A stretch of DNA of 64,000 nucleotides. It comes from Melioribacteraceae bacterium (GTDB lineage: Bacteria; Bacteroidota; Ignavibacteria; Ignavibacteriales; Melioribacteraceae). The translations under genes and the position numbers were made by a program. The stretch covers positions 1,831,511 to 1,895,510 of the forward strand of contig CP129490.1 in NCBI GenBank assembly GCA_030584085.1, read 5' to 3'. The notes beneath the pieces were generated by a model. The model made no database searches and had not been told where the DNA came from. It was given only the letters and a program-made list of their open reading frames with translations. Positions 1 through 64,000 of the stretch are shown in pieces (within the stretch, counting starts at the first letter, position 1; each line of letters starts with the position of its first letter).

Positions 1-1717
1 CGGCAAGCTTAAAAATTTCTTTCGTATAGTTATCTAATAAAATTTGTAAATCCTTGCTGAACGCCCCTAAACTTTTCTTATCAACACTAATTCCGTTTCT
101 TTCCATATCTTCAAGAACTTCAACTAACGGGAATTCAATTTCGTATGCGACTTTCTCTAAATTCTCCTTCTTTAATTCTTTCTTAAATAATTCATAAAGG
201 CGAAATGTAATGTCGGCATCTTCCGCCGCATAATTAGATAACCTTTCCAAATCAACTTCGTATATTTTGGACGCTTCTTTCTTCGCACCAATTAAATCAG
301 ACAATGGAATTGGAGTGTAGTTGAGATATTTTTCTGCTAAACTATCCATACCATGTTTTTGGTCTGGATCGATAACATAGCTTGCAAGCATTGTATCAAA
401 GTAAAAGTTCTTTACTTCTATTCCATGTGTTCTTAAAACTGCAATATCATACTTACCGTTTTGACATACTTTTTTGATCTTCTCGTTTTCAAAAACCGGT
501 TTGAATATTTTCGCAAACTGATCAAGTTCAATTCTATCCGATAAATCAGTTTCGAAAAGTTGAGTTGTTTCCTTTGACGGTTTTATCGGAATGAAATAAG
601 CTTCACCACTCTTACAAGCGAATGCACAACCGGCAAGGTTTACGTTTAAGACATCGAGCGAATCTGTCTCGGTATCAAAAACAAGTAATTCCTTTTTTGA
701 TAATTCATCTGCTAACTTTGCAGCTTCCTTAATTTTATTTACAAGATAATACTTCACTTTTTTCGAGTCGAAGTTATCAACTTCATCATTTAAATATGCT
801 TCTGTTGTTTCGGTGATTGCCTTATCTGCTTTCTTGCCAAAAAGTTTAATAAGCTTATCACCGAAATTTTTGAATTCTAATTCGACAAATAACTTTGTTA
901 ATGTCTCATAATCCGGTTCGCAGAATATTGCGTCTTCTAAATTAAATTCAAAATCAACATCGGTTACAATTGTTGCGAGTTCTTTTGAGATGATTGCATT
1001 TTCTTTTCCTTCTTCTAGCTTTTTACGCAAACCGGCTTTATCAATTATGCCAATATTCTCATAGATATTTTCAACAGATCCGAACTGTTCGATCAATGGT
1101 TGAGCAGTTTTTGGACCGATTCCCGCAACACCGGGTATATCATCACTCGAATCGCCAATCAATGCCAAATAGTCAATCATTTGAATAGGTTCAAAACCAT
1201 ATACTTCTTTAACCTTTTGCTTATCGAAAATCACTATTTCGTCGGTCGATTTACCCGGCTTAATAACTTTTACATCGTCAGTTATTAATTGCATGTAGTC
1301 TTTATCCGGTGTTATTGCAAAAGCTTCCAAGCCGGCTTCGGCAGCTTTTTTAACTGCAGTACCAATTAAGTCATCGGCTTCAAATCCGGATTTAATGTAA
1401 AGCGGCATTTTGAATGCTTCGATAACTTCTCGGATTCTTCTGATTTGTGGAATCATATCTTCCGGCATTGCTTCTCTGGATGATTTATATTTTTCATATT
1501 TATCGTGACGGAAGGTTTTTTCTTTTGAATCAAACGCAACAGCTATATAATCGGGTTGAGTATCATCTATAATTTTAAATACTTGGTTTATAAAGCCATA
1601 AACAGCTGAAGTCGGTTCACCTGATTTAGTTTTTAACGGTCTATTTATAAAAGCAAAATAAGCTTTGTATGCTAAAGCCATTGCGTCGATTATTACAAAT
1701 TTTTTCTTTTTTGCCAT
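1..1717 (-). CDS. polA: DNA polymerase I, 5' part (truncated by window edge)
   Basis: Replication and repair polymerase. Translating the minus strand from the ATG at 1717 gives about 572 residues before the window ends; the family is usually near 900, so most of the polymerase domain lies outside. Residues 1 to about 300 are the 5' nuclease domain, with VIIDAMALAYKAYF at the start and GDSSDDIPGVAGIGPKTA in the helix-hairpin-helix. A 3'-5' exonuclease domain follows and keeps FDTETDSL (DxE) and YAAEDAD, so proofreading is probably active, unlike many PolA proteins with a dead domain. The last visible residues (MERNGISVD) are the start of the polymerase domain. It diverges from the EEP gene across 89 bases. 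No clear Shine-Dalgarno is seen. Confidence 0.95.
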   Translation of the reverse strand, partial: MAKKKKFVIIDAMALAYKAYFAFINRPLKTKSGEPTSAVYGFINQVFKIIDDTQPDYIAVAFDSKEKTFRHDKYEKYKSSREAMPEDMIPQIRRIREVIEAFKMPLYIKSGFEADDLIGTAVKKAAEAGLEAFAITPDKDYMQLITDDVKVIKPGKSTDEIVIFDKQKVKEVYGFEPIQMIDYLALIGDSSDDIPGVAGIGPKTAQPLIEQFGSVENIYENIGIIDKAGLRKKLEEGKENAIISKELATIVTDVDFEFNLEDAIFCEPDYETLTKLFVELEFKNFGDKLIKLFGKKADKAITETTEAYLNDEVDNFDSKKVKYYLVNKIKEAAKLADELSKKELLVFDTETDSLDVLNVNLAGCAFACKSGEAYFIPIKPSKETTQLFETDLSDRIELDQFAKIFKPVFENEKIKKVCQNGKYDIAVLRTHGIEVKNFYFDTMLASYVIDPDQKHGMDSLAEKYLNYTPIPLSDLIGAKKEASKIYEVDLERLSNYAAEDADITFRLYELFKKELKKENLEKVAYEIEFPLVEVLEDMERNGISVDKKSLGAFSKDLQILLDNYTKEIFKLA

Positions 1718-1806
1718 ATGATTTGCAATCTTATAATTGTTTATATAGGTTAATTATTATTTTTGAATATAATTAAAAGAGAAGTTATTTACTAAAACGG
1801 GCTCAA

Positions 1807-2811
1807 ATGAAAATTCAATTCATGCTTTTTTTCGTACTTGGTTTTACGATTATGATTCCCGCACAGAATATTGATACAATATATATAGCTTCATGGAATA
1901 TTGAAAACTTGTTTGATAATGTTAATGATCTCGATAAAGAAGATGAGGAATTTTTATCAACCGGATCGAAAGAGTGGACTGACGAAAGAATTCATCAAAA
2001 AATGTCAAATCTTTCGGATGTAATTAATTTCATGAATGAAGGGAAAGGTCCCGACATCATTGGATTTATGGAAGTCGAACACAAATATTTATTGGAAAAA
2101 ATGGCAATTACATTTTTATACAATCGAAAATACATGGTTGTAGGTTTTGATTCACCGGATGCTCGCGGCATTGATAATTACTTAATGTATGATTCTGACA
2201 TTTTTGATTTAGTCGGATTTTATAAAATACCGGTAAACTTTTTTAATGATGATTACTTTACCAGAGACATATTACACGTATCTCTAGAATATCGCGATGA
2301 ATTATTAGACATTTTTGTAAATCATTGGCCATCGAGAAGAGGGGGAGAGGAAAGATCACAACCGAGAAGAGTTAATGCGGCTTCTACTTTAAAACGATAT
2401 GTTGACTCACTTCAAACAATTCGTGAATTTTCAAATTTTTTAATAGTTGGTGATTTTAATGACGAACCAAACAACTATTCACTTGATGAAATTTTATCCG
2501 CCAAAAAAATGACAGATCCAACTGCTTCATTAATTAACTTGGCTTGGGATGATTTTGAGAATGGAAGGGGAACACATCTATATAATAGAGATTTTAACAT
2601 GCTGGATCAGATAATAATTTCCAGAAGATTATTGGATGAAAAAGGACTGGAATATTTGAAAGATTCATTCGAGATAATATCGGATGATTTTTTTACTTAT
2701 ACAGATGGTCCAAATGTCAATTCAATAATGCCGTCCTTCCATAGTGGTAAATATTTAAATGGATATTCGGATCATCTTCCTGTAGGGGCGAAACTATTTA
2801 TAATGAGGTAA
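1807..2811 (+). CDS. Secreted endonuclease/exonuclease/phosphatase (EEP) family protein
   Basis: Metal-dependent phosphodiesterase fold of the DNase I/EEP superfamily, 334 residues. A hydrophobic N-terminus of about 20 residues ending near PAQN looks like a signal peptide, so export to periplasm or surface is inferred. The catalytic motifs are visible in order: ASWNIENLFD, DIIGFMEVE (metal-binding Glu), VNHWPSRRGG (His), VGDFNDEP (Asp/Asn) and YSDHLPVG (C-terminal Asp-His pair). The substrate cannot be told from sequence: nucleic acid, phospholipid and sugar phosphate are all possible. It is followed after 6 bases by an SDR gene, so the two are probably co-transcribed. Confidence 0.85.
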   Translation: MKIQFMLFFVLGFTIMIPAQNIDTIYIASWNIENLFDNVNDLDKEDEEFLSTGSKEWTDERIHQKMSNLSDVINFMNEGKGPDIIGFMEVEHKYLLEKMAITFLYNRKYMVVGFDSPDARGIDNYLMYDSDIFDLVGFYKIPVNFFNDDYFTRDILHVSLEYRDELLDIFVNHWPSRRGGEERSQPRRVNAASTLKRYVDSLQTIREFSNFLIVGDFNDEPNNYSLDEILSAKKMTDPTASLINLAWDDFENGRGTHLYNRDFNMLDQIIISRRLLDEKGLEYLKDSFEIISDDFFTYTDGPNVNSIMPSFHSGKYLNGYSDHLPVGAKLFIMR

Positions 2812-2817
2812 AAAAGT

Positions 2818-3501
2818 ATGAAGAAAATATTATTAGTATTTGGTGCCGGAGGTTCATTAGGAAAAGATGCGGTCAAAGTTTTTCTTAAAAAGGATTTTGA
2901 TCTGTTCTATTTATTCGATTCAAAAATACTGAGTTACAATAATTATAAAATCGTGTATTATCAAACCGGCGATTTGACGAAAGAAGAAAATGTAGTTGAG
3001 GCTTTCTCAACAATTGAATTTGAAAAGAATGCACAATATTATTTGTTTAGTACAGTTGGAGGATTCGGCGGCGGTAATAAAATTGTGGAAACCGAGTTTT
3101 CTGATTGGCAAAGAATGTTCGATATAAATGTTACAATTTCTTTTTTATTAGCAAAACAATTTTTTATTTCGGTTAAAGAATCTAAAGGCGGTGCTATTTG
3201 TTTTACAAGTGCATTGACTTCTGTCAGACCGCAAGAAGGTAAAATCGCTTATGGTACTTCAAAAAGTTCATTAAATTATTTGGTGAAAACATTAGTTAAA
3301 GAGGGTAAAAATTATAACATTTCGGTGAATGCTATCGCGCCATCAATTTTAGATACAAATGAAAATAGGGAATGGGTGAGAGATAAATCAATGATGATAA
3401 GGGCTTCAGAGATTGGAGAACTCGTTTATTCGCTATTTATGAATAAAAATATTGTTTCCGGCAATATAATTGAATTGCATTTTTCATTAAGTCAAGAATA
3501 A
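2818..3501 (+). CDS. Short-chain dehydrogenase/reductase, dihydropteridine reductase-like
   Basis: NAD(P)-dependent oxidoreductase of the SDR superfamily, 227 residues. The N-terminal Rossmann motif is VFGAGGSLGKDA and the active-site motif is YGTSK (Tyr-x3-Lys), with the supporting Ser in FTSALTS. Instead of the usual NNAG it carries STVGGFGGGN, which resembles the VAGGWAGGN segment of quinoid dihydropteridine reductases. That hints at a pterin or similar substrate, but only by resemblance. It lies 6 bases after the EEP gene; the following exbB gene appears to have its own promoter. Confidence 0.8.
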   Translation: MKKILLVFGAGGSLGKDAVKVFLKKDFDLFYLFDSKILSYNNYKIVYYQTGDLTKEENVVEAFSTIEFEKNAQYYLFSTVGGFGGGNKIVETEFSDWQRMFDINVTISFLLAKQFFISVKESKGGAICFTSALTSVRPQEGKIAYGTSKSSLNYLVKTLVKEGKNYNISVNAIAPSILDTNENREWVRDKSMMIRASEIGELVYSLFMNKNIVSGNIIELHFSLSQE

Positions 3502-3528
3502 AAGACAAAATGGTGATAAAATAATTTA

Positions 3529-3557
3529 TTGACTTTTTTTCGCTAAAACCTTAATGT
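3529..3557 (+). promoter_or_regulatory. Candidate promoter of the exbB-exbD-exbD operon
   Basis: TTGACT at 3529-3534 and TAATGT at 3552-3557 are separated by 17 bases, the classical -35/-10 spacing, in the 129-base gap before exbB. The gap ends in a strong GGAGG ribosome site just upstream of the ATG at 3631. This is pattern matching only; no transcript start is known. Confidence 0.35.
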
Positions 3558-3630
3558 TATAGCACTATTTTTTGATAATAAAGTTTACAAAACCAAAAAA
3601 ACAAATAAATAATTTCGGAGGTTAGCTCTC

Positions 3631-4320
3631 ATGCAATTTTCAGAGATTTTAGGATTCGCATCCTATGTTATTGCACAGGTGGAAGAAACTGGCGCACTTA
3701 CGTACCTACAGCAGAAGTTTGTTGAAGGTGGCGGTTTTATGTGGCCAATTTTAGCATGTTTAGTATTAGGACTTGGATTTTCTCTAGAAAGAATTTGGAC
3801 TCTTTCTCGCGCTACAATGAACACCAAAAAATTTATTGTTCAAGTAAAAGACGCGCTTTCTAAAGGTGGTGTTCAAGAAGCGATGAAAGTCTGCGAAAAT
3901 ACTCGCGGTTCAATTGCTTCAGTTTTTCATGCCGGTCTTTTAAGAGCTGACGAAGGTATTGAAGCTGCAGAAAAAGCTATTATGGCTTACGGTGCTATCG
4001 AAATGGGATTCCTAGAAAGAGGTCTTATCTGGATATCTACATTTATTACTATCGCACCTATGCTTGGTTTTACTGGTACCGTACAAGGTATGATTGAAGC
4101 TTTTGACGCTATTAAAGAAGCTGCGCAATTATCTCCTGCCGTTGTTGCCGGTGGTATTTCTGTTGCGTTATTAACAACTTTATTCGGTCTTATTGTTGCT
4201 ATCATACTTCAAGTATTCTATAACTACTTTGTTGCTAGAATTGACAAATTAGTTGCTGACATGGAAGAAAGCTCAATCGAATTGATTGATGCACTTTATG
4301 AAATGAAAAAAGGAAAATAA
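3631..4320 (+). CDS. exbB: MotA/TolQ/ExbB proton channel family protein
   Basis: Inner-membrane channel subunit that uses the proton gradient to energise an outer-membrane process with ExbD/TolR partners. It has 229 residues. An N-terminal hydrophobic segment (near FMWPILACLVLGLGF) is followed by a cytoplasmic loop and two further membrane helices. These carry TFITIAPMLGFTGTVQGMI and SVALLTTLFGLIVAI, the family's conserved core. The ATG at 3631 follows a good GGAGG site. Two exbD genes follow at 13 and 23 bases. No tonB, tolB or pal is adjacent, so TonB-type versus Tol-type or gliding-type use cannot be decided here. Confidence 0.92.
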   Translation: MQFSEILGFASYVIAQVEETGALTYLQQKFVEGGGFMWPILACLVLGLGFSLERIWTLSRATMNTKKFIVQVKDALSKGGVQEAMKVCENTRGSIASVFHAGLLRADEGIEAAEKAIMAYGAIEMGFLERGLIWISTFITIAPMLGFTGTVQGMIEAFDAIKEAAQLSPAVVAGGISVALLTTLFGLIVAIILQVFYNYFVARIDKLVADMEESSIELIDALYEMKKGK

Positions 4321-4333
4321 ACGGTAAACAACT

Positions 4334-4867
4334 ATGGTAAAAATTAAAAAGAGAAAATTAGGGGAAGCGTCAATTCCGACAAGTTCCATGGCGGATATCG
4401 CATTCTTGCTTTTACTCTTCTTCCTTGTTTCTACAAACATAGATGTTGATACCGGTATTGGTATGGTTCTTCCGGAATATATTCCTGCCGAAGAACAGGA
4501 ATTTGTTCCTATTTCTAAAGATAGAATGGCTGCTTTGCTTATAAATGAAAACGGAGACGTTCTTCTTGATGGAAATATTATTGCCATACCTCAAATCAAA
4601 GACAACCTTAAAGAGAGAATTGCCAGCAAAATTGAACTTCCAAGTAATAAAAAGTTAGTCGTTTCCGTTAAAACTGATAGGAAAACGGTTTACAATTTAT
4701 ACTTACAATCACTTGACCAAGTTAAAGGCGCTTACTTTGAGGTTAGGGAAGAGTATGCTAAAGTTCGTTTCGGTAAAACTATACAAGACTTGACACCGGA
4801 AGAACTTGAAGAAATACAAAGCAAGATTCCTATTATTATTTCTATTGCCGAACCTGAAAAGGTTTAG
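4334..4867 (+). CDS. exbD: ExbD/TolR biopolymer transport protein (first copy)
   Basis: Partner of the upstream ExbB-like channel, 177 residues. A short basic cytoplasmic tail (MVKIKKRKLGE) precedes a single membrane helix with the motif MADIAFLLLLFFLV. The Asp in that helix is the proton-relaying residue in this family. The rest is a periplasmic domain, here longer than in the second copy, with an acidic C-terminus. It ends in TAG, which shows that TAG is used as a genuine stop in this genome; this matters for the interrupted FadL gene. Confidence 0.9.
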   Translation: MVKIKKRKLGEASIPTSSMADIAFLLLLFFLVSTNIDVDTGIGMVLPEYIPAEEQEFVPISKDRMAALLINENGDVLLDGNIIAIPQIKDNLKERIASKIELPSNKKLVVSVKTDRKTVYNLYLQSLDQVKGAYFEVREEYAKVRFGKTIQDLTPEELEEIQSKIPIIISIAEPEKV

Positions 4868-4890
4868 ATGAATTAACTAAAGGAAACATC

Positions 4891-5304
4891 ATGAAATTTG
4901 AAAAGAAAAGAGCTTCTACTAAGCAAGATATCCCAACGGCATCTTTACCTGACATTGTATTCATGCTGCTTCTCTTCTTTATGGTGGCAACACAATTAAG
5001 AGAAGTTGATGTTCTTGTTCAATTCTCTCTACCAGAAGCAGAGAATATTGAGAAGATCGAAAACAAAAGATTGGTATCATACGTCTGGGTTGGCAGAGAC
5101 GAACGCATTCAGATAAATGATTCTATTGTTAAGCAAGATGAAATCCGTGATATAATGTATCGGAAAAGAGTAGAATTGCCTAATGTTATCGTTTCTTTCC
5201 GAGTAGATAAAAATGCTAACATGGGTGTTGTTACGGATATTCAGCAAGAATTAAGAAAAGCAGATGCTCGACGTATAAATTATTCGTCACTTTTGAAAAG
5301 ATAA
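4891..5304 (+). CDS. exbD: ExbD/TolR biopolymer transport protein (second copy)
   Basis: Second ExbD paralogue, 137 residues, with the same layout: a basic tail (KFEKKRAST), one membrane helix with LPDIVFMLLLFFMV carrying the essential Asp, then a compact periplasmic domain. Two non-identical ExbD subunits behind one ExbB is a common arrangement in Bacteroidota-related genomes, where a heteromeric stator is thought to form. It is the last gene before a strong intrinsic terminator. Confidence 0.9.
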   Translation: MKFEKKRASTKQDIPTASLPDIVFMLLLFFMVATQLREVDVLVQFSLPEAENIEKIENKRLVSYVWVGRDERIQINDSIVKQDEIRDIMYRKRVELPNVIVSFRVDKNANMGVVTDIQQELRKADARRINYSSLLKR

Positions 5305-5329
5305 TTTTAGTACAAAACATTATTTTTAG

Positions 5330-5362
5330 GGCAGGTTATATTAATAGCCTGCCTTTTTTTTT
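5330..5362 (+). terminator. Intrinsic terminator after the exbBD operon
   Basis: GGCAGG (5330-5335) pairs perfectly with CCTGCC (5348-5353), extended inward by about four weaker pairs, and is followed by nine T residues from 5354. It ends only 12 bases before the yqeY ATG. Confidence 0.88.
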
Positions 5363-5374
5363 GTGAGGAATTAT

Positions 5375-5821
5375 ATGACACTAAAAGAAAAAATTAATAC
5401 TGATCTTACTCAAGCAATGAAATCCGGAGATAAACTTCGGCTTACAACTATTAGATCAATTCGTGCTCTAATATTAGAGTTTGAAAAAAGTGGGAAAGAT
5501 AAAACTCTATCACCTGATGAAGAAATTGCTATGTTGACAGGTGCAGCCAAAAAAAGAAAAGATTCTATCGAACAATTTAGAGCTGCAAAAAGAGATGATC
5601 TTGCTGATAAAGAAGAAGCAGAATTGAATATTATTCTAGAGTATCTTCCAAAGCAATTGAGTCAAGAAGAAGTTTTGACCGAAGTGCAGAAAATTGCGAA
5701 AGAAATTGATGCAAAGTCAAAACAAGATTTCCCTAAATTGATGCCGCTTGCAGTAAAACAATTAAAGGGCAAAGCCGACGGAAAACTTATTAAAGAAGCA
5801 GTTGAAAAGGTATTGAACTAA
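5375..5821 (+). CDS. yqeY: GatB/YqeY domain-containing protein
   Basis: Small protein (148 residues) of the YqeY family, related to the tail domain of the GatB amidotransferase subunit that binds tRNA. A role in tRNA-dependent amidation is suspected in the family but not proven. Typical features are MTLKEKINTDLTQAMK at the N-terminus, TTIRSIRALI, and EYLPKQLSQEEV in the middle. I chose the ATG at 5375 over the in-frame GTG at 5363, because GTGAGGA forms the ribosome site and the GTG lies against the terminator's T-run. The stop abuts the TTG start of cvpA. Confidence 0.9.
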   Translation: MTLKEKINTDLTQAMKSGDKLRLTTIRSIRALILEFEKSGKDKTLSPDEEIAMLTGAAKKRKDSIEQFRAAKRDDLADKEEAELNIILEYLPKQLSQEEVLTEVQKIAKEIDAKSKQDFPKLMPLAVKQLKGKADGKLIKEAVEKVLN

Positions 5822-6379
5822 TTGAACTACGTAGATTATATAATAATCGCAGCAATTTCGGTTGGTTTTATTCTTGGTTTCAAAGATGGTTTGGTAAGGA
5901 AAATTATTGGAGTACTTGGTTTAATTGCAGCTGTTTTGCTGGCATTTTCTTATTCAAATGAAGTAGGTGAATTTTTAGCTCCTGTCTTTGATGATGAACA
6001 GAATTTAGCTGAAATTGTTGGCGGTATTTTAATCTTCCTGACTATAATTTTAATCTCATCGATCATTAAGCGAATAATTCACCCAGTTGATAAAGTAAAC
6101 AAATTTATCAATCAAATCTTAGGTGGGTTAACCGGCACAATTCAAATGGTATTCTTTATAAGTGGATTTTTGTTATTCCTAAATATTTTTAAAGTACCGA
6201 ATGAAAGTGTTCGATCCTCATCACTACTTTATAATAAAATGTATAGTGTTGTGCCGACTACTATAGATTTAATAATTGGTGACAAATCAAAGGCAACTGA
6301 TTTTATAAATACAATCATTGAGAAGAAAGACTCGATTGACCTAAATGAAATTGAAATTGATTCCACAATCATAAATTAA
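5822..6379 (+). CDS. cvpA: CvpA family membrane protein
   Basis: Integral membrane protein of the CvpA family, 185 residues, with four predicted membrane helices. The N-terminus YVDYIIIAAISVGFILGFKD and the GLVRKIIGVLGLI segment match the family. CvpA is linked to envelope maintenance and colicin V export in other bacteria; its biochemical role is unclear. The gene begins with TTG directly after the yqeY stop and has no other plausible start. It is one base from mutS2, a pairing seen in many genomes. Confidence 0.85.
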   Translation: MNYVDYIIIAAISVGFILGFKDGLVRKIIGVLGLIAAVLLAFSYSNEVGEFLAPVFDDEQNLAEIVGGILIFLTIILISSIIKRIIHPVDKVNKFINQILGGLTGTIQMVFFISGFLLFLNIFKVPNESVRSSSLLYNKMYSVVPTTIDLIIGDKSKATDFINTIIEKKDSIDLNEIEIDSTIIN

Positions 6380-6380
6380 A

Positions 6381-8723
6381 ATGATCTCCCAAAAAGCGTT
6401 AGAAAAATTAGAATTTAATAAGGTTTTAGAAAATATCACATTTTATACCTTTACTGAATTAGGGAAAATAAAGGTATTGGAAATATTACCTTTTGAAAGA
6501 GAATTTGAAGCTGTAAACAGAGGTGAATTAATATCTGAAGCAAAAGAAGTACTTATTCGAAATGATATTCCACCATTCGAATACCTGCCGAATATTACGG
6601 AAGCCATTAAGAGAACAAAGATTGAAGGAGTTTTCCTTCAAACAAAAGATATTCTCGAGATATTGAAGCTTGCAAAACTCTCTAGATCACTCTTTACATT
6701 TTTTAAAGAGAAAGAATATGCGCCTCTGTTATCCAACGAAACAAAAATATTATTTGTTGATAAAGTGTTCGAACACTACTTTAATAATGTATTCACCGAT
6801 AGCGGCGATATAAGAGATAATGCTTCGCCCAAATTGAATGAAATAAGAAAGGAAATTAATGAGAAGGGTGAACAATTAAGAAAACTTGTCAATAGGATTC
6901 TGAAGAAATATAGTGAATCATATCTCGTTCAAGAAGAATATATAACTTTGCGAGAGGGAAGAATTGTTATACCGGTTAAAGCCGAACACAAAAGACATGT
7001 TAAAGGATTTATTCATTCGGAATCAAACACGGGACAAACTGTTTACATTGAGCCCGAAGAAACATTAGAACTTAATAACGAAATACTCTCATTAAAATTT
7101 GCGGAACAAAGAGAGATTGAAAGAATATTAAGAAATCTTACAGTAAAAATTTCGGAATATGCTTCTAATCTCTTGGATAGTTTACAAATAATAACCAATC
7201 TTGATTTAGTTTTTGCAGCTGCAAGATATTCTATTGAAGTAATAGGTTCATTTCCAACAGTTCAATCTAATAAACCACTACACATAATTGATTCAAGACA
7301 TCCACAGTTACTTAAGAAATTTGGAAGAGAAAACACTATACCTCTTAGTGTAAAAGTAGATAACGAAAATGTCTTGTTGATTACCGGACCAAACGCCGGT
7401 GGTAAGACTGTTGTCTTAAAAACCATTGGGTTATTATCTGCAATGGTTGCAAGCGGTTTACATATTCCATGTGATCCGGATTCAAATTTTTACTTCTTTA
7501 AAAAAATCTTGATTGATATGGGAGACGAACAATCAATTGACAATGATTTGAGTACTTTCAGCTCTCACTTATCTAATATTAAATCAATAATAAATGAGGC
7601 GGATGATAGATCATTAATTCTATTGGATGAAATCGGAACCGGCACTGATCCAATCGAAGGAGCTGCATTAGCAATTGCAATTCTTATTCAGCTTCAAAAG
7701 AATGACTCAAAAGTTTTTGCGACTACTCATCATGGTTCGGTAAAAATAGCGGCTAACGATTTAGCAGGTTTCCAAAATTCTTCTATGGAATTTGACGCAG
7801 AAAATTTACAGCCTACATATCGATTTACACAAGGATTGCCCGGGTCAAGTTATGCTTTTGAAATTGCTGAAAGACTGGGGTTCACTAAACAATTCATTGA
7901 ATTAGCAAATAATTATTTGGATAGTGATAAAAATAAAATTGAACAATTTTTAACAGATCTAGAACAAAAATCGAAAAAGTACAAATCAAAACTTGATGAA
8001 ATTGAAAGAGAGAATGCTCGGCTAAAAGGATTAACAAACTTATATCAAGAAAAAATATCTAAACTGGAAGAGCAAAAAAGAAAAATTATTTCTGAAGCGC
8101 AGCAAAAAGCGGAAATATATTTACATGATGTGAATAAAAAAATTGAAACCGCAATAAAAAATATTCGCGAATCCAATGCCTCAAAAGACGTAGTTAAAAC
8201 CGAACGAAAACAAATTGAGGAAATTAAAAAAGTTCAGAACACATTTAAAAAACAAAAAGAAATTGAATCGATTGATAAAGCGGTTGAACTCGGAACTTAT
8301 GCTAAAGTTAAGGGTACAGAAACATACGGAATAGTAACAGAAGTTAATAAGGGAAAAAATAAGGCCAGTCTGCAAGTTGGCAACTTAAAGTTACAGGTAA
8401 AATATTCTGAATTAATTTCCACAAAGAGAAAAGATTTTGAAGAAAAATCGTATATTAAGCCACAATATCAGACTTTTTTGGAAAGTGAAACTCTTGATAT
8501 TCGTGGTGATAAACCGGAAGATGCAGAATTCAAAGTAATACGATTTTTGGATGAAGCTTATGCAGCAAATTCATCACAAGTTGAAATTCTTCATGGCAAA
8601 GGAACCGGAGCTTTGAAAAAAACTGTGCACGATATCTTGAAACAACATGAACATGTTAAGAATTTTTACTTTGCAAAAATTGAGTTTGGCGGCGAGGGAA
8701 TAACAATAGTTGAGTTAGAATAA
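6381..8723 (+). CDS. mutS2: Endonuclease MutS2 / ribosome-rescue ATPase
   Basis: MutS-family ATPase without a mismatch-recognition domain, 780 residues, the family's usual length. Visible parts are the clamp/lever region, Walker A GPNAGGKTVV near residue 335, Walker B LILLDEIGTGTDP, a long charged coiled coil (about 510-640), a KOW-like stretch and a C-terminal Smr domain with LDIRGDKPEDA and LHGKGTGAL. MutS2 suppresses recombination and, in Bacillus, splits collided ribosomes. The second role may connect it to the NFACT protein at 59501. It sits between cvpA and accC with gaps of one and zero bases. Confidence 0.95.
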   Translation: MISQKALEKLEFNKVLENITFYTFTELGKIKVLEILPFEREFEAVNRGELISEAKEVLIRNDIPPFEYLPNITEAIKRTKIEGVFLQTKDILEILKLAKLSRSLFTFFKEKEYAPLLSNETKILFVDKVFEHYFNNVFTDSGDIRDNASPKLNEIRKEINEKGEQLRKLVNRILKKYSESYLVQEEYITLREGRIVIPVKAEHKRHVKGFIHSESNTGQTVYIEPEETLELNNEILSLKFAEQREIERILRNLTVKISEYASNLLDSLQIITNLDLVFAAARYSIEVIGSFPTVQSNKPLHIIDSRHPQLLKKFGRENTIPLSVKVDNENVLLITGPNAGGKTVVLKTIGLLSAMVASGLHIPCDPDSNFYFFKKILIDMGDEQSIDNDLSTFSSHLSNIKSIINEADDRSLILLDEIGTGTDPIEGAALAIAILIQLQKNDSKVFATTHHGSVKIAANDLAGFQNSSMEFDAENLQPTYRFTQGLPGSSYAFEIAERLGFTKQFIELANNYLDSDKNKIEQFLTDLEQKSKKYKSKLDEIERENARLKGLTNLYQEKISKLEEQKRKIISEAQQKAEIYLHDVNKKIETAIKNIRESNASKDVVKTERKQIEEIKKVQNTFKKQKEIESIDKAVELGTYAKVKGTETYGIVTEVNKGKNKASLQVGNLKLQVKYSELISTKRKDFEEKSYIKPQYQTFLESETLDIRGDKPEDAEFKVIRFLDEAYAANSSQVEILHGKGTGALKKTVHDILKQHEHVKNFYFAKIEFGGEGITIVELE

Positions 8724-10220
8724 ATGTTCAAAAAGATTCTTATTGCTAATAGAGGTGAAATTGCAGTAAGAATATCAAAAGCTTGCAGAGAAATGGGCAT
8801 TACCTCAGCCGTAATATATTCTGATGCCGATTTAAACTCACTTCACGTAAGAGTTGCAGATGAGGCTTACCGAATTGGTCCCGCACCGGCTAGTGAATCT
8901 TATCTTAACATTCCAAATATTATAAAACTCGCAAAAGAAATTAATGCTGATGCAGTGCATCCGGGATATGGATTCCTGTCCGAAAATTCAAAATTTATTC
9001 AAGCAGTTAATGACGCAGGGATAAAATTTATTGGACCATCCGTTAAATCTGTTGAGTTAATGGGTGAAAAGACTGCTGCAAGAAAATTAATGTCACAGCA
9101 CAATGTACCAATAGTTCCCGGGACACTTGAACCAATTTCCGACATCGATGAAGCTATTGATTATGCAAATGAAATTGGTTACCCAATTATGTTGAAAGCT
9201 TCTGCCGGCGGCGGTGGAAAAGGAATGAGGAAGGTAAATTCGGATAGCGAATTTAAATCCGCTTTTGAGCGAGCGCAAAATGAATCCATTAAAGCATTTG
9301 GATCTTCCGATGTTTACATGGAAAAGTTTATAGAAAACCCAAAGCATATTGAAGTACAAATAGTAGGAGATTCATTCGGAAACTACATTCATCTTTTTGA
9401 AAGAGAATGTTCCGTTCAAAGACGACATCAAAAAGTTGTTGAAGAAGCCCCATCGATTTCGGTTGATCAAGAAACGAGAAATAAAATTACGCAAGCCGGA
9501 ATTAATGCTGCCAAGGCATGTAATTATTTTAACGCCGGGACTATAGAATTTCTAATGGATAAAGAAAAAAAATTCTATTTCTTGGAAATGAATACACGAC
9601 TTCAAGTTGAACATCCGGTTACAGAATTAATAACCGGGTTTGACATAGTCAAAGAGCAAATAAGAATCGCTTACGGTGAAAAGCTATCGGTAACTCAAAA
9701 AGATATTATCTTACGTGGTCATGCAGTTGAATGCAGAATCTATGCGGAAGATGTTGATAATAACTTTGCACCTTCAACTGGCAAAATATTGCATCATAGA
9801 CTTCCATCTGGTCCGGGTATTAGAGTCGATCGTGGAATTGATTTATTAACTGAAGTTCCCGTGTATTATGATCCAATGTTATCAAAAGTAACTGCTTATG
9901 GTAAAGATAGAACTGAAGCTATTGCAAGGATTAAAATAGCCCTTGGGGCATATCAAATTGCCGGAGTAATATCTAACATTTCCTTTCTTGATTGGATAAT
10001 AGATCATCCGAAATTTGTGGACGGCTCCTTCGATATAAATTTTATCGACTCTGAATTTATGCCATTGGTCCCTCATAAATGGCGAGAAAAATATAATGAA
10101 GTTTACGAAGATGCTGCGGTTATTCTTGCGGCATTGCTAAAACATGATTCATCTAAATTAAATACCGGTAAAATAAAATCTAACCATACTAACCAATGGA
10201 TTAATCAGATTCATGAATGA
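8724..10220 (+). CDS. accC: Biotin carboxylase subunit (acetyl/acyl-CoA carboxylase)
   Basis: ATP-grasp enzyme that carboxylates biotin on a carrier protein with bicarbonate and ATP, 498 residues. The N-terminus FKKILIANRGEIAVRI is diagnostic. KASAGGGGKGMR (near residue 160), FERECSVQRRHQK and EMNTRLQVEHPVTE form the ATP- and biotin-binding centre. It starts directly on the mutS2 stop and overlaps the biotin carrier gene by 8 bases, so the two are translated together. No carboxyltransferase gene is next to it. The acyl-CoA substrate therefore cannot be fixed: acetyl-CoA for fatty acid synthesis, or propionyl-CoA. Confidence 0.95.
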   Translation: MFKKILIANRGEIAVRISKACREMGITSAVIYSDADLNSLHVRVADEAYRIGPAPASESYLNIPNIIKLAKEINADAVHPGYGFLSENSKFIQAVNDAGIKFIGPSVKSVELMGEKTAARKLMSQHNVPIVPGTLEPISDIDEAIDYANEIGYPIMLKASAGGGGKGMRKVNSDSEFKSAFERAQNESIKAFGSSDVYMEKFIENPKHIEVQIVGDSFGNYIHLFERECSVQRRHQKVVEEAPSISVDQETRNKITQAGINAAKACNYFNAGTIEFLMDKEKKFYFLEMNTRLQVEHPVTELITGFDIVKEQIRIAYGEKLSVTQKDIILRGHAVECRIYAEDVDNNFAPSTGKILHHRLPSGPGIRVDRGIDLLTEVPVYYDPMLSKVTAYGKDRTEAIARIKIALGAYQIAGVISNISFLDWIIDHPKFVDGSFDINFIDSEFMPLVPHKWREKYNEVYEDAAVILAALLKHDSSKLNTGKIKSNHTNQWINQIHE

Positions 10221-10713
10221 ATTGATAGTTAGTGTAGGAAATAAAAAACGTACTATAGGTATTTTGCCAGACGACAAAATAATTTTAGACGGTAAAGAAT
10301 TCAATGTAAACCTTTCTAAAGTGAGTGATTATTTATATCTCATAAAAATTAATGAGCGTGTTTATGAAGTAACAACAGTTAAGAAATCATCAAACGAGTT
10401 TTTTTTTACAATTGATGGACGTAATTATGAAGTCACGGCAAGAACAGCATTGCAAGAGAGAGCAAATGAAGTACTAAAACAAAAGGAATTACATGCAAAA
10501 ATTGATTCAATAAAAGCACCGATGCCAGGATTAATATTGAAAATATCGAAAAATATAGGCGAACATATTAATATTGGTGAACCACTAATAGTTCTCGAAG
10601 CTATGAAAATGGAGAATGAAATCAGGTCCCCATCATCAGGAACTATAACGGAAATAAATTATAAGCAAGGTGATTCTGTTGAAAAGGATGCCGTAATTCT
10701 TAAAATTGAATAA
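10213..10713 (+). CDS. Biotin/lipoyl attachment carrier protein
   Basis: Biotin carboxyl carrier partner of the preceding biotin carboxylase, 166 residues. The C-terminal half is a biotinyl domain with the attachment motif EAMKMENEI; the modified lysine is about residue 132. A flexible stretch precedes it (KAPMPGLILKI starts the domain), and the N-terminal 90 residues form a small uncharacterised domain. That layout fits carriers of acyl-CoA carboxylases and decarboxylase-type enzymes better than classical AccB, which has an Ala/Pro-rich linker. It overlaps accC by 8 bases. Confidence 0.88.
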   Translation: MNELIVSVGNKKRTIGILPDDKIILDGKEFNVNLSKVSDYLYLIKINERVYEVTTVKKSSNEFFFTIDGRNYEVTARTALQERANEVLKQKELHAKIDSIKAPMPGLILKISKNIGEHINIGEPLIVLEAMKMENEIRSPSSGTITEINYKQGDSVEKDAVILKIE

Positions 10714-10785
10714 AAACATAGTTGTAAATATAGATTTTATATACCTATATTCTTGGTCTAAAAATCAACTATCTCAGGAGGAGAC

Positions 10786-12072
10786 GTGAAGAAAACACTA
10801 CTTTCTATTTTTGTAACCTTGCTTGCATTAAATACTGGAATATTTGCAAGCGGTTTTCAAATTAATGAGCACGGTGCACGTGCAATGGCGATGGCCGGTG
10901 CTTTTACTGGTTTAGCTACAGATGCTTCTACAATATATTATAACCCAGCCGGGCTTACAAATTTAAGAGGTACTAACATTTTAGCAGGTGTTACGCTTAT
11001 CGCCCCAAGCGCTAAGTTTCAAGGACCATTACCGTTAACCACAGAATAGGAAATGGAATCTCAATTATTTACTCCTTTTAACTTTTACATTACACATAGC
11101 TTTGAAAATAATCTCAGCATTGGCTTAGGTGTTAATAACCAATACGGTTTGGGTACCAAATGGGCAAGTGATTGGGCAGGTAGATACTTAGCAGTTGATA
11201 CTGAAATCCGATCATTTTATTTTACTCCCGCAATTGCTTATAAAATTTCGGACGCTGTTTCCATTGGTATTGGTGGTGTTTTCGCTCTTGCGGATGTTAA
11301 AATTATCAGAAATATTCCTCTCCAAGATCCTGTGACAGGTGCTATGAAACCTGACGGGGAAGTTTCTATGGAAGGTGACGGAAACTCATTTGGATTTTCT
11401 GCTGGAATATTCGTTAAGCCAAGTGATATGGTTTCTCTCGGTTTAAGTTATAGAAGCCAAAATGCTTATGATTTTGAAGGCACAGCAACAACAACTCCGG
11501 CAACTTTAGATTTCAATCATCCATTGGCAGGTCCGCAATCAATCCCTTTACCTCATGGTGCGATTAAAGCTCCTTTAACAACTCCACAAAATGTTACTTT
11601 CGGTATTGGATTGACTCCTTCTAAAGACTTAACACTTTCTGCTGATTTTCAATGGATTGACTGGACAAGTTACGATAAATTAGAAGTAACTTTTGAAGAA
11701 TATGATCTTGATCCACAAACACCAGGCGATCAAAATGTTCAATCTGCTGACCGTAATTATGAAACCTCATTTATTATAAGAGTAGGCGCTGAGTATATGT
11801 TGAGTGATGCGTTCGCACTTCGTGGTGGATTCTTATACGATAAAAACCCTGTGTTAGATGAATATGTTGAACCAACTCTACCTGATGCGAACAGAATTGG
11901 TATCAATGTCGGTTTTGGATATAAGATTTCCGAAAGTGTATCAGTTGATTTCGCATACCTATTGTTGTTATTCCAAGAAAGATCAATAACAACATCAAAA
12001 TTTGGGTTCAATGGCACTTATAATTCTTCAGCACACTTGTTCGGAATTAATTTTGCATATGCAATAAATTAA
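10786..12072 (+). pseudogene. FadL/OmpP1-family outer-membrane transporter interrupted by an in-frame TAG
   Basis: Outer-membrane beta-barrel of the FadL family (long-chain fatty acid or other hydrophobic compound uptake). A GTG start follows a strong AGGAGGAG site. Residues 1 to about 22 form a signal peptide, and the mature N-terminus SGFQINEHGARAMAMAGAF is the classic FadL plug. After residue 87 the codon at 11047-11049 is TAG. The same frame continues without other lesion (next codons Glu-Met from 11050) to 12072, with strand motifs such as SIGLGVNNQYGLGTKW and a C-terminal aromatic/hydrophobic strand. Full length read through the TAG would be about 428 residues, normal for FadL. It may be a recent nonsense mutation, readthrough or a sequence error. 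Confidence 0.8.
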
Positions 12073-12079
12073 TTAAATT

Positions 12080-12106
12080 AGGGATGGTTATACCATCCCT
12101 TTTTTT
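12080..12106 (+). terminator. Intrinsic terminator after the FadL-family gene
   Basis: AGGGATGGT (12080-12088) and ACCATCCCT (12092-12100) form a perfect nine-pair stem with a three-base loop, followed by a run of seven T. It ends 10 bases before the next ATG. Confidence 0.9.
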
Positions 12107-12116
12107 AGAGCATATA

Positions 12117-12542
12117 ATGAAAACTAAAATTGCATTTCTAATATCGCTATCATTTCTAATAGTCACAGCTTGTTCATCATCCGAAGAAACTACACAAAAC
12201 GAACAAGAAAAAGAAGAACCGGAAATATATGTATTTGATGATGTGACAGAACCGGTTGATACGGTAGAACAAAAAGTTATTGAACAACCAAAAGTTGATC
12301 CGCCGACAACTACGATGTATTATGTTCAAGTCGGGGCTTTTACTACTAAAGATCGGGCTGAACAATTTGTTAAAGAAAAATCTTCAAAGACAACTTACCA
12401 ATTAAATATTACCTACAGCGATGAGGTTCGTTTATTTGTAATACGGCTTCCTGGTTTTGCAACAAAAGCTGAGGCTGAAAAAGTTCGTAATGAATTCTGG
12501 CAGTCAGGTGTATTTAATGATGCCTTCATAGTTACTCAATAA
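12117..12542 (+). CDS. SPOR-domain lipoprotein
   Basis: Predicted lipoprotein of 141 residues that binds peptidoglycan at denuded glycan strands through its SPOR domain. The N-terminus is a signal peptide with lipobox LIVTAC (Cys19), followed by an acidic, glutamate-rich linker. The C-terminal 75 residues hold the SPOR domain, starting at TMYYVQVGAFTTKDRAEQF. I chose the ATG at 12117 over an in-frame upstream start at 12084, because only the former gives a proper lipoprotein signal and the latter lies inside the terminator hairpin. The stop is two bases from the next gene. Confidence 0.87.
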   Translation: MKTKIAFLISLSFLIVTACSSSEETTQNEQEKEEPEIYVFDDVTEPVDTVEQKVIEQPKVDPPTTTMYYVQVGAFTTKDRAEQFVKEKSSKTTYQLNITYSDEVRLFVIRLPGFATKAEAEKVRNEFWQSGVFNDAFIVTQ

Positions 12543-12543
12543 A

Positions 12544-13227
12544 ATGACACCTCTCATTTACAATATAATTATTGCTATTCTTAGCATAGTTTATGTTTTC
12601 GCGGTTGTTGGTATCATGGATTTTCTGGTAAAAAGGAAAAATTTCCCTCAGGATATTTCCAGAAAAATTGTACACATTGCAGCTGGTTCTTGGCTTTTAA
12701 TATGGTTGTTATTTGATGATTCACATTGGAGCAGGTACTTAAATATTGCTCCGGCCTTCATATGGACGGTCTTACTGCTTCTTAAGGGCTTTACAGCGTC
12801 TTCTGATGATGAAGCCGTCAAAACAATGACTAGAACAGGTGATCGTCGGGAATTGTTGAAAGGACCGATTTATTTTACTTTAGTAATGTGTTTAATGGGG
12901 ACAGTTTTTTATAAAACTCCTTTAGCTCTCACTGCGATGGGAATACTAGGGTGGGGAGATGGTTTAGCTCCGGTTTTTGGAAAGAGATTTGGGAAACATA
13001 AGTATTATATTCTATCTGAGAAATCGATTGAAGGTAGTCTGGCATTTTTAATTTTTGGTTTTTTCGGCGCACTAATATTTAATCTATTTTTTTATGAAAG
13101 TATAGATATTGGTTTTATATTAGGACTTGCAATTCTTGCTACTTTTATTGAAGCAGTTAGTCCAAAGGATTTTGATAACTTATTGATTCCATTAAGTATT
13201 ATTCTTGCATATTTACTCTATTATTAA
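12544..13227 (+). CDS. CTP-dependent diacylglycerol/polyprenol kinase family membrane protein
   Basis: Integral membrane protein (227 residues, about six or seven helices) of the family containing phytol kinase VTE5, dolichol kinase and yeast DGK1. The recognisable motifs are SRKIVHIAAGSW near residue 38, the metal/nucleotide motif LGWGDGLAPVFGKRFG, and KSIEGSLAF, which follow the family order. It probably phosphorylates a lipid alcohol using CTP; the substrate (diacylglycerol, isoprenoid alcohol) is not determined. It could be annotated as a phosphatidate cytidylyltransferase relative. It follows the SPOR lipoprotein by one base. Confidence 0.75.
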   Translation: MTPLIYNIIIAILSIVYVFAVVGIMDFLVKRKNFPQDISRKIVHIAAGSWLLIWLLFDDSHWSRYLNIAPAFIWTVLLLLKGFTASSDDEAVKTMTRTGDRRELLKGPIYFTLVMCLMGTVFYKTPLALTAMGILGWGDGLAPVFGKRFGKHKYYILSEKSIEGSLAFLIFGFFGALIFNLFFYESIDIGFILGLAILATFIEAVSPKDFDNLLIPLSIILAYLLYY

Positions 13228-13285
13228 TTATATTATTTAGAACTGTAATCATAATTAATAATTATTCAACTTAATAGGAGGGAAA

Positions 13286-13699
13286 ATGGCTTTTTCATTA
13301 AATAAAATTATGTTGATTGGTAATCTTGGGCAGGATGCAGAAACTCGTTTTACTACAAACAATGTTTCTGTTACAAATTTTTCTGTAGCTACTACACATA
13401 GTTATAAGGGCAAGGATGGTAATTGGGTAAATGAAACAACCTGGCATAATTGCGTTTCATTTAATCTTTCCGATTATTTCAAAGACGCTCTTAAAAAAGG
13501 TAAGAAGTTCTATGTTGAAGGAAGATTAACAAAACGTGATTATACCGATAAAGAGGGAATTAAAAGATACTCAACTGATGTATTCGTAGAAAAGTTAATT
13601 CCGTTAGAATCATCCGGTGGTGCTGATTCGAATTATTCTCAAGAAAATTCTGACTCAGCATCAAATCCTGTTGCAGATGACGATGATCTTCCTTTTTAA
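13286..13699 (+). CDS. ssb: Single-stranded DNA-binding protein
   Basis: Coats single-stranded DNA in replication, repair and recombination; works as a tetramer. It has 137 residues with an N-terminal OB fold (FSLNKIMLIGNLGQDAETR, then NFSVATTHSYKGKDG) and a short disordered acidic tail ending in DDDDLPF, the interaction tip for partner proteins. The ATG follows an AGGAGGG ribosome site. The 58-base gap upstream suggests its own promoter. The protein is a little shorter than many SSBs because the linker is short. Confidence 0.95.
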   Translation: MAFSLNKIMLIGNLGQDAETRFTTNNVSVTNFSVATTHSYKGKDGNWVNETTWHNCVSFNLSDYFKDALKKGKKFYVEGRLTKRDYTDKEGIKRYSTDVFVEKLIPLESSGGADSNYSQENSDSASNPVADDDDLPF

Positions 13700-13732
13700 T
13701 TGATTTGTACAACATTATAGGCATATGATTTA

Positions 13733-15031
13733 TTGGACGTTGGTTGGCATTACCGCTTAATAACACTCGCTGTTTTATTGATTATATCGGCGTTTTTCTC
13801 CGGTTCTGAAGTTTCCTTATTTTCGCTTGATCAGAAAAAAATTAAAGATCTACAGAAGGATAAGGGAATTACATCTCGGTATATAGTAAATTTATTGGAA
13901 TTCCCAAGACGTTTATTAATTACAATATTATTGGGAAACAATTTTGTTAATGTCGCTGCATCAATGATTGGAGTTACTTTAGCTCTCGATGTCGCAGAAT
14001 ATTATCAGATTGATACCGAAATTGCATTATTAAGCCAAATCATTGTTCTTACTATTCTTGTACTCTTAATTGGCGAGATAACCCCAAAAGTTTGGGCTTC
14101 AAAAAATCCACTGAAATTCTCTCGAGTAATAAGTCTACCCTTATATTGGGTTGGTGTTCTAATATATCCGATCTCGAAAACATTAACCGAAATTCTAAAA
14201 CTTTTTTCATCTAAATTTGAGATTGGAAAAACAAAAAGTGCAATCTCCACTTATGAATTAACAGATCTTGCTGAACTTTCTGTTGAAAACGGTACAATTG
14301 AAGAAGACGAGCAAGAACTCATTTCCGGTTTAGTTAGTTTTAAAACTGTTACCGTAAGAGAGGTTATGACTCCTCGAGTCGATATTACGTCGGTTTCTAT
14401 AGATACATCATTTGATGAACTTTTGAAAATTATTGTTGAATCAGGTCATAGTAGAATTCCACTTTACGAAGATAATCTCGATAATATTCTTGGGATAATT
14501 TACGCTAAAGATTTGTTACCTTATGTAAATAAAAGCGAATCAGTAAAACAAAATATTACATTAAAAAATTTAGTTCGTGAAACTATTTTTATACCTGAGA
14601 CAAAATACATCAGTGAACTGATGCATGAGTTTCAATCGAAAAACTTGCATCTTGGTATTGTTGTTGATGAATACGGCGGAACCTCTGGTTTAGTTTCGTT
14701 AGAAGATATCTTGGAAGAAATAGTTGGTGAAATAAGAGATGAATACGATAATGAAGAAGAAGAGATAATTGAGTTAAGTAAAAATAAATTTCTTGTATTA
14801 GGAAAAACATCTATTGTTTTGATTGAAGAATTATTCAACTATAATTTTTCTACAGATGATGAAGATTATGATACTGTTGGCGGATTTATTTTTAATCATG
14901 CCGGTACAATTCCCGAAGTTAATTTCCAATTTGATTATAATGACTTCAGGTTCACGGTAAAGGAAGTCGTCAACAACAGAATTAACAAAATTGAAATCGA
15001 AAGAATACAGAATAATGAGAATGAGCAATGA
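13733..15031 (+). CDS. HlyC/CorC (CNNM) family membrane protein with CBS domains
   Basis: Hemolysin-type CNNM/CorC protein, 432 residues: a DUF21 membrane domain with about four helices (SAFFSGSEVSLFSL is the hallmark), a CBS pair (VREVMTPRVDI and LGIIYAKDLLP), and a C-terminal CorC/HlyC domain (VDEYGGTSGLVSLEDILEEIVGEI). Family members are implicated in Mg2+/Co2+ homeostasis, and the GldE gliding-associated proteins share this layout; I cannot distinguish them here. The start is a TTG, with no in-frame ATG nearby and no convincing ribosome site, so the exact N-terminus is uncertain. It overlaps the next gene by ATGA. Confidence 0.88.
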   Translation: MDVGWHYRLITLAVLLIISAFFSGSEVSLFSLDQKKIKDLQKDKGITSRYIVNLLEFPRRLLITILLGNNFVNVAASMIGVTLALDVAEYYQIDTEIALLSQIIVLTILVLLIGEITPKVWASKNPLKFSRVISLPLYWVGVLIYPISKTLTEILKLFSSKFEIGKTKSAISTYELTDLAELSVENGTIEEDEQELISGLVSFKTVTVREVMTPRVDITSVSIDTSFDELLKIIVESGHSRIPLYEDNLDNILGIIYAKDLLPYVNKSESVKQNITLKNLVRETIFIPETKYISELMHEFQSKNLHLGIVVDEYGGTSGLVSLEDILEEIVGEIRDEYDNEEEEIIELSKNKFLVLGKTSIVLIEELFNYNFSTDDEDYDTVGGFIFNHAGTIPEVNFQFDYNDFRFTVKEVVNNRINKIEIERIQNNENEQ

Positions 15032-15387
15032 AAAAAGGTTGTTTTATAACAACCGTATTTTTCGGTACAATTTTAATCGGCATTCTCTTCTATATCGGCG
15101 ATAAATACGGGGATAAAATTGTAGAATATTTTGAAGGAAGAGTTGTGGATTTAACAACAAGATCTTCCGCGGAAGTTTTTGATAAAATTACTGATGGAGA
15201 ATATAAGGATTCATTGCTTGTTTTGTGGAAAGATGTTGAAGCTAAGGCTAAAGATATGGAATTTCAAGAAGGGATTGATTACGTTTCATCAATAGTATTA
15301 AAAATTGATAACTATGCTAAGGATTCATTATTAACTTCTGATGAATTCCGCACTATAAAAAAATTGATTGAGAATGAAGGACGATAA
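15028..15387 (+). CDS. Unknown small membrane-anchored protein
   Basis: 119 residues, function not recognised. One N-terminal membrane helix (about residues 5-24, CFITTVFFGTILIGILFYIG) is followed by a charged, probably helical extracytoplasmic domain rich in Asp, Glu and Lys. Its start overlaps the CorC-like gene (ATGA) and its end overlaps the MCE gene, so it is tightly embedded in the operon and is likely real. The position next to an MCE lipid-transport protein suggests an envelope role, but that is inference from context only. Confidence 0.7.
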   Translation: MKKGCFITTVFFGTILIGILFYIGDKYGDKIVEYFEGRVVDLTTRSSAEVFDKITDGEYKDSLLVLWKDVEAKAKDMEFQEGIDYVSSIVLKIDNYAKDSLLTSDEFRTIKKLIENEGR

Positions 15388-16288
15388 GAAAACAGAAATT
15401 AAAGTGGGCATAAGCCTACTTGTATCAATCATAATATTAATCTGGGTGATTGCATGGGCTAAAAATGTTGATATTTTTTCCGATCAAAAAGAATTGCTGG
15501 TAAGTTTCAATTCGGTTGCCGGACTTTCCCTTGGTGATCAAGTATCCGTTAATGGTGTTCGTAAAGGTTATGTTGATCAGATATCAAATCATGGAAATAA
15601 TGTGCTTGTCAAATTGATTTTAGATAATGATGTTGAACTGAAAAAAGATGCTCAATTTTCCATTATGATGCTTGATTTGATGGGTGGAAAAAAAATAGAA
15701 GTTATGCCCGGTGATGAAGCTGAACCATTAGATTATAATGTAACACAAACTGGTCATTTTGCCGGTGATATATCCACCACTATGGCAAAATTGGGAATGA
15801 TGGAAGAAAATATTCGAACAATCATTGAAGAACTCACAATCACGCTTCATTCAGTAAATAACATCATTGGTGATGATGAATTCGCCGATAATTTGAAAAC
15901 ATCTGTTGCATCTTTACGAGATTTGAGTTACAAAACTTCTTTGCTATTGGACGAGAATAGAAAGGGGATTAAGAGTTTACTTGATTCAACTAACGTACTT
16001 GTTTCGAACTCCAACAAATTCATCGAAAATAACAGTGTAAAGATTTCTGAAACAATCGATCAGACTTCAATCTTATTAAAAAATTCTAATGAATTAATAA
16101 GTAAAATAGATAAGTTTTTTGTTGAAATTAAAGAACAGAAAAACTTTGCCGGAAAAATTCTTTACGACGAAAAATTTTATTCTGATTTAAAAACCTCCGT
16201 TGAAAGTTTAAAAGAACTGACTTTGATTTTGATCGAGCAATTGAAGAATGAGGGAATTAACGTCGATGCGAACATCAGTATCTTCTAG
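15374..16288 (+). CDS. MCE/MlaD family lipid-transport protein
   Basis: Periplasmic, membrane-anchored MCE-domain protein of 304 residues. An N-terminal helix (KVGISLLVSIIILIWVIAWA) is followed by a single MCE domain (FNSVAGLSLGDQVSVNGVRKG, then LDLMGGKKIEVMPG) and a long helical tail of about 170 residues that probably forms a coiled coil or tube. Such proteins form hexameric rings that carry lipids between membranes. No MlaE permease or MlaF ATPase gene is adjacent, so the partners lie elsewhere. I use the ATG at 15374, two codons after a TTG, giving a 14-base overlap with the upstream gene. Confidence 0.87.
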   Translation: MKDDKKTEIKVGISLLVSIIILIWVIAWAKNVDIFSDQKELLVSFNSVAGLSLGDQVSVNGVRKGYVDQISNHGNNVLVKLILDNDVELKKDAQFSIMMLDLMGGKKIEVMPGDEAEPLDYNVTQTGHFAGDISTTMAKLGMMEENIRTIIEELTITLHSVNNIIGDDEFADNLKTSVASLRDLSYKTSLLLDENRKGIKSLLDSTNVLVSNSNKFIENNSVKISETIDQTSILLKNSNELISKIDKFFVEIKEQKNFAGKILYDEKFYSDLKTSVESLKELTLILIEQLKNEGINVDANISIF

Positions 16289-17954
16289 AACGTCAATTCT
16301 TATTTTTTTTGTTGTCACCTCTTTAATATTTGCTTCAGGCGATTTAGTCTATTCCAAAAATGGAATGGTTGTATCTGCTAGTGAATTAGCAAGTGAAGTC
16401 GGGGTTGAAATTCTTAAAAAAGGCGGTAACGCTGTTGACGCTGCCGTTGCAACAGGCTTTGCATTAGCTGTTACATATCCATCTGCAGGTAACATTGGCG
16501 GTGGCGGATTCATGGTTTTGCACATCAACGGTAAGAATACTTCAATTGATTTTCGAGAAACCGCGCCCGGGCAGTCATCTCAATATATGTTTTGGGATTC
16601 TACTGGTAAACATGATCCCAATAAGAGTCTTAAAAGCTGGAAATCGATCGGAATTCCCGGAACAGTAGCTGGATTTATTTACGTTTTAGAAAAATACGGT
16701 ACAATGACACTCGAAGAAGTTTTAGAGCCTGCAATTAAATTAGCAGAAGAGGGTTTTGAACTTGATTATTGGTTAGCAAATTTTATTAATTCATACAATA
16801 AAGAATTCGTTTTAATCCCTTCGTCTCGTAAAATATTTACGAATAATGGTGAAAATCTTACGGTTGGACACTCGTTCGTTCAAAAAGATTTAGCCAAAAC
16901 ACTCAAGCTTATTCAAAAAAAAGGAGTGGATGGTTTTTATACAGGTGAGATTGCAGATCTTTTGGTTGATCAGTCAACACAAAATGGAGGATTAATAACT
17001 CATCAAGATTTACAAAATTATAAAGTTATAGAACGAATTCCGTTGATTGGTGACTATAAAAAATATACTATATTAGGCATGCCACTGCCATCAGCGGGTG
17101 GAATTGGAATTTTACAATCACTAAAAGTATTTGAAAAGTTTTCATTCATAGATGAAGAATGGGGATCATCAAAATATGTGCATACCTTAAGTGAAATATT
17201 CAAATATGTTTATTCGGATAGAGCAAAGTTTTTAGGTGATAGTGATTTTGTAGATGTAATTATTGATTCTCTAATTTCCTCGAAACGAGTTAATGAAGTA
17301 TTTTCAAGCATTAATGAAATGGCAATTCCCTCAGAACAAATTACAAATCCGAATATGCCGGTATATGAAAGTCCCGAGACTACCCACTATTCCGTTGTTG
17401 ATAAATTTGGAAATGCAGTCAGCATTACATATACCATAAATTCTTCATTTGGCAATAAAATTGTTTTAGAAGGAGCAGGCTTTTTATTAAATAACGAGAT
17501 GGACGATTTTTCATCGCAAGTTGGGATTCCAAATCAATTTGGATTAGTAGGAAGTAAAGCCAATGCTATCGAACCTGGTAAAAGAATGTTGAGCTCTATG
17601 ACTCCGACAATTGTTTTAAAAGATAATAATCCAATTTTGGTTCTGGGTTCGCCTGGTGGATCAACTATCATTACTTCAGTTTTGCAAGTTATCATAAATG
17701 TATTAGATTTTGGAATGGATATTAGAGAAGCTATCAATGCTCCAAGATTTCATCATCAATGGCTGCCTGATCGATTGGATTATGAAAGATTTGGATTAGC
17801 CACAGATTTAATTGATAATCTCAATAATCGTGGTCATATGCTTAATGAGGTAAAATCGTTGGGTAGAGTTGAGGGAATATTTATTGATCAATCTGATGGA
17901 ATTATTTGGGGTTCATCAGATAAACGAGGTTTCGGTAAAGCGGTAGGATATTAA
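16266..17954 (+). CDS. ggt: Gamma-glutamyltransferase
   Basis: Periplasmic Ntn-hydrolase that cleaves or transfers the gamma-glutamyl group of glutathione and related compounds, about 562 residues. A signal peptide (residues 1 to about 22) is followed by the mature large-subunit motif GGNAVDAAVATGFALAVTYP. The autoprocessing site is TTHYSVVDKFGNAVSITYT, whose first Thr (about residue 372) becomes the nucleophile of the small subunit. The later motif SSMTPTIVL and LGSPGGSTI complete the active site. The ATG at 16266 gives the signal peptide and overlaps the MCE gene by 23 bases. Confidence 0.93.
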   Translation: MRTSVSSRTSILIFFVVTSLIFASGDLVYSKNGMVVSASELASEVGVEILKKGGNAVDAAVATGFALAVTYPSAGNIGGGGFMVLHINGKNTSIDFRETAPGQSSQYMFWDSTGKHDPNKSLKSWKSIGIPGTVAGFIYVLEKYGTMTLEEVLEPAIKLAEEGFELDYWLANFINSYNKEFVLIPSSRKIFTNNGENLTVGHSFVQKDLAKTLKLIQKKGVDGFYTGEIADLLVDQSTQNGGLITHQDLQNYKVIERIPLIGDYKKYTILGMPLPSAGGIGILQSLKVFEKFSFIDEEWGSSKYVHTLSEIFKYVYSDRAKFLGDSDFVDVIIDSLISSKRVNEVFSSINEMAIPSEQITNPNMPVYESPETTHYSVVDKFGNAVSITYTINSSFGNKIVLEGAGFLLNNEMDDFSSQVGIPNQFGLVGSKANAIEPGKRMLSSMTPTIVLKDNNPILVLGSPGGSTIITSVLQVIINVLDFGMDIREAINAPRFHHQWLPDRLDYERFGLATDLIDNLNNRGHMLNEVKSLGRVEGIFIDQSDGIIWGSSDKRGFGKAVGY

Positions 17955-17955
17955 T

Positions 17956-18339
17956 ATGATTTTTGGAATTGGTGTTGATATAATCGAGATTGATCGAATA
18001 AAAAAAAGTATTGAAAAATTCGGTGATAAATTCTTAAATAAAATTTATACTGAAAAAGAGCTTCAATACTGTGAATCAAAAAAAAATAAGTACCAACATT
18101 ATGCTGCAAGGTTTGCTGCTAAAGAAGCAATTTACAAAGCGATGTCAACCGGTTGGAAAAAGGGTACGAGTTGGAAAAATATTGAGATATACAACGAACC
18201 GAATGGAATGCCCAATGTTCATCTTTTTGGTCAATTAAACGATTTCATAAATCCAGATAAAGAATTAAAAATCACCATGAGTCATTCCGATAACTACGTG
18301 ACGGTCTTTGCAATCCTTTACACTAAAAACTCTCACTGA
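17956..18339 (+). CDS. acpS: Holo-[acyl-carrier-protein] synthase
   Basis: Transfers the 4'-phosphopantetheine arm from CoA to acyl carrier protein, needed for fatty acid synthesis. It has 127 residues, the usual AcpS length. The metal-binding motif GIGVDIIEIDRI is at the N-terminus, and RFAAKEAIYKAM carries the second acidic ligand. The C-terminal MSHSDNYVTVFAI is also typical. It starts one base after the ggt stop. A long-looped inverted repeat follows at 18353-18400. Confidence 0.94.
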   Translation: MIFGIGVDIIEIDRIKKSIEKFGDKFLNKIYTEKELQYCESKKNKYQHYAARFAAKEAIYKAMSTGWKKGTSWKNIEIYNEPNGMPNVHLFGQLNDFINPDKELKITMSHSDNYVTVFAILYTKNSH

Positions 18340-18352
18340 TTTGATTTACAAG

Positions 18353-18400
18353 CTTAGAGTGCTTCAAAAATACTAAAAATACAATTTATGCACTCTTAAG
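18353..18400. repeat. Inverted repeat downstream of acpS
   Basis: AGAGTGC (18356-18362) is matched by GCACTCT (18390-18396), and the flanking CTT/AAG pairs extend the stem past one bulged base. The 27-base loop is A/T-rich. There is no T-run, so it is not a standard intrinsic terminator. It may be a Rho-type 3' end or a regulator site in the 146-base gap before mnmA. Confidence 0.4.
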
Positions 18401-18485
18401 TTATTGTTTAGTAAGTAGTTATGTAAATTATTATATTTATGATTTGGTTTTAAGATAATATATCGATTTATAGAAAGGTAGTACT

Positions 18486-19586
18486 TTGAACGATAATAGA
18501 GTAATCGTTGCAATGAGTGGTGGTGTAGACTCCTCTGTAGCTGCTGCATTGCTTCATGAACAAGGGTATGATGTAATTGGTGTAACAATGAAGACTTGGG
18601 GCTTCATGGAGGTCGGAGGAGCTCCAAAACACGAATCAGGATGCTGCTCACTTGACGCAATCTTCGATGCGAAAAATGTTGCAAATAAATTTAATATTCC
18701 TCATTACACAGTAGATTTTACAAAAGCATTTGAAAACGCAGTGATCGATAATTTTGTTGATGAGTATTTGAGCGGCAGAACACCAAATCCATGTGTAATA
18801 TGTAATCGCAAAATTAAATGGGAAGAACTTCTTCTTAAAGCAGATGCCTTAGACGCAAAATTTGTTGCAACCGGACATTATGCCATAGTGGAATATGATC
18901 ATGAAAATAATCGTTATAGACTAAGAAATTCTGCTGATAATAGAAAAGATCAATCATATGCACTTTGGGGATTAACTCAAGAAAGTTTAAGCAGAACTTT
19001 GTTTCCGCTTGGAAATTATAATAAAACTCAAGTTCGTGGATTAGCTGAAAAGTTTGGTTTGAAAACTGCCGGAAAACCTGATAGTCAAGAAATATGTTTT
19101 GTAGCAGATAACAACTACGAAAGATTTTTAAAAGAAAGAATTCCGGATGTCATTGAAAATATAGAACAAGGTGAGATGATCTATCATGGTGAGAAAGTAG
19201 GAACTCATAGAGGAATTCCTTTTTATACTGTTGGACAAAGAAAAGGTCTCGGCGTCGCAATGGGGAAGCCGGTCTATGTAAAAAAAATTGATCATCGAAG
19301 TAATACAATAGAAATAGGTGATAAAGAAGAAATAAATCAATCGACACTTTATGCCGAAGAAGTAAACTATGTTAGTACTTTGAATTTAGAATTAGGCCAA
19401 ATAGTTTTTGCAAAGATTAGATATAACGACAAAGGTTCAACTGCAAAAGTTATTTCATTTTCAGATACAGAGTTTGTGATTGAATTTGATGAACCAAAAT
19501 CAGCTATTACTCCTGGTCAATCTGCTGTAATATATGATTCGAATGGCTTTGTTTTAGCTGGAGGAATAATCAGCAAAGGTGAATAG
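18486..19586 (+). CDS. mnmA: tRNA-specific 2-thiouridylase MnmA
   Basis: Installs 2-thiouridine at the wobble base of tRNA Lys, Glu and Gln, 366 residues. The N-terminal PP-loop VAMSGGVDSSVAAALL binds ATP. The two catalytic cysteines lie in NPCVICNRKIKW and DSQEICFVADN, as in the bacterial family, and GQRKGLGVA is in the tRNA-binding part. The start is TTG, placed directly before NDNRVIVAMSGG and after an AAGG ribosome site. Upstream is a 146-base gap, so it likely has its own promoter. Confidence 0.95.
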   Translation: MNDNRVIVAMSGGVDSSVAAALLHEQGYDVIGVTMKTWGFMEVGGAPKHESGCCSLDAIFDAKNVANKFNIPHYTVDFTKAFENAVIDNFVDEYLSGRTPNPCVICNRKIKWEELLLKADALDAKFVATGHYAIVEYDHENNRYRLRNSADNRKDQSYALWGLTQESLSRTLFPLGNYNKTQVRGLAEKFGLKTAGKPDSQEICFVADNNYERFLKERIPDVIENIEQGEMIYHGEKVGTHRGIPFYTVGQRKGLGVAMGKPVYVKKIDHRSNTIEIGDKEEINQSTLYAEEVNYVSTLNLELGQIVFAKIRYNDKGSTAKVISFSDTEFVIEFDEPKSAITPGQSAVIYDSNGFVLAGGIISKGE

Positions 19587-19748
19587 GTTTTTATTGACTA
19601 ATAATTCTGTTATATTCTGCAGCGAAATTTATCTTACTGGAGGTAAGCATTCGAACTTCACAAGCAAACAAACGGCGCGTTAAATTCTAAAGTCCTTCTG
19701 TTAAATCAGAGTTACGAACCTTTATCTATTTGTAATGTTAAAAAAGCG

Positions 19749-20180
19749 ATGATTCTTCTCTTTCTCGGAAAAGCTGAATTAATTGCAAACCGAGACGATA
19801 GAGAGGTTCGTTCAGTTACAAAATCTTTTCCATGGCCTAGCGTAATAAGACTCAACAGTTATATCGCAATCCCATTTCAAAAAATTATTCTAACAAGAAA
19901 GAATATATTGAAACGAGACGGACATAGATGTGCGTATTGTGGAAGAGGTGATGTACCTTTAACTTTGGATCACGTTATTCCAAAATCGAGAAGCGGAGAA
20001 GATTCATGGGAAAATCTTGTTGCTGCTTGTCTTCCATGCAACAATAAGAAAGGGGATAGAACTCCGGAAGAAGCGTTCATGCAAATGCGTATAAAACCAT
20101 ATACTCCAAATCATATCATGTTTATAAAAAATTCTGCTGGAAGACTTGAAGAAAAATGGAAACCTTTCTTGTTTCATTAA
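19749..20180 (+). CDS. HNH endonuclease family protein (5' end damaged or non-canonical)
   Basis: HNH nuclease-fold protein; from the first ATG it has 143 residues. A zinc-binding knuckle and HNH core are clear: CAYCGRGDVPLTLDHVIPKS, then CLPCNNKKG. The family's conserved N-terminus is present upstream in the same frame (about 19683-19748 reads NSKVLLLNQSYEPLSICNVK), yet that frame has no ATG, GTG or TTG before a stop at 19644. A GGAGGT site at 19639-19644 points to an intended start near 19650, where the codon is TTC. The gene therefore either uses an unusual start, has lost its start, or contains a sequence error. Function in this family is unknown. Confidence 0.75.
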   Translation: MILLFLGKAELIANRDDREVRSVTKSFPWPSVIRLNSYIAIPFQKIILTRKNILKRDGHRCAYCGRGDVPLTLDHVIPKSRSGEDSWENLVAACLPCNNKKGDRTPEEAFMQMRIKPYTPNHIMFIKNSAGRLEEKWKPFLFH

Positions 20181-20261
20181 CTAAAAATTGACTTCAAATC
20201 TCAAATAATTTCATTATCTTTATCAGTTAAACTAATCCTTTTCCACAAAAAAGACTCTTTT

Positions 20262-21242
20262 ATGGCTAAAAAACGAATATTAAGCGGAATGAGACCAACG
20301 GGCAAACTTCACCTTGGTCACTACGTTGGTGCACTTGAAAATTGGATACAATTGCAAGATAATTATGACAGCTTTCATTTAATTGCTGATTATCATGTAT
20401 TAACAACTTCACTCGACACGTCTCAAATTTATTCAAATACTATTGAAATGGTAATTGATTGGTTAGCTGCAGGGCTCGATCCGGTTAAAAGTCCTTTTTT
20501 CCGTCAATCGCAAATTAAAGAACACACTGAATTATTTTTAATTTTTTCAATGCTTGTGACACAAGCTAGATTAGAAAGAAATCCAACAGTAAAAGAACAA
20601 GTGAGAGATCTGAATATTCAGAACGTAATTTATGGACATCTAGGTTATCCGGTTTTACAATCTGCCGATATTCTTCTCTATAAAGGTGATGCCGTCCCGG
20701 TTGGGGAAGATCAAGTACCTCATGTTGAAATTACCAGAGAAGTTGCTCGTAAGTTTAATAATCAATACGGCATTGTTTTCCCCGAACCAGAACCGTTGTT
20801 GACAAAATTTTCCCGTTTGGTTGGTTTGGATGGAAACGCTAAGATGAGCAAATCACTAAATAATACAATTCTTCTTTCGGATGAACCGGAAGAAGTAAAA
20901 AATAAATTGAGAAAAGCAGTTACCGATCCTCAAAAAGTTAGAAAAAATGATCCCGGCAGACCCGAAGTTTGTGTTGTCTTTAGCTATCATCAAAAATTTA
21001 ATCATGAAAATGAAGAGGAAATTGCGGCTGGTTGCAGATCGGGTGAACTTGGTTGTGTGGATTGTAAAATGAAATGTTCTGAAAAGATCAATGATTTTTT
21101 AGCTCCTATGATTTCTAAAAGAAAAGAGCTAGAGAAAGATATTAAGCAAGTTGAAGCTATTTTGTTTGACGGTGAAAGCAAAGGTAAAAGCATTGCACAA
21201 AAAACAATGGAAGAAGTTCGTTCTAAAATGCAGTTAGGATAA
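20262..21242 (+). CDS. trpS: Tryptophanyl-tRNA synthetase
   Basis: Class I aminoacyl-tRNA synthetase charging tRNA-Trp, 326 residues, the normal bacterial length. The HIGH-type motif is HLGHYVGALENW within GMRPTGKLHLGHY, and the KMSKS loop is NAKMSKSLNNT. GDAVPVGEDQVPHVE is a further family signature. A TTGACT box at 20188-20193 sits in the 81-base gap before it and may be part of a promoter. The stop is one base from scpA. Confidence 0.96.
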   Translation: MAKKRILSGMRPTGKLHLGHYVGALENWIQLQDNYDSFHLIADYHVLTTSLDTSQIYSNTIEMVIDWLAAGLDPVKSPFFRQSQIKEHTELFLIFSMLVTQARLERNPTVKEQVRDLNIQNVIYGHLGYPVLQSADILLYKGDAVPVGEDQVPHVEITREVARKFNNQYGIVFPEPEPLLTKFSRLVGLDGNAKMSKSLNNTILLSDEPEEVKNKLRKAVTDPQKVRKNDPGRPEVCVVFSYHQKFNHENEEEIAAGCRSGELGCVDCKMKCSEKINDFLAPMISKRKELEKDIKQVEAILFDGESKGKSIAQKTMEEVRSKMQLG

Positions 21243-21243
21243 T

Positions 21244-21975
21244 ATGTACAAGATAAAACTTAACGATTTTGAGGGACCACTCGATTTACTTCTTTTTTTT
21301 ATTAGACGAGATGAACTAGATATTTACGATATTCCAATCGCTTACATCACTAAAGAATTTATGATCTATCTTAGATTAATGGAAAAACTCGATCTGGAAA
21401 TTGCCGGTGATTTTATTCTAATGGCTTCAACATTGATGCAAATTAAAGTGAGAATGCTTCTTCCCAAAGAAATTGATGAAGAGGGTGAAGAAATTGATCC
21501 GCGTGCAGATTTGGTTAAGGCTTTACTTGAATACAAAAGGTATAAGGAAGCCTCCGAAGAATTTTCCTTTTTAGAAGCAAATCAAAGAAAGATCTATTTT
21601 AGAAATTATTTCAAATACGATGTTGTTGAAGCACCAGCGGAAATTGATACATTATTAAAGAACATAACTATATATGATCTAATAAAAGCTTTCAAAAAAG
21701 CGCTTGAAGAAAAACCAAAAGAAGTTGTTCACGAAGTAAAAAAATGGAATGTGACAATCGACCAACAGATTCAATACATCGAAAATAAGCTAACTTCAAA
21801 AAGGAATTTTCTATTCTTTGAATTAATGCATGAATTGAACACCAAGATAAAAATCATAGTTACGTTTATTGCGATGCTGGAAATGATAAAAATGGGAAGA
21901 TTAGGTTTGAGGGAATCCCATTCATTTAATGATTTTGAATTATACGCATTGGAGAATGATGGACAAGATATATAA
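21244..21975 (+). CDS. scpA: Segregation and condensation protein A (kleisin)
   Basis: Kleisin subunit bridging the SMC dimer heads in the chromosome-condensing complex, 243 residues. The N-terminus KLNDFEGPLDLLLFFIRRDELDIYDIPI is diagnostic in pattern (FEGPLDLLL). The C-terminal winged-helix region includes FIAMLEMIKMGRLGL. It overlaps scpB by about 20 bases, so the two subunits are probably translationally coupled. The SMC gene is not in this window. Confidence 0.95.
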   Translation: MYKIKLNDFEGPLDLLLFFIRRDELDIYDIPIAYITKEFMIYLRLMEKLDLEIAGDFILMASTLMQIKVRMLLPKEIDEEGEEIDPRADLVKALLEYKRYKEASEEFSFLEANQRKIYFRNYFKYDVVEAPAEIDTLLKNITIYDLIKAFKKALEEKPKEVVHEVKKWNVTIDQQIQYIENKLTSKRNFLFFELMHELNTKIKIIVTFIAMLEMIKMGRLGLRESHSFNDFELYALENDGQDI

Positions 21976-22612
21976 TTCTGTTATAGAAGCCTTAATTTTT
22001 GCTTCGGACGAAGTTATTACTTCAAACGAAATAATTACTGCTATTAGGGAAATTGATGGGGATGATTCAACATTATCGCAATCTGAAATTGAATCTACGA
22101 TCGATATTCTAAATCAAAAATATACCGAAGCGGAATTATCGTTTCACATAATTAAAATTGCCGGAGGTTATTCATTTGCCACCAAACCGGAGAATGCAAA
22201 GTATTTAGGTTTTTTATCTACTGAAAAAAGTAAACGGCGTTTAAGTCAAGCTGCATTAGAGACCTTGGCCATAATTGCTTATAAACAGCCGATTACTAAA
22301 CCTGAGATTGAATCTATTCGTGGTGTTAACTCGGATTATATGATCAATACATTATTGGAAAAAAATCTTATTACCATTAAAGGAAGAGCCGAAACTATCG
22401 GGCGACCGCTACTATATAATACGACAGAAGAATTTCTTAAATACTTTGGCTTAAACAAGATAACAGACTTACCTAAACCTCGCGAAATTGAAGAAATCAT
22501 GCAAGATGAAGATTTCCTTGAACAAAAACGAAAGATAATGATGAACGAAATTGAGGAAGAACTGGAAAATGACACAAAACTCGACGCTGAAGAAGAAAGT
22601 TCGATTGAATAA
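21956..22612 (+). CDS. scpB: Segregation and condensation protein B
   Basis: Partner of ScpA in the SMC complex, about 218 residues with two winged-helix domains. Visible motifs are YNSVIEALIFASDEVIT near the start and LSQAALETLAIIAYKQPITKPEIE, typical of ScpB. The acidic C-terminal tail is less conserved. Two adjacent ATG codons (21956 and 21959) lie after GGAG, so the start is fixed to within one codon. The gene overlaps scpA at its 5' end and the pseudouridine synthase at its 3' end. Confidence 0.94.
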   Translation: MMDKIYNSVIEALIFASDEVITSNEIITAIREIDGDDSTLSQSEIESTIDILNQKYTEAELSFHIIKIAGGYSFATKPENAKYLGFLSTEKSKRRLSQAALETLAIIAYKQPITKPEIESIRGVNSDYMINTLLEKNLITIKGRAETIGRPLLYNTTEEFLKYFGLNKITDLPKPREIEEIMQDEDFLEQKRKIMMNEIEEELENDTKLDAEEESSIE

Positions 22613-23297
22613 ATATCTGTCTGAATGTGGTGTAGCTTCCAGAAGAAAATCAGAAGAATTAATAAAAGAAAGTAGAATTTCTATCAATGGAAGAGTTATA
22701 ACTGATTTTGCCTATGAGGTTTCTGCTGATAATGATGATGTAAAACTTGATGGTGAAAAAATTCGGCCTGAGAAAAAGGTTTATTATCTTCTAAACAAAC
22801 CCAAAGGATTTATTACATCTACTGCTGATGAAAAAGGACGCAGAACAGTTCTTCATTTAATTAATACAGACAAAACAATTTTTCCGGTTGGAAGATTGGA
22901 TTATGATACTACAGGTGTTTTATTACTTACAAATGACGGAGATTTTGCCAACAGCATAACACATCCAAGCCGGAAAATAATTCGTGAATATGTGGCTGGA
23001 TTGGATAAGGAACTGACTAAAGAACATCGTGAGAGATTAATAAAAGGAATTGTCCTCGATAGACGAAAGAGTTTTTTCAAAAAAATTTATTTCCCAAAAA
23101 AAAAGAACTACAAATTAGTTGCTATTGAGGTTGAGGAGGGAAGAAATCACTTTGTAAAGAGAATGTTTAATGCTCTCGGATATGAAGTGCGTTCATTAGA
23201 AAGAATTCGTTTCGGTGATTTCACGGTAGGGAAACTACAAATTGGTAAATCCAGAAAACTCTCCTATACGGAAATTCAAAATTATTTAAGATCATGA
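22569..23297 (+). CDS. rluB: RluB/RsuA-family ribosomal pseudouridine synthase
   Basis: Isomerises a specific uridine in rRNA to pseudouridine, about 242 residues. An N-terminal S4 domain (VRLNKYLSECGVASRRKSEELI) binds RNA. The catalytic Asp is in FPVGRLDYDTTGVLLLTND, and LLNKPKGFITS precedes it. From the ATG at 22569 it overlaps scpB by 44 bases; an in-frame start at 22551 is possible but adds residues not typical of the family. The scpA-scpB-rluB order is widely conserved. Confidence 0.92.
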   Translation: MTQNSTLKKKVRLNKYLSECGVASRRKSEELIKESRISINGRVITDFAYEVSADNDDVKLDGEKIRPEKKVYYLLNKPKGFITSTADEKGRRTVLHLINTDKTIFPVGRLDYDTTGVLLLTNDGDFANSITHPSRKIIREYVAGLDKELTKEHRERLIKGIVLDRRKSFFKKIYFPKKKNYKLVAIEVEEGRNHFVKRMFNALGYEVRSLERIRFGDFTVGKLQIGKSRKLSYTEIQNYLRS

Positions 23298-24784
23298 TAA
23301 GATACTTCTTCATAATATTATTTATAACAACTTTATTATTCTCACAAAATATAATTCCGAATGAGAATGATTCAAATAATGTTATCAAGCAAAGTAAGAT
23401 TTCGGAGTTAAGAAGTGAATTAGATGATATATTCTCTGACCCAAATTTTGTAAATGCATTTTGGGGCGCATCTATCTACTCACTAAAAACCGGCGAAACT
23501 ATCTATAAATTAAATACTGATAAATCTTTTAAGCCGGGCAGTGTTTTAAAACTTTTTACAACTTCAACTGCACTGTTATTGCTCGGACCCGATTATAAAT
23601 TTAAAACAACTTTTTTCACTGATGGTAAAATCATTAATGGTGTATTAGAAGGAAATCTTATTATTGTTGGATTTGGTGATCCGACAATAACTTCCGGAGA
23701 TGGGAAAGAAAATGACGATTTCAAATCTTGGATAGATTCACTTAATCATCAAGGTATTTATTCTATCAAAGGTGACCTGATTCTTTATGACGATAATTTT
23801 GAAACCAGCATGTATGGTAAATCGTTAGTAGCAAGATATGATTACAATTGTTCTTCACCATATAGTGGGTCATTTGTCCTAAATGAAAATAATTATGAGA
23901 TAATACTTGAACCTACTGAACCTGGCAGTTTATCAAAAGTTTTCTTTACCTTATTTGGGAAAAAATATTCAATCATAAACAACGTTTTTACAAATAGTAA
24001 GATTAAAGAAAATCAGATTGAATATAAGGTTGAAGACAACAATAAAATTATTATTGACGGACAAATTTCATTAAATAGTGATCCCCACTTTATAAAAATT
24101 CCAATAAATAATCCGAGCCAATTTTTTGCTAATGCATTTTACGAAGTTTTGGTAGAAGAAGGCTTGGTTGTTAAAGGTTCCGCAAAAACAAATTCGAAAT
24201 TAGGTAAGCAATTTGATTTTAACGAATTGACATATTTATTTGAAGATCATTCAGCACGTTTAACGGAAATTGTAGCTGAGATCAATAAGAATAGCAATAA
24301 TGTCTATGCCGAGCAATTATTAAAAGCCATCGGTTATGAATTATTTGGATATGGTTCGACAAAAAATGGACTGATCGCTATAGAAAAGATAATTCAACAG
24401 ATGGGTATCAACCCTACTAACATACAGATTGTTGATGGTTCGGGTGTTTCTCCGATTAATTTGATAACACCAAACCAGGTAACAAAATTGTTAAGCTACA
24501 TGTATAAAAGTGATTCCTTCGAGGAATTTTACAAATCGCTGTCAATTGCCGGATTTGATGGGACACTTATTGAGCGAATGGGTAAATCTAAAGCGGAAAA
24601 TAATTTCAGAGGTAAATCAGGTTATTTAGAGAATGTAAGAAGTTTAGCAGGCTATATTAAAACAACTGATAATGAACCAATCGCGTTAGTGCTGATTGCA
24701 AATAACTTTTTAGTACCAGCACAACTTGCAAGTTACGTGCAGGATAAAATCTGTAATCTATTAGCAAATTTTACAAGAAACTAA
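23294..24784 (+). CDS. dacB: D-alanyl-D-alanine carboxypeptidase/endopeptidase (PBP4, S13 family)
   Basis: Periplasmic peptidoglycan hydrolase that trims or cuts peptide side chains, 496 residues. A signal peptide occupies about the first 18 residues. The three penicillin-binding motifs are present: SVLK in [21 protein letters not shown] in [11 protein letters not shown], and KSG in [14 protein letters not shown] long insert between the first two motifs is normal for class C PBPs. The start overlaps the rluB stop by 4 bases. Confidence 0.93.
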
Positions 24785-24798
24785 TTCCAGGAGGAATT

Positions 24799-26304
24799 TT
24801 GGAACAGAATCAACAACAGGATATTAATAGTTTAATTCAGAGACGACTTGAAGAATTACATGAACTAAAAGAAAAGGGTTTTCAACCATTTGCGTATTCA
24901 TTTGATGTGCAAAATAAAGCGTCGGAAATTAAAACAAATTTTGAAGAATATGAAAATAAGGATGTTTCTATCGCCGGAAGAATTATGGCAATTCGTAGAA
25001 TGGGGAAGGCATCGTTTACGCATATACAAGACGATTCGGGACGAATACAAATCTATTTAAAGAAAGATGAAATTGGTGATTCATATGACGCCTTTAAGCT
25101 GTTAGATATAGGTGATATTATTGGCGTTCAGGGTTATGTATTTAAAACTAAGACTGGTGAAACATCGGTTCATGCAAAATCTTTAATGCTTTTAACAAAA
25201 TCGATAAGACCAATACCAATTGCAAAAGAAACAACCGATGAACAAGGCAATAAAGTAATTCATGATCAGTTTACGGATAAAGAATTACGTTATCGTCAGC
25301 GTTATGTTGATTTAATCGTCAATCCGGATGTTAAAGATGTTTTTATAAAACGTTCTAAAATCGTTTCTGAAATGAGACGCTTCCTAGATGAAAATGGAAT
25401 GTTGGAAGTTGAGACTCCGATACTTCAACCGCTTTACGGAGGTGCTTCAGCTCGACCTTTCATTACTCATCATAATACTTTAGATATGGAATTATATTTA
25501 AGAATCGCAGATGAACTTTACCTAAAAAGATTAATTGTTGGTGGTTTTGAAGGTGTTTACGAAATCTCGAAAGATTTCCGTAATGAAGGAATGGACAGAA
25601 CACATAATCCCGAGTTTACGATGATGGAACTTTATGTTGCTTATAAGGATTATGAATGGATGATGAATTTTGTGGAAGAAATGGTTACTTCGATTTGCAA
25701 AAAAGTTTTTGGTAAAACAGAATTTGAAGTGGAAGGACAAAAAATAAATTTTGTTTCACCTTGGCAAAGAGTATCTATGGTTGATGAGATTAAGAAAGAG
25801 ACCGGAATAGATATTATTAATTCGACGGATGAAGAATTAAAAGCTGCCGTTAAAAAACATGGCGGTGATTTAGACGGTACTGAAAATAAAGGAACATTGA
25901 TTGATGAATTATTCGAATTGACTGTTCAATCAAAATTAATTCAACCAACTTTTGTAATTGATTATCCTTTGGAATTATCACCTTTAGCAAAGAAACACAG
26001 AGAAAAAGAGGGACTAGTTGAAAGATTTGAAGCGTTCGTAGTCGGAAGAGAAATCTGTAATGCATTCTCCGAGTTAAATGATCCGATCGATCAACGCGAA
26101 AGATTTGAAGAACAGAAAAGATTTGCCGATGCCGGTGATGAAGAGGCTCAAAAAATTGATGAAGATTTTGTGAGAGCGTTAGAATATGGTATGCCACCAA
26201 CTGCCGGACTGGGAATTGGAATTGATAGACTTGTAATGTTGTTAACTAATCAATCTTCAATCCGGGATGTAATTTTTTTCCCGCAAATGAGACCGCAAAA
26301 GTAA
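24799..26304 (+). CDS. lysS: Lysyl-tRNA synthetase, class II
   Basis: Charges tRNA-Lys, 501 residues. An N-terminal OB fold ([21 protein letters not shown]) is followed by the class II catalytic core with [15 protein letters not shown] (motif 1), [19 protein letters not shown] (motif 2) and [14 protein letters not shown] (motif 3). The start is TTG, supported by an AGGAGG site seven bases upstream. It follows dacB by 14 bases and precedes the processing peptidase by 3, in an apparent operon. Confidence 0.96.
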
Positions 26305-26307
26305 ATT

Positions 26308-27900
26308 ATGTCTGATAAAAAAGGTTTTAGTAAATTATTTTTATTAGTGATTGGTCTTTTTATTGGATTCCAAATTGGTCAATGGATTGGTGATTCGGCT
26401 GATCCGGACACTGAGAAAGTTCAGCAAGTATTAGAACTTACTAAACGATATTATCTTGAAGAAATTAGCGCTGATTCTCTATCAGAAGATGCTATTGAAG
26501 GTATTCTCTCAAAACTTGATCCTCATAGTGTCTACATTTCAAAAGAAGTTCAAAGTACATTTGAAGAACAGTTGGAAGGAAATTTTGAAGGCATTGGTAT
26601 TGAATTCCAAATTATAGATGATACAATCACTGTAGTCTCTCCTATTATTGGAACACCAAGCGACCGCTTAGGGATAATGCCTGGCGATAGAATTATTAAA
26701 ATTGATGATACTACCGCTGTCGGATTTAGTAATACTCAAGTAATTCAAAAACTTAGAGGAAAGAAGGGGAGTAAGGTTAGAATTATCATATATCGACCAT
26801 CCGAAAAAAGTGAAATAGTTTATGAAATTGAAAGAGATGTCATCCCGATAAACTCTGTAGAAATTTCCTTAATGCTACAAGATAGTGTGGGTTATATAAG
26901 TTTGACAAGATTTGCCGAAAAAACATCGGAAGAACTTTATGAAGCCCTCAATTCTTTAAGCAACCAAGGTATGCAGTATTTGCTCCTTGATCTTAGAAAT
27001 AATCCCGGCGGTTTATTTGAGCAATCTGTTGAGGTTTCTGATTTTTTTATTTCTGATGATAAACTAATTGTTTATACTCAGGGAAGAATAGAAGAGTTCA
27101 ACGAAGAAAGAAGAGCTTCACAAAAATATTCATTTGAGAATATTCCGCTTATTGTGTTGATTAATAGAGGAAGTGCATCAGCTAGTGAGATTGTTGCCGG
27201 AGCCGTGCAAGATTGGGATAGAGGTTTAATTGTTGGTGAAACTTCTTTTGGTAAGGGACTTGTTCAAAGACCATTTTTATTGAATGATAATTCTGCGATA
27301 AGATTGTCAATTTCCAGATATTATACACCATCAGGCAGAGCAATTCAGAGAAATTATAAGTCAGACATTGATTATTATTCTGAAGTAATGACACGCAATG
27401 AAGTTGATTCGGATAATTATGATCACCATGAAGAATCAGATTCACTTAAACAATCTTTCTTGACAAGTAAAGGAAGGAAAGTCTATGATGGAGGTGGTAT
27501 TACACCCGATTATAATGTCTCACAAGGTTCCTTAACAAAATTTACCGCGGAACTTAGAAGCAAAAATATTTTTTACCAATTTGTACGAGATCAAATTGAT
27601 AATAGAAAAATGGAGCTTTCGGACGAAATAAAAACTGATCTCGGTCTGTTCTTAAAAAATAATATAATCTCAGAAAGTAAAATCGGTGAATTCAAGAAAT
27701 TTGTCCAAGAAAAAGAAATCGATCTCAATTCTAAAGAATTCAATGATGATATAGATTATATAACTTCTCTTTTGAAAGCATACTTTGCAAAAGAATATTT
27801 TAATAGTGAAGGTTGGTATTCAGTGCTTTTAAATCAAGATGACCAGATTAATAAATCCTTGACCCTATTGAAAAAATCAAAAGAAATGTTTTTAAACTAA
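26308..27900 (+). CDS. ctpA: C-terminal processing peptidase, S41 family
   Basis: Tail-specific serine protease acting in the periplasm, 530 residues. An N-terminal membrane anchor (FSKLFLLVIGLFIGFQIG) precedes a PDZ domain (SDRLGIMPGDRIIKIDD) and the S41 catalytic domain. The catalytic Ser lies in NRGSASASEIVAGAVQDW and the Lys in GETSFGKGLVQ. The C-terminal 130 residues are an extension common in Bacteroidota-type CtpA. It sits 3 bases after lysS. Confidence 0.93.
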   Translation: MSDKKGFSKLFLLVIGLFIGFQIGQWIGDSADPDTEKVQQVLELTKRYYLEEISADSLSEDAIEGILSKLDPHSVYISKEVQSTFEEQLEGNFEGIGIEFQIIDDTITVVSPIIGTPSDRLGIMPGDRIIKIDDTTAVGFSNTQVIQKLRGKKGSKVRIIIYRPSEKSEIVYEIERDVIPINSVEISLMLQDSVGYISLTRFAEKTSEELYEALNSLSNQGMQYLLLDLRNNPGGLFEQSVEVSDFFISDDKLIVYTQGRIEEFNEERRASQKYSFENIPLIVLINRGSASASEIVAGAVQDWDRGLIVGETSFGKGLVQRPFLLNDNSAIRLSISRYYTPSGRAIQRNYKSDIDYYSEVMTRNEVDSDNYDHHEESDSLKQSFLTSKGRKVYDGGGITPDYNVSQGSLTKFTAELRSKNIFYQFVRDQIDNRKMELSDEIKTDLGLFLKNNIISESKIGEFKKFVQEKEIDLNSKEFNDDIDYITSLLKAYFAKEYFNSEGWYSVLLNQDDQINKSLTLLKKSKEMFLN

Positions 27901-27904
27901 CAGC

Positions 27905-28474
27905 ATGAAACTATACAAATTAGATAACGAAAATAAACTTTTCCCTTATGTTAATACATTCCCAAAACTTCACGATAGTGTATTTTTAGCTTCGGGTTCA
28001 AAAATAATTGGTGATGTTGAAATAAATGAAAACTCAAGTGTGTGGTATAACACAGTAATTCGCGGAGATGTACACTATATTAAAATAGGTTCCGGAACAA
28101 ATGTACAAGATAATTCAATGCTGCATGTGACTAATGGCAGATACCCTCTTCATATAGGGAACAATGTTACAATTGGACATTCTGTCACATTGCATGGTTG
28201 TACTCTTAAAGATCTTTGTCTTATTGGAATGGGGGCAATTGTTTTAGATGGTGCGGTAGTTGAATCAAACTCAATGGTCGCTGCCGGCACTGTTGTAAAA
28301 CCGGGATTCGTTGTACCATCGGGTAAACTTGTAGCTGGGGTTCCCGGCAAAGTCATACGAGATTTAACAGAAGCAGAAATTCTAGATTTTGAAGCATCGA
28401 CAAATAGATATATAGAATACACAAGAATTACAGTTGATTCCTTAATAAAATTTAATACCAAAAATGAAAATTAA
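27905..28474 (+). CDS. Gamma carbonic anhydrase family protein
   Basis: Left-handed parallel beta-helix protein with hexapeptide repeats, 189 residues. Metal-binding histidines appear in NSMLHVTNG and IGHSVTLHGC, and the N-terminal NSSVWYNTVIRGDVH is typical of the YrdA/PaaY/gamma-CA group. It may hydrate CO2, but many members have unknown or no carbonic anhydrase activity. It overlaps the next gene by 11 bases. Confidence 0.88.
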   Translation: MKLYKLDNENKLFPYVNTFPKLHDSVFLASGSKIIGDVEINENSSVWYNTVIRGDVHYIKIGSGTNVQDNSMLHVTNGRYPLHIGNNVTIGHSVTLHGCTLKDLCLIGMGAIVLDGAVVESNSMVAAGTVVKPGFVVPSGKLVAGVPGKVIRDLTEAEILDFEASTNRYIEYTRITVDSLIKFNTKNEN

Positions 28475-29330
28475 ATTTTGGGGAACAAGAGGATCGATTC
28501 CTGTACCGGGAAAAAATACAATTAAGTTTGGTGGTAATACTGCCTGTGTTCAAATTAGCGATGATGAAAATTTTATCATATTGGATGCCGGAACAGGTAT
28601 CAGAGAATTGGGTAATGAATTGATGCAAAATCACTTATGTAATGAAATTCATCTTTTAATTTCTCACACACACTGGGATCATATACAAGGTCTGCCATTT
28701 TTTAGTCCTATTTATAACGATCAATGTACATTAGATATTTATGCCGAAATTAAGCATGGGGCTTCTATCGATAGAATTTTTGAAACTCAGTGGGATCCGA
28801 ATTATTTCCCCGTAACTTCAGAGATATTTAAAGATAAGGTTAAGTACATTGAGATAGGAAATATGCAGAATATAGACGTTAACGGATTTAATGTTAGCTC
28901 AATAAACACACACCATTCCGAAGGCACACTTGCTTATAAAATTGAGAAAAACGGTAATAAAATAGTTTATATGACCGATAATGAATTGTATTATGATGCA
29001 AAAAGAAATCTACCCACACCGGAAGAAATTTTAGAGAAAAATAGACTTCAAGTAGAATTTATTAAAGATGCAGATATTCTTATTCACGATACAATGTACC
29101 AGCATGAGGACTATGGTGAAAAGATTGGTTGGGGACATTCAAATAATTATTCGGCTTCAGTATTTGCTAATCTTGGGAATGTAAAAAAACTATTGCTTTT
29201 CCATTATGATCCCGATTATTCGGATAGAAAGATTGAAGCAATCGAGTTAGAAACAAATGAACTGCTGAAAGAGTTGAACAGCTCTGTTGTTTGCGAAGGG
29301 GCTTTCGATGGTATGGAGTTAATAATCTAA
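28464..29330 (+). CDS. MBL-fold metallo-hydrolase
   Basis: Metallo-beta-lactamase-fold enzyme of 288 residues. It begins KIKFWGTRGSIPVPGKNT, which is the signature of a sub-family related to RNase Z and cyclic-phosphate phosphodiesterases (PhnP-like). The metal ligands are in SHTHWDHIQGLPFF (HxHxDH), with further ligands in INTHHSEG, YMTDNE, and IHDTMY near the C-terminal third. The exact substrate is unknown. It overlaps the gamma-CA gene and is one base from ybeY. Confidence 0.88.
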   Translation: MKIKFWGTRGSIPVPGKNTIKFGGNTACVQISDDENFIILDAGTGIRELGNELMQNHLCNEIHLLISHTHWDHIQGLPFFSPIYNDQCTLDIYAEIKHGASIDRIFETQWDPNYFPVTSEIFKDKVKYIEIGNMQNIDVNGFNVSSINTHHSEGTLAYKIEKNGNKIVYMTDNELYYDAKRNLPTPEEILEKNRLQVEFIKDADILIHDTMYQHEDYGEKIGWGHSNNYSASVFANLGNVKKLLLFHYDPDYSDRKIEAIELETNELLKELNSSVVCEGAFDGMELII

Positions 29331-29331
29331 T

Positions 29332-29775
29332 ATGAAAAACGTAAGCGTTGAAAATGAAAAGAATTATTTTATTTTAAAGCGAGAAGTACACGATATTCTT
29401 CAAAGGTTAAAAAGTGAATTAAATTTTTCAATCACTTCATTGCAAGTCAATTTTATCAGCTCTGAAGATATAACAAAAATAAATGAAGAATATTTACAGC
29501 ATGAAGGTAGTACAGATATAATAACCTTTAATTATTCAGAAGATACTTTTAATTTAGATGGAGAATGTTATATTTGCGTTCCGGTTGCGGAAGAAAATGC
29601 CAGAAAATACGACGTTTCAATACAAAATGAACTTTTGAGATTGATAATACACGGAATACTGCACTTAATTGGTTATGATGATCAGAATCAAAAAGATAAA
29701 AAAGTGATGAAGAAAGAAGAGAATAGACTAGTTAACTTATTGTTTAAACGAGATATGCGGATAATTAGAATATGA
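29332..29775 (+). CDS. ybeY: rRNA maturation RNase YbeY (altered third metal ligand)
   Basis: Single-strand-specific endoribonuclease needed for 16S rRNA 3' maturation and ribosome quality control, 147 residues. The motif is HGILHLIGYDDQNQKD. The usual HxxxHxxxxxH zinc triad has its first two histidines, but the third position is Asp instead of His. From general knowledge, Bacteroidota-type YbeY proteins vary at this site, so it may not be inactivating. The N-terminal LNFSITSLQVNFISSEDITKINEEYL is typical. It overlaps the DUF494 gene by 4 bases. Confidence 0.9.
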   Translation: MKNVSVENEKNYFILKREVHDILQRLKSELNFSITSLQVNFISSEDITKINEEYLQHEGSTDIITFNYSEDTFNLDGECYICVPVAEENARKYDVSIQNELLRLIIHGILHLIGYDDQNQKDKKVMKKEENRLVNLLFKRDMRIIRI

Positions 29776-30230
29776 CAAACAAAATTGTGGAAGTTCTTGC
29801 AAAGATATTGGACGGACTTAATAAAAATTATACTTTAGATGAAGTAAGTAAAATTATTAACAAAGAAAAAATTTATGATAACCAAACAGTTGGCGTAGCA
29901 TTCAGTTTGGTTTTTGATAAAGTACTAAGTAATAAATTAAAAGAAGAAGCAAATAGAAAAACTCCCTCTAAAAATTTTAGATTGCTTGATAATGATGAGT
30001 TGGAAGTAATAGGAATAGATAACTATAACTATTTAATTCACCTTGTAAACGTAGGTTTGTTAAGCAATAGTGATTTAGAAATGACATTAGAACAAATTAT
30101 GATGTATCCAAAAGAATTAATTACAAAAGATGATATAAATTGGATCATATTAATCTCACTAATTGACTTCAATACGGATATCCTACCAGGGAGCAGAGTT
30201 CTACTTTATTCTTCGGATACAATCAATTAA
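29772..30230 (+). CDS. smg: DUF494/Smg family protein
   Basis: 152-residue member of the Smg/DUF494 family. It has no known enzyme motif; the family's C-terminal segment YPKELITKDDINWIILISL is recognisable. The gene typically lies just before topA, as here (13 bases). In Proteobacteria it is named smg and found beside smf/topA. Function is unknown. Confidence 0.82.
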   Translation: MTNKIVEVLAKILDGLNKNYTLDEVSKIINKEKIYDNQTVGVAFSLVFDKVLSNKLKEEANRKTPSKNFRLLDNDELEVIGIDNYNYLIHLVNVGLLSNSDLEMTLEQIMMYPKELITKDDINWIILISLIDFNTDILPGSRVLLYSSDTIN

Positions 30231-30243
30231 ATGGTAATCAGAT

Positions 30244-32472
30244 ATGGCAAAAAATCTCGTTTTAGTTGAGTCGCCTTCTAAAGCTAAAACAATAAATAAA
30301 TATTTAGGCAGAAACTATACAGTCGAAGCAACTGTCGGTCATCTTAGAAACCTACCAAAGACTAAACTCGGTGTTGATATAGATGATGGTTTCAAACCAA
30401 AACTGCTTAACATGCGTGGTAAAGGCGACTTGATAAAAAAAATAAAATCTTTAGCAAAAAAAGCTGATAAAGTATTTATAGCAACTGACCCTGACCGTGA
30501 GGGCGAAGCTATTGCTCAAGATATTATTGATATTATTGATGGACATGATAAGGAAGAAGTTTACAGAGTGTTGTTTCATGAAATAACAAAAGAATCTGTA
30601 AAAAAATCCATGGCTTCACCGGTTCATGTTAATTCCTATCTGGTCATTTCACAACGTGCTAGAAGAGTAATGGATAGAATTATTGGTTATAAGCTTAGTC
30701 CATTTTTATGGCGTGCGATGATAGAAGAATCTAGTAACTCCTTGTCTGCGGGGAGAGTTCAATCTGTTGCTCTAAGATTAATTTGTGAACGTGAAGAAGA
30801 GATAAATAAATTTATACCAATTGAGTATTGGTCGCTAGTTGGCAAATTTGACACAGAAAAGAAAGAATCAATTGAAGCTAAATTATTTTCTGTGGATAAT
30901 AAAACTATAAAAGTTCCGCCAAAAGCAGAAATGAATGAAGATGAGTGGAAAGAATTTTTCAAGAATAATTTTGCAATTAGGAATCAAGAAGAAGCTGAAA
31001 AATTATTTGAAGATGTGAACTCCAAAAGTAATTTTCATATTTCTGAAGTAACAAAAAAAGCAACAAAGCGAAATCCTTATGCACCGTTCATAACTTCGAC
31101 GCTGCAATCTGAGGCTTCTAAATCGTTAGGATTTAGACCACGCAAAACTATGATGGTCGCACAAAGTTTATACGAAGGACTTGAACTTGGTGATGAAGGT
31201 TTCACCGGTTTGATAACTTACATGCGTACGGATTCTACTAGATTAAATGTTGAGATCGTTGATAGTGCAAGAGAATACATAGAAGAGAAATTTGGTAAAG
31301 AATACAAACCTGCAGATCCCAGATTATTTGGGAAAAAAGCAAAAGGAAACATTCAAGATGCGCATGAAGCAATTCGACCAACTTCTGTAAATTATTCTCC
31401 GGAGTTCGTCAAAGATTATTTGAATAAAGACCAATTCCGTTTATACGAATTGATTTGGAAAAGGTTTGTAGCTTCTCAAATGGAGAGCGCTCAACTCGAG
31501 ACAACAACGGTAAATATAAAATCCGATCAATATATTTTTAGAGCGTCCGGAACAGCTGTTAAATTCCCCGGATTCATGGCTTTATATGATGAATCAAAAG
31601 AAGATAATGGTGATTCAGAAAATGGAAATGGAAAAATCCCGTTGGGATTGTTACAAGATCAAAAATTGGATTTATCCGATCTTGTAAAAAATCAACATTT
31701 CACTAAACCACCGCCGCGTTTCTCCGAAAGTACTTTGATAAAGGAATTAGAAAGTAATGGAATTGGAAGACCAAGTACATACGCAAGTATTATGGGGACA
31801 TTGCAAGACCGTGAATATGTTACCCAAGAACAACGAAAACTTTTTCCCTCTGATTTGGGTGTAAAGGTGAACAAGTTCCTAATAGAAAACTTCCCTAAGA
31901 TTGTTGAGGTTGGATTTACAGCTAGAATGGAAGAAGAACTTGATCAAATGGCAGAAGGTGAAATTGAATATGAAAAAGCGTTGAATGACTTTTATACTCC
32001 ATTTGCTTCATCCTTAAAAGAAGTGGAAGAAAATATTAAGCCGATAGAATGCGATAAATGCGGTTCTCCTATGGATATTAGAATCGGTAGATTTGGAAGA
32101 TTCTTGGCTTGCACAAATTATCCGGATTGTAAAAACATCAAATCATTAAAAGAATTCTCTAACGGTGGTGCCAGCGCTGAACCTGAATTCACAGGTGATC
32201 TTTGTCCTAAATGCGAAAATAAAACAATATATAGATACGGAAAATTCGGAAAATTTATTGGTTGTTCAAATTATCCCGATTGCGATTTCACAAAGCAAAT
32301 TGATATCGGAATGAAATGCCCAAAGTGTAAAGAGGGTGATGTTGTTGTAAAAAGAACACGCAGAGCAAAAATATTTTACGGCTGCAGTAAATATCCTGAT
32401 TGCGATTATGCAAGTTGGACAAAACCAAAACCTGAAGGTGACACTGATGAATCCGAAGGTTCAGAGGAATGA
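30244..32472 (+). CDS. topA: DNA topoisomerase I (type IA)
   Basis: Relaxes negative supercoils by transient single-strand breakage, 742 residues. The toprim domain starts VLVESPSKAKTINKYLG and contains ATDPDREGEAIA. The catalytic tyrosine is in GLITYMRTDSTRL (about residue 326). Three C-terminal zinc ribbons follow: CDKCGSPMDIRIGRF, CPKCENKTIYRYGKF and CPKCKEGDV, each ending in a YPDC. That number of ribbons is normal. It overlaps xerD by ATGA, so they are co-translated. Confidence 0.97.
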   Translation: MAKNLVLVESPSKAKTINKYLGRNYTVEATVGHLRNLPKTKLGVDIDDGFKPKLLNMRGKGDLIKKIKSLAKKADKVFIATDPDREGEAIAQDIIDIIDGHDKEEVYRVLFHEITKESVKKSMASPVHVNSYLVISQRARRVMDRIIGYKLSPFLWRAMIEESSNSLSAGRVQSVALRLICEREEEINKFIPIEYWSLVGKFDTEKKESIEAKLFSVDNKTIKVPPKAEMNEDEWKEFFKNNFAIRNQEEAEKLFEDVNSKSNFHISEVTKKATKRNPYAPFITSTLQSEASKSLGFRPRKTMMVAQSLYEGLELGDEGFTGLITYMRTDSTRLNVEIVDSAREYIEEKFGKEYKPADPRLFGKKAKGNIQDAHEAIRPTSVNYSPEFVKDYLNKDQFRLYELIWKRFVASQMESAQLETTTVNIKSDQYIFRASGTAVKFPGFMALYDESKEDNGDSENGNGKIPLGLLQDQKLDLSDLVKNQHFTKPPPRFSESTLIKELESNGIGRPSTYASIMGTLQDREYVTQEQRKLFPSDLGVKVNKFLIENFPKIVEVGFTARMEEELDQMAEGEIEYEKALNDFYTPFASSLKEVEENIKPIECDKCGSPMDIRIGRFGRFLACTNYPDCKNIKSLKEFSNGGASAEPEFTGDLCPKCENKTIYRYGKFGKFIGCSNYPDCDFTKQIDIGMKCPKCKEGDVVVKRTRRAKIFYGCSKYPDCDYASWTKPKPEGDTDESEGSEE

Positions 32473-33362
32473 GTGAGCCGGTAATATCAAAAACAATTGA
32501 CGAATTTTTATCTGATTTGGAGAACGTTAGAAGATACTCTGACAATACAATCTCCGCATATCGAAAGGATCTGATTCAGTTTATTGATTTTCTAAATGAA
32601 CGAAATATTGATTCTATTTGTCAGATAAGTGAAAAAGTTGTAAGACAATATTTAATAAACCTGAATAAATCTGAATTATCAAAAAGTTCAATATCTAGGA
32701 AATTATCTTCTTTAAGAAGTTATTTTGATTTCATAGTCGAAAATTTTGAAAATTCAACAAATCCCGTTAAAAAGATTTCAAACCCAAAGCATAAGAGAAA
32801 ACTTCCTTCAATAATAAATCTTGACTCTTATGATGAAATTATTAAATTATTATCTGAAGATGATGATGTTTTTAGGAGAAATTTGAATACAGCAATCTTC
32901 GAACTTTTATACGGTTCCTCACTTCGAGTTTCTGAACTTTGCTCGATAAAGATGAATGATATTGATATTACAAACAAGACAATTAAAGTTCTTGGCAAAG
33001 GTTCAAAGTTTAGAATAGTACCGTTAGGTAACAAGTCAATTCAATTAATAGAAAGATATATTCATTCCCGCAATCAATTAAATAACACAAATTTTCTAGT
33101 TGATCAAACTGGAAACTCTTTGGATCGATGGTATGTATACCGGGTAGTAAAAAAGTATCTAAGCAAGGTTACCGACATAGAAAAGAAAAGCCCGCACGTA
33201 CTTCGTCATAGTTCTGCAACTGAAATGTTGAACAGAGGTGCTGATTTGATGGCAGTAAAGGAAATTTTAGGTCATGAAAATTTATCCACCACTCAAATTT
33301 ATACACACGTTAGTGTTGAAAAATTAAAAAAATCATATAAATCCGCACATCCAAAATCATAA
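32469..33362 (+). CDS. xerD: Tyrosine recombinase XerC/XerD
   Basis: Site-specific recombinase that resolves chromosome dimers at dif, 297 residues. The N-terminal SAM-like domain begins IDEFLSDLENVRRYSDNTI. Catalytic residues are in LYGSSLRVSELCSI (Arg), HVLRHSSATEML (HxxR), LGHENLSTTQIYTHV (His and the Tyr nucleophile). Whether it is C or D cannot be decided from one gene. It follows topA with a 4-base overlap. No dif-like site was noticed in the window. Confidence 0.93.
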   Translation: MSEPVISKTIDEFLSDLENVRRYSDNTISAYRKDLIQFIDFLNERNIDSICQISEKVVRQYLINLNKSELSKSSISRKLSSLRSYFDFIVENFENSTNPVKKISNPKHKRKLPSIINLDSYDEIIKLLSEDDDVFRRNLNTAIFELLYGSSLRVSELCSIKMNDIDITNKTIKVLGKGSKFRIVPLGNKSIQLIERYIHSRNQLNNTNFLVDQTGNSLDRWYVYRVVKKYLSKVTDIEKKSPHVLRHSSATEMLNRGADLMAVKEILGHENLSTTQIYTHVSVEKLKKSYKSAHPKS

Positions 33363-33372
33363 AGGAGAAAAT

Positions 33373-33675
33373 ATGAATATCCAAATTACTTCCCGCAAAT
33401 TCACAGCAAAGGATTCGTTGAATGACTTCATAAAAGATGAAGTCCAAAAATTGTCAAGATTCAATTCTGATATAATGGATGCAAATGTAGTTCTAAGTTT
33501 TCTCCACAATAATAACAGTATTAAATCCGCGGAAATTACTCTCCATGTTCCCGGTAAAGTTTTCAAAGCAGAAGATACAACAGAAGATTTTAGAAAATCT
33601 ATAAGCGGTGCAGCTTCAAAAATAGAACGCCAATTGAGAAAATTAAAAACAAAAAGATTAGCAAAAACCAGATGA
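33373..33675 (+). CDS. hpf: Ribosome hibernation factor (short HPF/RaiA family)
   Basis: Binds the 30S subunit and suppresses translation in stationary phase. It has 100 residues, the short form of the family without the dimerisation domain. The N-terminus IQITSRKFTAKDSLNDFIKD and the middle VVLSFLHNNN match the beta-alpha-beta-beta-beta-alpha fold. It follows xerD by 10 bases, with GGAG before its ATG, and overlaps hprK by 4. Confidence 0.88.
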   Translation: MNIQITSRKFTAKDSLNDFIKDEVQKLSRFNSDIMDANVVLSFLHNNNSIKSAEITLHVPGKVFKAEDTTEDFRKSISGAASKIERQLRKLKTKRLAKTR

Positions 33676-34685
33676 TCACCATCAACAAAAAAAATATATC
33701 ACGTAAAGAAAATATTACGGTAGAGTTTTTTTGTAAACATGTAGAAAAGCAATTTAAACTAAAGTTGTTAGGTGATCGTGTTGGAATGGAACGTTTAATA
33801 ACCGATCAAAATTTACACAGACCCGGCTTGGCTTTAGCCGGGTTTGTTGATTTATTTTCATTCAATCGTGTTCAAATATTTGGAAATACTGAGGTAAGAT
33901 ATCTTAAACAACTTGATTCTGATCAGAGGAAATTTAGTTTAGAGAGAATCTTCCAATTTGAAATACCTTGTCTAATTTTTACAAACGGAAATAAACCTCC
34001 CGAAGAAGTTATAGAACTTGCAAATAAACATAAGATTGCAGTTTTCGGTTCAAGTTATTCAACTACTAAATTAGTTTATCTAATAAGTGATTTTTTAGAT
34101 GACCAATTTTCTGAAAGGATATCAATCCACGGTTCTTTTGTTGATGTGTACGGAGTTGGTATGCTATTCGTTGGGAAATCCGGAATAGGGAAGAGTGAAG
34201 TTGCTCTTGATCTAGTTGAGCGTGGTCACAGATTGGTCGCAGATGATGTTGTAATCTTCACAAAGAAAGGTGAAGGTATCTTGATGGGAGCTGGCACTGA
34301 TTTGATTAAGCACTTTATGGAATTGCGCGGTGTTGGAATTGTAGATGTGCGAAGCATGTTTGGTATTCGAGCAATAAGATTTCAGAAACGTCTTGAACTC
34401 GTGATTGAAATGGAAGTCTGGGATGAAAAAGGACATTACACCAGAACCGGTTTAGATGATAGTGTTATAAATATATCTGAAGTAGAAATTCCTTATATAA
34501 AACTTCCGATTGTTCCCGGTAAAAATTTAACTGTGATTGCTGAAGTGATTGCGTTGAATTATTTACTAAAACATTACGGATATGACGCAGCCAAAGAATT
34601 ACAAAAGAATTTAACTGACGAAATAACTAAGAAAAAAAGAGAAAGTAACAGAGTAGTTGACTATTTTGAGCATGATTTTGAATAA
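33672..34685 (+). CDS. hprK: HPr kinase/phosphorylase
   Basis: Bifunctional enzyme that phosphorylates and dephosphorylates HPr on a serine in Gram-positive sugar regulation, 337 residues. The Walker A loop VGKSGIGKSEVALDLVERGH is near residue 166, with the C-terminal signature VVDYFEHDFE less conserved. The N-terminal DRTL-type domain includes GLALAGFVDLF. No ptsH or other PTS gene occurs nearby, which is usual in this lineage and leaves its client protein unknown. It overlaps hpf by 4 bases; hpf-hprK pairing is conserved in Chlorobi/Bacteroidota (established pattern). Confidence 0.93.
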   Translation: MITINKKNISRKENITVEFFCKHVEKQFKLKLLGDRVGMERLITDQNLHRPGLALAGFVDLFSFNRVQIFGNTEVRYLKQLDSDQRKFSLERIFQFEIPCLIFTNGNKPPEEVIELANKHKIAVFGSSYSTTKLVYLISDFLDDQFSERISIHGSFVDVYGVGMLFVGKSGIGKSEVALDLVERGHRLVADDVVIFTKKGEGILMGAGTDLIKHFMELRGVGIVDVRSMFGIRAIRFQKRLELVIEMEVWDEKGHYTRTGLDDSVINISEVEIPYIKLPIVPGKNLTVIAEVIALNYLLKHYGYDAAKELQKNLTDEITKKKRESNRVVDYFEHDFE

Positions 34686-34704
34686 AAATAACAATATTAT
34701 TCGC

Positions 34705-34733
34705 TTGACTTGCTTATACACTTTTGTTAACTT
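34705..34733 (+). promoter_or_regulatory. Candidate promoter of the M23 peptidase gene
   Basis: TTGACT (34705-34710) and TAACTT (34728-34733) with exactly 17 bases between, in the 60-base gap after hprK. Spacing to the ATG at 34746 leaves a very short leader. This is sequence match only. Confidence 0.4.
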
Positions 34734-34745
34734 CGCACCAAAATT

Positions 34746-35672
34746 ATGAAGCATTTTTACTATTTCTCAAAAAACAAGCTGAAATTTGTCGAAATAAAGA
34801 ATTTTTACAAGAAATTTCTATTTCTTGTAATGTTTTTTTCGATAGTTTCTTCATTTCTAGTCTTTAGCGGATATTTCATCGTAAATGAGATATTGAATCC
34901 GGATTTAGAAGTAAAAGCACTTCAAAAGAAAAATCGTAATCTTCAAACACAATTAAACGAGTTGATAAATAAGTATCAAAATTTTGATACACAATTAGAA
35001 GGTTTGATTGCGCAAAGTAACGATTTACGTTTGAGAGTTAACCTAGAACCACTTGCCGATGAAGATAGAAAGTTTGGAATTGGCGGTAGTGTATTTGAAG
35101 AATACATCCCAAGCAATTCCATCGAATTTGATAATTTACTCCGTGGATTGAATTCCTACGTTGATGAGATCAATACTAAACTTCAATTGGAAAAAAATAA
35201 TTATTCCGAAATTGAAACCACTTTAGAACTCAATGAAAAATTATTTGAATCAATACCAGCTATAATTCCAACCACAGGTAGAGTTAGTGATAGTTATGGA
35301 ATGCGGATGCACCCGATTCTAAAAATTAGAAGAATGCATCCTGGTCTGGATATAGTGGCAAACATCGGAACACCTGTTTATGCTCCTGGTGGTGGTGTTG
35401 TAACATTTAGCGGTAGAAGGGGCGGATATGGTCTTACCCTGGAAATAGATCATGGATTTGGTTACCAAACTGTGTATGCCCATTTATCAAGTATAAATGT
35501 TAAGAAGGGGCAAAAATTAAAACGTGGTGATCTGATCGCTGAAACCGGTAATTCCGGAAAGTTATCAACCGGTCCTCACTTACATTATGAAGTACGACAT
35601 AATGGAATAGCTTTGAATCCGTCAAATTTCATGTATGATGACGTAGATCTATTCGAAGTTGTTTCCAACTAA
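34746..35672 (+). CDS. M23 family metallopeptidase (LytM-type)
   Basis: Peptidoglycan endopeptidase-type protein, 308 residues. Membrane anchor at about residues 25-50 (FLVMFFSIVSSFLVFSGYFI), a coiled-coil stretch (LQKKNRNLQTQLNELINKYQ), then the M23 domain with HPGLDIVANIGTPVYAPGGG (Hx3D) and HLHYEVRHNG (HxH). The zinc ligands appear intact, so it may be an active hydrolase rather than a degenerate LytM activator. It likely has its own promoter and ends about 50 bases before the DUF2795 gene. Confidence 0.9.
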   Translation: MKHFYYFSKNKLKFVEIKNFYKKFLFLVMFFSIVSSFLVFSGYFIVNEILNPDLEVKALQKKNRNLQTQLNELINKYQNFDTQLEGLIAQSNDLRLRVNLEPLADEDRKFGIGGSVFEEYIPSNSIEFDNLLRGLNSYVDEINTKLQLEKNNYSEIETTLELNEKLFESIPAIIPTTGRVSDSYGMRMHPILKIRRMHPGLDIVANIGTPVYAPGGGVVTFSGRRGGYGLTLEIDHGFGYQTVYAHLSSINVKKGQKLKRGDLIAETGNSGKLSTGPHLHYEVRHNGIALNPSNFMYDDVDLFEVVSN

Positions 35673-35724
35673 ATTAAACAACTATTATTAAATATAACCC
35701 TTTTATTAGAGGAGTAATACTCAT

Positions 35725-35952
35725 ATGATATGGACGGTTGAATTAGCCTCTTATTTAGATGACGCACCTTGGCCTGCTACAAAAGAAGAGCTAATTGACT
35801 ACGCTGAGCGAATTGGCGCTCCTTTAGAAGTTGTTGAAAATCTGAATGAATTAGAAGATAACGAAGAACCCTATGAATCAATTGAAGATATTTGGCCTGA
35901 CTATCCCAGTGATGAGGACTTCTTTTATTCGGATGATGATGATTTTAATTAA
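35725..35952 (+). CDS. DUF2795 domain protein, small and very acidic
   Basis: 75 residues. The first 45 residues form the conserved DUF2795 segment, ELASYLDDAPWPATKEELIDYAERIGAP, and the tail is extremely acidic, with a run of Asp around DEDFFYSDDDDFN. This domain is seen across several bacterial phyla without a known function. The GAGGAG site just before the ATG supports translation. It lies between an M23 peptidase and holB. It could be a nucleic-acid- or protein-binding regulator, but nothing in the sequence proves that. Confidence 0.85.
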   Translation: MIWTVELASYLDDAPWPATKEELIDYAERIGAPLEVVENLNELEDNEEPYESIEDIWPDYPSDEDFFYSDDDDFN

Positions 35953-35963
35953 TTCCGCTAAAT

Positions 35964-37058
35964 ATGGTTGACCAACTTGATAATATTATTGGGCAACCCC
36001 ATGCCGTTAATCAACTCAAATCTTTAGTTAGAAATAATAGAATTCCCCACGCATTAATTTTCTCAGGTCAATCAGGTGTGGGGAAATTCTATAGTGCTAT
36101 CCAGTTTATTAAGACAATAAATCAAGCAAAAGATTACTCAAAAATCGAACAGTTTGAAGAACCGCTCGTTAAACTGATCCTGCCATTACCAAGAGGAAAA
36201 AACGAGGTCAACGAATCTTCTGGCACCGAGAAATTAACCGATAAACAATTAGACGATCTTAAAAAAGAAATATTGAAGAAACAAAAAAATCTCTTCTACA
36301 AAATTCAACTTGATGGCGCTAACAATATTAAAATTAGCAGCATCAGAGAAGTAAGAAAATTTCTAAGTATAGAATACTCCGATATAAAATATAGAGCAGT
36401 AATAATTGAAGATGCTCATCTGATGAATAAAGAATCTCAAAATGCACTTTTAAAATCTTTAGAGGAACCTCCTCAAGGCGTGATTTTTATTTTGCTGACA
36501 TCGAATGAAGATTGGTTGTTATCTACAATTCTTTCAAGATGTTGGAAAGTACAGTTTAAATCTCTTTCCTTTGATATAATTACCGAAATTTTAGAAAGTA
36601 AATTCAAAATAGAAAAAGAATCCGCTTCAAAAGCAGCACTCTTTTCAGAAGGATCTGTGACTCAAGGACTGAATTTAGTTGAAAACGAGATGATCTCTTT
36701 AATAGATTCTACAATAAAATTTATGCGTTATTCCTTAGGAGGCTGGTATAATTCAGCCTATAATGAACTTAAAACCGCCACCGATGATTTTAATAGATCA
36801 AAAGTTTTTGAAGTGATGAAGTTGGTCAATATTTGGTTGACTGATACACGTAGAAACAAATTAGATTATCAATTTTACTACTTTCATGACTATCCGGATA
36901 CCCTTGAAAAATTCAATAAAAGCTTTCCAAACGCAAAAATTGATGAATTGATTAAAGAAATAGATGAGTTAATAGAATCAATGGATAAAAACATCCTATT
37001 GAATGTTATTATTCTAAATCTTATTTTAAAATTGAATTTTATCCTAACTCGGAAATAA
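35964..37058 (+). CDS. holB: DNA polymerase III delta' subunit / clamp-loader ATPase-like
   Basis: Clamp-loader subunit, 364 residues. The Walker A-like loop is SGQSGVGKFYSA, followed by the AAA core with EDAHLMNKESQNALLKSLEEPP and LSRCWKVQFKSL, all typical of delta'. The zinc-finger cysteines of DnaX-type proteins are absent, as expected for delta'. It lies directly before ricT, a gene order widely conserved in bacteria. The gap to ricT is one base. Confidence 0.9.
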   Translation: MVDQLDNIIGQPHAVNQLKSLVRNNRIPHALIFSGQSGVGKFYSAIQFIKTINQAKDYSKIEQFEEPLVKLILPLPRGKNEVNESSGTEKLTDKQLDDLKKEILKKQKNLFYKIQLDGANNIKISSIREVRKFLSIEYSDIKYRAVIIEDAHLMNKESQNALLKSLEEPPQGVIFILLTSNEDWLLSTILSRCWKVQFKSLSFDIITEILESKFKIEKESASKAALFSEGSVTQGLNLVENEMISLIDSTIKFMRYSLGGWYNSAYNELKTATDDFNRSKVFEVMKLVNIWLTDTRRNKLDYQFYYFHDYPDTLEKFNKSFPNAKIDELIKEIDELIESMDKNILLNVIILNLILKLNFILTRK

Positions 37059-37059
37059 A

Positions 37060-37911
37060 ATGTATAAAATAGATTTTTCGTTCATCCACAATAAATTAAT
37101 TTCACCTGAAGAATTAAAAGAACTCGAAGTAAACGCTAATCAACAGTATCAGGTGTTAGTTAAAGAAAAAATTAACCATCCAAATCACCAACAGATTAGT
37201 GGTTGTCTTGTTTGTGGTGCAGACTGTATGATGGAAATCCCTATTGATAATAGGAGAATAGTCGAAGTTGAATGTAAAGGTATGCTCGGTTGTCATTTTG
37301 CTGAACTAACCGATGATCTGAATATTATTCCTCAAGTCAATGAAAAGATTATCCTTGAGGGTGAAGACTATCATGAAATTGGAATAGTTAAAGAAAATTC
37401 AGAATTGCTAAAAATTAAAAGAGCAGAATTGGGACTCTTTGGAGAAAAACTTCCTAAAATTATTCGTGTTGCAAACGAAGAAGATCTTCAAAAATACAAT
37501 TTAAATTTACTTGACGAACATAAAGCAAAACCAATTTTTCTAAAGCTTGTTGAAAAGCATAGTCTGAATATGAAATTAGTTCATATCCATTATCAGTTCG
37601 ATAGAAAAAGACTATTCTTCTTTTATACATCCGATGGTAGGGTTGATTTTAGAGAACTAGCAAAAGAATTAGCTGGAGAATTCAAAACAAGAATTGAACT
37701 GCGACAAATTGGTGTTCGTGATGAGGCAAAAAGTATCGGCGGTTTAGGCACTTGTGGCAGAGAGTTTTGCTGTGCTTCATTTTTAAATAACTTTAAGCGG
37801 ATATCTACACAACTTGCTAGTGATCAAAACTTGAATTCAAATTTATCAAAGCTAAGTGGTCCATGTGGCAAATTAAAATGTTGTATTTCATTTGAGATCG
37901 ACGAAAACTAA
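37060..37911 (+). CDS. ricT: RicT/YaaT (PSP1) family protein with extra N-terminal cysteines
   Basis: PSP1-domain protein related to Bacillus YaaT/RicT, which with RicA and RicF carries iron-sulfur clusters and regulates RNase Y and development. It has 283 residues. The conserved core includes FYTSDGRVDFRELAKELA and RIELRQIGVRDEAK, and ends in two cysteine motifs: GTCGREFCC (C232, C237, C238) and GPCGKLKCC (C269, C274, C275). Unlike Bacillus RicT, residues 49-78 add five cysteines (C49, C52, C56, C72, C78), and the protein stops soon after the second motif. No ricA or ricF neighbour is seen. Confidence 0.85.
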   Translation: MYKIDFSFIHNKLISPEELKELEVNANQQYQVLVKEKINHPNHQQISGCLVCGADCMMEIPIDNRRIVEVECKGMLGCHFAELTDDLNIIPQVNEKIILEGEDYHEIGIVKENSELLKIKRAELGLFGEKLPKIIRVANEEDLQKYNLNLLDEHKAKPIFLKLVEKHSLNMKLVHIHYQFDRKRLFFFYTSDGRVDFRELAKELAGEFKTRIELRQIGVRDEAKSIGGLGTCGREFCCASFLNNFKRISTQLASDQNLNSNLSKLSGPCGKLKCCISFEIDEN

Positions 37912-38002
37912 AATCATTCTTACAATCATCATATTCTTTCTATTCAAATCATCTTTTTATATTTTTCTATCACTTTGTAAAATTAATTAATGGAATATCA
38001 TT

Positions 38003-39178
38003 ATGAAAAAAGCCGTTATTGTATCTGCTAAACGAACTGCTATCGGATCGTTCAATGGTGTATTTTCAAATACACCCGCAACGTCATTAGGAAGTACTGT
38101 GATTAAAGCCGTGTTAGATGAAGTTAAGTTGGATTATAATTTAGTTGATGAAGTAATTATGGGGAATGTATTACCAGCTGGTCTAGGACAAGCTCCCGCC
38201 CGACAGGCGGCACTTTTTGCCGGTTTGCCTAATTCAACTGAGTGCTTGACAATTAATAAAATGTGCGGAAGTGGTTTAAAATCAGTAATGCTTGCTCATC
38301 AAGCAATTCAACTTGGTGATGCTGACATTGTTGTCGCCGGTGGAATGGAAAATATGACTTTATCACCATATCTTCTGCCTAAAGCAAGAGCAGGTTACCG
38401 AATGGGTAATGGTGAAATAATAGATTCGATGGTTTATGATGGGTTGTGGGATGTTTATAATAATTTCCATATGGGAAGCTGTGCAGAATCGTGCGCAAGA
38501 GATTTTAAATTTACCCGAGAAGAGTTAGATGCATTCGCTGTAGAATCATATAAGAAAGCATTAAAAGCACAAGAAGATGGCTTATTTAATGATGAGATTA
38601 TTCCCGTGACTGTTAAATCAAGAAAAGGCGATACAATAATTGATAAGGACGAAGAACCTGGTAATGTCAAATTTGATAAAATCAGTTCTCTGCGACCAGC
38701 ATTTGAAAAAGATGGTGTAGTTACAGCTGCAAATGCATCCAAAATTAATGATGGGGCAGCCGCATTATTGGTTATGTCTGAAGATAAGGCGAAAGAACTT
38801 GGATTAAAACCAATTGCAGAAATCATAGCTCAATCATCTGCTGCTAAGGCGCCAATAGAATTTACAACTGCTCCTGCTGATGCTATTCAAAAAGTATTAA
38901 AAAAAGCTAATATGAAAATCGAAGAGATAGATTTATTTGAAATTAACGAAGCTTTTGCAGTAGTTTCACTTGCTGTAAACAAATTATTGGGTCTAGATGG
39001 TGCCAATGTGAATGTAAATGGCGGAGCAATCGCACTCGGTCACCCAATTGGAGCAAGCGGAGCAAGAATACTAAATACATTGCTGCACCAAATGAAAAGG
39101 CAAAATGCTGAATATGGTCTTGCATCACTATGTATCGGTGGTGGTGAAGCTTCCGCATTAATTGTTAAAAAATATTAA
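38003..39178 (+). CDS. Acetyl-CoA C-acetyltransferase (thiolase)
   Basis: Thiolase joining or splitting acyl-CoA units, 391 residues. The N-terminal KKAVIVSAKRTAIGSFNG, the nucleophilic Cys88 in NKMCGSGLKSVM, the His in NGGAIALGHPIGASG and the second Cys in LCIGGGEASALIV (about 377) make it an active biosynthetic- or degradative-type thiolase. The next gene, 3-hydroxyacyl-CoA dehydrogenase, supports a short-chain acyl-CoA (butanoyl) pathway. It could equally serve in beta-oxidation, so no gene symbol is assigned. Confidence 0.94.
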   Translation: MKKAVIVSAKRTAIGSFNGVFSNTPATSLGSTVIKAVLDEVKLDYNLVDEVIMGNVLPAGLGQAPARQAALFAGLPNSTECLTINKMCGSGLKSVMLAHQAIQLGDADIVVAGGMENMTLSPYLLPKARAGYRMGNGEIIDSMVYDGLWDVYNNFHMGSCAESCARDFKFTREELDAFAVESYKKALKAQEDGLFNDEIIPVTVKSRKGDTIIDKDEEPGNVKFDKISSLRPAFEKDGVVTAANASKINDGAAALLVMSEDKAKELGLKPIAEIIAQSSAAKAPIEFTTAPADAIQKVLKKANMKIEEIDLFEINEAFAVVSLAVNKLLGLDGANVNVNGGAIALGHPIGASGARILNTLLHQMKRQNAEYGLASLCIGGGEASALIVKKY

Positions 39179-39190
39179 AAGGGGGCATCT

Positions 39191-40045
39191 ATGGAAATTA
39201 AAAATATAGCTGTGATAGGAGCAGGTACAATGGGCAATGGAATAGCTCATGTTTTTGCTCAAAATGGTTTTGAAGTTCAATTTACTGATTTGAAAGATGA
39301 ATTTGTTGACAGAGGGCTATCAACAATAACAAAAAATTTAGATCGACAAGTGAAAAAAGAAATCATCTCAGAAGATGATAAAAAGAAAACCTTAAAAAGA
39401 ATTCAAAAAGTAATTGGCGTTAAGAATATCGATCCGAATACAGATTTTGTTATTGAAGCAATTATTGAAAATAAAGATGCTAAACTTAATCTTTTTAAGG
39501 AATTAGAGACGATTGTTAAGAAGGATTCCATCTTTTCTTCAAATACCTCATCAATCTCAATTACAGAACTAGCTACAGTTTGCCGACCAGAAAAATTCAT
39601 CGGGATGCATTTTATGAATCCTGTTCCTATAATGAAATTGGTTGAGATAATTCGTGGTTATTCTACCGCGGATGAAACGTATAATTTGGTACGAAATCTA
39701 TCGGAGCAACTAGGTAAAACACCTGTTGAAGTACATGATTATCCGGGATTCATTTCAAACCGTGTTCTAATGCCGATGATAAACGAAGCAATTTATGCAC
39801 TTTATGAAGGGGTTGCAAATGTTGAGGCAATTGATACCGTAATGAAATTAGGCATGAATCACCCAATGGGTCCACTTACTTTAGCAGATTTTATCGGTCT
39901 TGACGTTTGCTTAGCTATTATGGAGGTCTTGTATGATGGATTCAATGATTCCAAATACAGACCGTGTCCACTGCTAAAGAAAATGGTAGCTGCAAAAAAA
40001 TTAGGACGAAAAACTGGTGAAGGTTTTTATAAATATGATAATTAA
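39191..40045 (+). CDS. 3-hydroxybutyryl-CoA dehydrogenase
   Basis: NAD(P)-dependent enzyme interconverting acetoacetyl-CoA and 3-hydroxybutyryl-CoA, 284 residues. The Rossmann motif IAVIGAGTMGNGIAHVFAQNG is at the start, the catalytic His is in GMHFMNPVPIMKLVEII, and the C-terminal domain has NHPMGPLTLADFIGLD. It follows the thiolase by 12 bases, with a good ribosome site (AAAGGGGG). Crotonase and acyl-CoA dehydrogenase genes are not in the window. Confidence 0.93.
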   Translation: MEIKNIAVIGAGTMGNGIAHVFAQNGFEVQFTDLKDEFVDRGLSTITKNLDRQVKKEIISEDDKKKTLKRIQKVIGVKNIDPNTDFVIEAIIENKDAKLNLFKELETIVKKDSIFSSNTSSISITELATVCRPEKFIGMHFMNPVPIMKLVEIIRGYSTADETYNLVRNLSEQLGKTPVEVHDYPGFISNRVLMPMINEAIYALYEGVANVEAIDTVMKLGMNHPMGPLTLADFIGLDVCLAIMEVLYDGFNDSKYRPCPLLKKMVAAKKLGRKTGEGFYKYDN

Positions 40046-40053
40046 TCGGACTA

Positions 40054-42165
40054 ATGAAAATCTTAGATAAATCAAAATTTCAAAAAATTGAAAAATGGCT
40101 TTTCATTAGGAGATATTTGAATAAATTTCAAAATATTTTTTCGAAATTTAATCTCCCGGAATATACAACTTTCAGTGTTTTTGCGATTATAATCGGTGCT
40201 ATTGTTGGTTTAGCTGCCGTTGGTTTTCATCATTCTATTGAGTATTTAAACCATCTTTTCTTTGAAAAAACAGTTAATAATTTTTTCTTTTTAGGAGCAG
40301 CGACAGTCATTTTGCTTCCGGCGATTGGTATGTTAATCCAAAGCATGATGATCAAGTTTGCTCCTGAGACTTCACAAAAAAGGGGATTAGCAGAAGTAAT
40401 TAAAGCCGTCGCTCTTCGCGGTGGATTCATTTCTTTCCGAACTACATTGTTTCACTTTATTGCTCCAGTAATAAGTATTGGTACCGGAAATACTTTAGGA
40501 CCAGAGGGACCCGCTGCACAGCTAGGTGGTGGTGTATCGAGCAAGTTTGCAAATTTGTTTGGGTTATCTGATTCAAGAAGGAGGATGTTTACAGCGGCCG
40601 GAGCTGGAGCAGCGATTTCAGCGATTTTCAACACACCGCTCGGAGGTATATTTTTTGCTTTGGAAATTATCTTATTAAATGATTTTCATGCTCCCACATT
40701 TTCCGCCATGATTTTAGCATCTGTTACAGCCAGTGCAATTTCTCGGATTTTTCTTGGGAATAGTTCTGTATTTGTTTTTGATACTGTTGCGATTACGGAT
40801 TATAGTTATTTATACCTTTTTATATTCCTCGGAATTGCTGCAGGTATTCTAGCGATACTTTTTATAAAGTATTCTAACTCGTTAAATATAATTATTAAAC
40901 AGAAATTTCTTAAATCATTTCCTCAATGGGCTGTTATGGGATTTGCTGGTTTATTAGTTGGAATCAGTGGGTACTTTTTTGAGGATATATTTGGAATAGG
41001 ATATTCTGCAATAAATAGAGTTTTGGCGGGTGAATTACAAGTCCAAATTGTAATTACTCTTTTGATTCTAAAGTTTTTACTTGTACCAATTGTTATTAAT
41101 TCCGGTGGTTTTGGTGGTATTTTTGCTCCTTCATTGTTTATGGGAGCATGTTTAGGTTATCTTTTTGTTTTTAGCATGAATTTTGTTTTCGGTTTACAAC
41201 TTGAGTACACAATTTTTATTCTTGTTGGAATGGGAGCCGTTTTAGGTGGAATTAATAGCATCCCGATATCTGCAATATTAATAATTTTTGAAATGACAAA
41301 GGACTATTCCTTCATTTTACCGCTAATGCTTGCTGTGGTAATTAGTACTACGATCGTTCAGATTGTTATCAAGAGGTCAATTCATGTCCAACATTTGGAG
41401 CACGAAGGATTTAATATTTCTTCAGGAAGAGAAACAAATGTATTAAAATCGCTAACAGTCCAAGATGCGATGTACAAAGAGATTTTTACAATAAAAGAAA
41501 ATATCGCTCTACCTAAACTAGTCTCATTATTTATGGATAAAAATGTTAGTCAATGTTATACGATTAATGATGATGGAGAATTGACCGGAGTCATATCTGA
41601 AAACGAGTTGAGACCAATAATTTCCGAATATGAGAGTTTAAAGCATATTATGATTGCTCGAGATTTAAAAAATCCGGTCGTTGTTACTGTTTACCATGAT
41701 CAAGACTTAGATTCAGTGATGAGCTTATTTTCTAGAGAAAATCGAGATGAATTTCCAGTAAAGGATAAATCTGATAACAAAAAACTGATTGGAGTTATTT
41801 CCAGACAAGATGTAATTGATGCGTACAATAAAGAAAGCTTTAAAATGAATCTTGCTGATGGTTTATCACAAGAGTTAAAATCTATAAGTAAGAATAAACT
41901 GGCAACGGTATCAGATGGATTTTCGATAATTGAGAAAGTTGTTCCGGATGGATTTGTTGGTAAATCATTAGCGGAGTTGAAGATTCGCAATAAATACGGT
42001 TTAGAAATACTAATGATTAAAACACGGAGTTCAGCATTTTTTGATGATGAAAGTAAGGTTGAAATAAAAATGCCTGATGCTAATTACATAATTGAGAATG
42101 ATGATATATTAGTATTATTCGGAAGCAACGAAAAACTTGAAATTTTTGAGAAAATGCTAAGATAA
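40054..42165 (+). CDS. CLC-family chloride channel/transporter with CBS and TrkA-C domains
   Basis: Chloride channel or Cl-/H+ exchanger, 703 residues. The membrane part has about 10-12 helices with the filter motifs LGPEGPAAQLGGG (GxEGP) and SGGFGGIFAPSLFMGACLG (GxFxP). The cytoplasmic part holds a CBS pair (VQDAMYKEIFTI and MIARDLKNPVVVT) and a C-terminal TrkA-C-type domain (VGKSLAELKIRNKYGLEI). The latter binds ligands such as nucleotides in other transporters. Large regulated CLC proteins of this layout are common in Bacteroidota and Chlorobi. Confidence 0.9.
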   Translation: MKILDKSKFQKIEKWLFIRRYLNKFQNIFSKFNLPEYTTFSVFAIIIGAIVGLAAVGFHHSIEYLNHLFFEKTVNNFFFLGAATVILLPAIGMLIQSMMIKFAPETSQKRGLAEVIKAVALRGGFISFRTTLFHFIAPVISIGTGNTLGPEGPAAQLGGGVSSKFANLFGLSDSRRRMFTAAGAGAAISAIFNTPLGGIFFALEIILLNDFHAPTFSAMILASVTASAISRIFLGNSSVFVFDTVAITDYSYLYLFIFLGIAAGILAILFIKYSNSLNIIIKQKFLKSFPQWAVMGFAGLLVGISGYFFEDIFGIGYSAINRVLAGELQVQIVITLLILKFLLVPIVINSGGFGGIFAPSLFMGACLGYLFVFSMNFVFGLQLEYTIFILVGMGAVLGGINSIPISAILIIFEMTKDYSFILPLMLAVVISTTIVQIVIKRSIHVQHLEHEGFNISSGRETNVLKSLTVQDAMYKEIFTIKENIALPKLVSLFMDKNVSQCYTINDDGELTGVISENELRPIISEYESLKHIMIARDLKNPVVVTVYHDQDLDSVMSLFSRENRDEFPVKDKSDNKKLIGVISRQDVIDAYNKESFKMNLADGLSQELKSISKNKLATVSDGFSIIEKVVPDGFVGKSLAELKIRNKYGLEILMIKTRSSAFFDDESKVEIKMPDANYIIENDDILVLFGSNEKLEIFEKMLR

Positions 42166-42175
42166 AAGAAAACGC

Positions 42176-42193
42176 ACATAATGTATATTATGT
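42176..42193. repeat. Short AT-rich hairpin between convergent genes
   Basis: ACATAAT (42176-42182) and ATTATGT (42187-42193) are perfect inverted copies with a GTAT loop, in the 49-base gap where the CLC gene and the small membrane protein gene meet tail to tail. No T-run follows, so terminator function is uncertain. Confidence 0.4.
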
Positions 42194-42214
42194 AAACTAA
42201 CTTATTCTATTCTA

Positions 42215-42436
42215 TCAGATTATCCCGGTAAATTTCAAATAAATCAAAACTAATATGATGAATAATATTAGGTAATAAATCGGCGATTTTATTTTTACTT
42301 TCTGTCTAGCTCTTGAAGTTCTGAATCCGAGTCTGCGCTTTCTTCTTTCCAAATCTTTTAATTCTTCATCTTTATCTGGATCATAAAATCGCGGTGTGTA
42401 ATCAAATTTTTTGTGTTGTGTTCTTTTGAAAAACAT
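42215..42436 (-). CDS. Small basic single-helix membrane protein, function unknown
   Basis: 73 residues. A very basic cytoplasmic stretch (LKDLERRKRRLGFRTSRARQ) is followed by a C-terminal membrane helix of about 20 residues (IYYLILFIILVLIYLKF). Its start is one base from the lipid kinase stop on the same strand. A similar small protein occurs in Bacteroidota genomes under misleading names. No function can be assigned. Confidence 0.7.
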   Translation of the reverse strand: MFFKRTQHKKFDYTPRFYDPDKDEELKDLERRKRRLGFRTSRARQKVKIKSPIYYLILFIILVLIYLKFTGII

Positions 42437-43357
42437 TTATTTACTCTTAATAATTTTTATACTCTTTTGAAGCAGTCTGATATTAAATTCCTTCGCCGAT
42501 TTAGAACCGATCTCGCCATCAAGATGAACATAATATGGATTCTTTAAGGTTATCTTGAATTCATCGTCTTCATAAAACTTTGCTTTCTTAACTAATTTTA
42601 ATTTATTAATTAACGCATAAGGCAAATTTTTCATTATTTCGATCTTACCAGTCATATCGACAGTTGTTAGATTTAGAATTCCATCAGTTGGATTGGCATC
42701 AGGATTCAAATAAAAACCTCCCCCAGATGTCTTACCATTTCCAATAGTTAATAGTAGATACTTTCCTTCAAGAATTTGACCATTCAATAATATTTTCGGT
42801 TCTAAAGTCTCAAGCGATTTTAATCCACGCATTACGGCAACCAAATATGAAAGAATTCCGGAAAATTTCTTTTCGAATTGATTTAAGTATGCAACATAAG
42901 CATCAAAACCAATACCGACAGCATTTATAAATCTTTTTTGAACAATAGTTTCATCATCCTGGGTAATTTTGCAATTTCCAACATTTATTTCAGCAATAGT
43001 TTGCAATTTTTCCTCAAAGAGAATGTCCAAATAATTTTTAGTATTTGAAGGATATAAGAATCTAGCAACATCATTTCCAGAACCCCACGGAAGAACTCCT
43101 AACCGACAATCGCTGTCAAGATTGAATCCATTTACAACTTCATTCACGGTTCCATCCCCTCCTACAGCAACAATTGTATTATACTCATTTGATGATGTTA
43201 ATTCATTGGAAAGTTTAATAGCATGACCGGAAGTAGAAGTAAAAAAGATTTTGACCGAAACATCAAATAATTTTGAATGTTCTTCAATTAATCGAGCAGC
43301 ATTTAACTTTTTTATTTTTCCCGCGACGGGATTTATTATAAATGCATATTTATTCAA
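42437..43357 (-). CDS. Diacylglycerol/lipid kinase family protein (YegS/DgkB type)
   Basis: Soluble lipid kinase of the DAGK catalytic-domain family, 306 residues. The N-terminus KYAFIINPVAGK and the ATP-binding motif VAVGGDGTVNEVVNG are clear; GSGNDVARFL and LKNPYYVHLDGEIG also fit. It may recycle diacylglycerol or make a modified phospholipid. The start is TTG at 43357, with no in-frame ATG near. It follows ftsY on the same strand by 18 bases. Confidence 0.88.
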   Translation of the reverse strand: MNKYAFIINPVAGKIKKLNAARLIEEHSKLFDVSVKIFFTSTSGHAIKLSNELTSSNEYNTIVAVGGDGTVNEVVNGFNLDSDCRLGVLPWGSGNDVARFLYPSNTKNYLDILFEEKLQTIAEINVGNCKITQDDETIVQKRFINAVGIGFDAYVAYLNQFEKKFSGILSYLVAVMRGLKSLETLEPKILLNGQILEGKYLLLTIGNGKTSGGGFYLNPDANPTDGILNLTTVDMTGKIEIMKNLPYALINKLKLVKKAKFYEDDEFKITLKNPYYVHLDGEIGSKSAKEFNIRLLQKSIKIIKSK

Positions 43358-43375
43358 ATTGTTCAGTTCACAAGT

Positions 43376-44314
43376 CTAGTTGAAAAGGGCTGAAATAAAA
43401 CTTTTGGCATCAAATATTTGTAAGTCATCAATTGATTCGCCAACACCAATAAATCTCACCGGGATGTTTAGTTCCTTATTAATTTGGAATACAATACCAC
43501 CTTTTGCTGTTCCATCTAATTTGGTGACGATTAATCCAGTCAAATCTGCATATTTGGAAAATTCTTTCGCTTGAATAATTCCGTTTTGACCAGTATTCCC
43601 ATCAACCACAAGCAAGGTTTCATTAGGAGCATAATCTAAGACTTTGCTGAGAACTTTACGAATCTTTCTAAGTTCCTCCATCAGATTACCTTTAGTATGT
43701 AAACGTCCGGCAGTATCAATTAAGACTACATCGGCATTTTCCTTTTTTGCTTGAAGTAAAGTCTCATAAGCCACGGCAGCCGGATCCGATCCAATGTTTT
43801 TGGATATAACTTGTACATCAGCTCTTTTAGCCCAAATGTCTAATTGTTCATTGGCTGCGGCTCTAAAAGTATCTCCCGATCCTATAAAAACCTTAAGACC
43901 GGATTTCTTAAAATTATTAGCAAGCTTACCAATTGTGGTGGTCTTACCTGCTCCATTAACGCCAATGATTAGAATAACAAATGGTTTATAAGAAGATATT
44001 TTTTCAAAAAAATTATCTGCTGTCTCTTCAGAAGTTAATGATTCCTCAAGAGTAGTTTTCAGAGTCTCAAATACTGATTCTTTATTTCGATCAGGGTGAG
44101 ATTTGAGATTTTGTCTCAACTTTTCAATTATTTCAACAGAAATATCAACACCAATATCACAAGATATTAGAATTTCTTCAAGCTCATCTAAAGTCGCATC
44201 GTCTAATCTAGCTTTACCGGTTATTGTTTCATTAATGCCGGTAAATAATTTTTCTTTGGTCTTCTTTAAACCATCTGTGAGTTTATTAAAATTAATATTC
44301 TTAAAGAAGTTCAT
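43376..44314 (-). CDS. ftsY: Signal recognition particle receptor FtsY
   Basis: GTPase receptor that docks ribosome-SRP complexes at the membrane, 312 residues. The NG domain is complete: GVNGAGKTTTIGKLANNF (G1), DTFRAAANEQLD, IDTAGRLHTKGNLMEELRK (G3) and TKLDGTAKGG (G4). The acidic A domain of the E. coli protein is missing, so this is the short form found in many bacteria. Its start overlaps the pgsA end by 14 bases. Confidence 0.96.
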   Translation of the reverse strand: MNFFKNINFNKLTDGLKKTKEKLFTGINETITGKARLDDATLDELEEILISCDIGVDISVEIIEKLRQNLKSHPDRNKESVFETLKTTLEESLTSEETADNFFEKISSYKPFVILIIGVNGAGKTTTIGKLANNFKKSGLKVFIGSGDTFRAAANEQLDIWAKRADVQVISKNIGSDPAAVAYETLLQAKKENADVVLIDTAGRLHTKGNLMEELRKIRKVLSKVLDYAPNETLLVVDGNTGQNGIIQAKEFSKYADLTGLIVTKLDGTAKGGIVFQINKELNIPVRFIGVGESIDDLQIFDAKSFISALFN

Positions 44315-44873
44315 TTTTTTTAAACCTTATAACTTCAATCGATCGGATTACATAACCGAGCAATGAAATAATCGACATAAATACAATTAACAAATTGAAT
44401 AAGTTGTAGAAAGTTGGGTATGACTTTAGACCTAATACGAGTAATAAAAGATAAATGCCTAAAATAAATACTGTAATTTTACCCAGCATATTTGAGGGCA
44501 ATACTTTACCAATTTTATTGCTAAGAATGAGTCCACCTATAAAAATAATAATATCACGAGCCACAATAATTACCAAAATATAAGTAGGAATATATCCAGT
44601 TAAATAGAGAATAATCGTAATGATCCCTACACCAATTTTATCTGCTAAAGGGTCGATAATTTTCCCTAATTCACTAACTTCGTCATACTTTCGTGCAAAA
44701 TAACCATCTAAATAATCGGTGGCAGCGGCTAATATCATAAGGATAGCAGCAAAATATGGATGATAATTGCTTTGCTCCAATGTAATTAAGAAATATGCAA
44801 TGGGAGCAGTTAGCAAGATCCGCGAAAGGCTAAGATAATTTGAAATAGTATGTATTCTGTCTAATTTTATCAT
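44301..44873 (-). CDS. pgsA: CDP-alcohol phosphatidyltransferase (PgsA-like)
   Basis: Integral membrane enzyme of phospholipid synthesis, 190 residues with about five or six helices. The CDP-alcohol motif DYLDGYFARKYDEVSELGKI, ending DPLADK, matches D-G-x2-A-R-x8-G-x3-D-x3-D exactly. The best-fitting product is phosphatidylglycerophosphate, but other CDP-alcohol products cannot be excluded. It ends inside ftsY, suggesting co-transcription. Confidence 0.9.
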   Translation of the reverse strand: MIKLDRIHTISNYLSLSRILLTAPIAYFLITLEQSNYHPYFAAILMILAAATDYLDGYFARKYDEVSELGKIIDPLADKIGVGIITIILYLTGYIPTYILVIIVARDIIIFIGGLILSNKIGKVLPSNMLGKITVFILGIYLLLLVLGLKSYPTFYNLFNLLIVFMSIISLLGYVIRSIEVIRFKKNELL

Positions 44874-44956
44874 TAATGCTATATATAACTTCAGAAAAAT
44901 ATTATAATTTATTTATAGATATTGTTTTATATGCTTTCCCTTCATGAAATGTCTAA

Positions 44957-46429
44957 CTATTTTTCATCATGCTGATCTTTAATAAAGTGTAAATCAATCG
45001 GAATCGGATACTCACCATTAAAACATGCTGAACAAAAAGAGTTGGGAGCATGATCGACCATGGCTTCCAACATTTGCTCATGTGTAAGATATGCTAAACT
45101 ATCCACATCAAGATAGTCTCTTATTTCATCAATATTATTAAACTTATTCGCTATTAATTCATCACGCGATGGGAAATCCATACCGTAGTGGCACGGGTAA
45201 TGAATTGGTGGAGATGATATTCGTAAATGAATTTCTTTTGGGCTAGCTTCTCTTATCAACTTAATTAACTGTTTTGAAGTCGTGCCGCGTACAATAGAAT
45301 CATCTATAATTACTACGGTTCTGTTCTCCAATACTCCTTTAACGGTATTGAATTTAATTCTTACACCCACTTCTCTTTTGGCCTGTCCAGGAAGAATAAA
45401 TGTTCTACCGATATAGTGGCTTCTAATTAAACCAATTTCTAATTTTGATTGGATACCCATTTTTACAAGTTGATTTTCATAACCAATTGCAGCTGTGTTT
45501 GAACTATCCGGCACACTCATAACAATAACTTTTTCACCATCTTTATCTCTTACCGGGTGATAAGTTGCAAGCACTTTACCTAACTTACGACGCATTTTGT
45601 CAACATTGCTCCCAAATATCTTACTATCCGGTCTTGAGAAATAGATGTATTCGAAGATACAATGTTTTGCTTCTTCATTTTTATCACTTATTTTGAATGA
45701 TTTAATTTCACCGGATTTTATAACTTCATCATCAATAACGACCATTTCTCCGGGTTGGACATCACGAACATATTCTGCTGATAAAATGTCCAAAGCGCAT
45801 GTCTCTGATGATAGAATGAATGATCCGTTTAACTTCCCGATACATAGGGGCCGAATTCCGTTTGGATCTCTTGCTCCAATCAATTTTGTATCAGTCAAGA
45901 TTGTCAGGCTATATGCTCCCGTTATTTGAGTCAAAGCATCACGAATCTGATCAACTTGATTATCAAGTCTACTTCTTGCAATAAGGTGAAGTATCACCTC
46001 AGTATCGCTGCTGGTTTGGAAAATTGCTCCTTCATTCACTAATTTTTCGCGAATAGCTCTGGCATTTGTTAGATTTCCGTTATGCGAAACAGCAAGATGT
46101 CCCATCCTATAATTAACTAAGAAAGGTTGAATATTCTTTGTAGCATGAGCAGAACCGGTCGTTGAATACCGATTATGTCCAATTGCCGAATTACCAGTTA
46201 ATTGATTAAAAATCTTATCATCTGCAAAAACTTCTGAGACTAATCCCAAACCTTTATAGTGGTTAATATGATTCTTCGAATCGGTTAACTTATCTATCGT
46301 TACAATTCCAGCTGCTTCTTGTCCCCTATGTTGAAGTGCATGAAGTCCATAATAAGTATTTACGGCGGCGGAAGGAGAATTAAAAATTCCAAAAACACCG
46401 CAATTAGAACGAGGTTTATCGATTTGCAA
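44957..46429 (-). CDS. purF: Amidophosphoribosyltransferase
   Basis: First committed enzyme of purine synthesis, making phosphoribosylamine from PRPP and glutamine. I take the TTG at 46429, giving 490 residues with a nine-residue propeptide (MQIDKPRSN) before the catalytic Cys10 (CGVFGIFN), a layout typical of the self-processing family. The open frame extends further upstream but runs through the tRNA-Pro gene, and its extra residues are tRNA sequence, not protein. Other motifs are LQHRGQEAAGIV, YSTTGSAHATKN and VIIDDSIVRGTTSK (PRPP loop). C-terminal cysteines (HAPNSFCSACFNGEYP) suggest the iron-sulfur form. Confidence 0.93.
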   Translation of the reverse strand: MQIDKPRSNCGVFGIFNSPSAAVNTYYGLHALQHRGQEAAGIVTIDKLTDSKNHINHYKGLGLVSEVFADDKIFNQLTGNSAIGHNRYSTTGSAHATKNIQPFLVNYRMGHLAVSHNGNLTNARAIREKLVNEGAIFQTSSDTEVILHLIARSRLDNQVDQIRDALTQITGAYSLTILTDTKLIGARDPNGIRPLCIGKLNGSFILSSETCALDILSAEYVRDVQPGEMVVIDDEVIKSGEIKSFKISDKNEEAKHCIFEYIYFSRPDSKIFGSNVDKMRRKLGKVLATYHPVRDKDGEKVIVMSVPDSSNTAAIGYENQLVKMGIQSKLEIGLIRSHYIGRTFILPGQAKREVGVRIKFNTVKGVLENRTVVIIDDSIVRGTTSKQLIKLIREASPKEIHLRISSPPIHYPCHYGMDFPSRDELIANKFNNIDEIRDYLDVDSLAYLTHEQMLEAMVDHAPNSFCSACFNGEYPIPIDLHFIKDQHDEK

Positions 46430-46461
46430 ATTATACTCACTTAAAGATTGGATTGAACAAA

Positions 46462-46538
46462 TGGTCGGAACGGCGGGATTTGAACCCGCGACCCCTTGAA
46501 CCCCATTCAAGTGCGCTACCGGGCTGCGCTACGTTCCG
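46462..46538 (-). tRNA. tRNA-Pro (anticodon GGG)
   Basis: 77 bases on the minus strand. The acceptor stem CGGAACG pairs with CGTTCCG, then discriminator A and an encoded CCA follow. D-arm GCGC/GCGC, anticodon stem CTTGA/TCAAG with the loop ATGGGGT (anticodon GGG, read CCC/CCU codons), variable loop of five, T-arm GCGGG/CCCGC with TTCAAAT loop. It sits 4 bases after the MerR-type gene and 32 bases before the purF start, all on one strand. Confidence 0.97.
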
Positions 46539-46542
46539 AGCT

Positions 46543-46926
46543 TTAGAATTTAGACTGTAAATCTAACAAAAATTGCTTTACTTCTTCAAGGTCATTCTTT
46601 AGCGAATTTAGCTCTTCACGTATTTTGGGTTGGGTAGTTGTTTGTTTTATAGGTGAGGTTTCTTCAGTAAAGATAACACCACTTTCTTCTTCAAGAATTT
46701 TCTTTGCTCCCTCAATAGTATATTTTTCGTCTCTGAGCAATTTTTTAATTCTTAATATTAAGTTGATATCTTTGTTGGTGTAAATTCTGTTGCCTGCTCT
46801 ATTTTTACCAGGTTTCAGAATTTCAAATTCAGATTCCCAATAACGAAGAATATATTGCTCTAACCCGGTTATTTTACTTACTTCACTTATTGAGTAGTAT
46901 AATTTTTTTAATCCGAAGTCTTTCAT
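46543..46926 (-). CDS. MerR-family transcriptional regulator
   Basis: DNA-binding regulator of 127 residues. The winged helix starts LYYSISEVSKITGLEQYILRYWESEF, the classic MerR recognition region, and the middle INLILRIKKLLRDEKYTIEGAKKIL is the second signature. A long linker and a leucine-rich C-terminal coiled coil follow. No cysteine metal site is present, so it is unlikely to sense metals as MerR does; HspR-like or BldC-like roles are possible. Start taken as the ATG at 46926 rather than a TTG two codons upstream. Confidence 0.87.
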   Translation of the reverse strand: MKDFGLKKLYYSISEVSKITGLEQYILRYWESEFEILKPGKNRAGNRIYTNKDINLILRIKKLLRDEKYTIEGAKKILEEESGVIFTEETSPIKQTTTQPKIREELNSLKNDLEEVKQFLLDLQSKF

Positions 46927-47099
46927 AATCAACTTTCATTTTATGGTTTAGATAAAATAAGTAATCAACAAAAAAATAGCAAGATTAAAGTTTTATATCA
47001 ATATTTTGTTTAAGATAAGTCTGTAAGTCGTTATAAAGCAATAAGGTGATAGTTTCCCTTGGAATTATAATTTAGTTGTATCAGATGTTAGTTTTTGAA

Positions 47100-47525
47100 T
47101 TAGCGTGACAGTTTTTCTATCAAGAAAACTCCGGCAAGATAACTGTTAATCTTAAACCCGGATATGTAACCATCACAGGCAGCGGCAGTTATCATGGTTT
47201 TTCTGAAGTCTTCTCTCTGAGATAAATTACTGATATGAACTTCTACTTTAGGTATTTTACAAATACTCAAGGCATCACGGATTGCAACGGATGTATGAGA
47301 ATAACCTCCTGGATTAATAATTATTCCATCGAAATAACTTGCTGCTCCTTGAATTTTGTCAATGAGTTCACCTTCATGATTGCTTTGAAAGAACTCAAAT
47401 CTAAATTTGGGAAATTCTTTCTTTAATTCGATTTGAACATCATCTAAAGTAAATGAGCCATATTGATCAGCCTCTCGGCTCCCAAGTAAATTCAAGTTCG
47501 GTCCGTTAAGAACAAGTATATTCAT
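47100..47525 (-). CDS. aroQ: 3-dehydroquinate dehydratase, type II
   Basis: Shikimate-pathway enzyme, 141 residues, the usual type II length. The N-terminus NILVLNGPNLNLLGSREADQYG contains the catalytic Tyr and Asn residues. INPGGYSHTSVAIRDAL contains the substrate-binding His, and VEVHISNLSQREDFR completes the site. It overlaps the upstream unknown gene by one base. No other shikimate gene is in the window. Confidence 0.95.
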   Translation of the reverse strand: MNILVLNGPNLNLLGSREADQYGSFTLDDVQIELKKEFPKFRFEFFQSNHEGELIDKIQGAASYFDGIIINPGGYSHTSVAIRDALSICKIPKVEVHISNLSQREDFRKTMITAAACDGYISGFKINSYLAGVFLIEKLSR

Positions 47526-47794
47526 TAATTAGTATCCATTTCTTCTATGATTTCTCTTAGGCGCGGTGGCATATAAACACTATCAACTCCCAATTCATTT
47601 AATGCTGCTGAAAGTGTCATAACTTTTCTTTGTGTTGAGGATAACTTATTGATAACAATTACTTTACTTTCCTTCAAAACACAATATCCACCTTTGAAGT
47701 CTCCCCTTTCAAATCTAACTGTTGCACCCATTTGATTCGCGAGAGATCGTAAATCACTTAAAATACTTTCGAATTCTTTTTCTTTTATCTTCAT
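47525..47794 (-). CDS. Conserved-looking small protein of unknown function
   Basis: 89 residues, no family recognised. Soluble, with a pattern of alternating beta and helix (MGATVRFERGDFKGGYCVLKESKVIVINK, then TLSAALNELG). Its start overlaps the next upstream gene by ATGA and its stop overlaps aroQ by one base, so it is almost certainly translated in this operon. The motif FKGGYCVL and the final PPRLREIIEE could help a database search. Confidence 0.7.
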   Translation of the reverse strand: MKIKEKEFESILSDLRSLANQMGATVRFERGDFKGGYCVLKESKVIVINKLSSTQRKVMTLSAALNELGVDSVYMPPRLREIIEEMDTN

Positions 47795-48309
47795 ATTCTT
47801 TTTCTGAGTGGTTTGAATATAGCAAGAAAGATAATGATAAAATATGAAAATAGAATAATTAAGGGAAATGGACCTAGCGCAACTATCCGCTGTTTCAGCA
47901 TTTCTAATAAATAAATTGAATTAATATCGTTAGAAAAAATTTTTTGGATAAGATTTATATCATATTGTAACAACAAATATAATTCGAATGGAGTTGTTAC
48001 TATAATTAACAAAGTAATTATGAAAAACCATCCTTCATTTCTAAAATTTATTTTTGAAACTACAACATAAGCTAGAAGAAACAGTATAAAACAAATAAAT
48101 GAAATTACTGAAATCGAGAAAACCGGGAGCATTGTTAAAAAAGCACCTTTCAGTTCCACTCCTTCAAATATCGGCTTAATTGACATAGTCTCTGCTTCAA
48201 AAAATTGATTTATCATCCCAATTTTTACAAGATAACTTCCTATAAATATTGTGAAAAACACACATGTCAAATAAATTATAAGTTTTGAAAATTTTGTTTG
48301 ATTTTCCAT
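47791..48309 (-). CDS. Unknown integral membrane protein
   Basis: 172 residues with about four membrane helices (near residues 10-28, 56-80, 90-112 and 148-168). No signature motif is visible and I cannot name a family. The gene diverges from ppx/gppA by only 38 bases, so a shared promoter region lies between. It forms an apparent three-gene operon with the 89-residue protein and aroQ. Confidence 0.65.
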   Translation of the reverse strand: MENQTKFSKLIIYLTCVFFTIFIGSYLVKIGMINQFFEAETMSIKPIFEGVELKGAFLTMLPVFSISVISFICFILFLLAYVVVSKINFRNEGWFFIITLLIIVTTPFELYLLLQYDINLIQKIFSNDINSIYLLEMLKQRIVALGPFPLIILFSYFIIIFLAIFKPLRKRI

Positions 48310-48347
48310 ACATTTGATCTTTGTTTAACAAAAAATATCAAAAAAAG

Positions 48348-49289
48348 ATGAATATTGCTTCGATAGATATTGGTTCAAATACAGTCCTCTTATTAATTGC
48401 AGAAGTTGATTTTAAGAAGAGAACACTTAATGCTATTCTAAACGAATATGAATCGCCTAGATTAGGAAAAGGACTTAAAGATGATGGCGCTATTTCATTA
48501 GAAGCAATTAAAAAACTGGAAACGGTGTTACACAAATACAAAAGACTTATTGAAGAATATAACACTACAAAAGTTATTTGTACTGCCACGAATGCTATGC
48601 GTGTAGCTAAAAATTCAAATCAGATTATTACTGATATAAGAGATAAACTTGGAATAGAGATAGATGTTATTAATGGAGATCGTGAAGCTGAACTTACTTT
48701 TCTTGGTGCTTCAACTGTGCTTAATGATGTTGATCAAAAAATTGTTGTGGACATTGGCGGTGGAAGTACTGAATTAATATTAGGTAATAAGGAGAATATT
48801 CTCTACAAAAAAAGTTTTCCAATCGGAGCAGTAAATACAACTGAAAGATTCTTTAATGGTAATGTACCAACAGCTTCAGAGATAAACTTATTAACTGAAT
48901 TTGTAAAAAACACATTTAATGAACTTAACAATCTTGACACTAAAAATATACCACTTATTGCCGTTGCAGGTACACCCACTTCCCTATCAGCAGTACATTT
49001 AGGAATTACTGAATATGATGAAAATTTGGTTGAAGGATCAGTTTTGACAGACGAGATCATAGAGAAATTCATTCAATATTTTTCAGATCATAGCGCAGCA
49101 CAAATTTTATTAAAATATGGTAAATTTTTAAAAGGTCGTGAAGATATTATTTTAGCCGGATCGATAATTCTAAAAACTGTTATGAAACTTACTCATAACG
49201 AACAAATTATTGTGAGCGGTAAAGGAATTCGATACGGTTCACTAATCTCTTATATGAACAATTATGAAAGTGGTAGAAAAGGTATGTAA
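48348..49289 (+). CDS. Exopolyphosphatase/guanosine pentaphosphate phosphatase family protein
   Basis: Ppx/GppA phosphatase of the ASKHA fold, 313 residues. It matches the first domain only, without the C-terminal HD domain of long Ppx proteins. The motif IASIDIGSNTVLLLIAEV is at the N-terminus and VVDIGGGSTELILG is the second phosphate-binding loop. I use the ATG at 48348, which gives this N-terminus; an in-frame start at 48321 is possible. Its 3' end overlaps the convergent Yip1-type gene by 28 bases. Confidence 0.9.
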   Translation: MNIASIDIGSNTVLLLIAEVDFKKRTLNAILNEYESPRLGKGLKDDGAISLEAIKKLETVLHKYKRLIEEYNTTKVICTATNAMRVAKNSNQIITDIRDKLGIEIDVINGDREAELTFLGASTVLNDVDQKIVVDIGGGSTELILGNKENILYKKSFPIGAVNTTERFFNGNVPTASEINLLTEFVKNTFNELNNLDTKNIPLIAVAGTPTSLSAVHLGITEYDENLVEGSVLTDEIIEKFIQYFSDHSAAQILLKYGKFLKGREDIILAGSIILKTVMKLTHNEQIIVSGKGIRYGSLISYMNNYESGRKGM

Positions 49290-49969
49290 TATAAAAGTGT
49301 TGTCAACAAAGCATAAAAAATAAATCCCACCGCAATAGAATATGGTTTGTTCTTAGTTTGAGCATGAACACCGGAAATCGCAAGAAACAACCCCCAAACG
49401 ACTAATAGTCCCTCAATAAATAAAAGAACGTATGCTTCAGTTTCTTTAACAATATAGGGTGGTGGATTATATGTAAACCAATACGGTCCAAATAATGCAT
49501 AATGGACAGGTGACAATATAACAAGTGACATAAGCAATGGTAAAAATGAGTAAATAAGTACGGAGTAATTATCTCTGAATCTGTTCGATAATCCAAATAA
49601 ACTGTTGATCTTTGTTAGGAGGTAAGAAAATAGAGATAAAACAACGAATGACACACCGATAATCACTAACAGGTTAATAAAAAAGAAATCGGTTTTAACT
49701 GAATTAATTTCAGCAAAACTATGCAGTATTACGGAAATAAGAAAAAGTTTAATTCCAACAAGAACATTTAGAAAGATTACAAAATTTTTATGCTCTGCTT
49801 CAATGATTTTTTTGAAAGTGTCTTTTGGTGATTCAATGAGTGCTGCAATCGTCTGCCATAAATCGATATTTACAACTCTCGCTCTAAGAAATGCTTTGCA
49901 ACTTGAGCAACTGTATTTATAAATTGGGTTTTCCGCATTACAATTTGGACAGAGTTGAACATTTTTCAT
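49262..49969 (-). CDS. Zinc-ribbon plus Yip1-domain membrane protein
   Basis: 235 residues. An N-terminal zinc ribbon (CPNCNAENPIYKYSCSSCKAF, two CxxC pairs) precedes a segment like WQTIAALIESPKDTFKKII, the start of the Yip1 domain, and about five membrane helices. Yip1-type proteins occur in many bacteria with unknown function. It is the last gene of the minus-strand parAB group and overlaps the convergent ppx gene by 28 bases. Confidence 0.82.
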   Translation of the reverse strand: MKNVQLCPNCNAENPIYKYSCSSCKAFLRARVVNIDLWQTIAALIESPKDTFKKIIEAEHKNFVIFLNVLVGIKLFLISVILHSFAEINSVKTDFFFINLLVIIGVSFVVLSLFSYLLTKINSLFGLSNRFRDNYSVLIYSFLPLLMSLVILSPVHYALFGPYWFTYNPPPYIVKETEAYVLLFIEGLLVVWGLFLAISGVHAQTKNKPYSIAVGFIFYALLTTLLYYIPFLPLS

Positions 49970-49975
49970 AAACCA

Positions 49976-50470
49976 TCACCTTAAATAAAATTTAATACCA
50001 AGCTGCGGAGTTCTTGTAATCGGGTCCGGAGTAACATCGAAATCAAATAAATGTGCATCAACATATGCATCAACAAGTTGTAGGAAATATGTAAGTCCGA
50101 TATAAATTGCAAATTCATCTCTTTGATCTCGAAAAAAATCTCTCAATTCTCTATATCTAGAATTAGTGAAATCACTCTGTACATATAAATCATTATACCG
50201 GTTATAGTAATCGTTATTGTCAATCCATACATAAGCGAAGTAACCGATGAATCCCCAGACAACAGGTATTTTCCAATATGATTCGTTATAGAACTGCCCA
50301 AATCCCGGTATAATTGCACTTCTTAAAACAGCTCCCCATGGTGATTTTTGCATTACGAATAGGCTGTCATTTGTTTGGACGTTACTGGTCGTATCTTGTT
50401 CCGTCTGAGAGTAAACTGAGAGGGTAACAAAAATTAGTAGGATTAATATTTTAGTAATTACTTTTACCAA
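49976..50470 (-). CDS. DUF5683 domain protein
   Basis: 164 residues with a signal peptide (about residues 1-20, ILILLIFVTLSVYS). The conserved segment SPWGAVLRSAIIPGFGQFYNE starts the DUF5683 region, with one or two further hydrophobic segments. It commonly follows parB in Bacteroidota and relatives, as it does here. The TTG start at 50470 overlaps the parB end by 20 bases; no in-frame ATG is suitable. Function is unknown, probably envelope. Confidence 0.83.
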   Translation of the reverse strand: MVKVITKILILLIFVTLSVYSQTEQDTTSNVQTNDSLFVMQKSPWGAVLRSAIIPGFGQFYNESYWKIPVVWGFIGYFAYVWIDNNDYYNRYNDLYVQSDFTNSRYRELRDFFRDQRDEFAIYIGLTYFLQLVDAYVDAHLFDFDVTPDPITRTPQLGIKFYLR

Positions 50471-51398
50471 TTAATTCAAATAGTTCAAATAATCGTTCTA
50501 ATTCATCGTTAGAATAAAATTCGAGCACAATTTCACCGGAACCATCTTTCTTCTGTTTACAAATTACTTTTGTTCCAAAAATGCCACGTAATTTATTTTC
50601 AAGATCAGCCAAGGATAATGCTTCGGTTGAATGCCCATTTCCGGCGGAATGAGTAGTTTTTTTACCAGGCTTACTGCTTAAAAACTTTTTAACAATTGCT
50701 TCAACTTTTCTTACTGATAAATTTTTCTTCTTAATTTCATTGAGTGTGGCAATTTGTAAATCTGTTGAAGGTAGATTGATAATTGCACGAGCGTGTCCGG
50801 CCGATATTTCATTATTGATTAAACTTTGCTGTATTATTTCCGGAAGTTTTAATAGTCTGATAGAATTTGTAATTGTAGTTCTATCCTTACCTACTTTAGA
50901 TGCGATTTCTTCTTGGGATAAATTACATTCATCCATCAACCTTTTATAAGCGTTCGCTATTTCAATTGCATTAAGCTCTTCTCTTTGAATATTCTCAATC
51001 AATGATAGAGCTAGCATTGCTTCTTTTGTTTCTACCTGGATTATATATGCGGGAATTTCCTTATAGCCAATATCTTTACAAGCTCTTAATCTTCTTTCTC
51101 CTGATATTAACTCGTATGTTCCGTTTATTCTTCGGACTGTGACAGGCTGAATTAAACCGTTCTCAAGAATTGATTTTTTTAATTCGTCAAGCTTTTGTGG
51201 TTCAAACCCTGTTCGTGGTTGAAACGGATTTGGTACTATAGAATTTATTGGAACACGAGCAAGAATGTCGAATGATTTTCCATCATCTTTTTCAATTTTA
51301 TCAGCCGGAACTGCCATTGGTGAATCTTGATCCTCGCGAGCTTTTGGATTAATCAACGCATCTAAACCGCGACCTAGCCCGGGTTTTAATTTAGTCAT
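50451..51398 (-). CDS. parB: Chromosome-partitioning protein ParB
   Basis: CTP-dependent sliding clamp that binds parS sites near the origin, 315 residues. The N-terminus [12 protein letters not shown], the CTPase motif [28 protein letters not shown], the helix-turn-helix ([19 protein letters not shown]) and the C-terminal dimerisation region are all present. It overlaps parA by 4 bases (ATGA). No parS consensus was found by eye in this window. Confidence 0.95.
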
Positions 51399-52174
51399 AC
51401 GTTATCTCCTTCATCCTTCTTATTCCGCTCAAGCAGTTCACCGGCTAAGGAGATATAATTTTGTGCACCTGTAGAGATTGCGTCATACAATATCACTGGT
51501 TTTTGATGACTTGGGGATTCAGATATTCTTACATTTCTATGAATTATTGTGCTGAATACTTTTTCTCCAAAATATTTTTTTACTTCTTCAACTACTTGAT
51601 GGGATAATCTTAATCTAGTATCAAACATTGTTAACAATACACCCTCAATTATAAGTGCTTCATTATAATGCTTTTTTACAATATTGATTGTGTTCAATAA
51701 TTGACCGAGACCTTCTAAAGCAAAATATTCGCATTGGACTGGGATGATAAGTGAATCAGCTGCGGTTAATGCGTTTAAAGTTAATAGACCAAGTGAAGGA
51801 GGACAATCAATGAAAATATAATCATATTTATCACGTACAGAAATTAGAGATTCTTTTAAAAGTCTTTCACGTTTTTCCATACCAACTAATTCGACTTCGG
51901 CACCAACCAAATCTATGTTTGCAGGTAATACGTCAAGATTAGGCATATAAGAATTTGTTATACAATCTATCGCATCCTCAGTCCCAATAAGTGTATGATA
52001 AACAGATTTTTCAACATTGTCGACTCCAATTCCGGATGACGAATTACCTTGTGGGTCAATGTCAATTAATAGTGTTTTGTATTCAGCCGCAGCTATAGAT
52101 GCTGATAGATTAATTGAGGTAGTAGTTTTACCTACTCCTCCTTTTTGATTCGCAATTGCTATAATTTTTGCCAT
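51395..52174 (-). CDS. parA: Chromosome-partitioning ATPase ParA
   Basis: ATPase that works with ParB to move replicated origins, 259 residues. The deviant Walker A motif is [16 protein letters not shown], preceded by [10 protein letters not shown], which fixes the start at the ATG 52174. The open frame extends upstream to 52228 into the neighbouring hydrolase gene, but those residues are not family-like. Walker B is in [19 protein letters not shown]. It is followed by parB with a 4-base overlap. Confidence 0.96.
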
Positions 52175-52188
52175 GTATTTTCGATTAA

Positions 52189-52866
52189 TTATAGAGTTAT
52201 TTCTTGTCCAAAATTCATTACAATACAACCTTTCCCGATATTCTCTACTTTCTTTTTGAAATCATTAGGATCAGCTTCAATTACACCAAATGTATTGTAA
52301 TGCATCGGAATTGCTTTTTTAGGATTTACAAATTCAACGGCTCTTACACCATCATCAATGCCCATTGTAAAATTATCACCAATGGGTAATAACATATAAT
52401 CAATTGGATTTAATTCACCAATTAATTTCATGTCTAAGAATAATCCTGTGTCCCCAGTATGATAAATATTCATTCCGTTTATTGATAATACAACACCTGC
52501 GGGTTCGCCTGCATAATTTCCTTCCGGAGTTTGTGAACCGTGATGCGCGATAGTGAATTTTACTCTGCCGAAATCAAAATTATGGCCGCCGCCAATATGC
52601 ATATTATGTGCATTAAATCCTTTTGATTTTACATATTCAGCAAGTTCATTGACGCAAATAAATAATGGATTACATCTTTCTGCAATTTTAAATGCATCAC
52701 CTATGTGATCACCATGAGCGTGAGTTAATATAATATAATCGGCGGTAACGTCTTTCGATTGAACATTTGAATTTGGGTTATCATCAAGGAACGGATCAAT
52801 TAATATTTTTTTACCATCATCGGTTGTAATCATGAAAGCTGAATGAGCAAAGTATTTTAATTTCAT
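52189..52866 (-). CDS. Metal-dependent hydrolase, MBL fold (UPF0173)
   Basis: 225 residues of the UPF0173 metallo-beta-lactamase-fold group. Metal ligands are in [17 protein letters not shown] (HxHxDH), IAHHGSQTP, and [12 protein letters not shown]. The C-terminal [20 protein letters not shown] and HYNTFGVIE also match. The substrate is not known for most of this family. It lies 14 bases upstream of parA on the same strand. Confidence 0.9.
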
Positions 52867-52907
52867 CTTGTACCTCGATTCTTATTTAACGTAATGTATG
52901 TCATCAA

Positions 52908-53729
52908 TTAAGACTTTCCTTTCACAAATTGCTCAAATAATCCTTTCCAACCTTTATCTTTTGAGACTTTTAAACTCTCTGTAAGTTTAGTACGAAGAGC
53001 CTCTTTAGAAAGACCTCTAATTAATTTTCCTTCTTGTGCCATAGCAATTCCGCCGGTTTCTTCAGAAACTATTACACTAATAACATCCGCTTGCTCTGTA
53101 ATGCCGAGTCCAGCTCTGTGCCTCATTCCTAATGCTATCCCATTCAATTCAGTACTTTGCGATAATGGAAGTGTACATCTTGCTGCTTCTATTATGTCAT
53201 TTTTTATAATAACTGCGCCATCGTGTAAAGGTGATCTTGGGAAAAATATTGTTCTTAACAAATTTTTATTTGTTCGAGCATTGATAACTTCCCCTGTTTC
53301 AACTACCCCTCTAATACCGGCTGTTCTGACTAATACCATTAATGCTCCGTGTTGATATTGAGCCATTTCAAAAGCAGCATCAGTAATAATATCTGCTACA
53401 TTTTTCTCGTCACTTTTTATAAACAACCGTACAATAGGATTTCTTCCCACTAGCACAAGTAATCTTCTAATCTCAGGTTGGAAAAGTATTATAAATGCAA
53501 TTACCCAAATATCTGTTACTAATTGCAATAACCAACCAAGCGCTTTGAAATTAGCTGCTTGAGCTATAAATGAAAGTAATAGTACAACAACCAATCCAAT
53601 AAATATTTGTGAAGCTATTGTTCCTCTAATAACCGTATAAAGTTTATAGATAATGAAGGATACGATAGCGATATCCAAAACATCTAATAAGGTTACGGAT
53701 AAAAATCCTATTTTAAATATTTCCCACAT
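52908..53729 (-). CDS. cdaA: Diadenylate cyclase CdaA
   Basis: Makes the second messenger c-di-AMP from two ATP, 273 residues. Three N-terminal membrane helices (about residues 10-75) precede the DAC domain, with the DGA motif in SPLHDGAVII and the RHR motif in GMRHRAGLGITEQAD. These are the two catalytic signatures. The C-terminal tail EGKLIRGLSKEALR is typical. It overlaps the folP end by 17 bases; the folP-cdaA pairing is found in Bacteroidota and relatives. Confidence 0.94.
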   Translation of the reverse strand: MWEIFKIGFLSVTLLDVLDIAIVSFIIYKLYTVIRGTIASQIFIGLVVVLLLSFIAQAANFKALGWLLQLVTDIWVIAFIILFQPEIRRLLVLVGRNPIVRLFIKSDEKNVADIITDAAFEMAQYQHGALMVLVRTAGIRGVVETGEVINARTNKNLLRTIFFPRSPLHDGAVIIKNDIIEAARCTLPLSQSTELNGIALGMRHRAGLGITEQADVISVIVSEETGGIAMAQEGKLIRGLSKEALRTKLTESLKVSKDKGWKGLFEQFVKGKS

Positions 53730-54903
53730 GTAGATTGTATTCCGAAGAAGCTGTCTTTTTTAAAATTTGTAGTGAAGTTAAAGTTTGTTCTACTTCATGA
53801 GTTCTTATTAAATCTGCACCATTACTTAAAGCTAATGTTTCTGCAACTAATGTTGATTCTTTTCTTTCATCGATTTCAAGATTTAAACTTTTTCCTAAAA
53901 ATGATTTTTTAGAAAGACCGACAAGTAATGGTTTATTTAATCCCCTAAACTCTTTGAGTCTGTTTAAAATCTCATAATTGTCTTCAATTCTTTTACCAAA
54001 ACCTATTCCCGGATCAATAATAATTTTAGATATACCATTTTTCTCAGCAAATTTGATCCGTTCATTCAAATAATCGTAAATTTCTAAAATAACATCATCG
54101 TAGTAGGGATTTTTCTGCATATCAGTAGGCGTCCCTTTCATATGCATAATGACTGCGGTTGCTTTTTTTTCAGCAATTACATTTTTCATTTTTTTATCAA
54201 ATGTCATTGCGCTAATATCATTAACAATTGAGGCCCCGGCAGAAATTGCTTCAGAAGCAACATTTGATTTTGTAGTATCGATTGAAATCAATGTATTTTG
54301 TTTATGTGACTTGATTCCCTCAATCACAGGAATTACGCGTTTTAATTCTTCCTTTTCATCAACCGGTTGAGCATTCGGGCGTGTTGATTCTCCACCGACA
54401 TCAATTATGCATGCTCCTAATTCAATTAACTCCAAGGCATGTTCAATTGCTAATTTTGTGTCATAATATTTCCCTCCATCAGAAAATGAATCCGGGGTTA
54501 CATTAACAATTCCCATTACTTGAGGATCCGTTAAGGAAATATTTTGAGATGCAATTTTTATAGATTGTTTATTCTTGTTTGAATAGTTATTAAGGACTGA
54601 GCCAATTTTATAGCCTAAATCTTCATTACCGGTTGCAGTAATATCTTTTGATAATTCTCTAAAAATAGCAAAGGAACCAAGAATGAGAAGATCCACCTTA
54701 GAATCATCTTCAATTTTATTTAAATAACAAATTTCCTTATTTCTGAATATAATGTGGCGAGTTTGTTCTGCAAGTTTTTCATCAATACTTCTTAATTCGA
54801 GTCCTAATAAATCTATTTCGTATAGATCTCTGTAGATATTGTATTTTTTAGAATATCTCTTAAATACATAAGGAATATTTATCTGGACAAGATGTATTAC
54901 CAA
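53713..54903 (-). CDS. folP: Dihydropteroate synthase with N-terminal extension
   Basis: Folate-pathway enzyme, target of sulfonamides. It has 396 residues, versus about 280 for the classic form. The catalytic barrel begins near residue 128 with MGIVNVTPDSFSDGGKYY, then IIDVGGESTRPNA, VASEAISAGASIVNDISA and DPGIGFGKRIEDNY, all intact. The first 125 residues form an extra alpha/beta region (DLLILGSFAIFRELS, LGYKIGSVLNNYSN) that resembles the extension seen in some other bacterial and archaeal FolP proteins. The TTG at 54903 is the only plausible start, so the N-terminal boundary is less certain. Confidence 0.9.
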   Translation of the reverse strand: MVIHLVQINIPYVFKRYSKKYNIYRDLYEIDLLGLELRSIDEKLAEQTRHIIFRNKEICYLNKIEDDSKVDLLILGSFAIFRELSKDITATGNEDLGYKIGSVLNNYSNKNKQSIKIASQNISLTDPQVMGIVNVTPDSFSDGGKYYDTKLAIEHALELIELGACIIDVGGESTRPNAQPVDEKEELKRVIPVIEGIKSHKQNTLISIDTTKSNVASEAISAGASIVNDISAMTFDKKMKNVIAEKKATAVIMHMKGTPTDMQKNPYYDDVILEIYDYLNERIKFAEKNGISKIIIDPGIGFGKRIEDNYEILNRLKEFRGLNKPLLVGLSKKSFLGKSLNLEIDERKESTLVAETLALSNGADLIRTHEVEQTLTSLQILKKTASSEYNLHVGNI

Positions 54904-54995
54904 TTTATTCTCTCAAAATTCATATTGATTGACTCGAATTAAAAGCTTAAAATAAGCAAAAATATTAAGATTTTCTGTGGTAGGTAAAACTAATT

Positions 54996-55652
54996 TTATG
55001 AAATTAAATTTTTCAATTCAAGTGCTGCTGCTGTAGTATTATCTTTACCAAAGATTGCCGATCCGGCGACAAACACGTCAGTACCAGCATCTTTTAACAA
55101 CTTAACTGATTTTGTATCGACTCCCCCATCAACTTCGATTAAAAAATTGAGATTTCTTTCCTCACGTAACATTTTCAAATCGCGAATTTTTCTCAACGAA
55201 CTTTCGATAAATTTTTGTCCGCCAAATCCCGGATTAACCGACATAATTAAAACTAAATCCACATATTCTAAAATTTCATTTAAGTGATTCAAAGGAGTTG
55301 AAGGATTAATGGAAACTCCGGCTTTGGCACCTAGTTCTTTAATGTTTTGGACGGTTCTGTGTAAATGAATAACGGCTTCTTGATGTACTGTCAATATATT
55401 AGCTCCCGCAGAAACAAAATCTTCCAAGAAATTTTCTGGTTTCTCAATCATTAAATGAACATCGAGTGGTAAACGAGTTATTTTTTTAAGAGCCTGTATT
55501 ACAATAGGTCCGAAGGTAATATTCGGGACAAACTTACCATCCATAATATCACAATGTATCAAATCGACACCAGCCATTTCAACCTTACGAATTTCTTTTT
55601 CTAGATTCGCAAAATTTGCCGATAATATAGATGGGGCCAATAATCTTTTCAT
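54996..55652 (-). CDS. rpe: Ribulose-phosphate 3-epimerase
   Basis: Pentose-phosphate enzyme, 218 residues in a TIM barrel. LAPSILSANFANLEKEIRK at the start, IHCDIMDGKFVPNITFGP (metal ligands His/Asp), LDVHLMIEKPENFL, MSVNPGFGGQKFI and VDGGVDTKSV are the family motifs in order. It begins immediately after the PASTA protein, and that order is frequent in Chlorobi and Bacteroidota. Confidence 0.96.
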   Translation of the reverse strand: MKRLLAPSILSANFANLEKEIRKVEMAGVDLIHCDIMDGKFVPNITFGPIVIQALKKITRLPLDVHLMIEKPENFLEDFVSAGANILTVHQEAVIHLHRTVQNIKELGAKAGVSINPSTPLNHLNEILEYVDLVLIMSVNPGFGGQKFIESSLRKIRDLKMLREERNLNFLIEVDGGVDTKSVKLLKDAGTDVFVAGSAIFGKDNTTAAALELKNLIS

Positions 55653-56381
55653 TTATCTACTCTGAGTTATTACAACATCAACACTGTCACCGTAATTTAC
55701 CAGTTTATCTTCGCTCGGGTACTGATCTATTATTGTGTTTGGGAGAAGATTTGGTGATGCCAAATAAGTTTTTTTTCCTATTCTTAAAGATAATTCTCTT
55801 AACATCCTTTCAGCTTCAGTTAGTGATTTAGCAATTAAATTCGGAACACGAACCATTCCGAGCTGAGGTCCGATGCTAATTTTTAATGTAATCGTTTTAC
55901 CTTTTGCTACAAATTCACCCTCATTTATGTTTTGTTCAACCACAGTTCTTGCAGGGAATTCTGATCTAACATTTATAACTGTGTCAACTTCTAATCCTAA
56001 ACGTTCGATTGTAATTTTTGCATCACGAATAGTTTTGCCTAATAATTGTGGCATTTTTATTAATGGTTCGCCGCCACTAATATATAAGTAAACTCGCCTA
56101 CCGACTTTAACTTTTGAACCGGGTTCAGGAATATGAAAAATTACGTGATCTTTTGGAAATTGTTCATCGTATTTCGGGCCTTCTTCAATAGGTTGCAAGT
56201 TTAACTGTTTTAGTGCTTCTATTGCATTTACCTTGGGTTGACCAACAAAATCTGGGACAATAACTTCATCTGCAGATACATACCAAGGCATAAATACTTT
56301 ATCAAAAAGAATTAAAAGTATAATTCCTGCTGCAATTAGAATTATTGGGTATTTTATTATTTTTTTGTTTAAAAAGTCCAT
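55653..56381 (-). CDS. PASTA-domain membrane protein
   Basis: 242 residues with an N-terminal membrane helix (about 14-30, PIILIAAGIILLILF) and three consecutive PASTA repeats facing the periplasm, each opening with a V-P or M-P pattern such as VIVPDFVGQPKVNAIEAL, IKMPQLLGKTIRDAKI and VRVPNLIAKSLTEAERML. PASTA domains bind peptidoglycan or muropeptides. Here they are not fused to a kinase or PBP, unlike in Gram-positives. It is zero bases from rpe and is the first gene of the minus-strand operon. Confidence 0.87.
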   Translation of the reverse strand: MDFLNKKIIKYPIILIAAGIILLILFDKVFMPWYVSADEVIVPDFVGQPKVNAIEALKQLNLQPIEEGPKYDEQFPKDHVIFHIPEPGSKVKVGRRVYLYISGGEPLIKMPQLLGKTIRDAKITIERLGLEVDTVINVRSEFPARTVVEQNINEGEFVAKGKTITLKISIGPQLGMVRVPNLIAKSLTEAERMLRELSLRIGKKTYLASPNLLPNTIIDQYPSEDKLVNYGDSVDVVITQSR

Positions 56382-56423
56382 TTATGAATTGCATTAATGA
56401 TTACGAAATTTAAGAAATATTTT

Positions 56424-56452
56424 AATAAAAAAGCCCGTCGAGTGACGGGCTT
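56424..56452 (-). terminator. Intrinsic terminator of the POT transporter gene
   Basis: GCCCGTC (56433-56439) and GACGGGC (56444-56450) form a seven-pair GC-rich stem, with outer AA/TT pairs. On the minus strand it is followed by a T-rich tail (complement of the A-run before 56433). It lies just downstream of the POT gene's stop. Confidence 0.9.
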
Positions 56453-56459
56453 ATTAAAA

Positions 56460-57962
56460 TTATTGTGTAGCGCGTTTAAGTTTGTTTAAGAAAATTCTTA
56501 CAAATATTGCTGCTATAATCGAAGTAACAACAAGCAATGCAAAGAATTGCCAAACTTCCCAATTCTGATAGAATCTTCCGACAAATCCAGATAAATAATT
56601 ACCAACAGCTGTTGCGCCGAACCACAGACCCATCATTAATCCTTTCATTCTTGGCGGTGCTGTTTTTGAAACGAATGATAAGCCCATAGGGCTTAAGTGA
56701 AGTTCTCCGATTGTAACAACAAAATATGTTGAGATTAACCAGAACGGAGAAACTGTAATTGCCGATGTACCTTCATTAAGAGAATATACACCTGGTAAAC
56801 CTAAAGAAGCTACCATCATAATCATAAACGCCGCAGCAGTTAACAACATTCCTATACCAATTTTTGCAGGTGACGAAGGCTCAATTCCTCTTTTATTAAG
56901 AAATCTAAAAAATGCAACTACTAGCGGTGTCATCAAAACAATGAACATTGGATTGAAATAAGCAAACTGTTCAGGAGCAATGCTATTTTGATCGGATAAA
57001 GAATTTATTTTAATTATCACAATTATTAATCCAATTACAGCAAATATACCACCAATACCTCTGGTTCTAGAACTACTGCCTTTACTTATTGCCGTTGCTC
57101 CTCCAAGAAGTATGGCTAATAAACCATGTAATGCAAGAACATCAAACAGCAAGTAAGTGAATTTTCCAACTGTTGGTGTGATGTAATCTCTGGCAAATAA
57201 TGTAAGCGCTGCGCCATTTTGATGGAATGCCATCCAGAAGAAAATTACAATAGTGAATACTGTCATTAATGCAAATATTCTTAACTTTTCCTGTTCTTTG
57301 GTAAGGACTATATCCTTATCATCATCTTTACGGTTCTTAGATTGATAATCGGCATCTTTATAATACTTTTTCCAAACTAAAAATATTATTAACGAAAGAA
57401 GCATACCAATTGCTGCAACAGCAAAACCAGCATTATATCCATGAGCAAGTGAAGTACCAAAGTTTTCAATAAAAAATTGTTTGATTGAAGAAGCAGCTAT
57501 TGGGGCATAGAAAGCGCCGATATTGATTCCCATATAGAAAATATTATAACCAGCATCTTTCAGAGACCCATCTTTGTGAGCATAAAGATTTCCAACAAGT
57601 ACCGAGATATTCGCTTTAAATAATCCATTACCAATAGCTACAACACCAAGTGCGGCATAAAGTTGAAATTCTGAAGTGGTAGGTATAGCCATCAATGCAT
57701 AACCTATGCCCATGGTGATTGCACCGAGCGTAATTGTTTTTCCATACCCTAATAAATTATCAGCAATCCATCCGCCTAAGATTGGAGTGAAATAAACCGC
57801 TGCAAGAAATACTCCGTAAATATTTGTTACGGTAGCGGCATCCCACTTAAAATTTTCCTGTAGATAAAGGACAAAAATTGCAAGCATTGTGTAGAACCCA
57901 AATCGTTCCCACATTTCAGTAAAGAAGAGTACATAAAGCCCCTTCGGGTGTCCTTTGAACAT
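56460..57962 (-). CDS. POT family proton-dependent peptide transporter
   Basis: Major-facilitator transporter, 500 residues with about 14 helices, importing di- and tripeptides with protons. The signature EMWERFGFYTMLAIFVLYLQ near the start and the motif NIFYMGINIGAFYAPI match the POT/PTR family. A charged cytoplasmic loop (about 215-240, KKYYKDADYQSKNRKDDDKD) separates the halves. The ATG follows an AGGAGGT site on this strand. It has its own terminator and a 229-base divergent promoter region upstream. Confidence 0.93.
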   Translation of the reverse strand: MFKGHPKGLYVLFFTEMWERFGFYTMLAIFVLYLQENFKWDAATVTNIYGVFLAAVYFTPILGGWIADNLLGYGKTITLGAITMGIGYALMAIPTTSEFQLYAALGVVAIGNGLFKANISVLVGNLYAHKDGSLKDAGYNIFYMGINIGAFYAPIAASSIKQFFIENFGTSLAHGYNAGFAVAAIGMLLSLIIFLVWKKYYKDADYQSKNRKDDDKDIVLTKEQEKLRIFALMTVFTIVIFFWMAFHQNGAALTLFARDYITPTVGKFTYLLFDVLALHGLLAILLGGATAISKGSSSRTRGIGGIFAVIGLIIVIIKINSLSDQNSIAPEQFAYFNPMFIVLMTPLVVAFFRFLNKRGIEPSSPAKIGIGMLLTAAAFMIMMVASLGLPGVYSLNEGTSAITVSPFWLISTYFVVTIGELHLSPMGLSFVSKTAPPRMKGLMMGLWFGATAVGNYLSGFVGRFYQNWEVWQFFALLVVTSIIAAIFVRIFLNKLKRATQ

Positions 57963-58191
57963 TTTACCTCCTGAGATTTATATTATTAGTCAAATTGTGA
58001 ACTAATTCGGAGAAAAATTGAATTGTAAATTGAAAGGTATAAGTAAAAATACTGCAATAAATACTCACTAATGTTCCAACTCTGTGTAAAAGTTTTCGAA
58101 ATATATCAAACCAAAATCTCAATAACAAATACAATAGTTGGTACTTAATAATGTAATGAATTATCTTTGAAAATCAGTTATTGAGGATGAT
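57963..58191. other. Divergent intergenic region between POT and GlmU-like genes
   Basis: 229 bases, AT-rich, with no ORF that has a translation signal. It must hold promoters for both flanking genes. A TTTGACT-like box on the minus strand near the POT start and a CCAACT...AGTTGG inverted pair (about 58079 and 58134) are visible but weak. No RNA gene or riboswitch was recognised. Confidence 0.5.
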
Positions 58192-59424
58192 ATGAATACA
58201 ACCATCTGCATTTTCGAAGATGCTAAATTCAAAAATTTTTTACCTCTTACCTATTTCCGTCCGGTATATGACTTGCGATGTGGAGTTCTTACAATCGCAG
58301 AAAAAATTGAAAAATATTCTCAGACATCAAATATTATTTTGCACTCCAGAAAATACCTTGCAAATTATTTGAGAGAAGAAAAAAAAGCTTATAAAATAAA
58401 TTCATTCGATGCTTCTCATATACTATTTATAAATGGACGACTGCTTCCCTCTGCGGATATCTTTGAAATTCTTATCTCGCAAGACGAGGATGAAGTATTT
58501 ATCAATAACAATGATATTATCGCCGCAAGATTAAGTAATGAAAACATATCATTATTGATTGAAAACAATAAAGATTTTCTATCAGATTTTTCTAAATTGA
58601 AGTGCAGACAAACCGAGATAGATGCTTATCTTTTTGAATATCCTTGGCATCTAATTCAAAAAAATGGCGAAGAAATTATCAACGATATTGCATTACTTTC
58701 TATAAAGAAAAATGAAAATGATTTTTTGGGTGTTCACTTTATTAATGGCGAAAATATTTTAATTGGTGAGAATGTAACGATTAAACCAAATGTTGTGCTC
58801 GATGCTTCCGAAGGACCAATTTATATTGATGATGAAGTAACGATATTTCCGAACACTTACATTGTTGGTCCGAGTTACATCGGTAAAAGGTCAATAGTAA
58901 AAGCTAACTCACAAATTTATCATAATACTACAATAGGACCTGTCTGCAAAGTCGGTGGTGAAATAGAAAATAGTATAATTCACTCTTACTCAAACAAGCA
59001 GCACGAGGGATTTCTTGGTCATGCTTATTTAGGTTCGTGGATAAATATCGGAGCAAGTTCAAATAACTCTGATCTTAAAAATGATTACAGCAAAATTAAA
59101 GTCATGCTCAACGGTCATGAAGTTGATACTGGCACAAATTTTATGGGATTAATTATGGGTGATCATTCAAAATGTGCAATTAATACTGCATTTAATACCG
59201 GAACTGTAATTGGTGTTTCTTGCAATATTTATGGAAGTGGATTCCCTCCAAAATATATTCCCTCTTTTAGCTGGGGTGGTGCCGATGGATTTAGAGAATA
59301 TCATTTAAGAAAAGCAATTGAAGTCGCCAAAATCGTAAAGTCAAGACGAAATATAACTATGAGTGTTAATGATTTGGAATTATTCAAATCCGTGTTTGAT
59401 TTAACACAGAGCGAAAGAACGTAA
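58192..59424 (+). CDS. GlmU-like protein with left-handed beta-helix and no obvious pyrophosphorylase motif
   Basis: 410 residues. The C-terminal half has the hexapeptide-repeat beta-helix of sugar acyltransferases (GENVTIKPNVVLDASEG onwards). The N-terminal half, with FRPVYDLRCGVLTIAEKI, matches the Bacteroidota-type GlmU-like family but lacks the LxGxGTRM pyrophosphorylase loop of true GlmU. So it is called a putative sugar nucleotidyltransferase with unproven activity. Start ATG at 58192 follows GAGG. Confidence 0.85.
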   Translation: MNTTICIFEDAKFKNFLPLTYFRPVYDLRCGVLTIAEKIEKYSQTSNIILHSRKYLANYLREEKKAYKINSFDASHILFINGRLLPSADIFEILISQDEDEVFINNNDIIAARLSNENISLLIENNKDFLSDFSKLKCRQTEIDAYLFEYPWHLIQKNGEEIINDIALLSIKKNENDFLGVHFINGENILIGENVTIKPNVVLDASEGPIYIDDEVTIFPNTYIVGPSYIGKRSIVKANSQIYHNTTIGPVCKVGGEIENSIIHSYSNKQHEGFLGHAYLGSWINIGASSNNSDLKNDYSKIKVMLNGHEVDTGTNFMGLIMGDHSKCAINTAFNTGTVIGVSCNIYGSGFPPKYIPSFSWGGADGFREYHLRKAIEVAKIVKSRRNITMSVNDLELFKSVFDLTQSERT

Positions 59425-59500
59425 ATTCAATTATCAATATCATTCTAAGTTAAGAAGGTTACTCTTAGAATCACTTCAATATTTTAAATAACTTACTATA

Positions 59501-61123
59501 ATGTATAAAAACTACTTCTATCTAAATCGTGCAGTAATTGAATTAAGCGAAAAATTAATCGGATCAAATATTTATGAAGTCTTCACTCAAGAAAAGGAAA
59601 CTCTTTACTTTCATATTCCAACCGAAGAAAATGAATATCGCCATTTAGTTGTTTCAATTAATCAATCCGAACCTTATTTAATTATAAAAGATGAACATAG
59701 AAAAGCACGAAAGAATGTTGCTAATTTTTTTACTGAATTCTTACCGACTAAAATCAAGAATATTCAAATTGCAGAAAGCGATAGAATAATAAAGATTGTC
59801 TGCGATAATATTTACCTACTAATTCCAATAAGAGGAACAATTTCAAATGTGATTGCCATGCCGGTAATTGGAGAACCAGAATTTTTTAGAAAGGTTAAGC
59901 GCATCAATGAAAATGAACTTTTAGATGATCTAAATTCACAAAGCTATAATACTTCCTTTAATCTCCCTGAGATCAAAAGTGAGATACAAAGTTTAGATGA
60001 ACTTAAGAAAACATTTTCCTATTTAACTAAAGATATTCTTAATGAATTGAAAGCTCGAACTTCGTCTAATGATTTCATTCAGCAAAAAGAAATTCTGATG
60101 AGAATTCTCTCGCAAATAAATAATGATCCTATTCAAATATTTTATTCTAATGATCTAAACAGATATGTGTTTGTACCGTCCGGATTTATTTCTCTTTCAA
60201 GAGATTCTGAAGTTTTTGAATATGATAATTATCAAGATGCATTGCTGAAATTACTATCAGTAGGTAACAAGCTTTCTCGAGAACAAAGATTAAAAAAAGA
60301 AATATCTAAATATCTTGAAAAAGAATTGTCGATCTATTCGAATAAACTTAATAGTCTGAAACGAAGAGTTGATGAAGGTTCTAAAGAGGATTTGTACAGA
60401 ATGTATGCTGATTTGTTGATTTCGAATTTGGGTAATATTAAAAAAGGAATGACGGAAATATCGCTTAAAGATTTTTCAAGTGAAGAGATATATAAAATTC
60501 CACTAAATGATAAACTCTCCCCCAAACAAAATGTTGATTATTATTATGACAAGGCACGCGGCGAGAATATAAATTATACCAAGTCCATTGAATTATTTAA
60601 CTCGGCTGAATCCACTTACAATAATTTGCTTGAGTTAAAAAATGAATTTGAAAATTGTGATGACCTTTCTAAATTAATTTCGTTAAAAGAAAAACTTGGC
60701 TTAAAGGATGTGAAAGTGACTGAGAAAAATGAACCACAAATGAAATTCCGACATTTCATTATCGAAAATAAATATCATGTATTTGTCGGGCGCGACAGTA
60801 AAAGCAATGATTATCTTTCAACAAAATTTGCAAAACAAAATGATTATTGGTTTCATGCACGTGGTTATGCTGGCTCACACGTGCTTCTTAGAGTTGACAA
60901 TCCCAAGGAAGGTGTACCAAAAAATATTATAAAAAATGCTGCATCCATTGCAGCATATTTCAGCAAAGCTAAAACTGCCGGAACCGCACCGGTCGCATAT
61001 ACATTTGCTAAATTTGTTACAAAACGCAAAGGTATGGAGCCGGGCAAAGTCATGATGCAAAAAGAGAATGTGCTGCTGGTTAAACCGGAAATCCCTAATA
61101 ATTCAATCCAAGTTGAAGATTGA
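59501..61123 (+). CDS. NFACT/RqcH-like RNA-binding protein
   Basis: 540 residues of the NFACT family, related to RqcH, which tags stalled nascent chains with alanine. The N-terminal NFACT-N domain ends in a conserved Asp-Arg pair (ESDRIIKIV, the tRNA-binding pair in RqcH), followed by a coiled-coil middle with a charged stretch, and a C-terminal NFACT-R domain with DYWFHARGYAGSHVLLR and TAPVAYTFAKFVTKRKG. These features suggest a functional RQC factor, although the family was once labelled fibronectin-binding. MutS2 is also encoded in this window. Confidence 0.9.
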   Translation: MYKNYFYLNRAVIELSEKLIGSNIYEVFTQEKETLYFHIPTEENEYRHLVVSINQSEPYLIIKDEHRKARKNVANFFTEFLPTKIKNIQIAESDRIIKIVCDNIYLLIPIRGTISNVIAMPVIGEPEFFRKVKRINENELLDDLNSQSYNTSFNLPEIKSEIQSLDELKKTFSYLTKDILNELKARTSSNDFIQQKEILMRILSQINNDPIQIFYSNDLNRYVFVPSGFISLSRDSEVFEYDNYQDALLKLLSVGNKLSREQRLKKEISKYLEKELSIYSNKLNSLKRRVDEGSKEDLYRMYADLLISNLGNIKKGMTEISLKDFSSEEIYKIPLNDKLSPKQNVDYYYDKARGENINYTKSIELFNSAESTYNNLLELKNEFENCDDLSKLISLKEKLGLKDVKVTEKNEPQMKFRHFIIENKYHVFVGRDSKSNDYLSTKFAKQNDYWFHARGYAGSHVLLRVDNPKEGVPKNIIKNAASIAAYFSKAKTAGTAPVAYTFAKFVTKRKGMEPGKVMMQKENVLLVKPEIPNNSIQVED

Positions 61124-61171
61124 CAGAGTAATCCCCAAGTTTTTTTTACTGCATTTCGGATTTCAGTATTG

Positions 61172-61202
61172 TTTAGAAATTAGGATTTAGAATTTAGAAA
61201 TT
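61172..61202. repeat. Short degenerate TTTAGAA repeats
   Basis: Three copies of TTTAGAA (61172, 61186, 61193) with variable ends sit in the 83-base gap between the convergent NFACT and SDR genes. They are too short to assign a function. Confidence 0.4.
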
Positions 61203-61206
61203 GCTT

Positions 61207-62031
61207 CTAACCTCTTCCCTTCCAACCACTCATACTTTTATGAATACCGAGCATCACAATAACTTTTTGAAAAAGTTTGTCAGGTAAAATTCCTCTGAAC
61301 AAAACAGCAAGCCGGACAGTTCGCGGTCGCTTTATACATAACTTTTCTATTTTAAGTGCGTCATTAACAATTGCATTGGCAATTACATCATGTGATTTTA
61401 CTAGCGGTACAATTAAATTGCCGAGAAAATTAAGTTTTGCACCTTCAAACATACCTTCGGCTAAATAACTCGGGTGAATTGAACTAAACTTTACACCCTT
61501 TTTATTTTTAGTAAGAGCTTCAAATCTCATGGATTCGGTGAAACCCCAAACCGCCCATTTTGTAGCAGTATATACAGCCATTTCTGAAACACCTAGCATA
61601 CTGGATGCTGAAGAAATGTTTACAAAAAATCCTTCATTTCTTTCATACATATCATCAATAAATGCTTTTGTAGTGTAAATCAATGAAGTCAAATTTACAT
61701 CAATTGTCTGTTCCCATGCGTCATCACTTACTTCATTTAAGTAACCGCCTTTTACAAATCCCGCATTGTTTATCACAATATCTACTTTACCCATTTCACT
61801 TTTAGCTGCAACAGCCATTGAATATACTTCGTTTTTATTAGTAACGTCACATTTGTGAAAGAAAAGTCGATCTGAATACTTTAGCAATTCTCTCCTGGCA
61901 TTTTCTATTGCGCCCTCATTTATATCCCATACGTTTACTTTACAACCTTCTTCTAAAAGTCTTTTAGTCGTCGCAAGACCAATTCCCATAGCCCCGCCTG
62001 TTACAACCACATTTTTGTTTTCTAATTTCAT
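61207..62031 (-). CDS. Short-chain dehydrogenase/reductase
   Basis: SDR oxidoreductase of 274 residues from the ATG at 62031. The Rossmann motif VVTGGAMGIGLATT, NNAGFVKGG, the catalytic Ser in ISSASS and YTATKWAVWG (Tyr-x3-Lys) are intact. The C-terminal 60 residues are basic and partly hydrophobic (LAVLFRGILPDKLF), which may help membrane contact. The substrate is unknown. It is the only minus-strand gene in the 58192-64000 block. A TTG at 62043 is possible but less likely. Confidence 0.88.
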   Translation of the reverse strand: MKLENKNVVVTGGAMGIGLATTKRLLEEGCKVNVWDINEGAIENARRELLKYSDRLFFHKCDVTNKNEVYSMAVAAKSEMGKVDIVINNAGFVKGGYLNEVSDDAWEQTIDVNLTSLIYTTKAFIDDMYERNEGFFVNISSASSMLGVSEMAVYTATKWAVWGFTESMRFEALTKNKKGVKFSSIHPSYLAEGMFEGAKLNFLGNLIVPLVKSHDVIANAIVNDALKIEKLCIKRPRTVRLAVLFRGILPDKLFQKVIVMLGIHKSMSGWKGRG

Positions 62032-62093
62032 TTTAACACTCAATAATTTTTTATACTTTTCAATTTAACAAAATTAACAATAGAAGATTACTC

Positions 62094-62609
62094 ATGCTAA
62101 ACAATATTAGATGGAAGTCTCTGTTATACATTGTATTAGTTTCTCTCTTTCTGGGTTTTACTTATAATTATCTTTCTCCAAATGGTATTCCTTTAGTAAA
62201 AGAAGTTATAGAATTTGGAGTTTATGATGAAAATGAGATAACTATAAATAATACAGGCGGTCTCGATTTTACAAACATCAAACTGATAGATTTGGAGAAC
62301 GCATTTAAGCTATATAACAAAGGTATAAAATTTGTCGATGTTCGTGATCAGTGGGATTATTCCGATGGTCATGTATTAGGTTCAATTAATCTACCGGAAG
62401 TTGAATTCTCTCCACAACATAATTCGCTTTCTTTGTTATCGAAAGATGAATCATTAATTCTTTATTGCTCCAGCGATGACTGCGGATTAAGCAAAAAAGT
62501 AGCCGTTGAACTTTTAAAACTCGGATATAAATCATTGTTTGTGTTTGAAGAAGGTTGGGAGACTTGGCGTGACGCCGGTTACCCCGTTGAATTTGGAGGT
62601 GAATTTTAA
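62094..62609 (+). CDS. Membrane-anchored rhodanese-domain protein
   Basis: 171 residues. An N-terminal membrane helix (about residues 8-25, LLYIVLVSLFLGFTYNYL) is followed by a rhodanese domain, with FVDVRDQWDYSDGHVLGSIN and the catalytic cysteine in LYCSSDDCGLSKKVAVEL. The active-site loop CSSDDCG carries a second cysteine. The start overlaps nothing upstream, and its stop overlaps the DoxX/MauE gene by one base (TAATG). It probably acts on sulfur compounds outside the cytoplasm. Confidence 0.85.
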   Translation: MLNNIRWKSLLYIVLVSLFLGFTYNYLSPNGIPLVKEVIEFGVYDENEITINNTGGLDFTNIKLIDLENAFKLYNKGIKFVDVRDQWDYSDGHVLGSINLPEVEFSPQHNSLSLLSKDESLILYCSSDDCGLSKKVAVELLKLGYKSLFVFEEGWETWRDAGYPVEFGGEF

Positions 62610-63058
62610 TGAAACATTTAACAAATAAATACATTCTGTGGACTGCTAAATTTTTTATAGGGTACATCTTCATTCTTGCGGGAATTGAAAAAATTGCCGA
62701 TCCATCCGGATTCTCCGAATCTATTGAAAACTATCAATTATTACCTAACATATTTATAAACTTTTTTGCGATCGCTTTACCATGGATAGAGGTCGTGTGC
62801 GGGATCTTACTTATATTTAATAAACATGTAAAAGAGAATTCTTTTATCTTTATCTCCTTGATGTCAGCCTTTACTATCATGATCTTCATCGCAGTTCTCA
62901 GAGGTTTGGATATAGATTGCGGATGCTTTGGAACTAATAATTCTCAAAATGTGGGAATAGTAAAAATTATTGAAAATCTGGGACTGATAATTTTAGGATT
63001 GTATGTTTTTGTTTATCATGAAAAAATTAATAAATCAATACCTCTTGAAAAAGTGTAA
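62609..63058 (+). CDS. MauE/DoxX-family membrane protein
   Basis: 149 residues with four membrane helices. The family motif is present: KFFIGYIFILAGIEKIADP near the start and GLDIDCGCFG in the third loop; the CGCFG cysteine pair is typical of MauE/DoxX-type proteins in Bacteroidota. MauE in other bacteria is linked to disulfide or sulfur handling. The close coupling to a rhodanese gene supports a redox or sulfur role. Stop and next start overlap (TAATG). Confidence 0.85.
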   Translation: MKHLTNKYILWTAKFFIGYIFILAGIEKIADPSGFSESIENYQLLPNIFINFFAIALPWIEVVCGILLIFNKHVKENSFIFISLMSAFTIMIFIAVLRGLDIDCGCFGTNNSQNVGIVKIIENLGLIILGLYVFVYHEKINKSIPLEKV

Positions 63059-64000
63059 TGAAAATTGATAATTCCTCTATAAAAAAAATACTCCTTATTA
63101 AATTCAGAGGAATCGGGGATGTAATTCTTTCTACTGTCGTTTTAGAAAATCTTAAGAGAAACTTTCCAAATGCTTCGATTGATTATTTAACTGAAAAACC
63201 GAGTGATCAACTTTTAAACTTACTTGATGAGATAAGCAATGTTCATCTTTTTACTGACAAGAGTTTATCCGGAAGATTTAAGCTCATCCGTAAAATTCGA
63301 AAAGAAAAGTATGATTTGATTTTTGATTTTTATGCGAATCCATTCACTGCACAAATAACATTTTTAAGCGGAGCAAAATATCGAGCCGGTTTTCCCTATC
63401 GTGGAAGAAAATATGCATACAATTTATTTGGACCCGAAGAACGCGGGAAATTTCACGCTGCTGATTTACATTTAGAATTTCTGAAGAAAATTGGTTTATC
63501 TGTTACCCCAAGCAATCTAAAATCAGATCTTGACGATGAATCAATTTCATTTGCTCGACAGTTTTTTGAAAATACATTTTCACAAAAAGATTTTGTAATT
63601 GGAATCTCCCCAAGCGGAGGATGGAATTCAAAAAAATGTGATCCAATTAAATTTGCCGAAATTGCAGATGCTTCTGCACAAAAATATAGCGCTAAGATTC
63701 TAATTGTCTGGGGACCGAGTGATGAAAACGACACTGAAGAAATTATTCGATTTATGAAATCAAATGCAATAAAAGCCCCGGTTACTAATATCAAACAAAT
63801 GGCTTCTTTAATCTCTCAATGTAAAATATTGATTGCTAATGACAGCGGTCCGATGCACATTTCTACTGCAATTGGAACGCCCACATTAAGTTTGCACGGT
63901 CCCACTGATCCAAATCTTCAAGGTCCTTATGGCAGTAAACATGAATGGATAAATAAAAGTGATTTACATTGTATTATTTGCAACAAACTTGAGTGTCCTT
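63058..64000 (+). CDS. Glycosyltransferase family 9 (heptosyltransferase-like), 3' end cut by window
   Basis: Lipopolysaccharide heptosyltransferase-type enzyme that adds ADP-heptose in core synthesis. The start overlaps the MauE stop (TAATG, ATG at 63058). About 314 residues are visible before the window ends. The N-terminus ILLIKFRGIGDVILSTVVLENL, the middle IGISPSGGWNSKKCDPIKFAE and the late NDSGPMHISTAIGTPTLSLHGPT are typical GT9 motifs. Family members also act on other surface glycans, so the exact acceptor is open. Confidence 0.9.
   Translation, partial: MKIDNSSIKKILLIKFRGIGDVILSTVVLENLKRNFPNASIDYLTEKPSDQLLNLLDEISNVHLFTDKSLSGRFKLIRKIRKEKYDLIFDFYANPFTAQITFLSGAKYRAGFPYRGRKYAYNLFGPEERGKFHAADLHLEFLKKIGLSVTPSNLKSDLDDESISFARQFFENTFSQKDFVIGISPSGGWNSKKCDPIKFAEIADASAQKYSAKILIVWGPSDENDTEEIIRFMKSNAIKAPVTNIKQMASLISQCKILIANDSGPMHISTAIGTPTLSLHGPTDPNLQGPYGSKHEWINKSDLHCIICNKLECP

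Follow-up and report, generated by a model that had tools for sequence, protein, structure and literature searches.

In this genome of an uncultured Melioribacteraceae species (order Ignavibacteriales) a gene of the fadL/ompP1 family is interrupted by a single in-frame TAG. The stop probably arose not long ago by a nonsense mutation, a single transition at position 11048 that inactivates the gene in this lineage. It was met in a stretch of 64,000 nucleotides (the window) of a genome that consists of one contig of 3.74 Mb and is 99.35% complete. The gene and its surroundings are laid out as follows, in window positions:

8724-10220: putative biotin carboxylase, upstream of the biotinyl-carrier gene (from the list of open reading frames)
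10213-10713, + strand: putative biotinyl-carrier-type protein, upstream of fadL (from the same list; function read from the protein sequence)
10778-10785, + strand: Shine-Dalgarno-like aggaggag ahead of the fadL GTG (sequence as read)
10786-12072, + strand: interrupted gene of the fadL/ompP1-family outer-membrane transporter (GTG start, 428 codons plus TAA)
10786-11046, + strand: fadL part one, 87 codons with a signal-peptide-like N-terminus and a plug with NPA motif (PF03349)
11047-11049, + strand: in-frame TAG, at which the second genome of the species and both same-genus genomes encode Trp
11050-12072, + strand: fadL part two, the beta-barrel, with an internal Met at 11053 and without a signal peptide of its own (PF03349)
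12117-12542, + strand: putative SPOR-type lipoprotein, intact, downstream of fadL (function read from the protein sequence)

The first-pass annotation described two halves of one FadL protein in the same frame, separated by a single TAG. Translation and collinear profile matches bear this out. The only internal stop of the 428-codon frame is the TAG at codon 88, and the frame ends with an ordinary TAA at 12070-12072. Family membership was judged by the curated score cut-off of PF03349 (Toluene_X, OMPP1/FadL/TodX), which is 29.7 bits; with 236.6 bits the whole frame lies above it. The upstream half (87 aa) matches profile positions 6-71 (E = 2.9e-10, 39.7 bits) and the downstream half positions 95-420 (E = 3.3e-57, 194.3 bits). 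The two halves are thus collinear on the profile and together complete. A genome-wide profile search also recovered this gene as a single frame, 436 aa long, and flagged "1 TAG" within it. In the plug, NPALI of E. coli FadL has its aligned counterpart in YYNPAGL of the ortholog. Judged by its sequence, the interrupted gene is a FadL/OmpP1-family outer-membrane transporter; the family carries long-chain fatty acids or other hydrophobic compounds. It resembles the solved members of the family (E. coli FadL, 1t16 and 3dwn; P. aeruginosa, 3dwo) in its collinear full-length match, its NPA plug motif and its similar size, but it is distant from them in sequence and interrupted at codon 88.

Comparison with relatives shows which state is the older one. 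The collections hold two genomes of this species. The second, SURF_28 (L036; G058 by position), is 99.1% identical to the window over 8805 bases and carries a whole fadL. Between the two genomes the gene differs by six substitutions in 429 codons, without indel or rearrangement; three of the six are non-synonymous, and one of these is the stop. Where the window has TAG, the codon of SURF_28 is one for Trp, and so it is in both same-genus genomes; the stop is hence derived on the branch that leads to the window. Intact orthologs and a derived stop are what one expects of a nonsense allele (unitary pseudogene). The annotation proposed to compare the same locus in related genomes; there the gene is whole and has a sense codon. 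The codon it guessed (CAG, AAG or GAG) was not the one found, since the relatives encode Trp rather than Gln, Lys or Glu.

The wider family gives the same picture. A fadL match was found in 54 of the 58 relatives searched, and no other full-length homologue in these 54 genomes has an internal stop. The only other stop among the relatives lies in a partial match, about 60 aa long, from a fragmented genome. Across the family the residue aligned with codon 88 is Y, T, W, S, V or E; a position that varies this much does not imply a special or recoded residue. The aggagg core ahead of the start codon is also found in the relatives L036-L039. In several relatives, too, the biotinyl-carrier gene adjoins fadL, and DNA similarity runs from one gene into the other, which shows that the neighbourhood is conserved.

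If TAG is read as a stop, translation would start at GTG 10786 and end after 87 residues. The truncated product would comprise signal peptide and plug but no more of the barrel than its start. The remainder could be translated only by a restart at an internal Met, without a signal peptide. No working porin from the interrupted gene would then reach the outer membrane. Two steps here are inferences: the base is taken as real, and the function as lost. The change itself is young, as the remainder of the frame is undamaged. Two points speak against a nonsense allele: nearly every member of the family has the gene, so its loss may be costly, and there is no second disabling mutation in fadL that would confirm a pseudogene. 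A second, distant FadL-family gene lies above the family cut-off in this genome, as it does in both same-genus genomes, and might soften the loss.

Nothing in the genome suggests that TAG is decoded. The annotation noted that TAG is a true stop elsewhere in the window, at 4867 and 19586; both sites belong to the 6 of 65 window ORFs that end in TAG. Release factor RF1 is intact. These six genuine stops and the intact RF1 rule out a genome-wide reassignment of TAG. The search for a suppressor tRNA that the annotation proposed came back empty: none of the 47 tRNA matches in the genome has a CUA anticodon. ARAGORN called 45 of them, none with CUA. The two that it did not call (L099 and L100) were considered as suppressors and rejected, as their anticodons are CGU and GAA and they are Thr-like and Phe-like fragments. 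No pyrrolysyl-tRNA synthetase (PylS) was found in the genome, which together with the missing CUA tRNA rules out pyrrolysine. Downstream of the stop, the folding of the RNA does not surpass that of shuffled sequences (z = 1.15), so a structured recoding signal is ruled out as well. Nor is the stop kept at this site in relatives, because all orthologs inspected have sense codons. Hence none of the marks of UAG recoding (a CUA tRNA, with PylS in the case of pyrrolysine, and conservation of the stop) is present. Given the intact RF1, the lack of PylS and of a CUA tRNA, the chance-level folding of the RNA and the TAG stops in the window, the default expectation is that translation terminates after 87 residues.

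The annotation had offered four options: a nonsense mutation, an error, phase-like silencing and readthrough. The nonsense mutation is the best supported of them. Phase variation, whether by repeat-tract slippage or by inversion, finds no support: the difference is one substitution, and no indel, repeat or inversion accompanies it. The error is the option that still deserves weight. The TAG may have entered through an error of consensus or assembly, or the sequence may have picked up a minority base from a mixed metagenome population, with the gene intact in the organism. Speaking for an error, the change is a single transition, and the gene otherwise shows normal constraint and is found almost throughout the family. 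The quality of the genome sequence was gauged by comparing 264 kb around and including the window with a genome of the same genus (G002), which shares 173 ORFs there (about 65,000 aligned residues). In these 264 kb and 173 ORFs only the fadL stop is a clear nonsense interruption. Its being the only such break is what an isolated error would look like, but it also means that the assembly is good, as no frameshift and no further nonsense break was seen in the shared ORFs. A few other stops were flagged against the same genome; they lie in antisense shadow ORFs or in the TTG-extended N-terminus of a NUDIX-like gene, not in broken genes. Of the polarised differences, 20 belong to the window alone and 32 to SURF_28 alone; their spectrum is mixed and not biased to one type of error. 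The window-private changes do not exceed those of SURF_28, so the window carries no excess of errors. The clean assembly and the lack of such an excess favour a real mutation, and an error at this base is unlikely.

The readings that keep the protein in use fare worse. Some full-length porin could arise if the codon-88 TAG were decoded at some level, by a near-cognate tRNA or a suppressor. Basal readthrough of UAG exists in bacteria generally, and because codon 88 tolerates many residues, the protein would probably accept whichever amino acid was inserted. Yet the intact RF1, the missing CUA tRNA and PylS, the chance-level RNA structure and a stop that is conserved in no relative all stand against this, and readthrough is very unlikely. 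The TAG could also be maintained, as low-level readthrough or as an on/off polymorphism that tunes the amount of FadL porin in the population. This we regard as very unlikely indeed; if it were true, the polymorphism might reflect, for example, a trade-off between nutrient uptake and the entry of phage or toxic lipids. Finally, the gene could have split into two working products, the second made by restarting at ATG 11053, which follows the stop codon at a distance of three bases. The ATG sits one codon past the TAG, where a restart after termination is possible. However, it is an ancestral internal Met that close relatives with a whole gene have too, the AGGA ahead of it leaves a spacing of one base, and the restart product would lack signal peptide and plug. 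Two separate genes, the arrangement that the annotation said would speak against its view, occur in no relative; the relatives have one whole gene. A split gene is thus extremely unlikely. The case calls for no new coding rule: an ordinary mutation that inactivates the gene explains it or, less likely, a wrong base.

Nonsense alleles of fadL have been described before, as a recurrent event, in other bacteria. In Legionella pneumophila, lpg0707 (OmpP1/FadL) carries two independent premature stops in clinical isolates, and 33 of 2737 homologues (1.2%) are truncated (PMC10132064). As in the window, these are single-base premature stops within a species, one of them a change from Trp to stop; unlike the window allele, which is known from one genome, they were found repeatedly, in independent isolates, and evidence points to parallel selection (PMC10132064). 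Repeated fadL truncations are also reported in Haemophilus (PMC9927455). According to that source and the work cited there, some lineages of H. influenzae have lost FadL (ompP1), which again resembles our case. The H. influenzae truncations, however, are single-base indels (PMC9927455), whereas in the window, which comes from an environmental bacterium, a substitution made the stop. The porin is nearly universal in the family, and its loss in a single strain matters little in itself. If the base is real, it adds an environmental, non-pathogen case to the recurrent within-species loss of FadL-family porins.

Some further features were observed on the way. Over the 8.8 kb compared, the window and SURF_28 differ by a sole indel, one T at window position 12099 in a run of T that follows fadL; the run is probably the terminator. 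Elsewhere in the genome, an element of about 10 kb is integrated at tRNA-Phe, reaching from about position 11850 of L110 (G000:C1:1975511-1995510) to G000:C1:1997339. Both of its ends carry a 104-bp repeat, 99% identical, that contains part of the tRNA. A tyrosine-recombinase-like ORF (L110:12011-13027) lies just inside, followed by a DnaB-like helicase ORF (17646-19067); the whole is probably a small integrative element. At G000:C1:936128-936200 and 938615-938677 (L054, L099) there is an exact repeat of 60 bp, in which the 3' part of tRNA-Thr (CGT) is included. The repeat copy lies about 2.4 kb from the intact tRNA-Thr and looks like the trace of another insertion.

Follow-up and report, generated by a model that had tools for sequence, protein, structure and literature searches.

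The window, by which we mean the whole stretch of 64,000 nucleotides that was analysed, carries a ricT gene next to a holB-like gene (Table 1). Sequence comparison makes the membership of the encoded protein in the RicT (YaaT, PSP1) family secure: the open reading frame scores 223 bits against the NCBIfam RicT model NF041131 (cut-off 70) and 112.3 bits against Pfam PSP1 (PF04468; cut-off 27), and nothing else in the genome matches PSP1. Of the 69 named loci, 65 have at least 600 nt of sequence ahead of ricT, and every one of these has a holB match there, including two Bacillota loci (L172 and L173) and one from the Neomarinimicrobiota; this survey scored a match upstream rather than exact adjacency at each locus. 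PADLOC returned no match, and the PDB contains no sequence relative of the protein up to an E value of 10. As the initial annotation had noted, RicT stops just after its second core motif, with eight residues following C275. Such a short end is normal for the lineage, here taken as the Melioribacteraceae and one sister family, since 59 of its 70 aligned RicTs have 5–9 residues past the motif; the medians are 77.5 residues in the same class, 102 in other Bacteroidota and 72 in 31 Bacillota RicTs.

Table 1. Features of the ricT locus, with positions in the window
Feature	Position	Strand	Remarks
holB-like DNA polymerase III delta-prime gene	35964..37058	+	adjoins ricT
ricT	37060..37911	+	283 aa and stop; first base one after the holB stop
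Extra cysteine segment, C49–C78	37204..37293	+	N-terminal extension, beta-1 and start of beta-2
C49-x2-C52 pair	37204..37215	+	C49 at 37204-37206, C52 at 37213-37215; low-confidence loop
C56	37225..37227	+	window protein only, among 68 lineage rows
C72	37273..37275	+	last residue of predicted beta-1
C78	37291..37293	+	first residue of predicted beta-2
PSP1 domain	37456..37710	+	residues 133-217
Core motif 1, C232-x4-C237-C238	37753..37773	+	maps on B. subtilis C161/C166/C167 (PMC6751060, available portion)
Core motif 2, C269-x4-C274-C275	37864..37884	+	maps on B. subtilis C198/C203/C204 (PMC6751060, available portion)

Translation of the reading frame places C49, C52, C56, C72, C78 and both core motifs where the initial annotation had put them, its end point of 37296 lying one codon beyond C78. 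Five cysteines within 30 residues occur in RicT alone among the 53 window reading frames of at least 150 aa, a comparison that spans all six frames and takes in some frames that are not genes. With cysteine making up 0.67% of residues in the window, a given 30-residue stretch would contain five or more with a probability of 1.6e-6, before any correction for how many stretches there are. The extra cysteines of RicT are real, non-random and beyond chance. Elsewhere in the window, a 235-aa reading frame on the minus strand (49265-49969) has an N-terminal stretch of four cysteines (CPNC, then CSSC) that looks like a zinc ribbon.

An AlphaFold2 model of the window protein, calculated from 59 sequences, has a mean pLDDT of 79.1 and predicts a helix at residues 16-38, beta-1 at 67-72 and beta-2 at 78-83. 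The blocks covering residues 61-90 reach pLDDT values of 83-93, and the loop bearing the CxxC pair is of low confidence (56 for residues 41-50, 59 for residues 51-60). A second model, led by L118 with the commoner set C49/C52/C72/C81, is similar, with loop blocks at 59 and 63; the region of the core cysteines, from residue 221 on, has block values of 35-59 in the first model and of 33-61 over both. Since C72 ends beta-1 and C78 begins beta-2, the two predicted positions probably lie opposite one another with a tight turn between them. A fold search gave no match at E ≤ 0.001, the best being 0.02.

The core motifs have exactly the C-x4-CC-x30-C-x4-CC spacing that the available portion of PMC6751060 gives for RicT in firmicutes. 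According to the same portion, the ligands of cluster 1 in B. subtilis are RicT C161, C166, C198 and C203, those of cluster 2 are RicT C167, RicF C134 and C146, and RicA C141, and RicT C204 is counted there as a ligand of neither; by mapping on C204, C275 would be a non-ligand as well. According to PMC10470536, mutations that block either cluster markedly lower the pull-down of RicT with RNase Y; the paper proposes that RicT works as a pair with RNase Y and describes RicA and RicF as having a narrower distribution than RicT among firmicutes. Taken with PMC6751060, stable association of RicT with RNase Y in B. subtilis needs both clusters. Within the lineage, every core cysteine is present in 67 of 68 rows, the one other row being gapped. 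C238, the counterpart of C167, is thus kept in all 67 lineage rows with a residue at that position; it is also kept in 57 of 57 other rows from the phylum and, by motif match, in 25 of 25 Neomarinimicrobiota rows.

The lineage alignment was drawn from 108 reading frames, pooled from both searches and, on the basis of identity over their last 120 residues, reduced to 70 RicTs including that of the window; counts over 68 rows omit L137 and L139, which start at contig edges. Starts were assigned by rule (the first ATG within the 80 residues ahead of beta-1, with GTG or TTG only where there was no ATG), and as this shortens some GTG-start proteins such as L015, single counts can be off. Over the 68 rows, cysteine makes up 4.9% of residues 1-95 and 0.5% of residues 96-225, about a ninefold difference. 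Of the individual sites, 49 has a cysteine most often (61 rows), followed by 72 (52 rows), 81 (49), 52 (48) and 78 (13). C56 belongs to the window protein alone, two proteins of the same genus (L002 and L003) carrying arginine there. The window protein has alanine at position 81, and for this reason C78 may be standing in for C81. Given the distribution of C56 and C78, the idea of five cysteines forming one conserved set was discarded.

All four sites (49, 52, 72, and 78 or 81) are occupied together in 28 of 68 rows, against 25.2 expected if they were independent. C52 never appears without C49 (none of the seven rows lacking C49 has it, three of them being gapped there; Fisher p = 8e-5), and C78 never appears without C72 (13 of 13 rows; p = 0.03), both p-values being uncorrected and taking no account of kinship. 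No link exists in these rows between C72 and C81, or between the CxxC and the hairpin. A rapidly made tree from which the N-terminal columns were left out requires at least 7, 11, 8, 8 and 12 changes at sites 49, 52, 72, 78 and 81, respectively. As judged from these alignments, the N-terminal sites are labile and change separately except for the two pairs. The check proposed earlier, aligning homologues in search of any without the cysteines, did turn up lineage members that lack them at some of the sites. Two further ideas found no support: compensation within the lineage, as the variance of the cysteine total per row does not fall below that of column shuffles, and concerted change of the CxxC and hairpin cysteines, for which the rows offer no link and the supported branches of the tree too few pairs for a good test.

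A wider comparison used the RicT-bearing genomes of the phylum, of which the family-model search contained 193. Fifty-seven RicTs from outside the two families were read, made up of every one of the 12 from the same class, the top 30 by score and a further 15 selected for spread, an uneven sample to which f24, the commonest family among the 193, contributes three rows. The Neomarinimicrobiota are represented by the best-scoring 25 of 53 genomes with RicT, and the Bacillota by 31 rows (the best-scoring 30 of 32 plus L173), L172 having been dropped from the latter as coming from the same genome as L209; L170 was dropped likewise, its genome being that of L227. At least three cysteines in the extension and first barrel are present in 118 of the 126 phylum RicTs read, that is, in 62 of 69 from the lineage (L137 and L139 included, the window protein left aside), 11 of 12 from the same class and 45 of 45 from other Bacteroidota; the corresponding counts are 0 of 31 for the Bacillota and 4 of 25, the best of 53, for the Neomarinimicrobiota. 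With at least five, the window RicT has this phylum form. In the segment ahead of beta-1 alone, 10 of 12 same-class RicTs and 42 of 45 from other Bacteroidota have three cysteines or more. Bacillota RicTs and most of the Neomarinimicrobiota RicTs read start almost directly at beta-1, and none of the 31 Bacillota rows, a set without B. subtilis RicT itself, has a cysteine N-terminal to it, in agreement with the initial annotation, which describes Bacillus RicT as free of these residues. A CxxC-like cysteine pair lies in the barrel region of 9 of the 25 Neomarinimicrobiota RicTs (again the best of 53). By these sequence counts, the window cysteines are part of a phylum-wide pattern and not peculiar to one protein.

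The extension cysteines are absent from two of the same-class RicTs, which have four (L070) and two (L076) cysteines in the barrel. These two (both at 1-3657 of their loci) and L232 and L233 have no extension cysteines and two to four in the barrel, placed by eye in a loop past the last strand, possibly an alternative position of the same ligands.

The initial annotation had remarked that RicA and RicF are not adjacent to ricT. Moreover, the window's genome as a whole has no match to Com_YlbF (PF06133), the family searched for RicA- and RicF-type genes, over the family cut-off and none at E ≤ 0.001, in a search that could miss a very divergent RicA/RicF pair; two matches below the cut-off of 23.9 bits (19.4 and 18.0) fall in frames of 1273 and 828 aa. 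RNase Y is encoded outside the window (G000:C1:1694368-1695906, E 6.9e-215). Across the phylum, Com_YlbF over the cut-off is absent from 290 of 296 genomes, that of the window included, and of the six that have it only G018 is among the RicT matches. In the Neomarinimicrobiota, 53 of 80 genomes have RicT and none of the 80 has Com_YlbF over the cut-off. Among the Bacillota sampled, 25 of 32 RicT genomes match Com_YlbF as well at E ≤ 0.001; the seven that do not are without extension cysteines too, which argues against a strict rule, with the proviso that such a search can overlook YlbF proteins that are short and divergent. RicT was found in six of 14 control genomes, accompanied by Com_YlbF in Bacillus and Lactococcus and without a match to it in Thermus, Deinobacterium, Bacteroides and Thermotoga.

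Among 58 near relatives, 39 have RicT; the other 19 coincide with the 19 genomes of family f3, which belongs to the same order; ten f3 genomes in the family-model search are likewise without it. RNase Y is nevertheless present in 19 of 19 f3 genomes (e.g., G035, G037 and G039), and RicT would therefore be dispensable or replaced in this family. Tandem Com_YlbF genes occur at four loci in Ignavibacteria (L061, L062, L063 and L064) and at L174-L177 in the phylum family f29, in genomes with RicT (G013, G018 and G023) and without it (G039 and f29). Most of the proteins, those of L177 excepted, have a C-terminal tail with CC, CCG or CGC at or close to its end. Of the two loci whose neighbours were scanned, L061 has ArsR and ArsP-type permease genes and L064 an LMWP-family gene; by eye, an ArsR-like frame also lies near the tandem genes at L063. 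The tandem genes of G013, G018, G023 and G039 were considered as RicA and RicF and dropped, given these neighbours at L061 and L064 and the lack of RicT in G039. In the three genomes with both RicT and the tandem genes, too few to use, the N-terminal sites are eroded in L015 and L089 and not in L156.

What is the role of the additional cysteines? We propose, with a little less than even confidence, that the window protein is an ordinary RicT of a Melioribacteraceae bacterium, bearing the lineage form of a Bacteroidota-wide, cysteine-bearing segment that probably ligates metal and, in cis, may complete a cluster. Given the exact match of the motifs, C232, C237, C269 and C274 most likely bind a [4Fe-4S] cluster like their B. 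subtilis counterparts. The CxxC pair, C49 and C52, together with C72 and C78 of the hairpin would most likely ligate metal as well. C238 stays even though nearly all non-Bacillota genomes sampled lack its RicA and RicF co-ligands. Obvious candidates are the N-terminal cysteines, which could replace the three RicA and RicF cysteines and join C238 in a second RicT cluster, or could form a separate zinc or Fe-S site. RicT would then dock on RNase Y, its putative partner, without RicA or RicF. The suggestion in the initial annotation that the cysteines bind a metal or cluster gains from their absence in the Bacillota rows, the lack of a RicA- or RicF-type gene over the cut-off, their near phylum-wide presence in the rows read and the C49/C52 and C72/C78 pairs; it loses in that the five are not a conserved set, that the sites other than C56 each require a minimum of 7-12 changes on the tree, and that the two pairs do not covary.

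The strongest version of the proposal, in which Bacteroidota RicT is a self-contained two-cluster cofactor of RNase Y whose N-terminal cysteines replace the RicA and RicF ligands in cis, we consider unlikely. For the favoured proposal in its general form speak N-terminal cysteine enrichment, the phylum counts, the pairing, the missing RicA and RicF, the retained C238, the presence of RNase Y and the barrel cysteines of L070 and L076. Against it stand the single variation of the sites, with row totals no more even than in shuffles; the RicA/RicF-less Neomarinimicrobiota and seven Bacillota genomes, the former mostly and the latter entirely without extension cysteines; the control genomes of Thermus, Deinobacterium and Thermotoga, with RicT and no Com_YlbF match; and the low AlphaFold2 confidence of the CxxC loop and the core cysteine region. 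The Neomarinimicrobiota keep C238 mostly without N-terminal cysteines, and the earlier suggestion that these residues may let RicT act alone does not hold as a general requirement, given RicTs in that phylum that lack Com_YlbF over the cut-off and, for the most part in the 25 read, the extension. Since Bacillota with RicA and RicF also differ in phylum, and hence in ancestry, the contrast with them is confounded, and it has counter-examples; it offers experiments a lead and does not demonstrate a mechanism.

Metal could also be bound for a different purpose. A structural zinc or small Fe-S cluster that braces the extension on the barrel, unrelated to the core clusters, would make a substitute for cluster 2 unnecessary, and we grant this a modest chance. 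A C-x2-C motif with two hairpin cysteines resembles many zinc sites; C72 closes one predicted strand and C78 opens the next, C52 is tied to C49 as C78 is to C72, and most of the Neomarinimicrobiota RicTs read lack both RicA/RicF and three extra cysteines, so that a substitute is not needed generally. Yet structural sites are usually kept or lost whole, whereas here the CxxC and hairpin cysteines vary independently, and AlphaFold2 gives no confident ordered loop for either the window RicT or L118.

Two other explanations require no metal at all. That the segment is a weakly constrained tail whose cysteines have little function seems to us rather unlikely: its length, sequence and cysteine positions do differ widely, its sites change frequently and C56 is confined to the window protein, but the ninefold enrichment over residues 96-225, the 118 of 126 phylum RicTs that keep at least three cysteines and the presence of C49 in 61 of 68 rows all speak for constraint. 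Redox- or thiol-reactive switches, in which disulfides tune RicT under oxidants, are improbable. The facing ends of the predicted hairpin and the confinement of C78 to rows with C72 would suit a disulfide, and redundancy among switches would allow individual sites to be lost; other RicTs of the phylum, however, mostly have four to seven leader cysteines, often as CxxC or CxC, and no single conserved pair. Metal ligation by a Bacteroidota-wide segment is the reading we favour. In a screen of open-licence literature, judged by title and the start of the abstract, none of the papers listed describes the N-terminal cysteines of Bacteroidota RicT. The interest of the segment lies in how RicT works in the Bacteroidota and Neomarinimicrobiota, where nearly all RicT-bearing genomes sampled lack a Com_YlbF match over the cut-off.

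The closest known counterpart is RicT (YaaT) of B. subtilis, with which the window protein shares the PSP1 domain, the exact six-cysteine motif and an RNase Y in the same genome; L172 and L173, the Bacillota loci that were tested, likewise have a holB match upstream of ricT. Unlike the B. subtilis protein, it has a cysteine-bearing N-terminal extension of about 65 residues, cysteines in the first barrel hairpin and only eight residues past motif 2, and its genome has no RicA- or RicF-type gene over the cut-off. With respect to the RicAFT (Y-) complex, the RicT half of the second-cluster site is kept (C167, here C238), whereas the three cysteine ligands of RicA and RicF must be absent or supplied otherwise. 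Other Bacteroidota RicTs with a leader, such as L052, L097 and L102, also have a cysteine-rich segment before beta-1; 41 of 45 rows have four to seven cysteines in it, commonly arranged as Gly-rich CxxC or CxC runs and often ahead of a DWL motif. The lineage, in contrast, mostly has a single CxxC, plus C72 with C78 or C81 in the barrel. From this comparison of sequences, the RicT of the lineage is a variant within the widespread cysteine-leader RicTs of the Bacteroidota.
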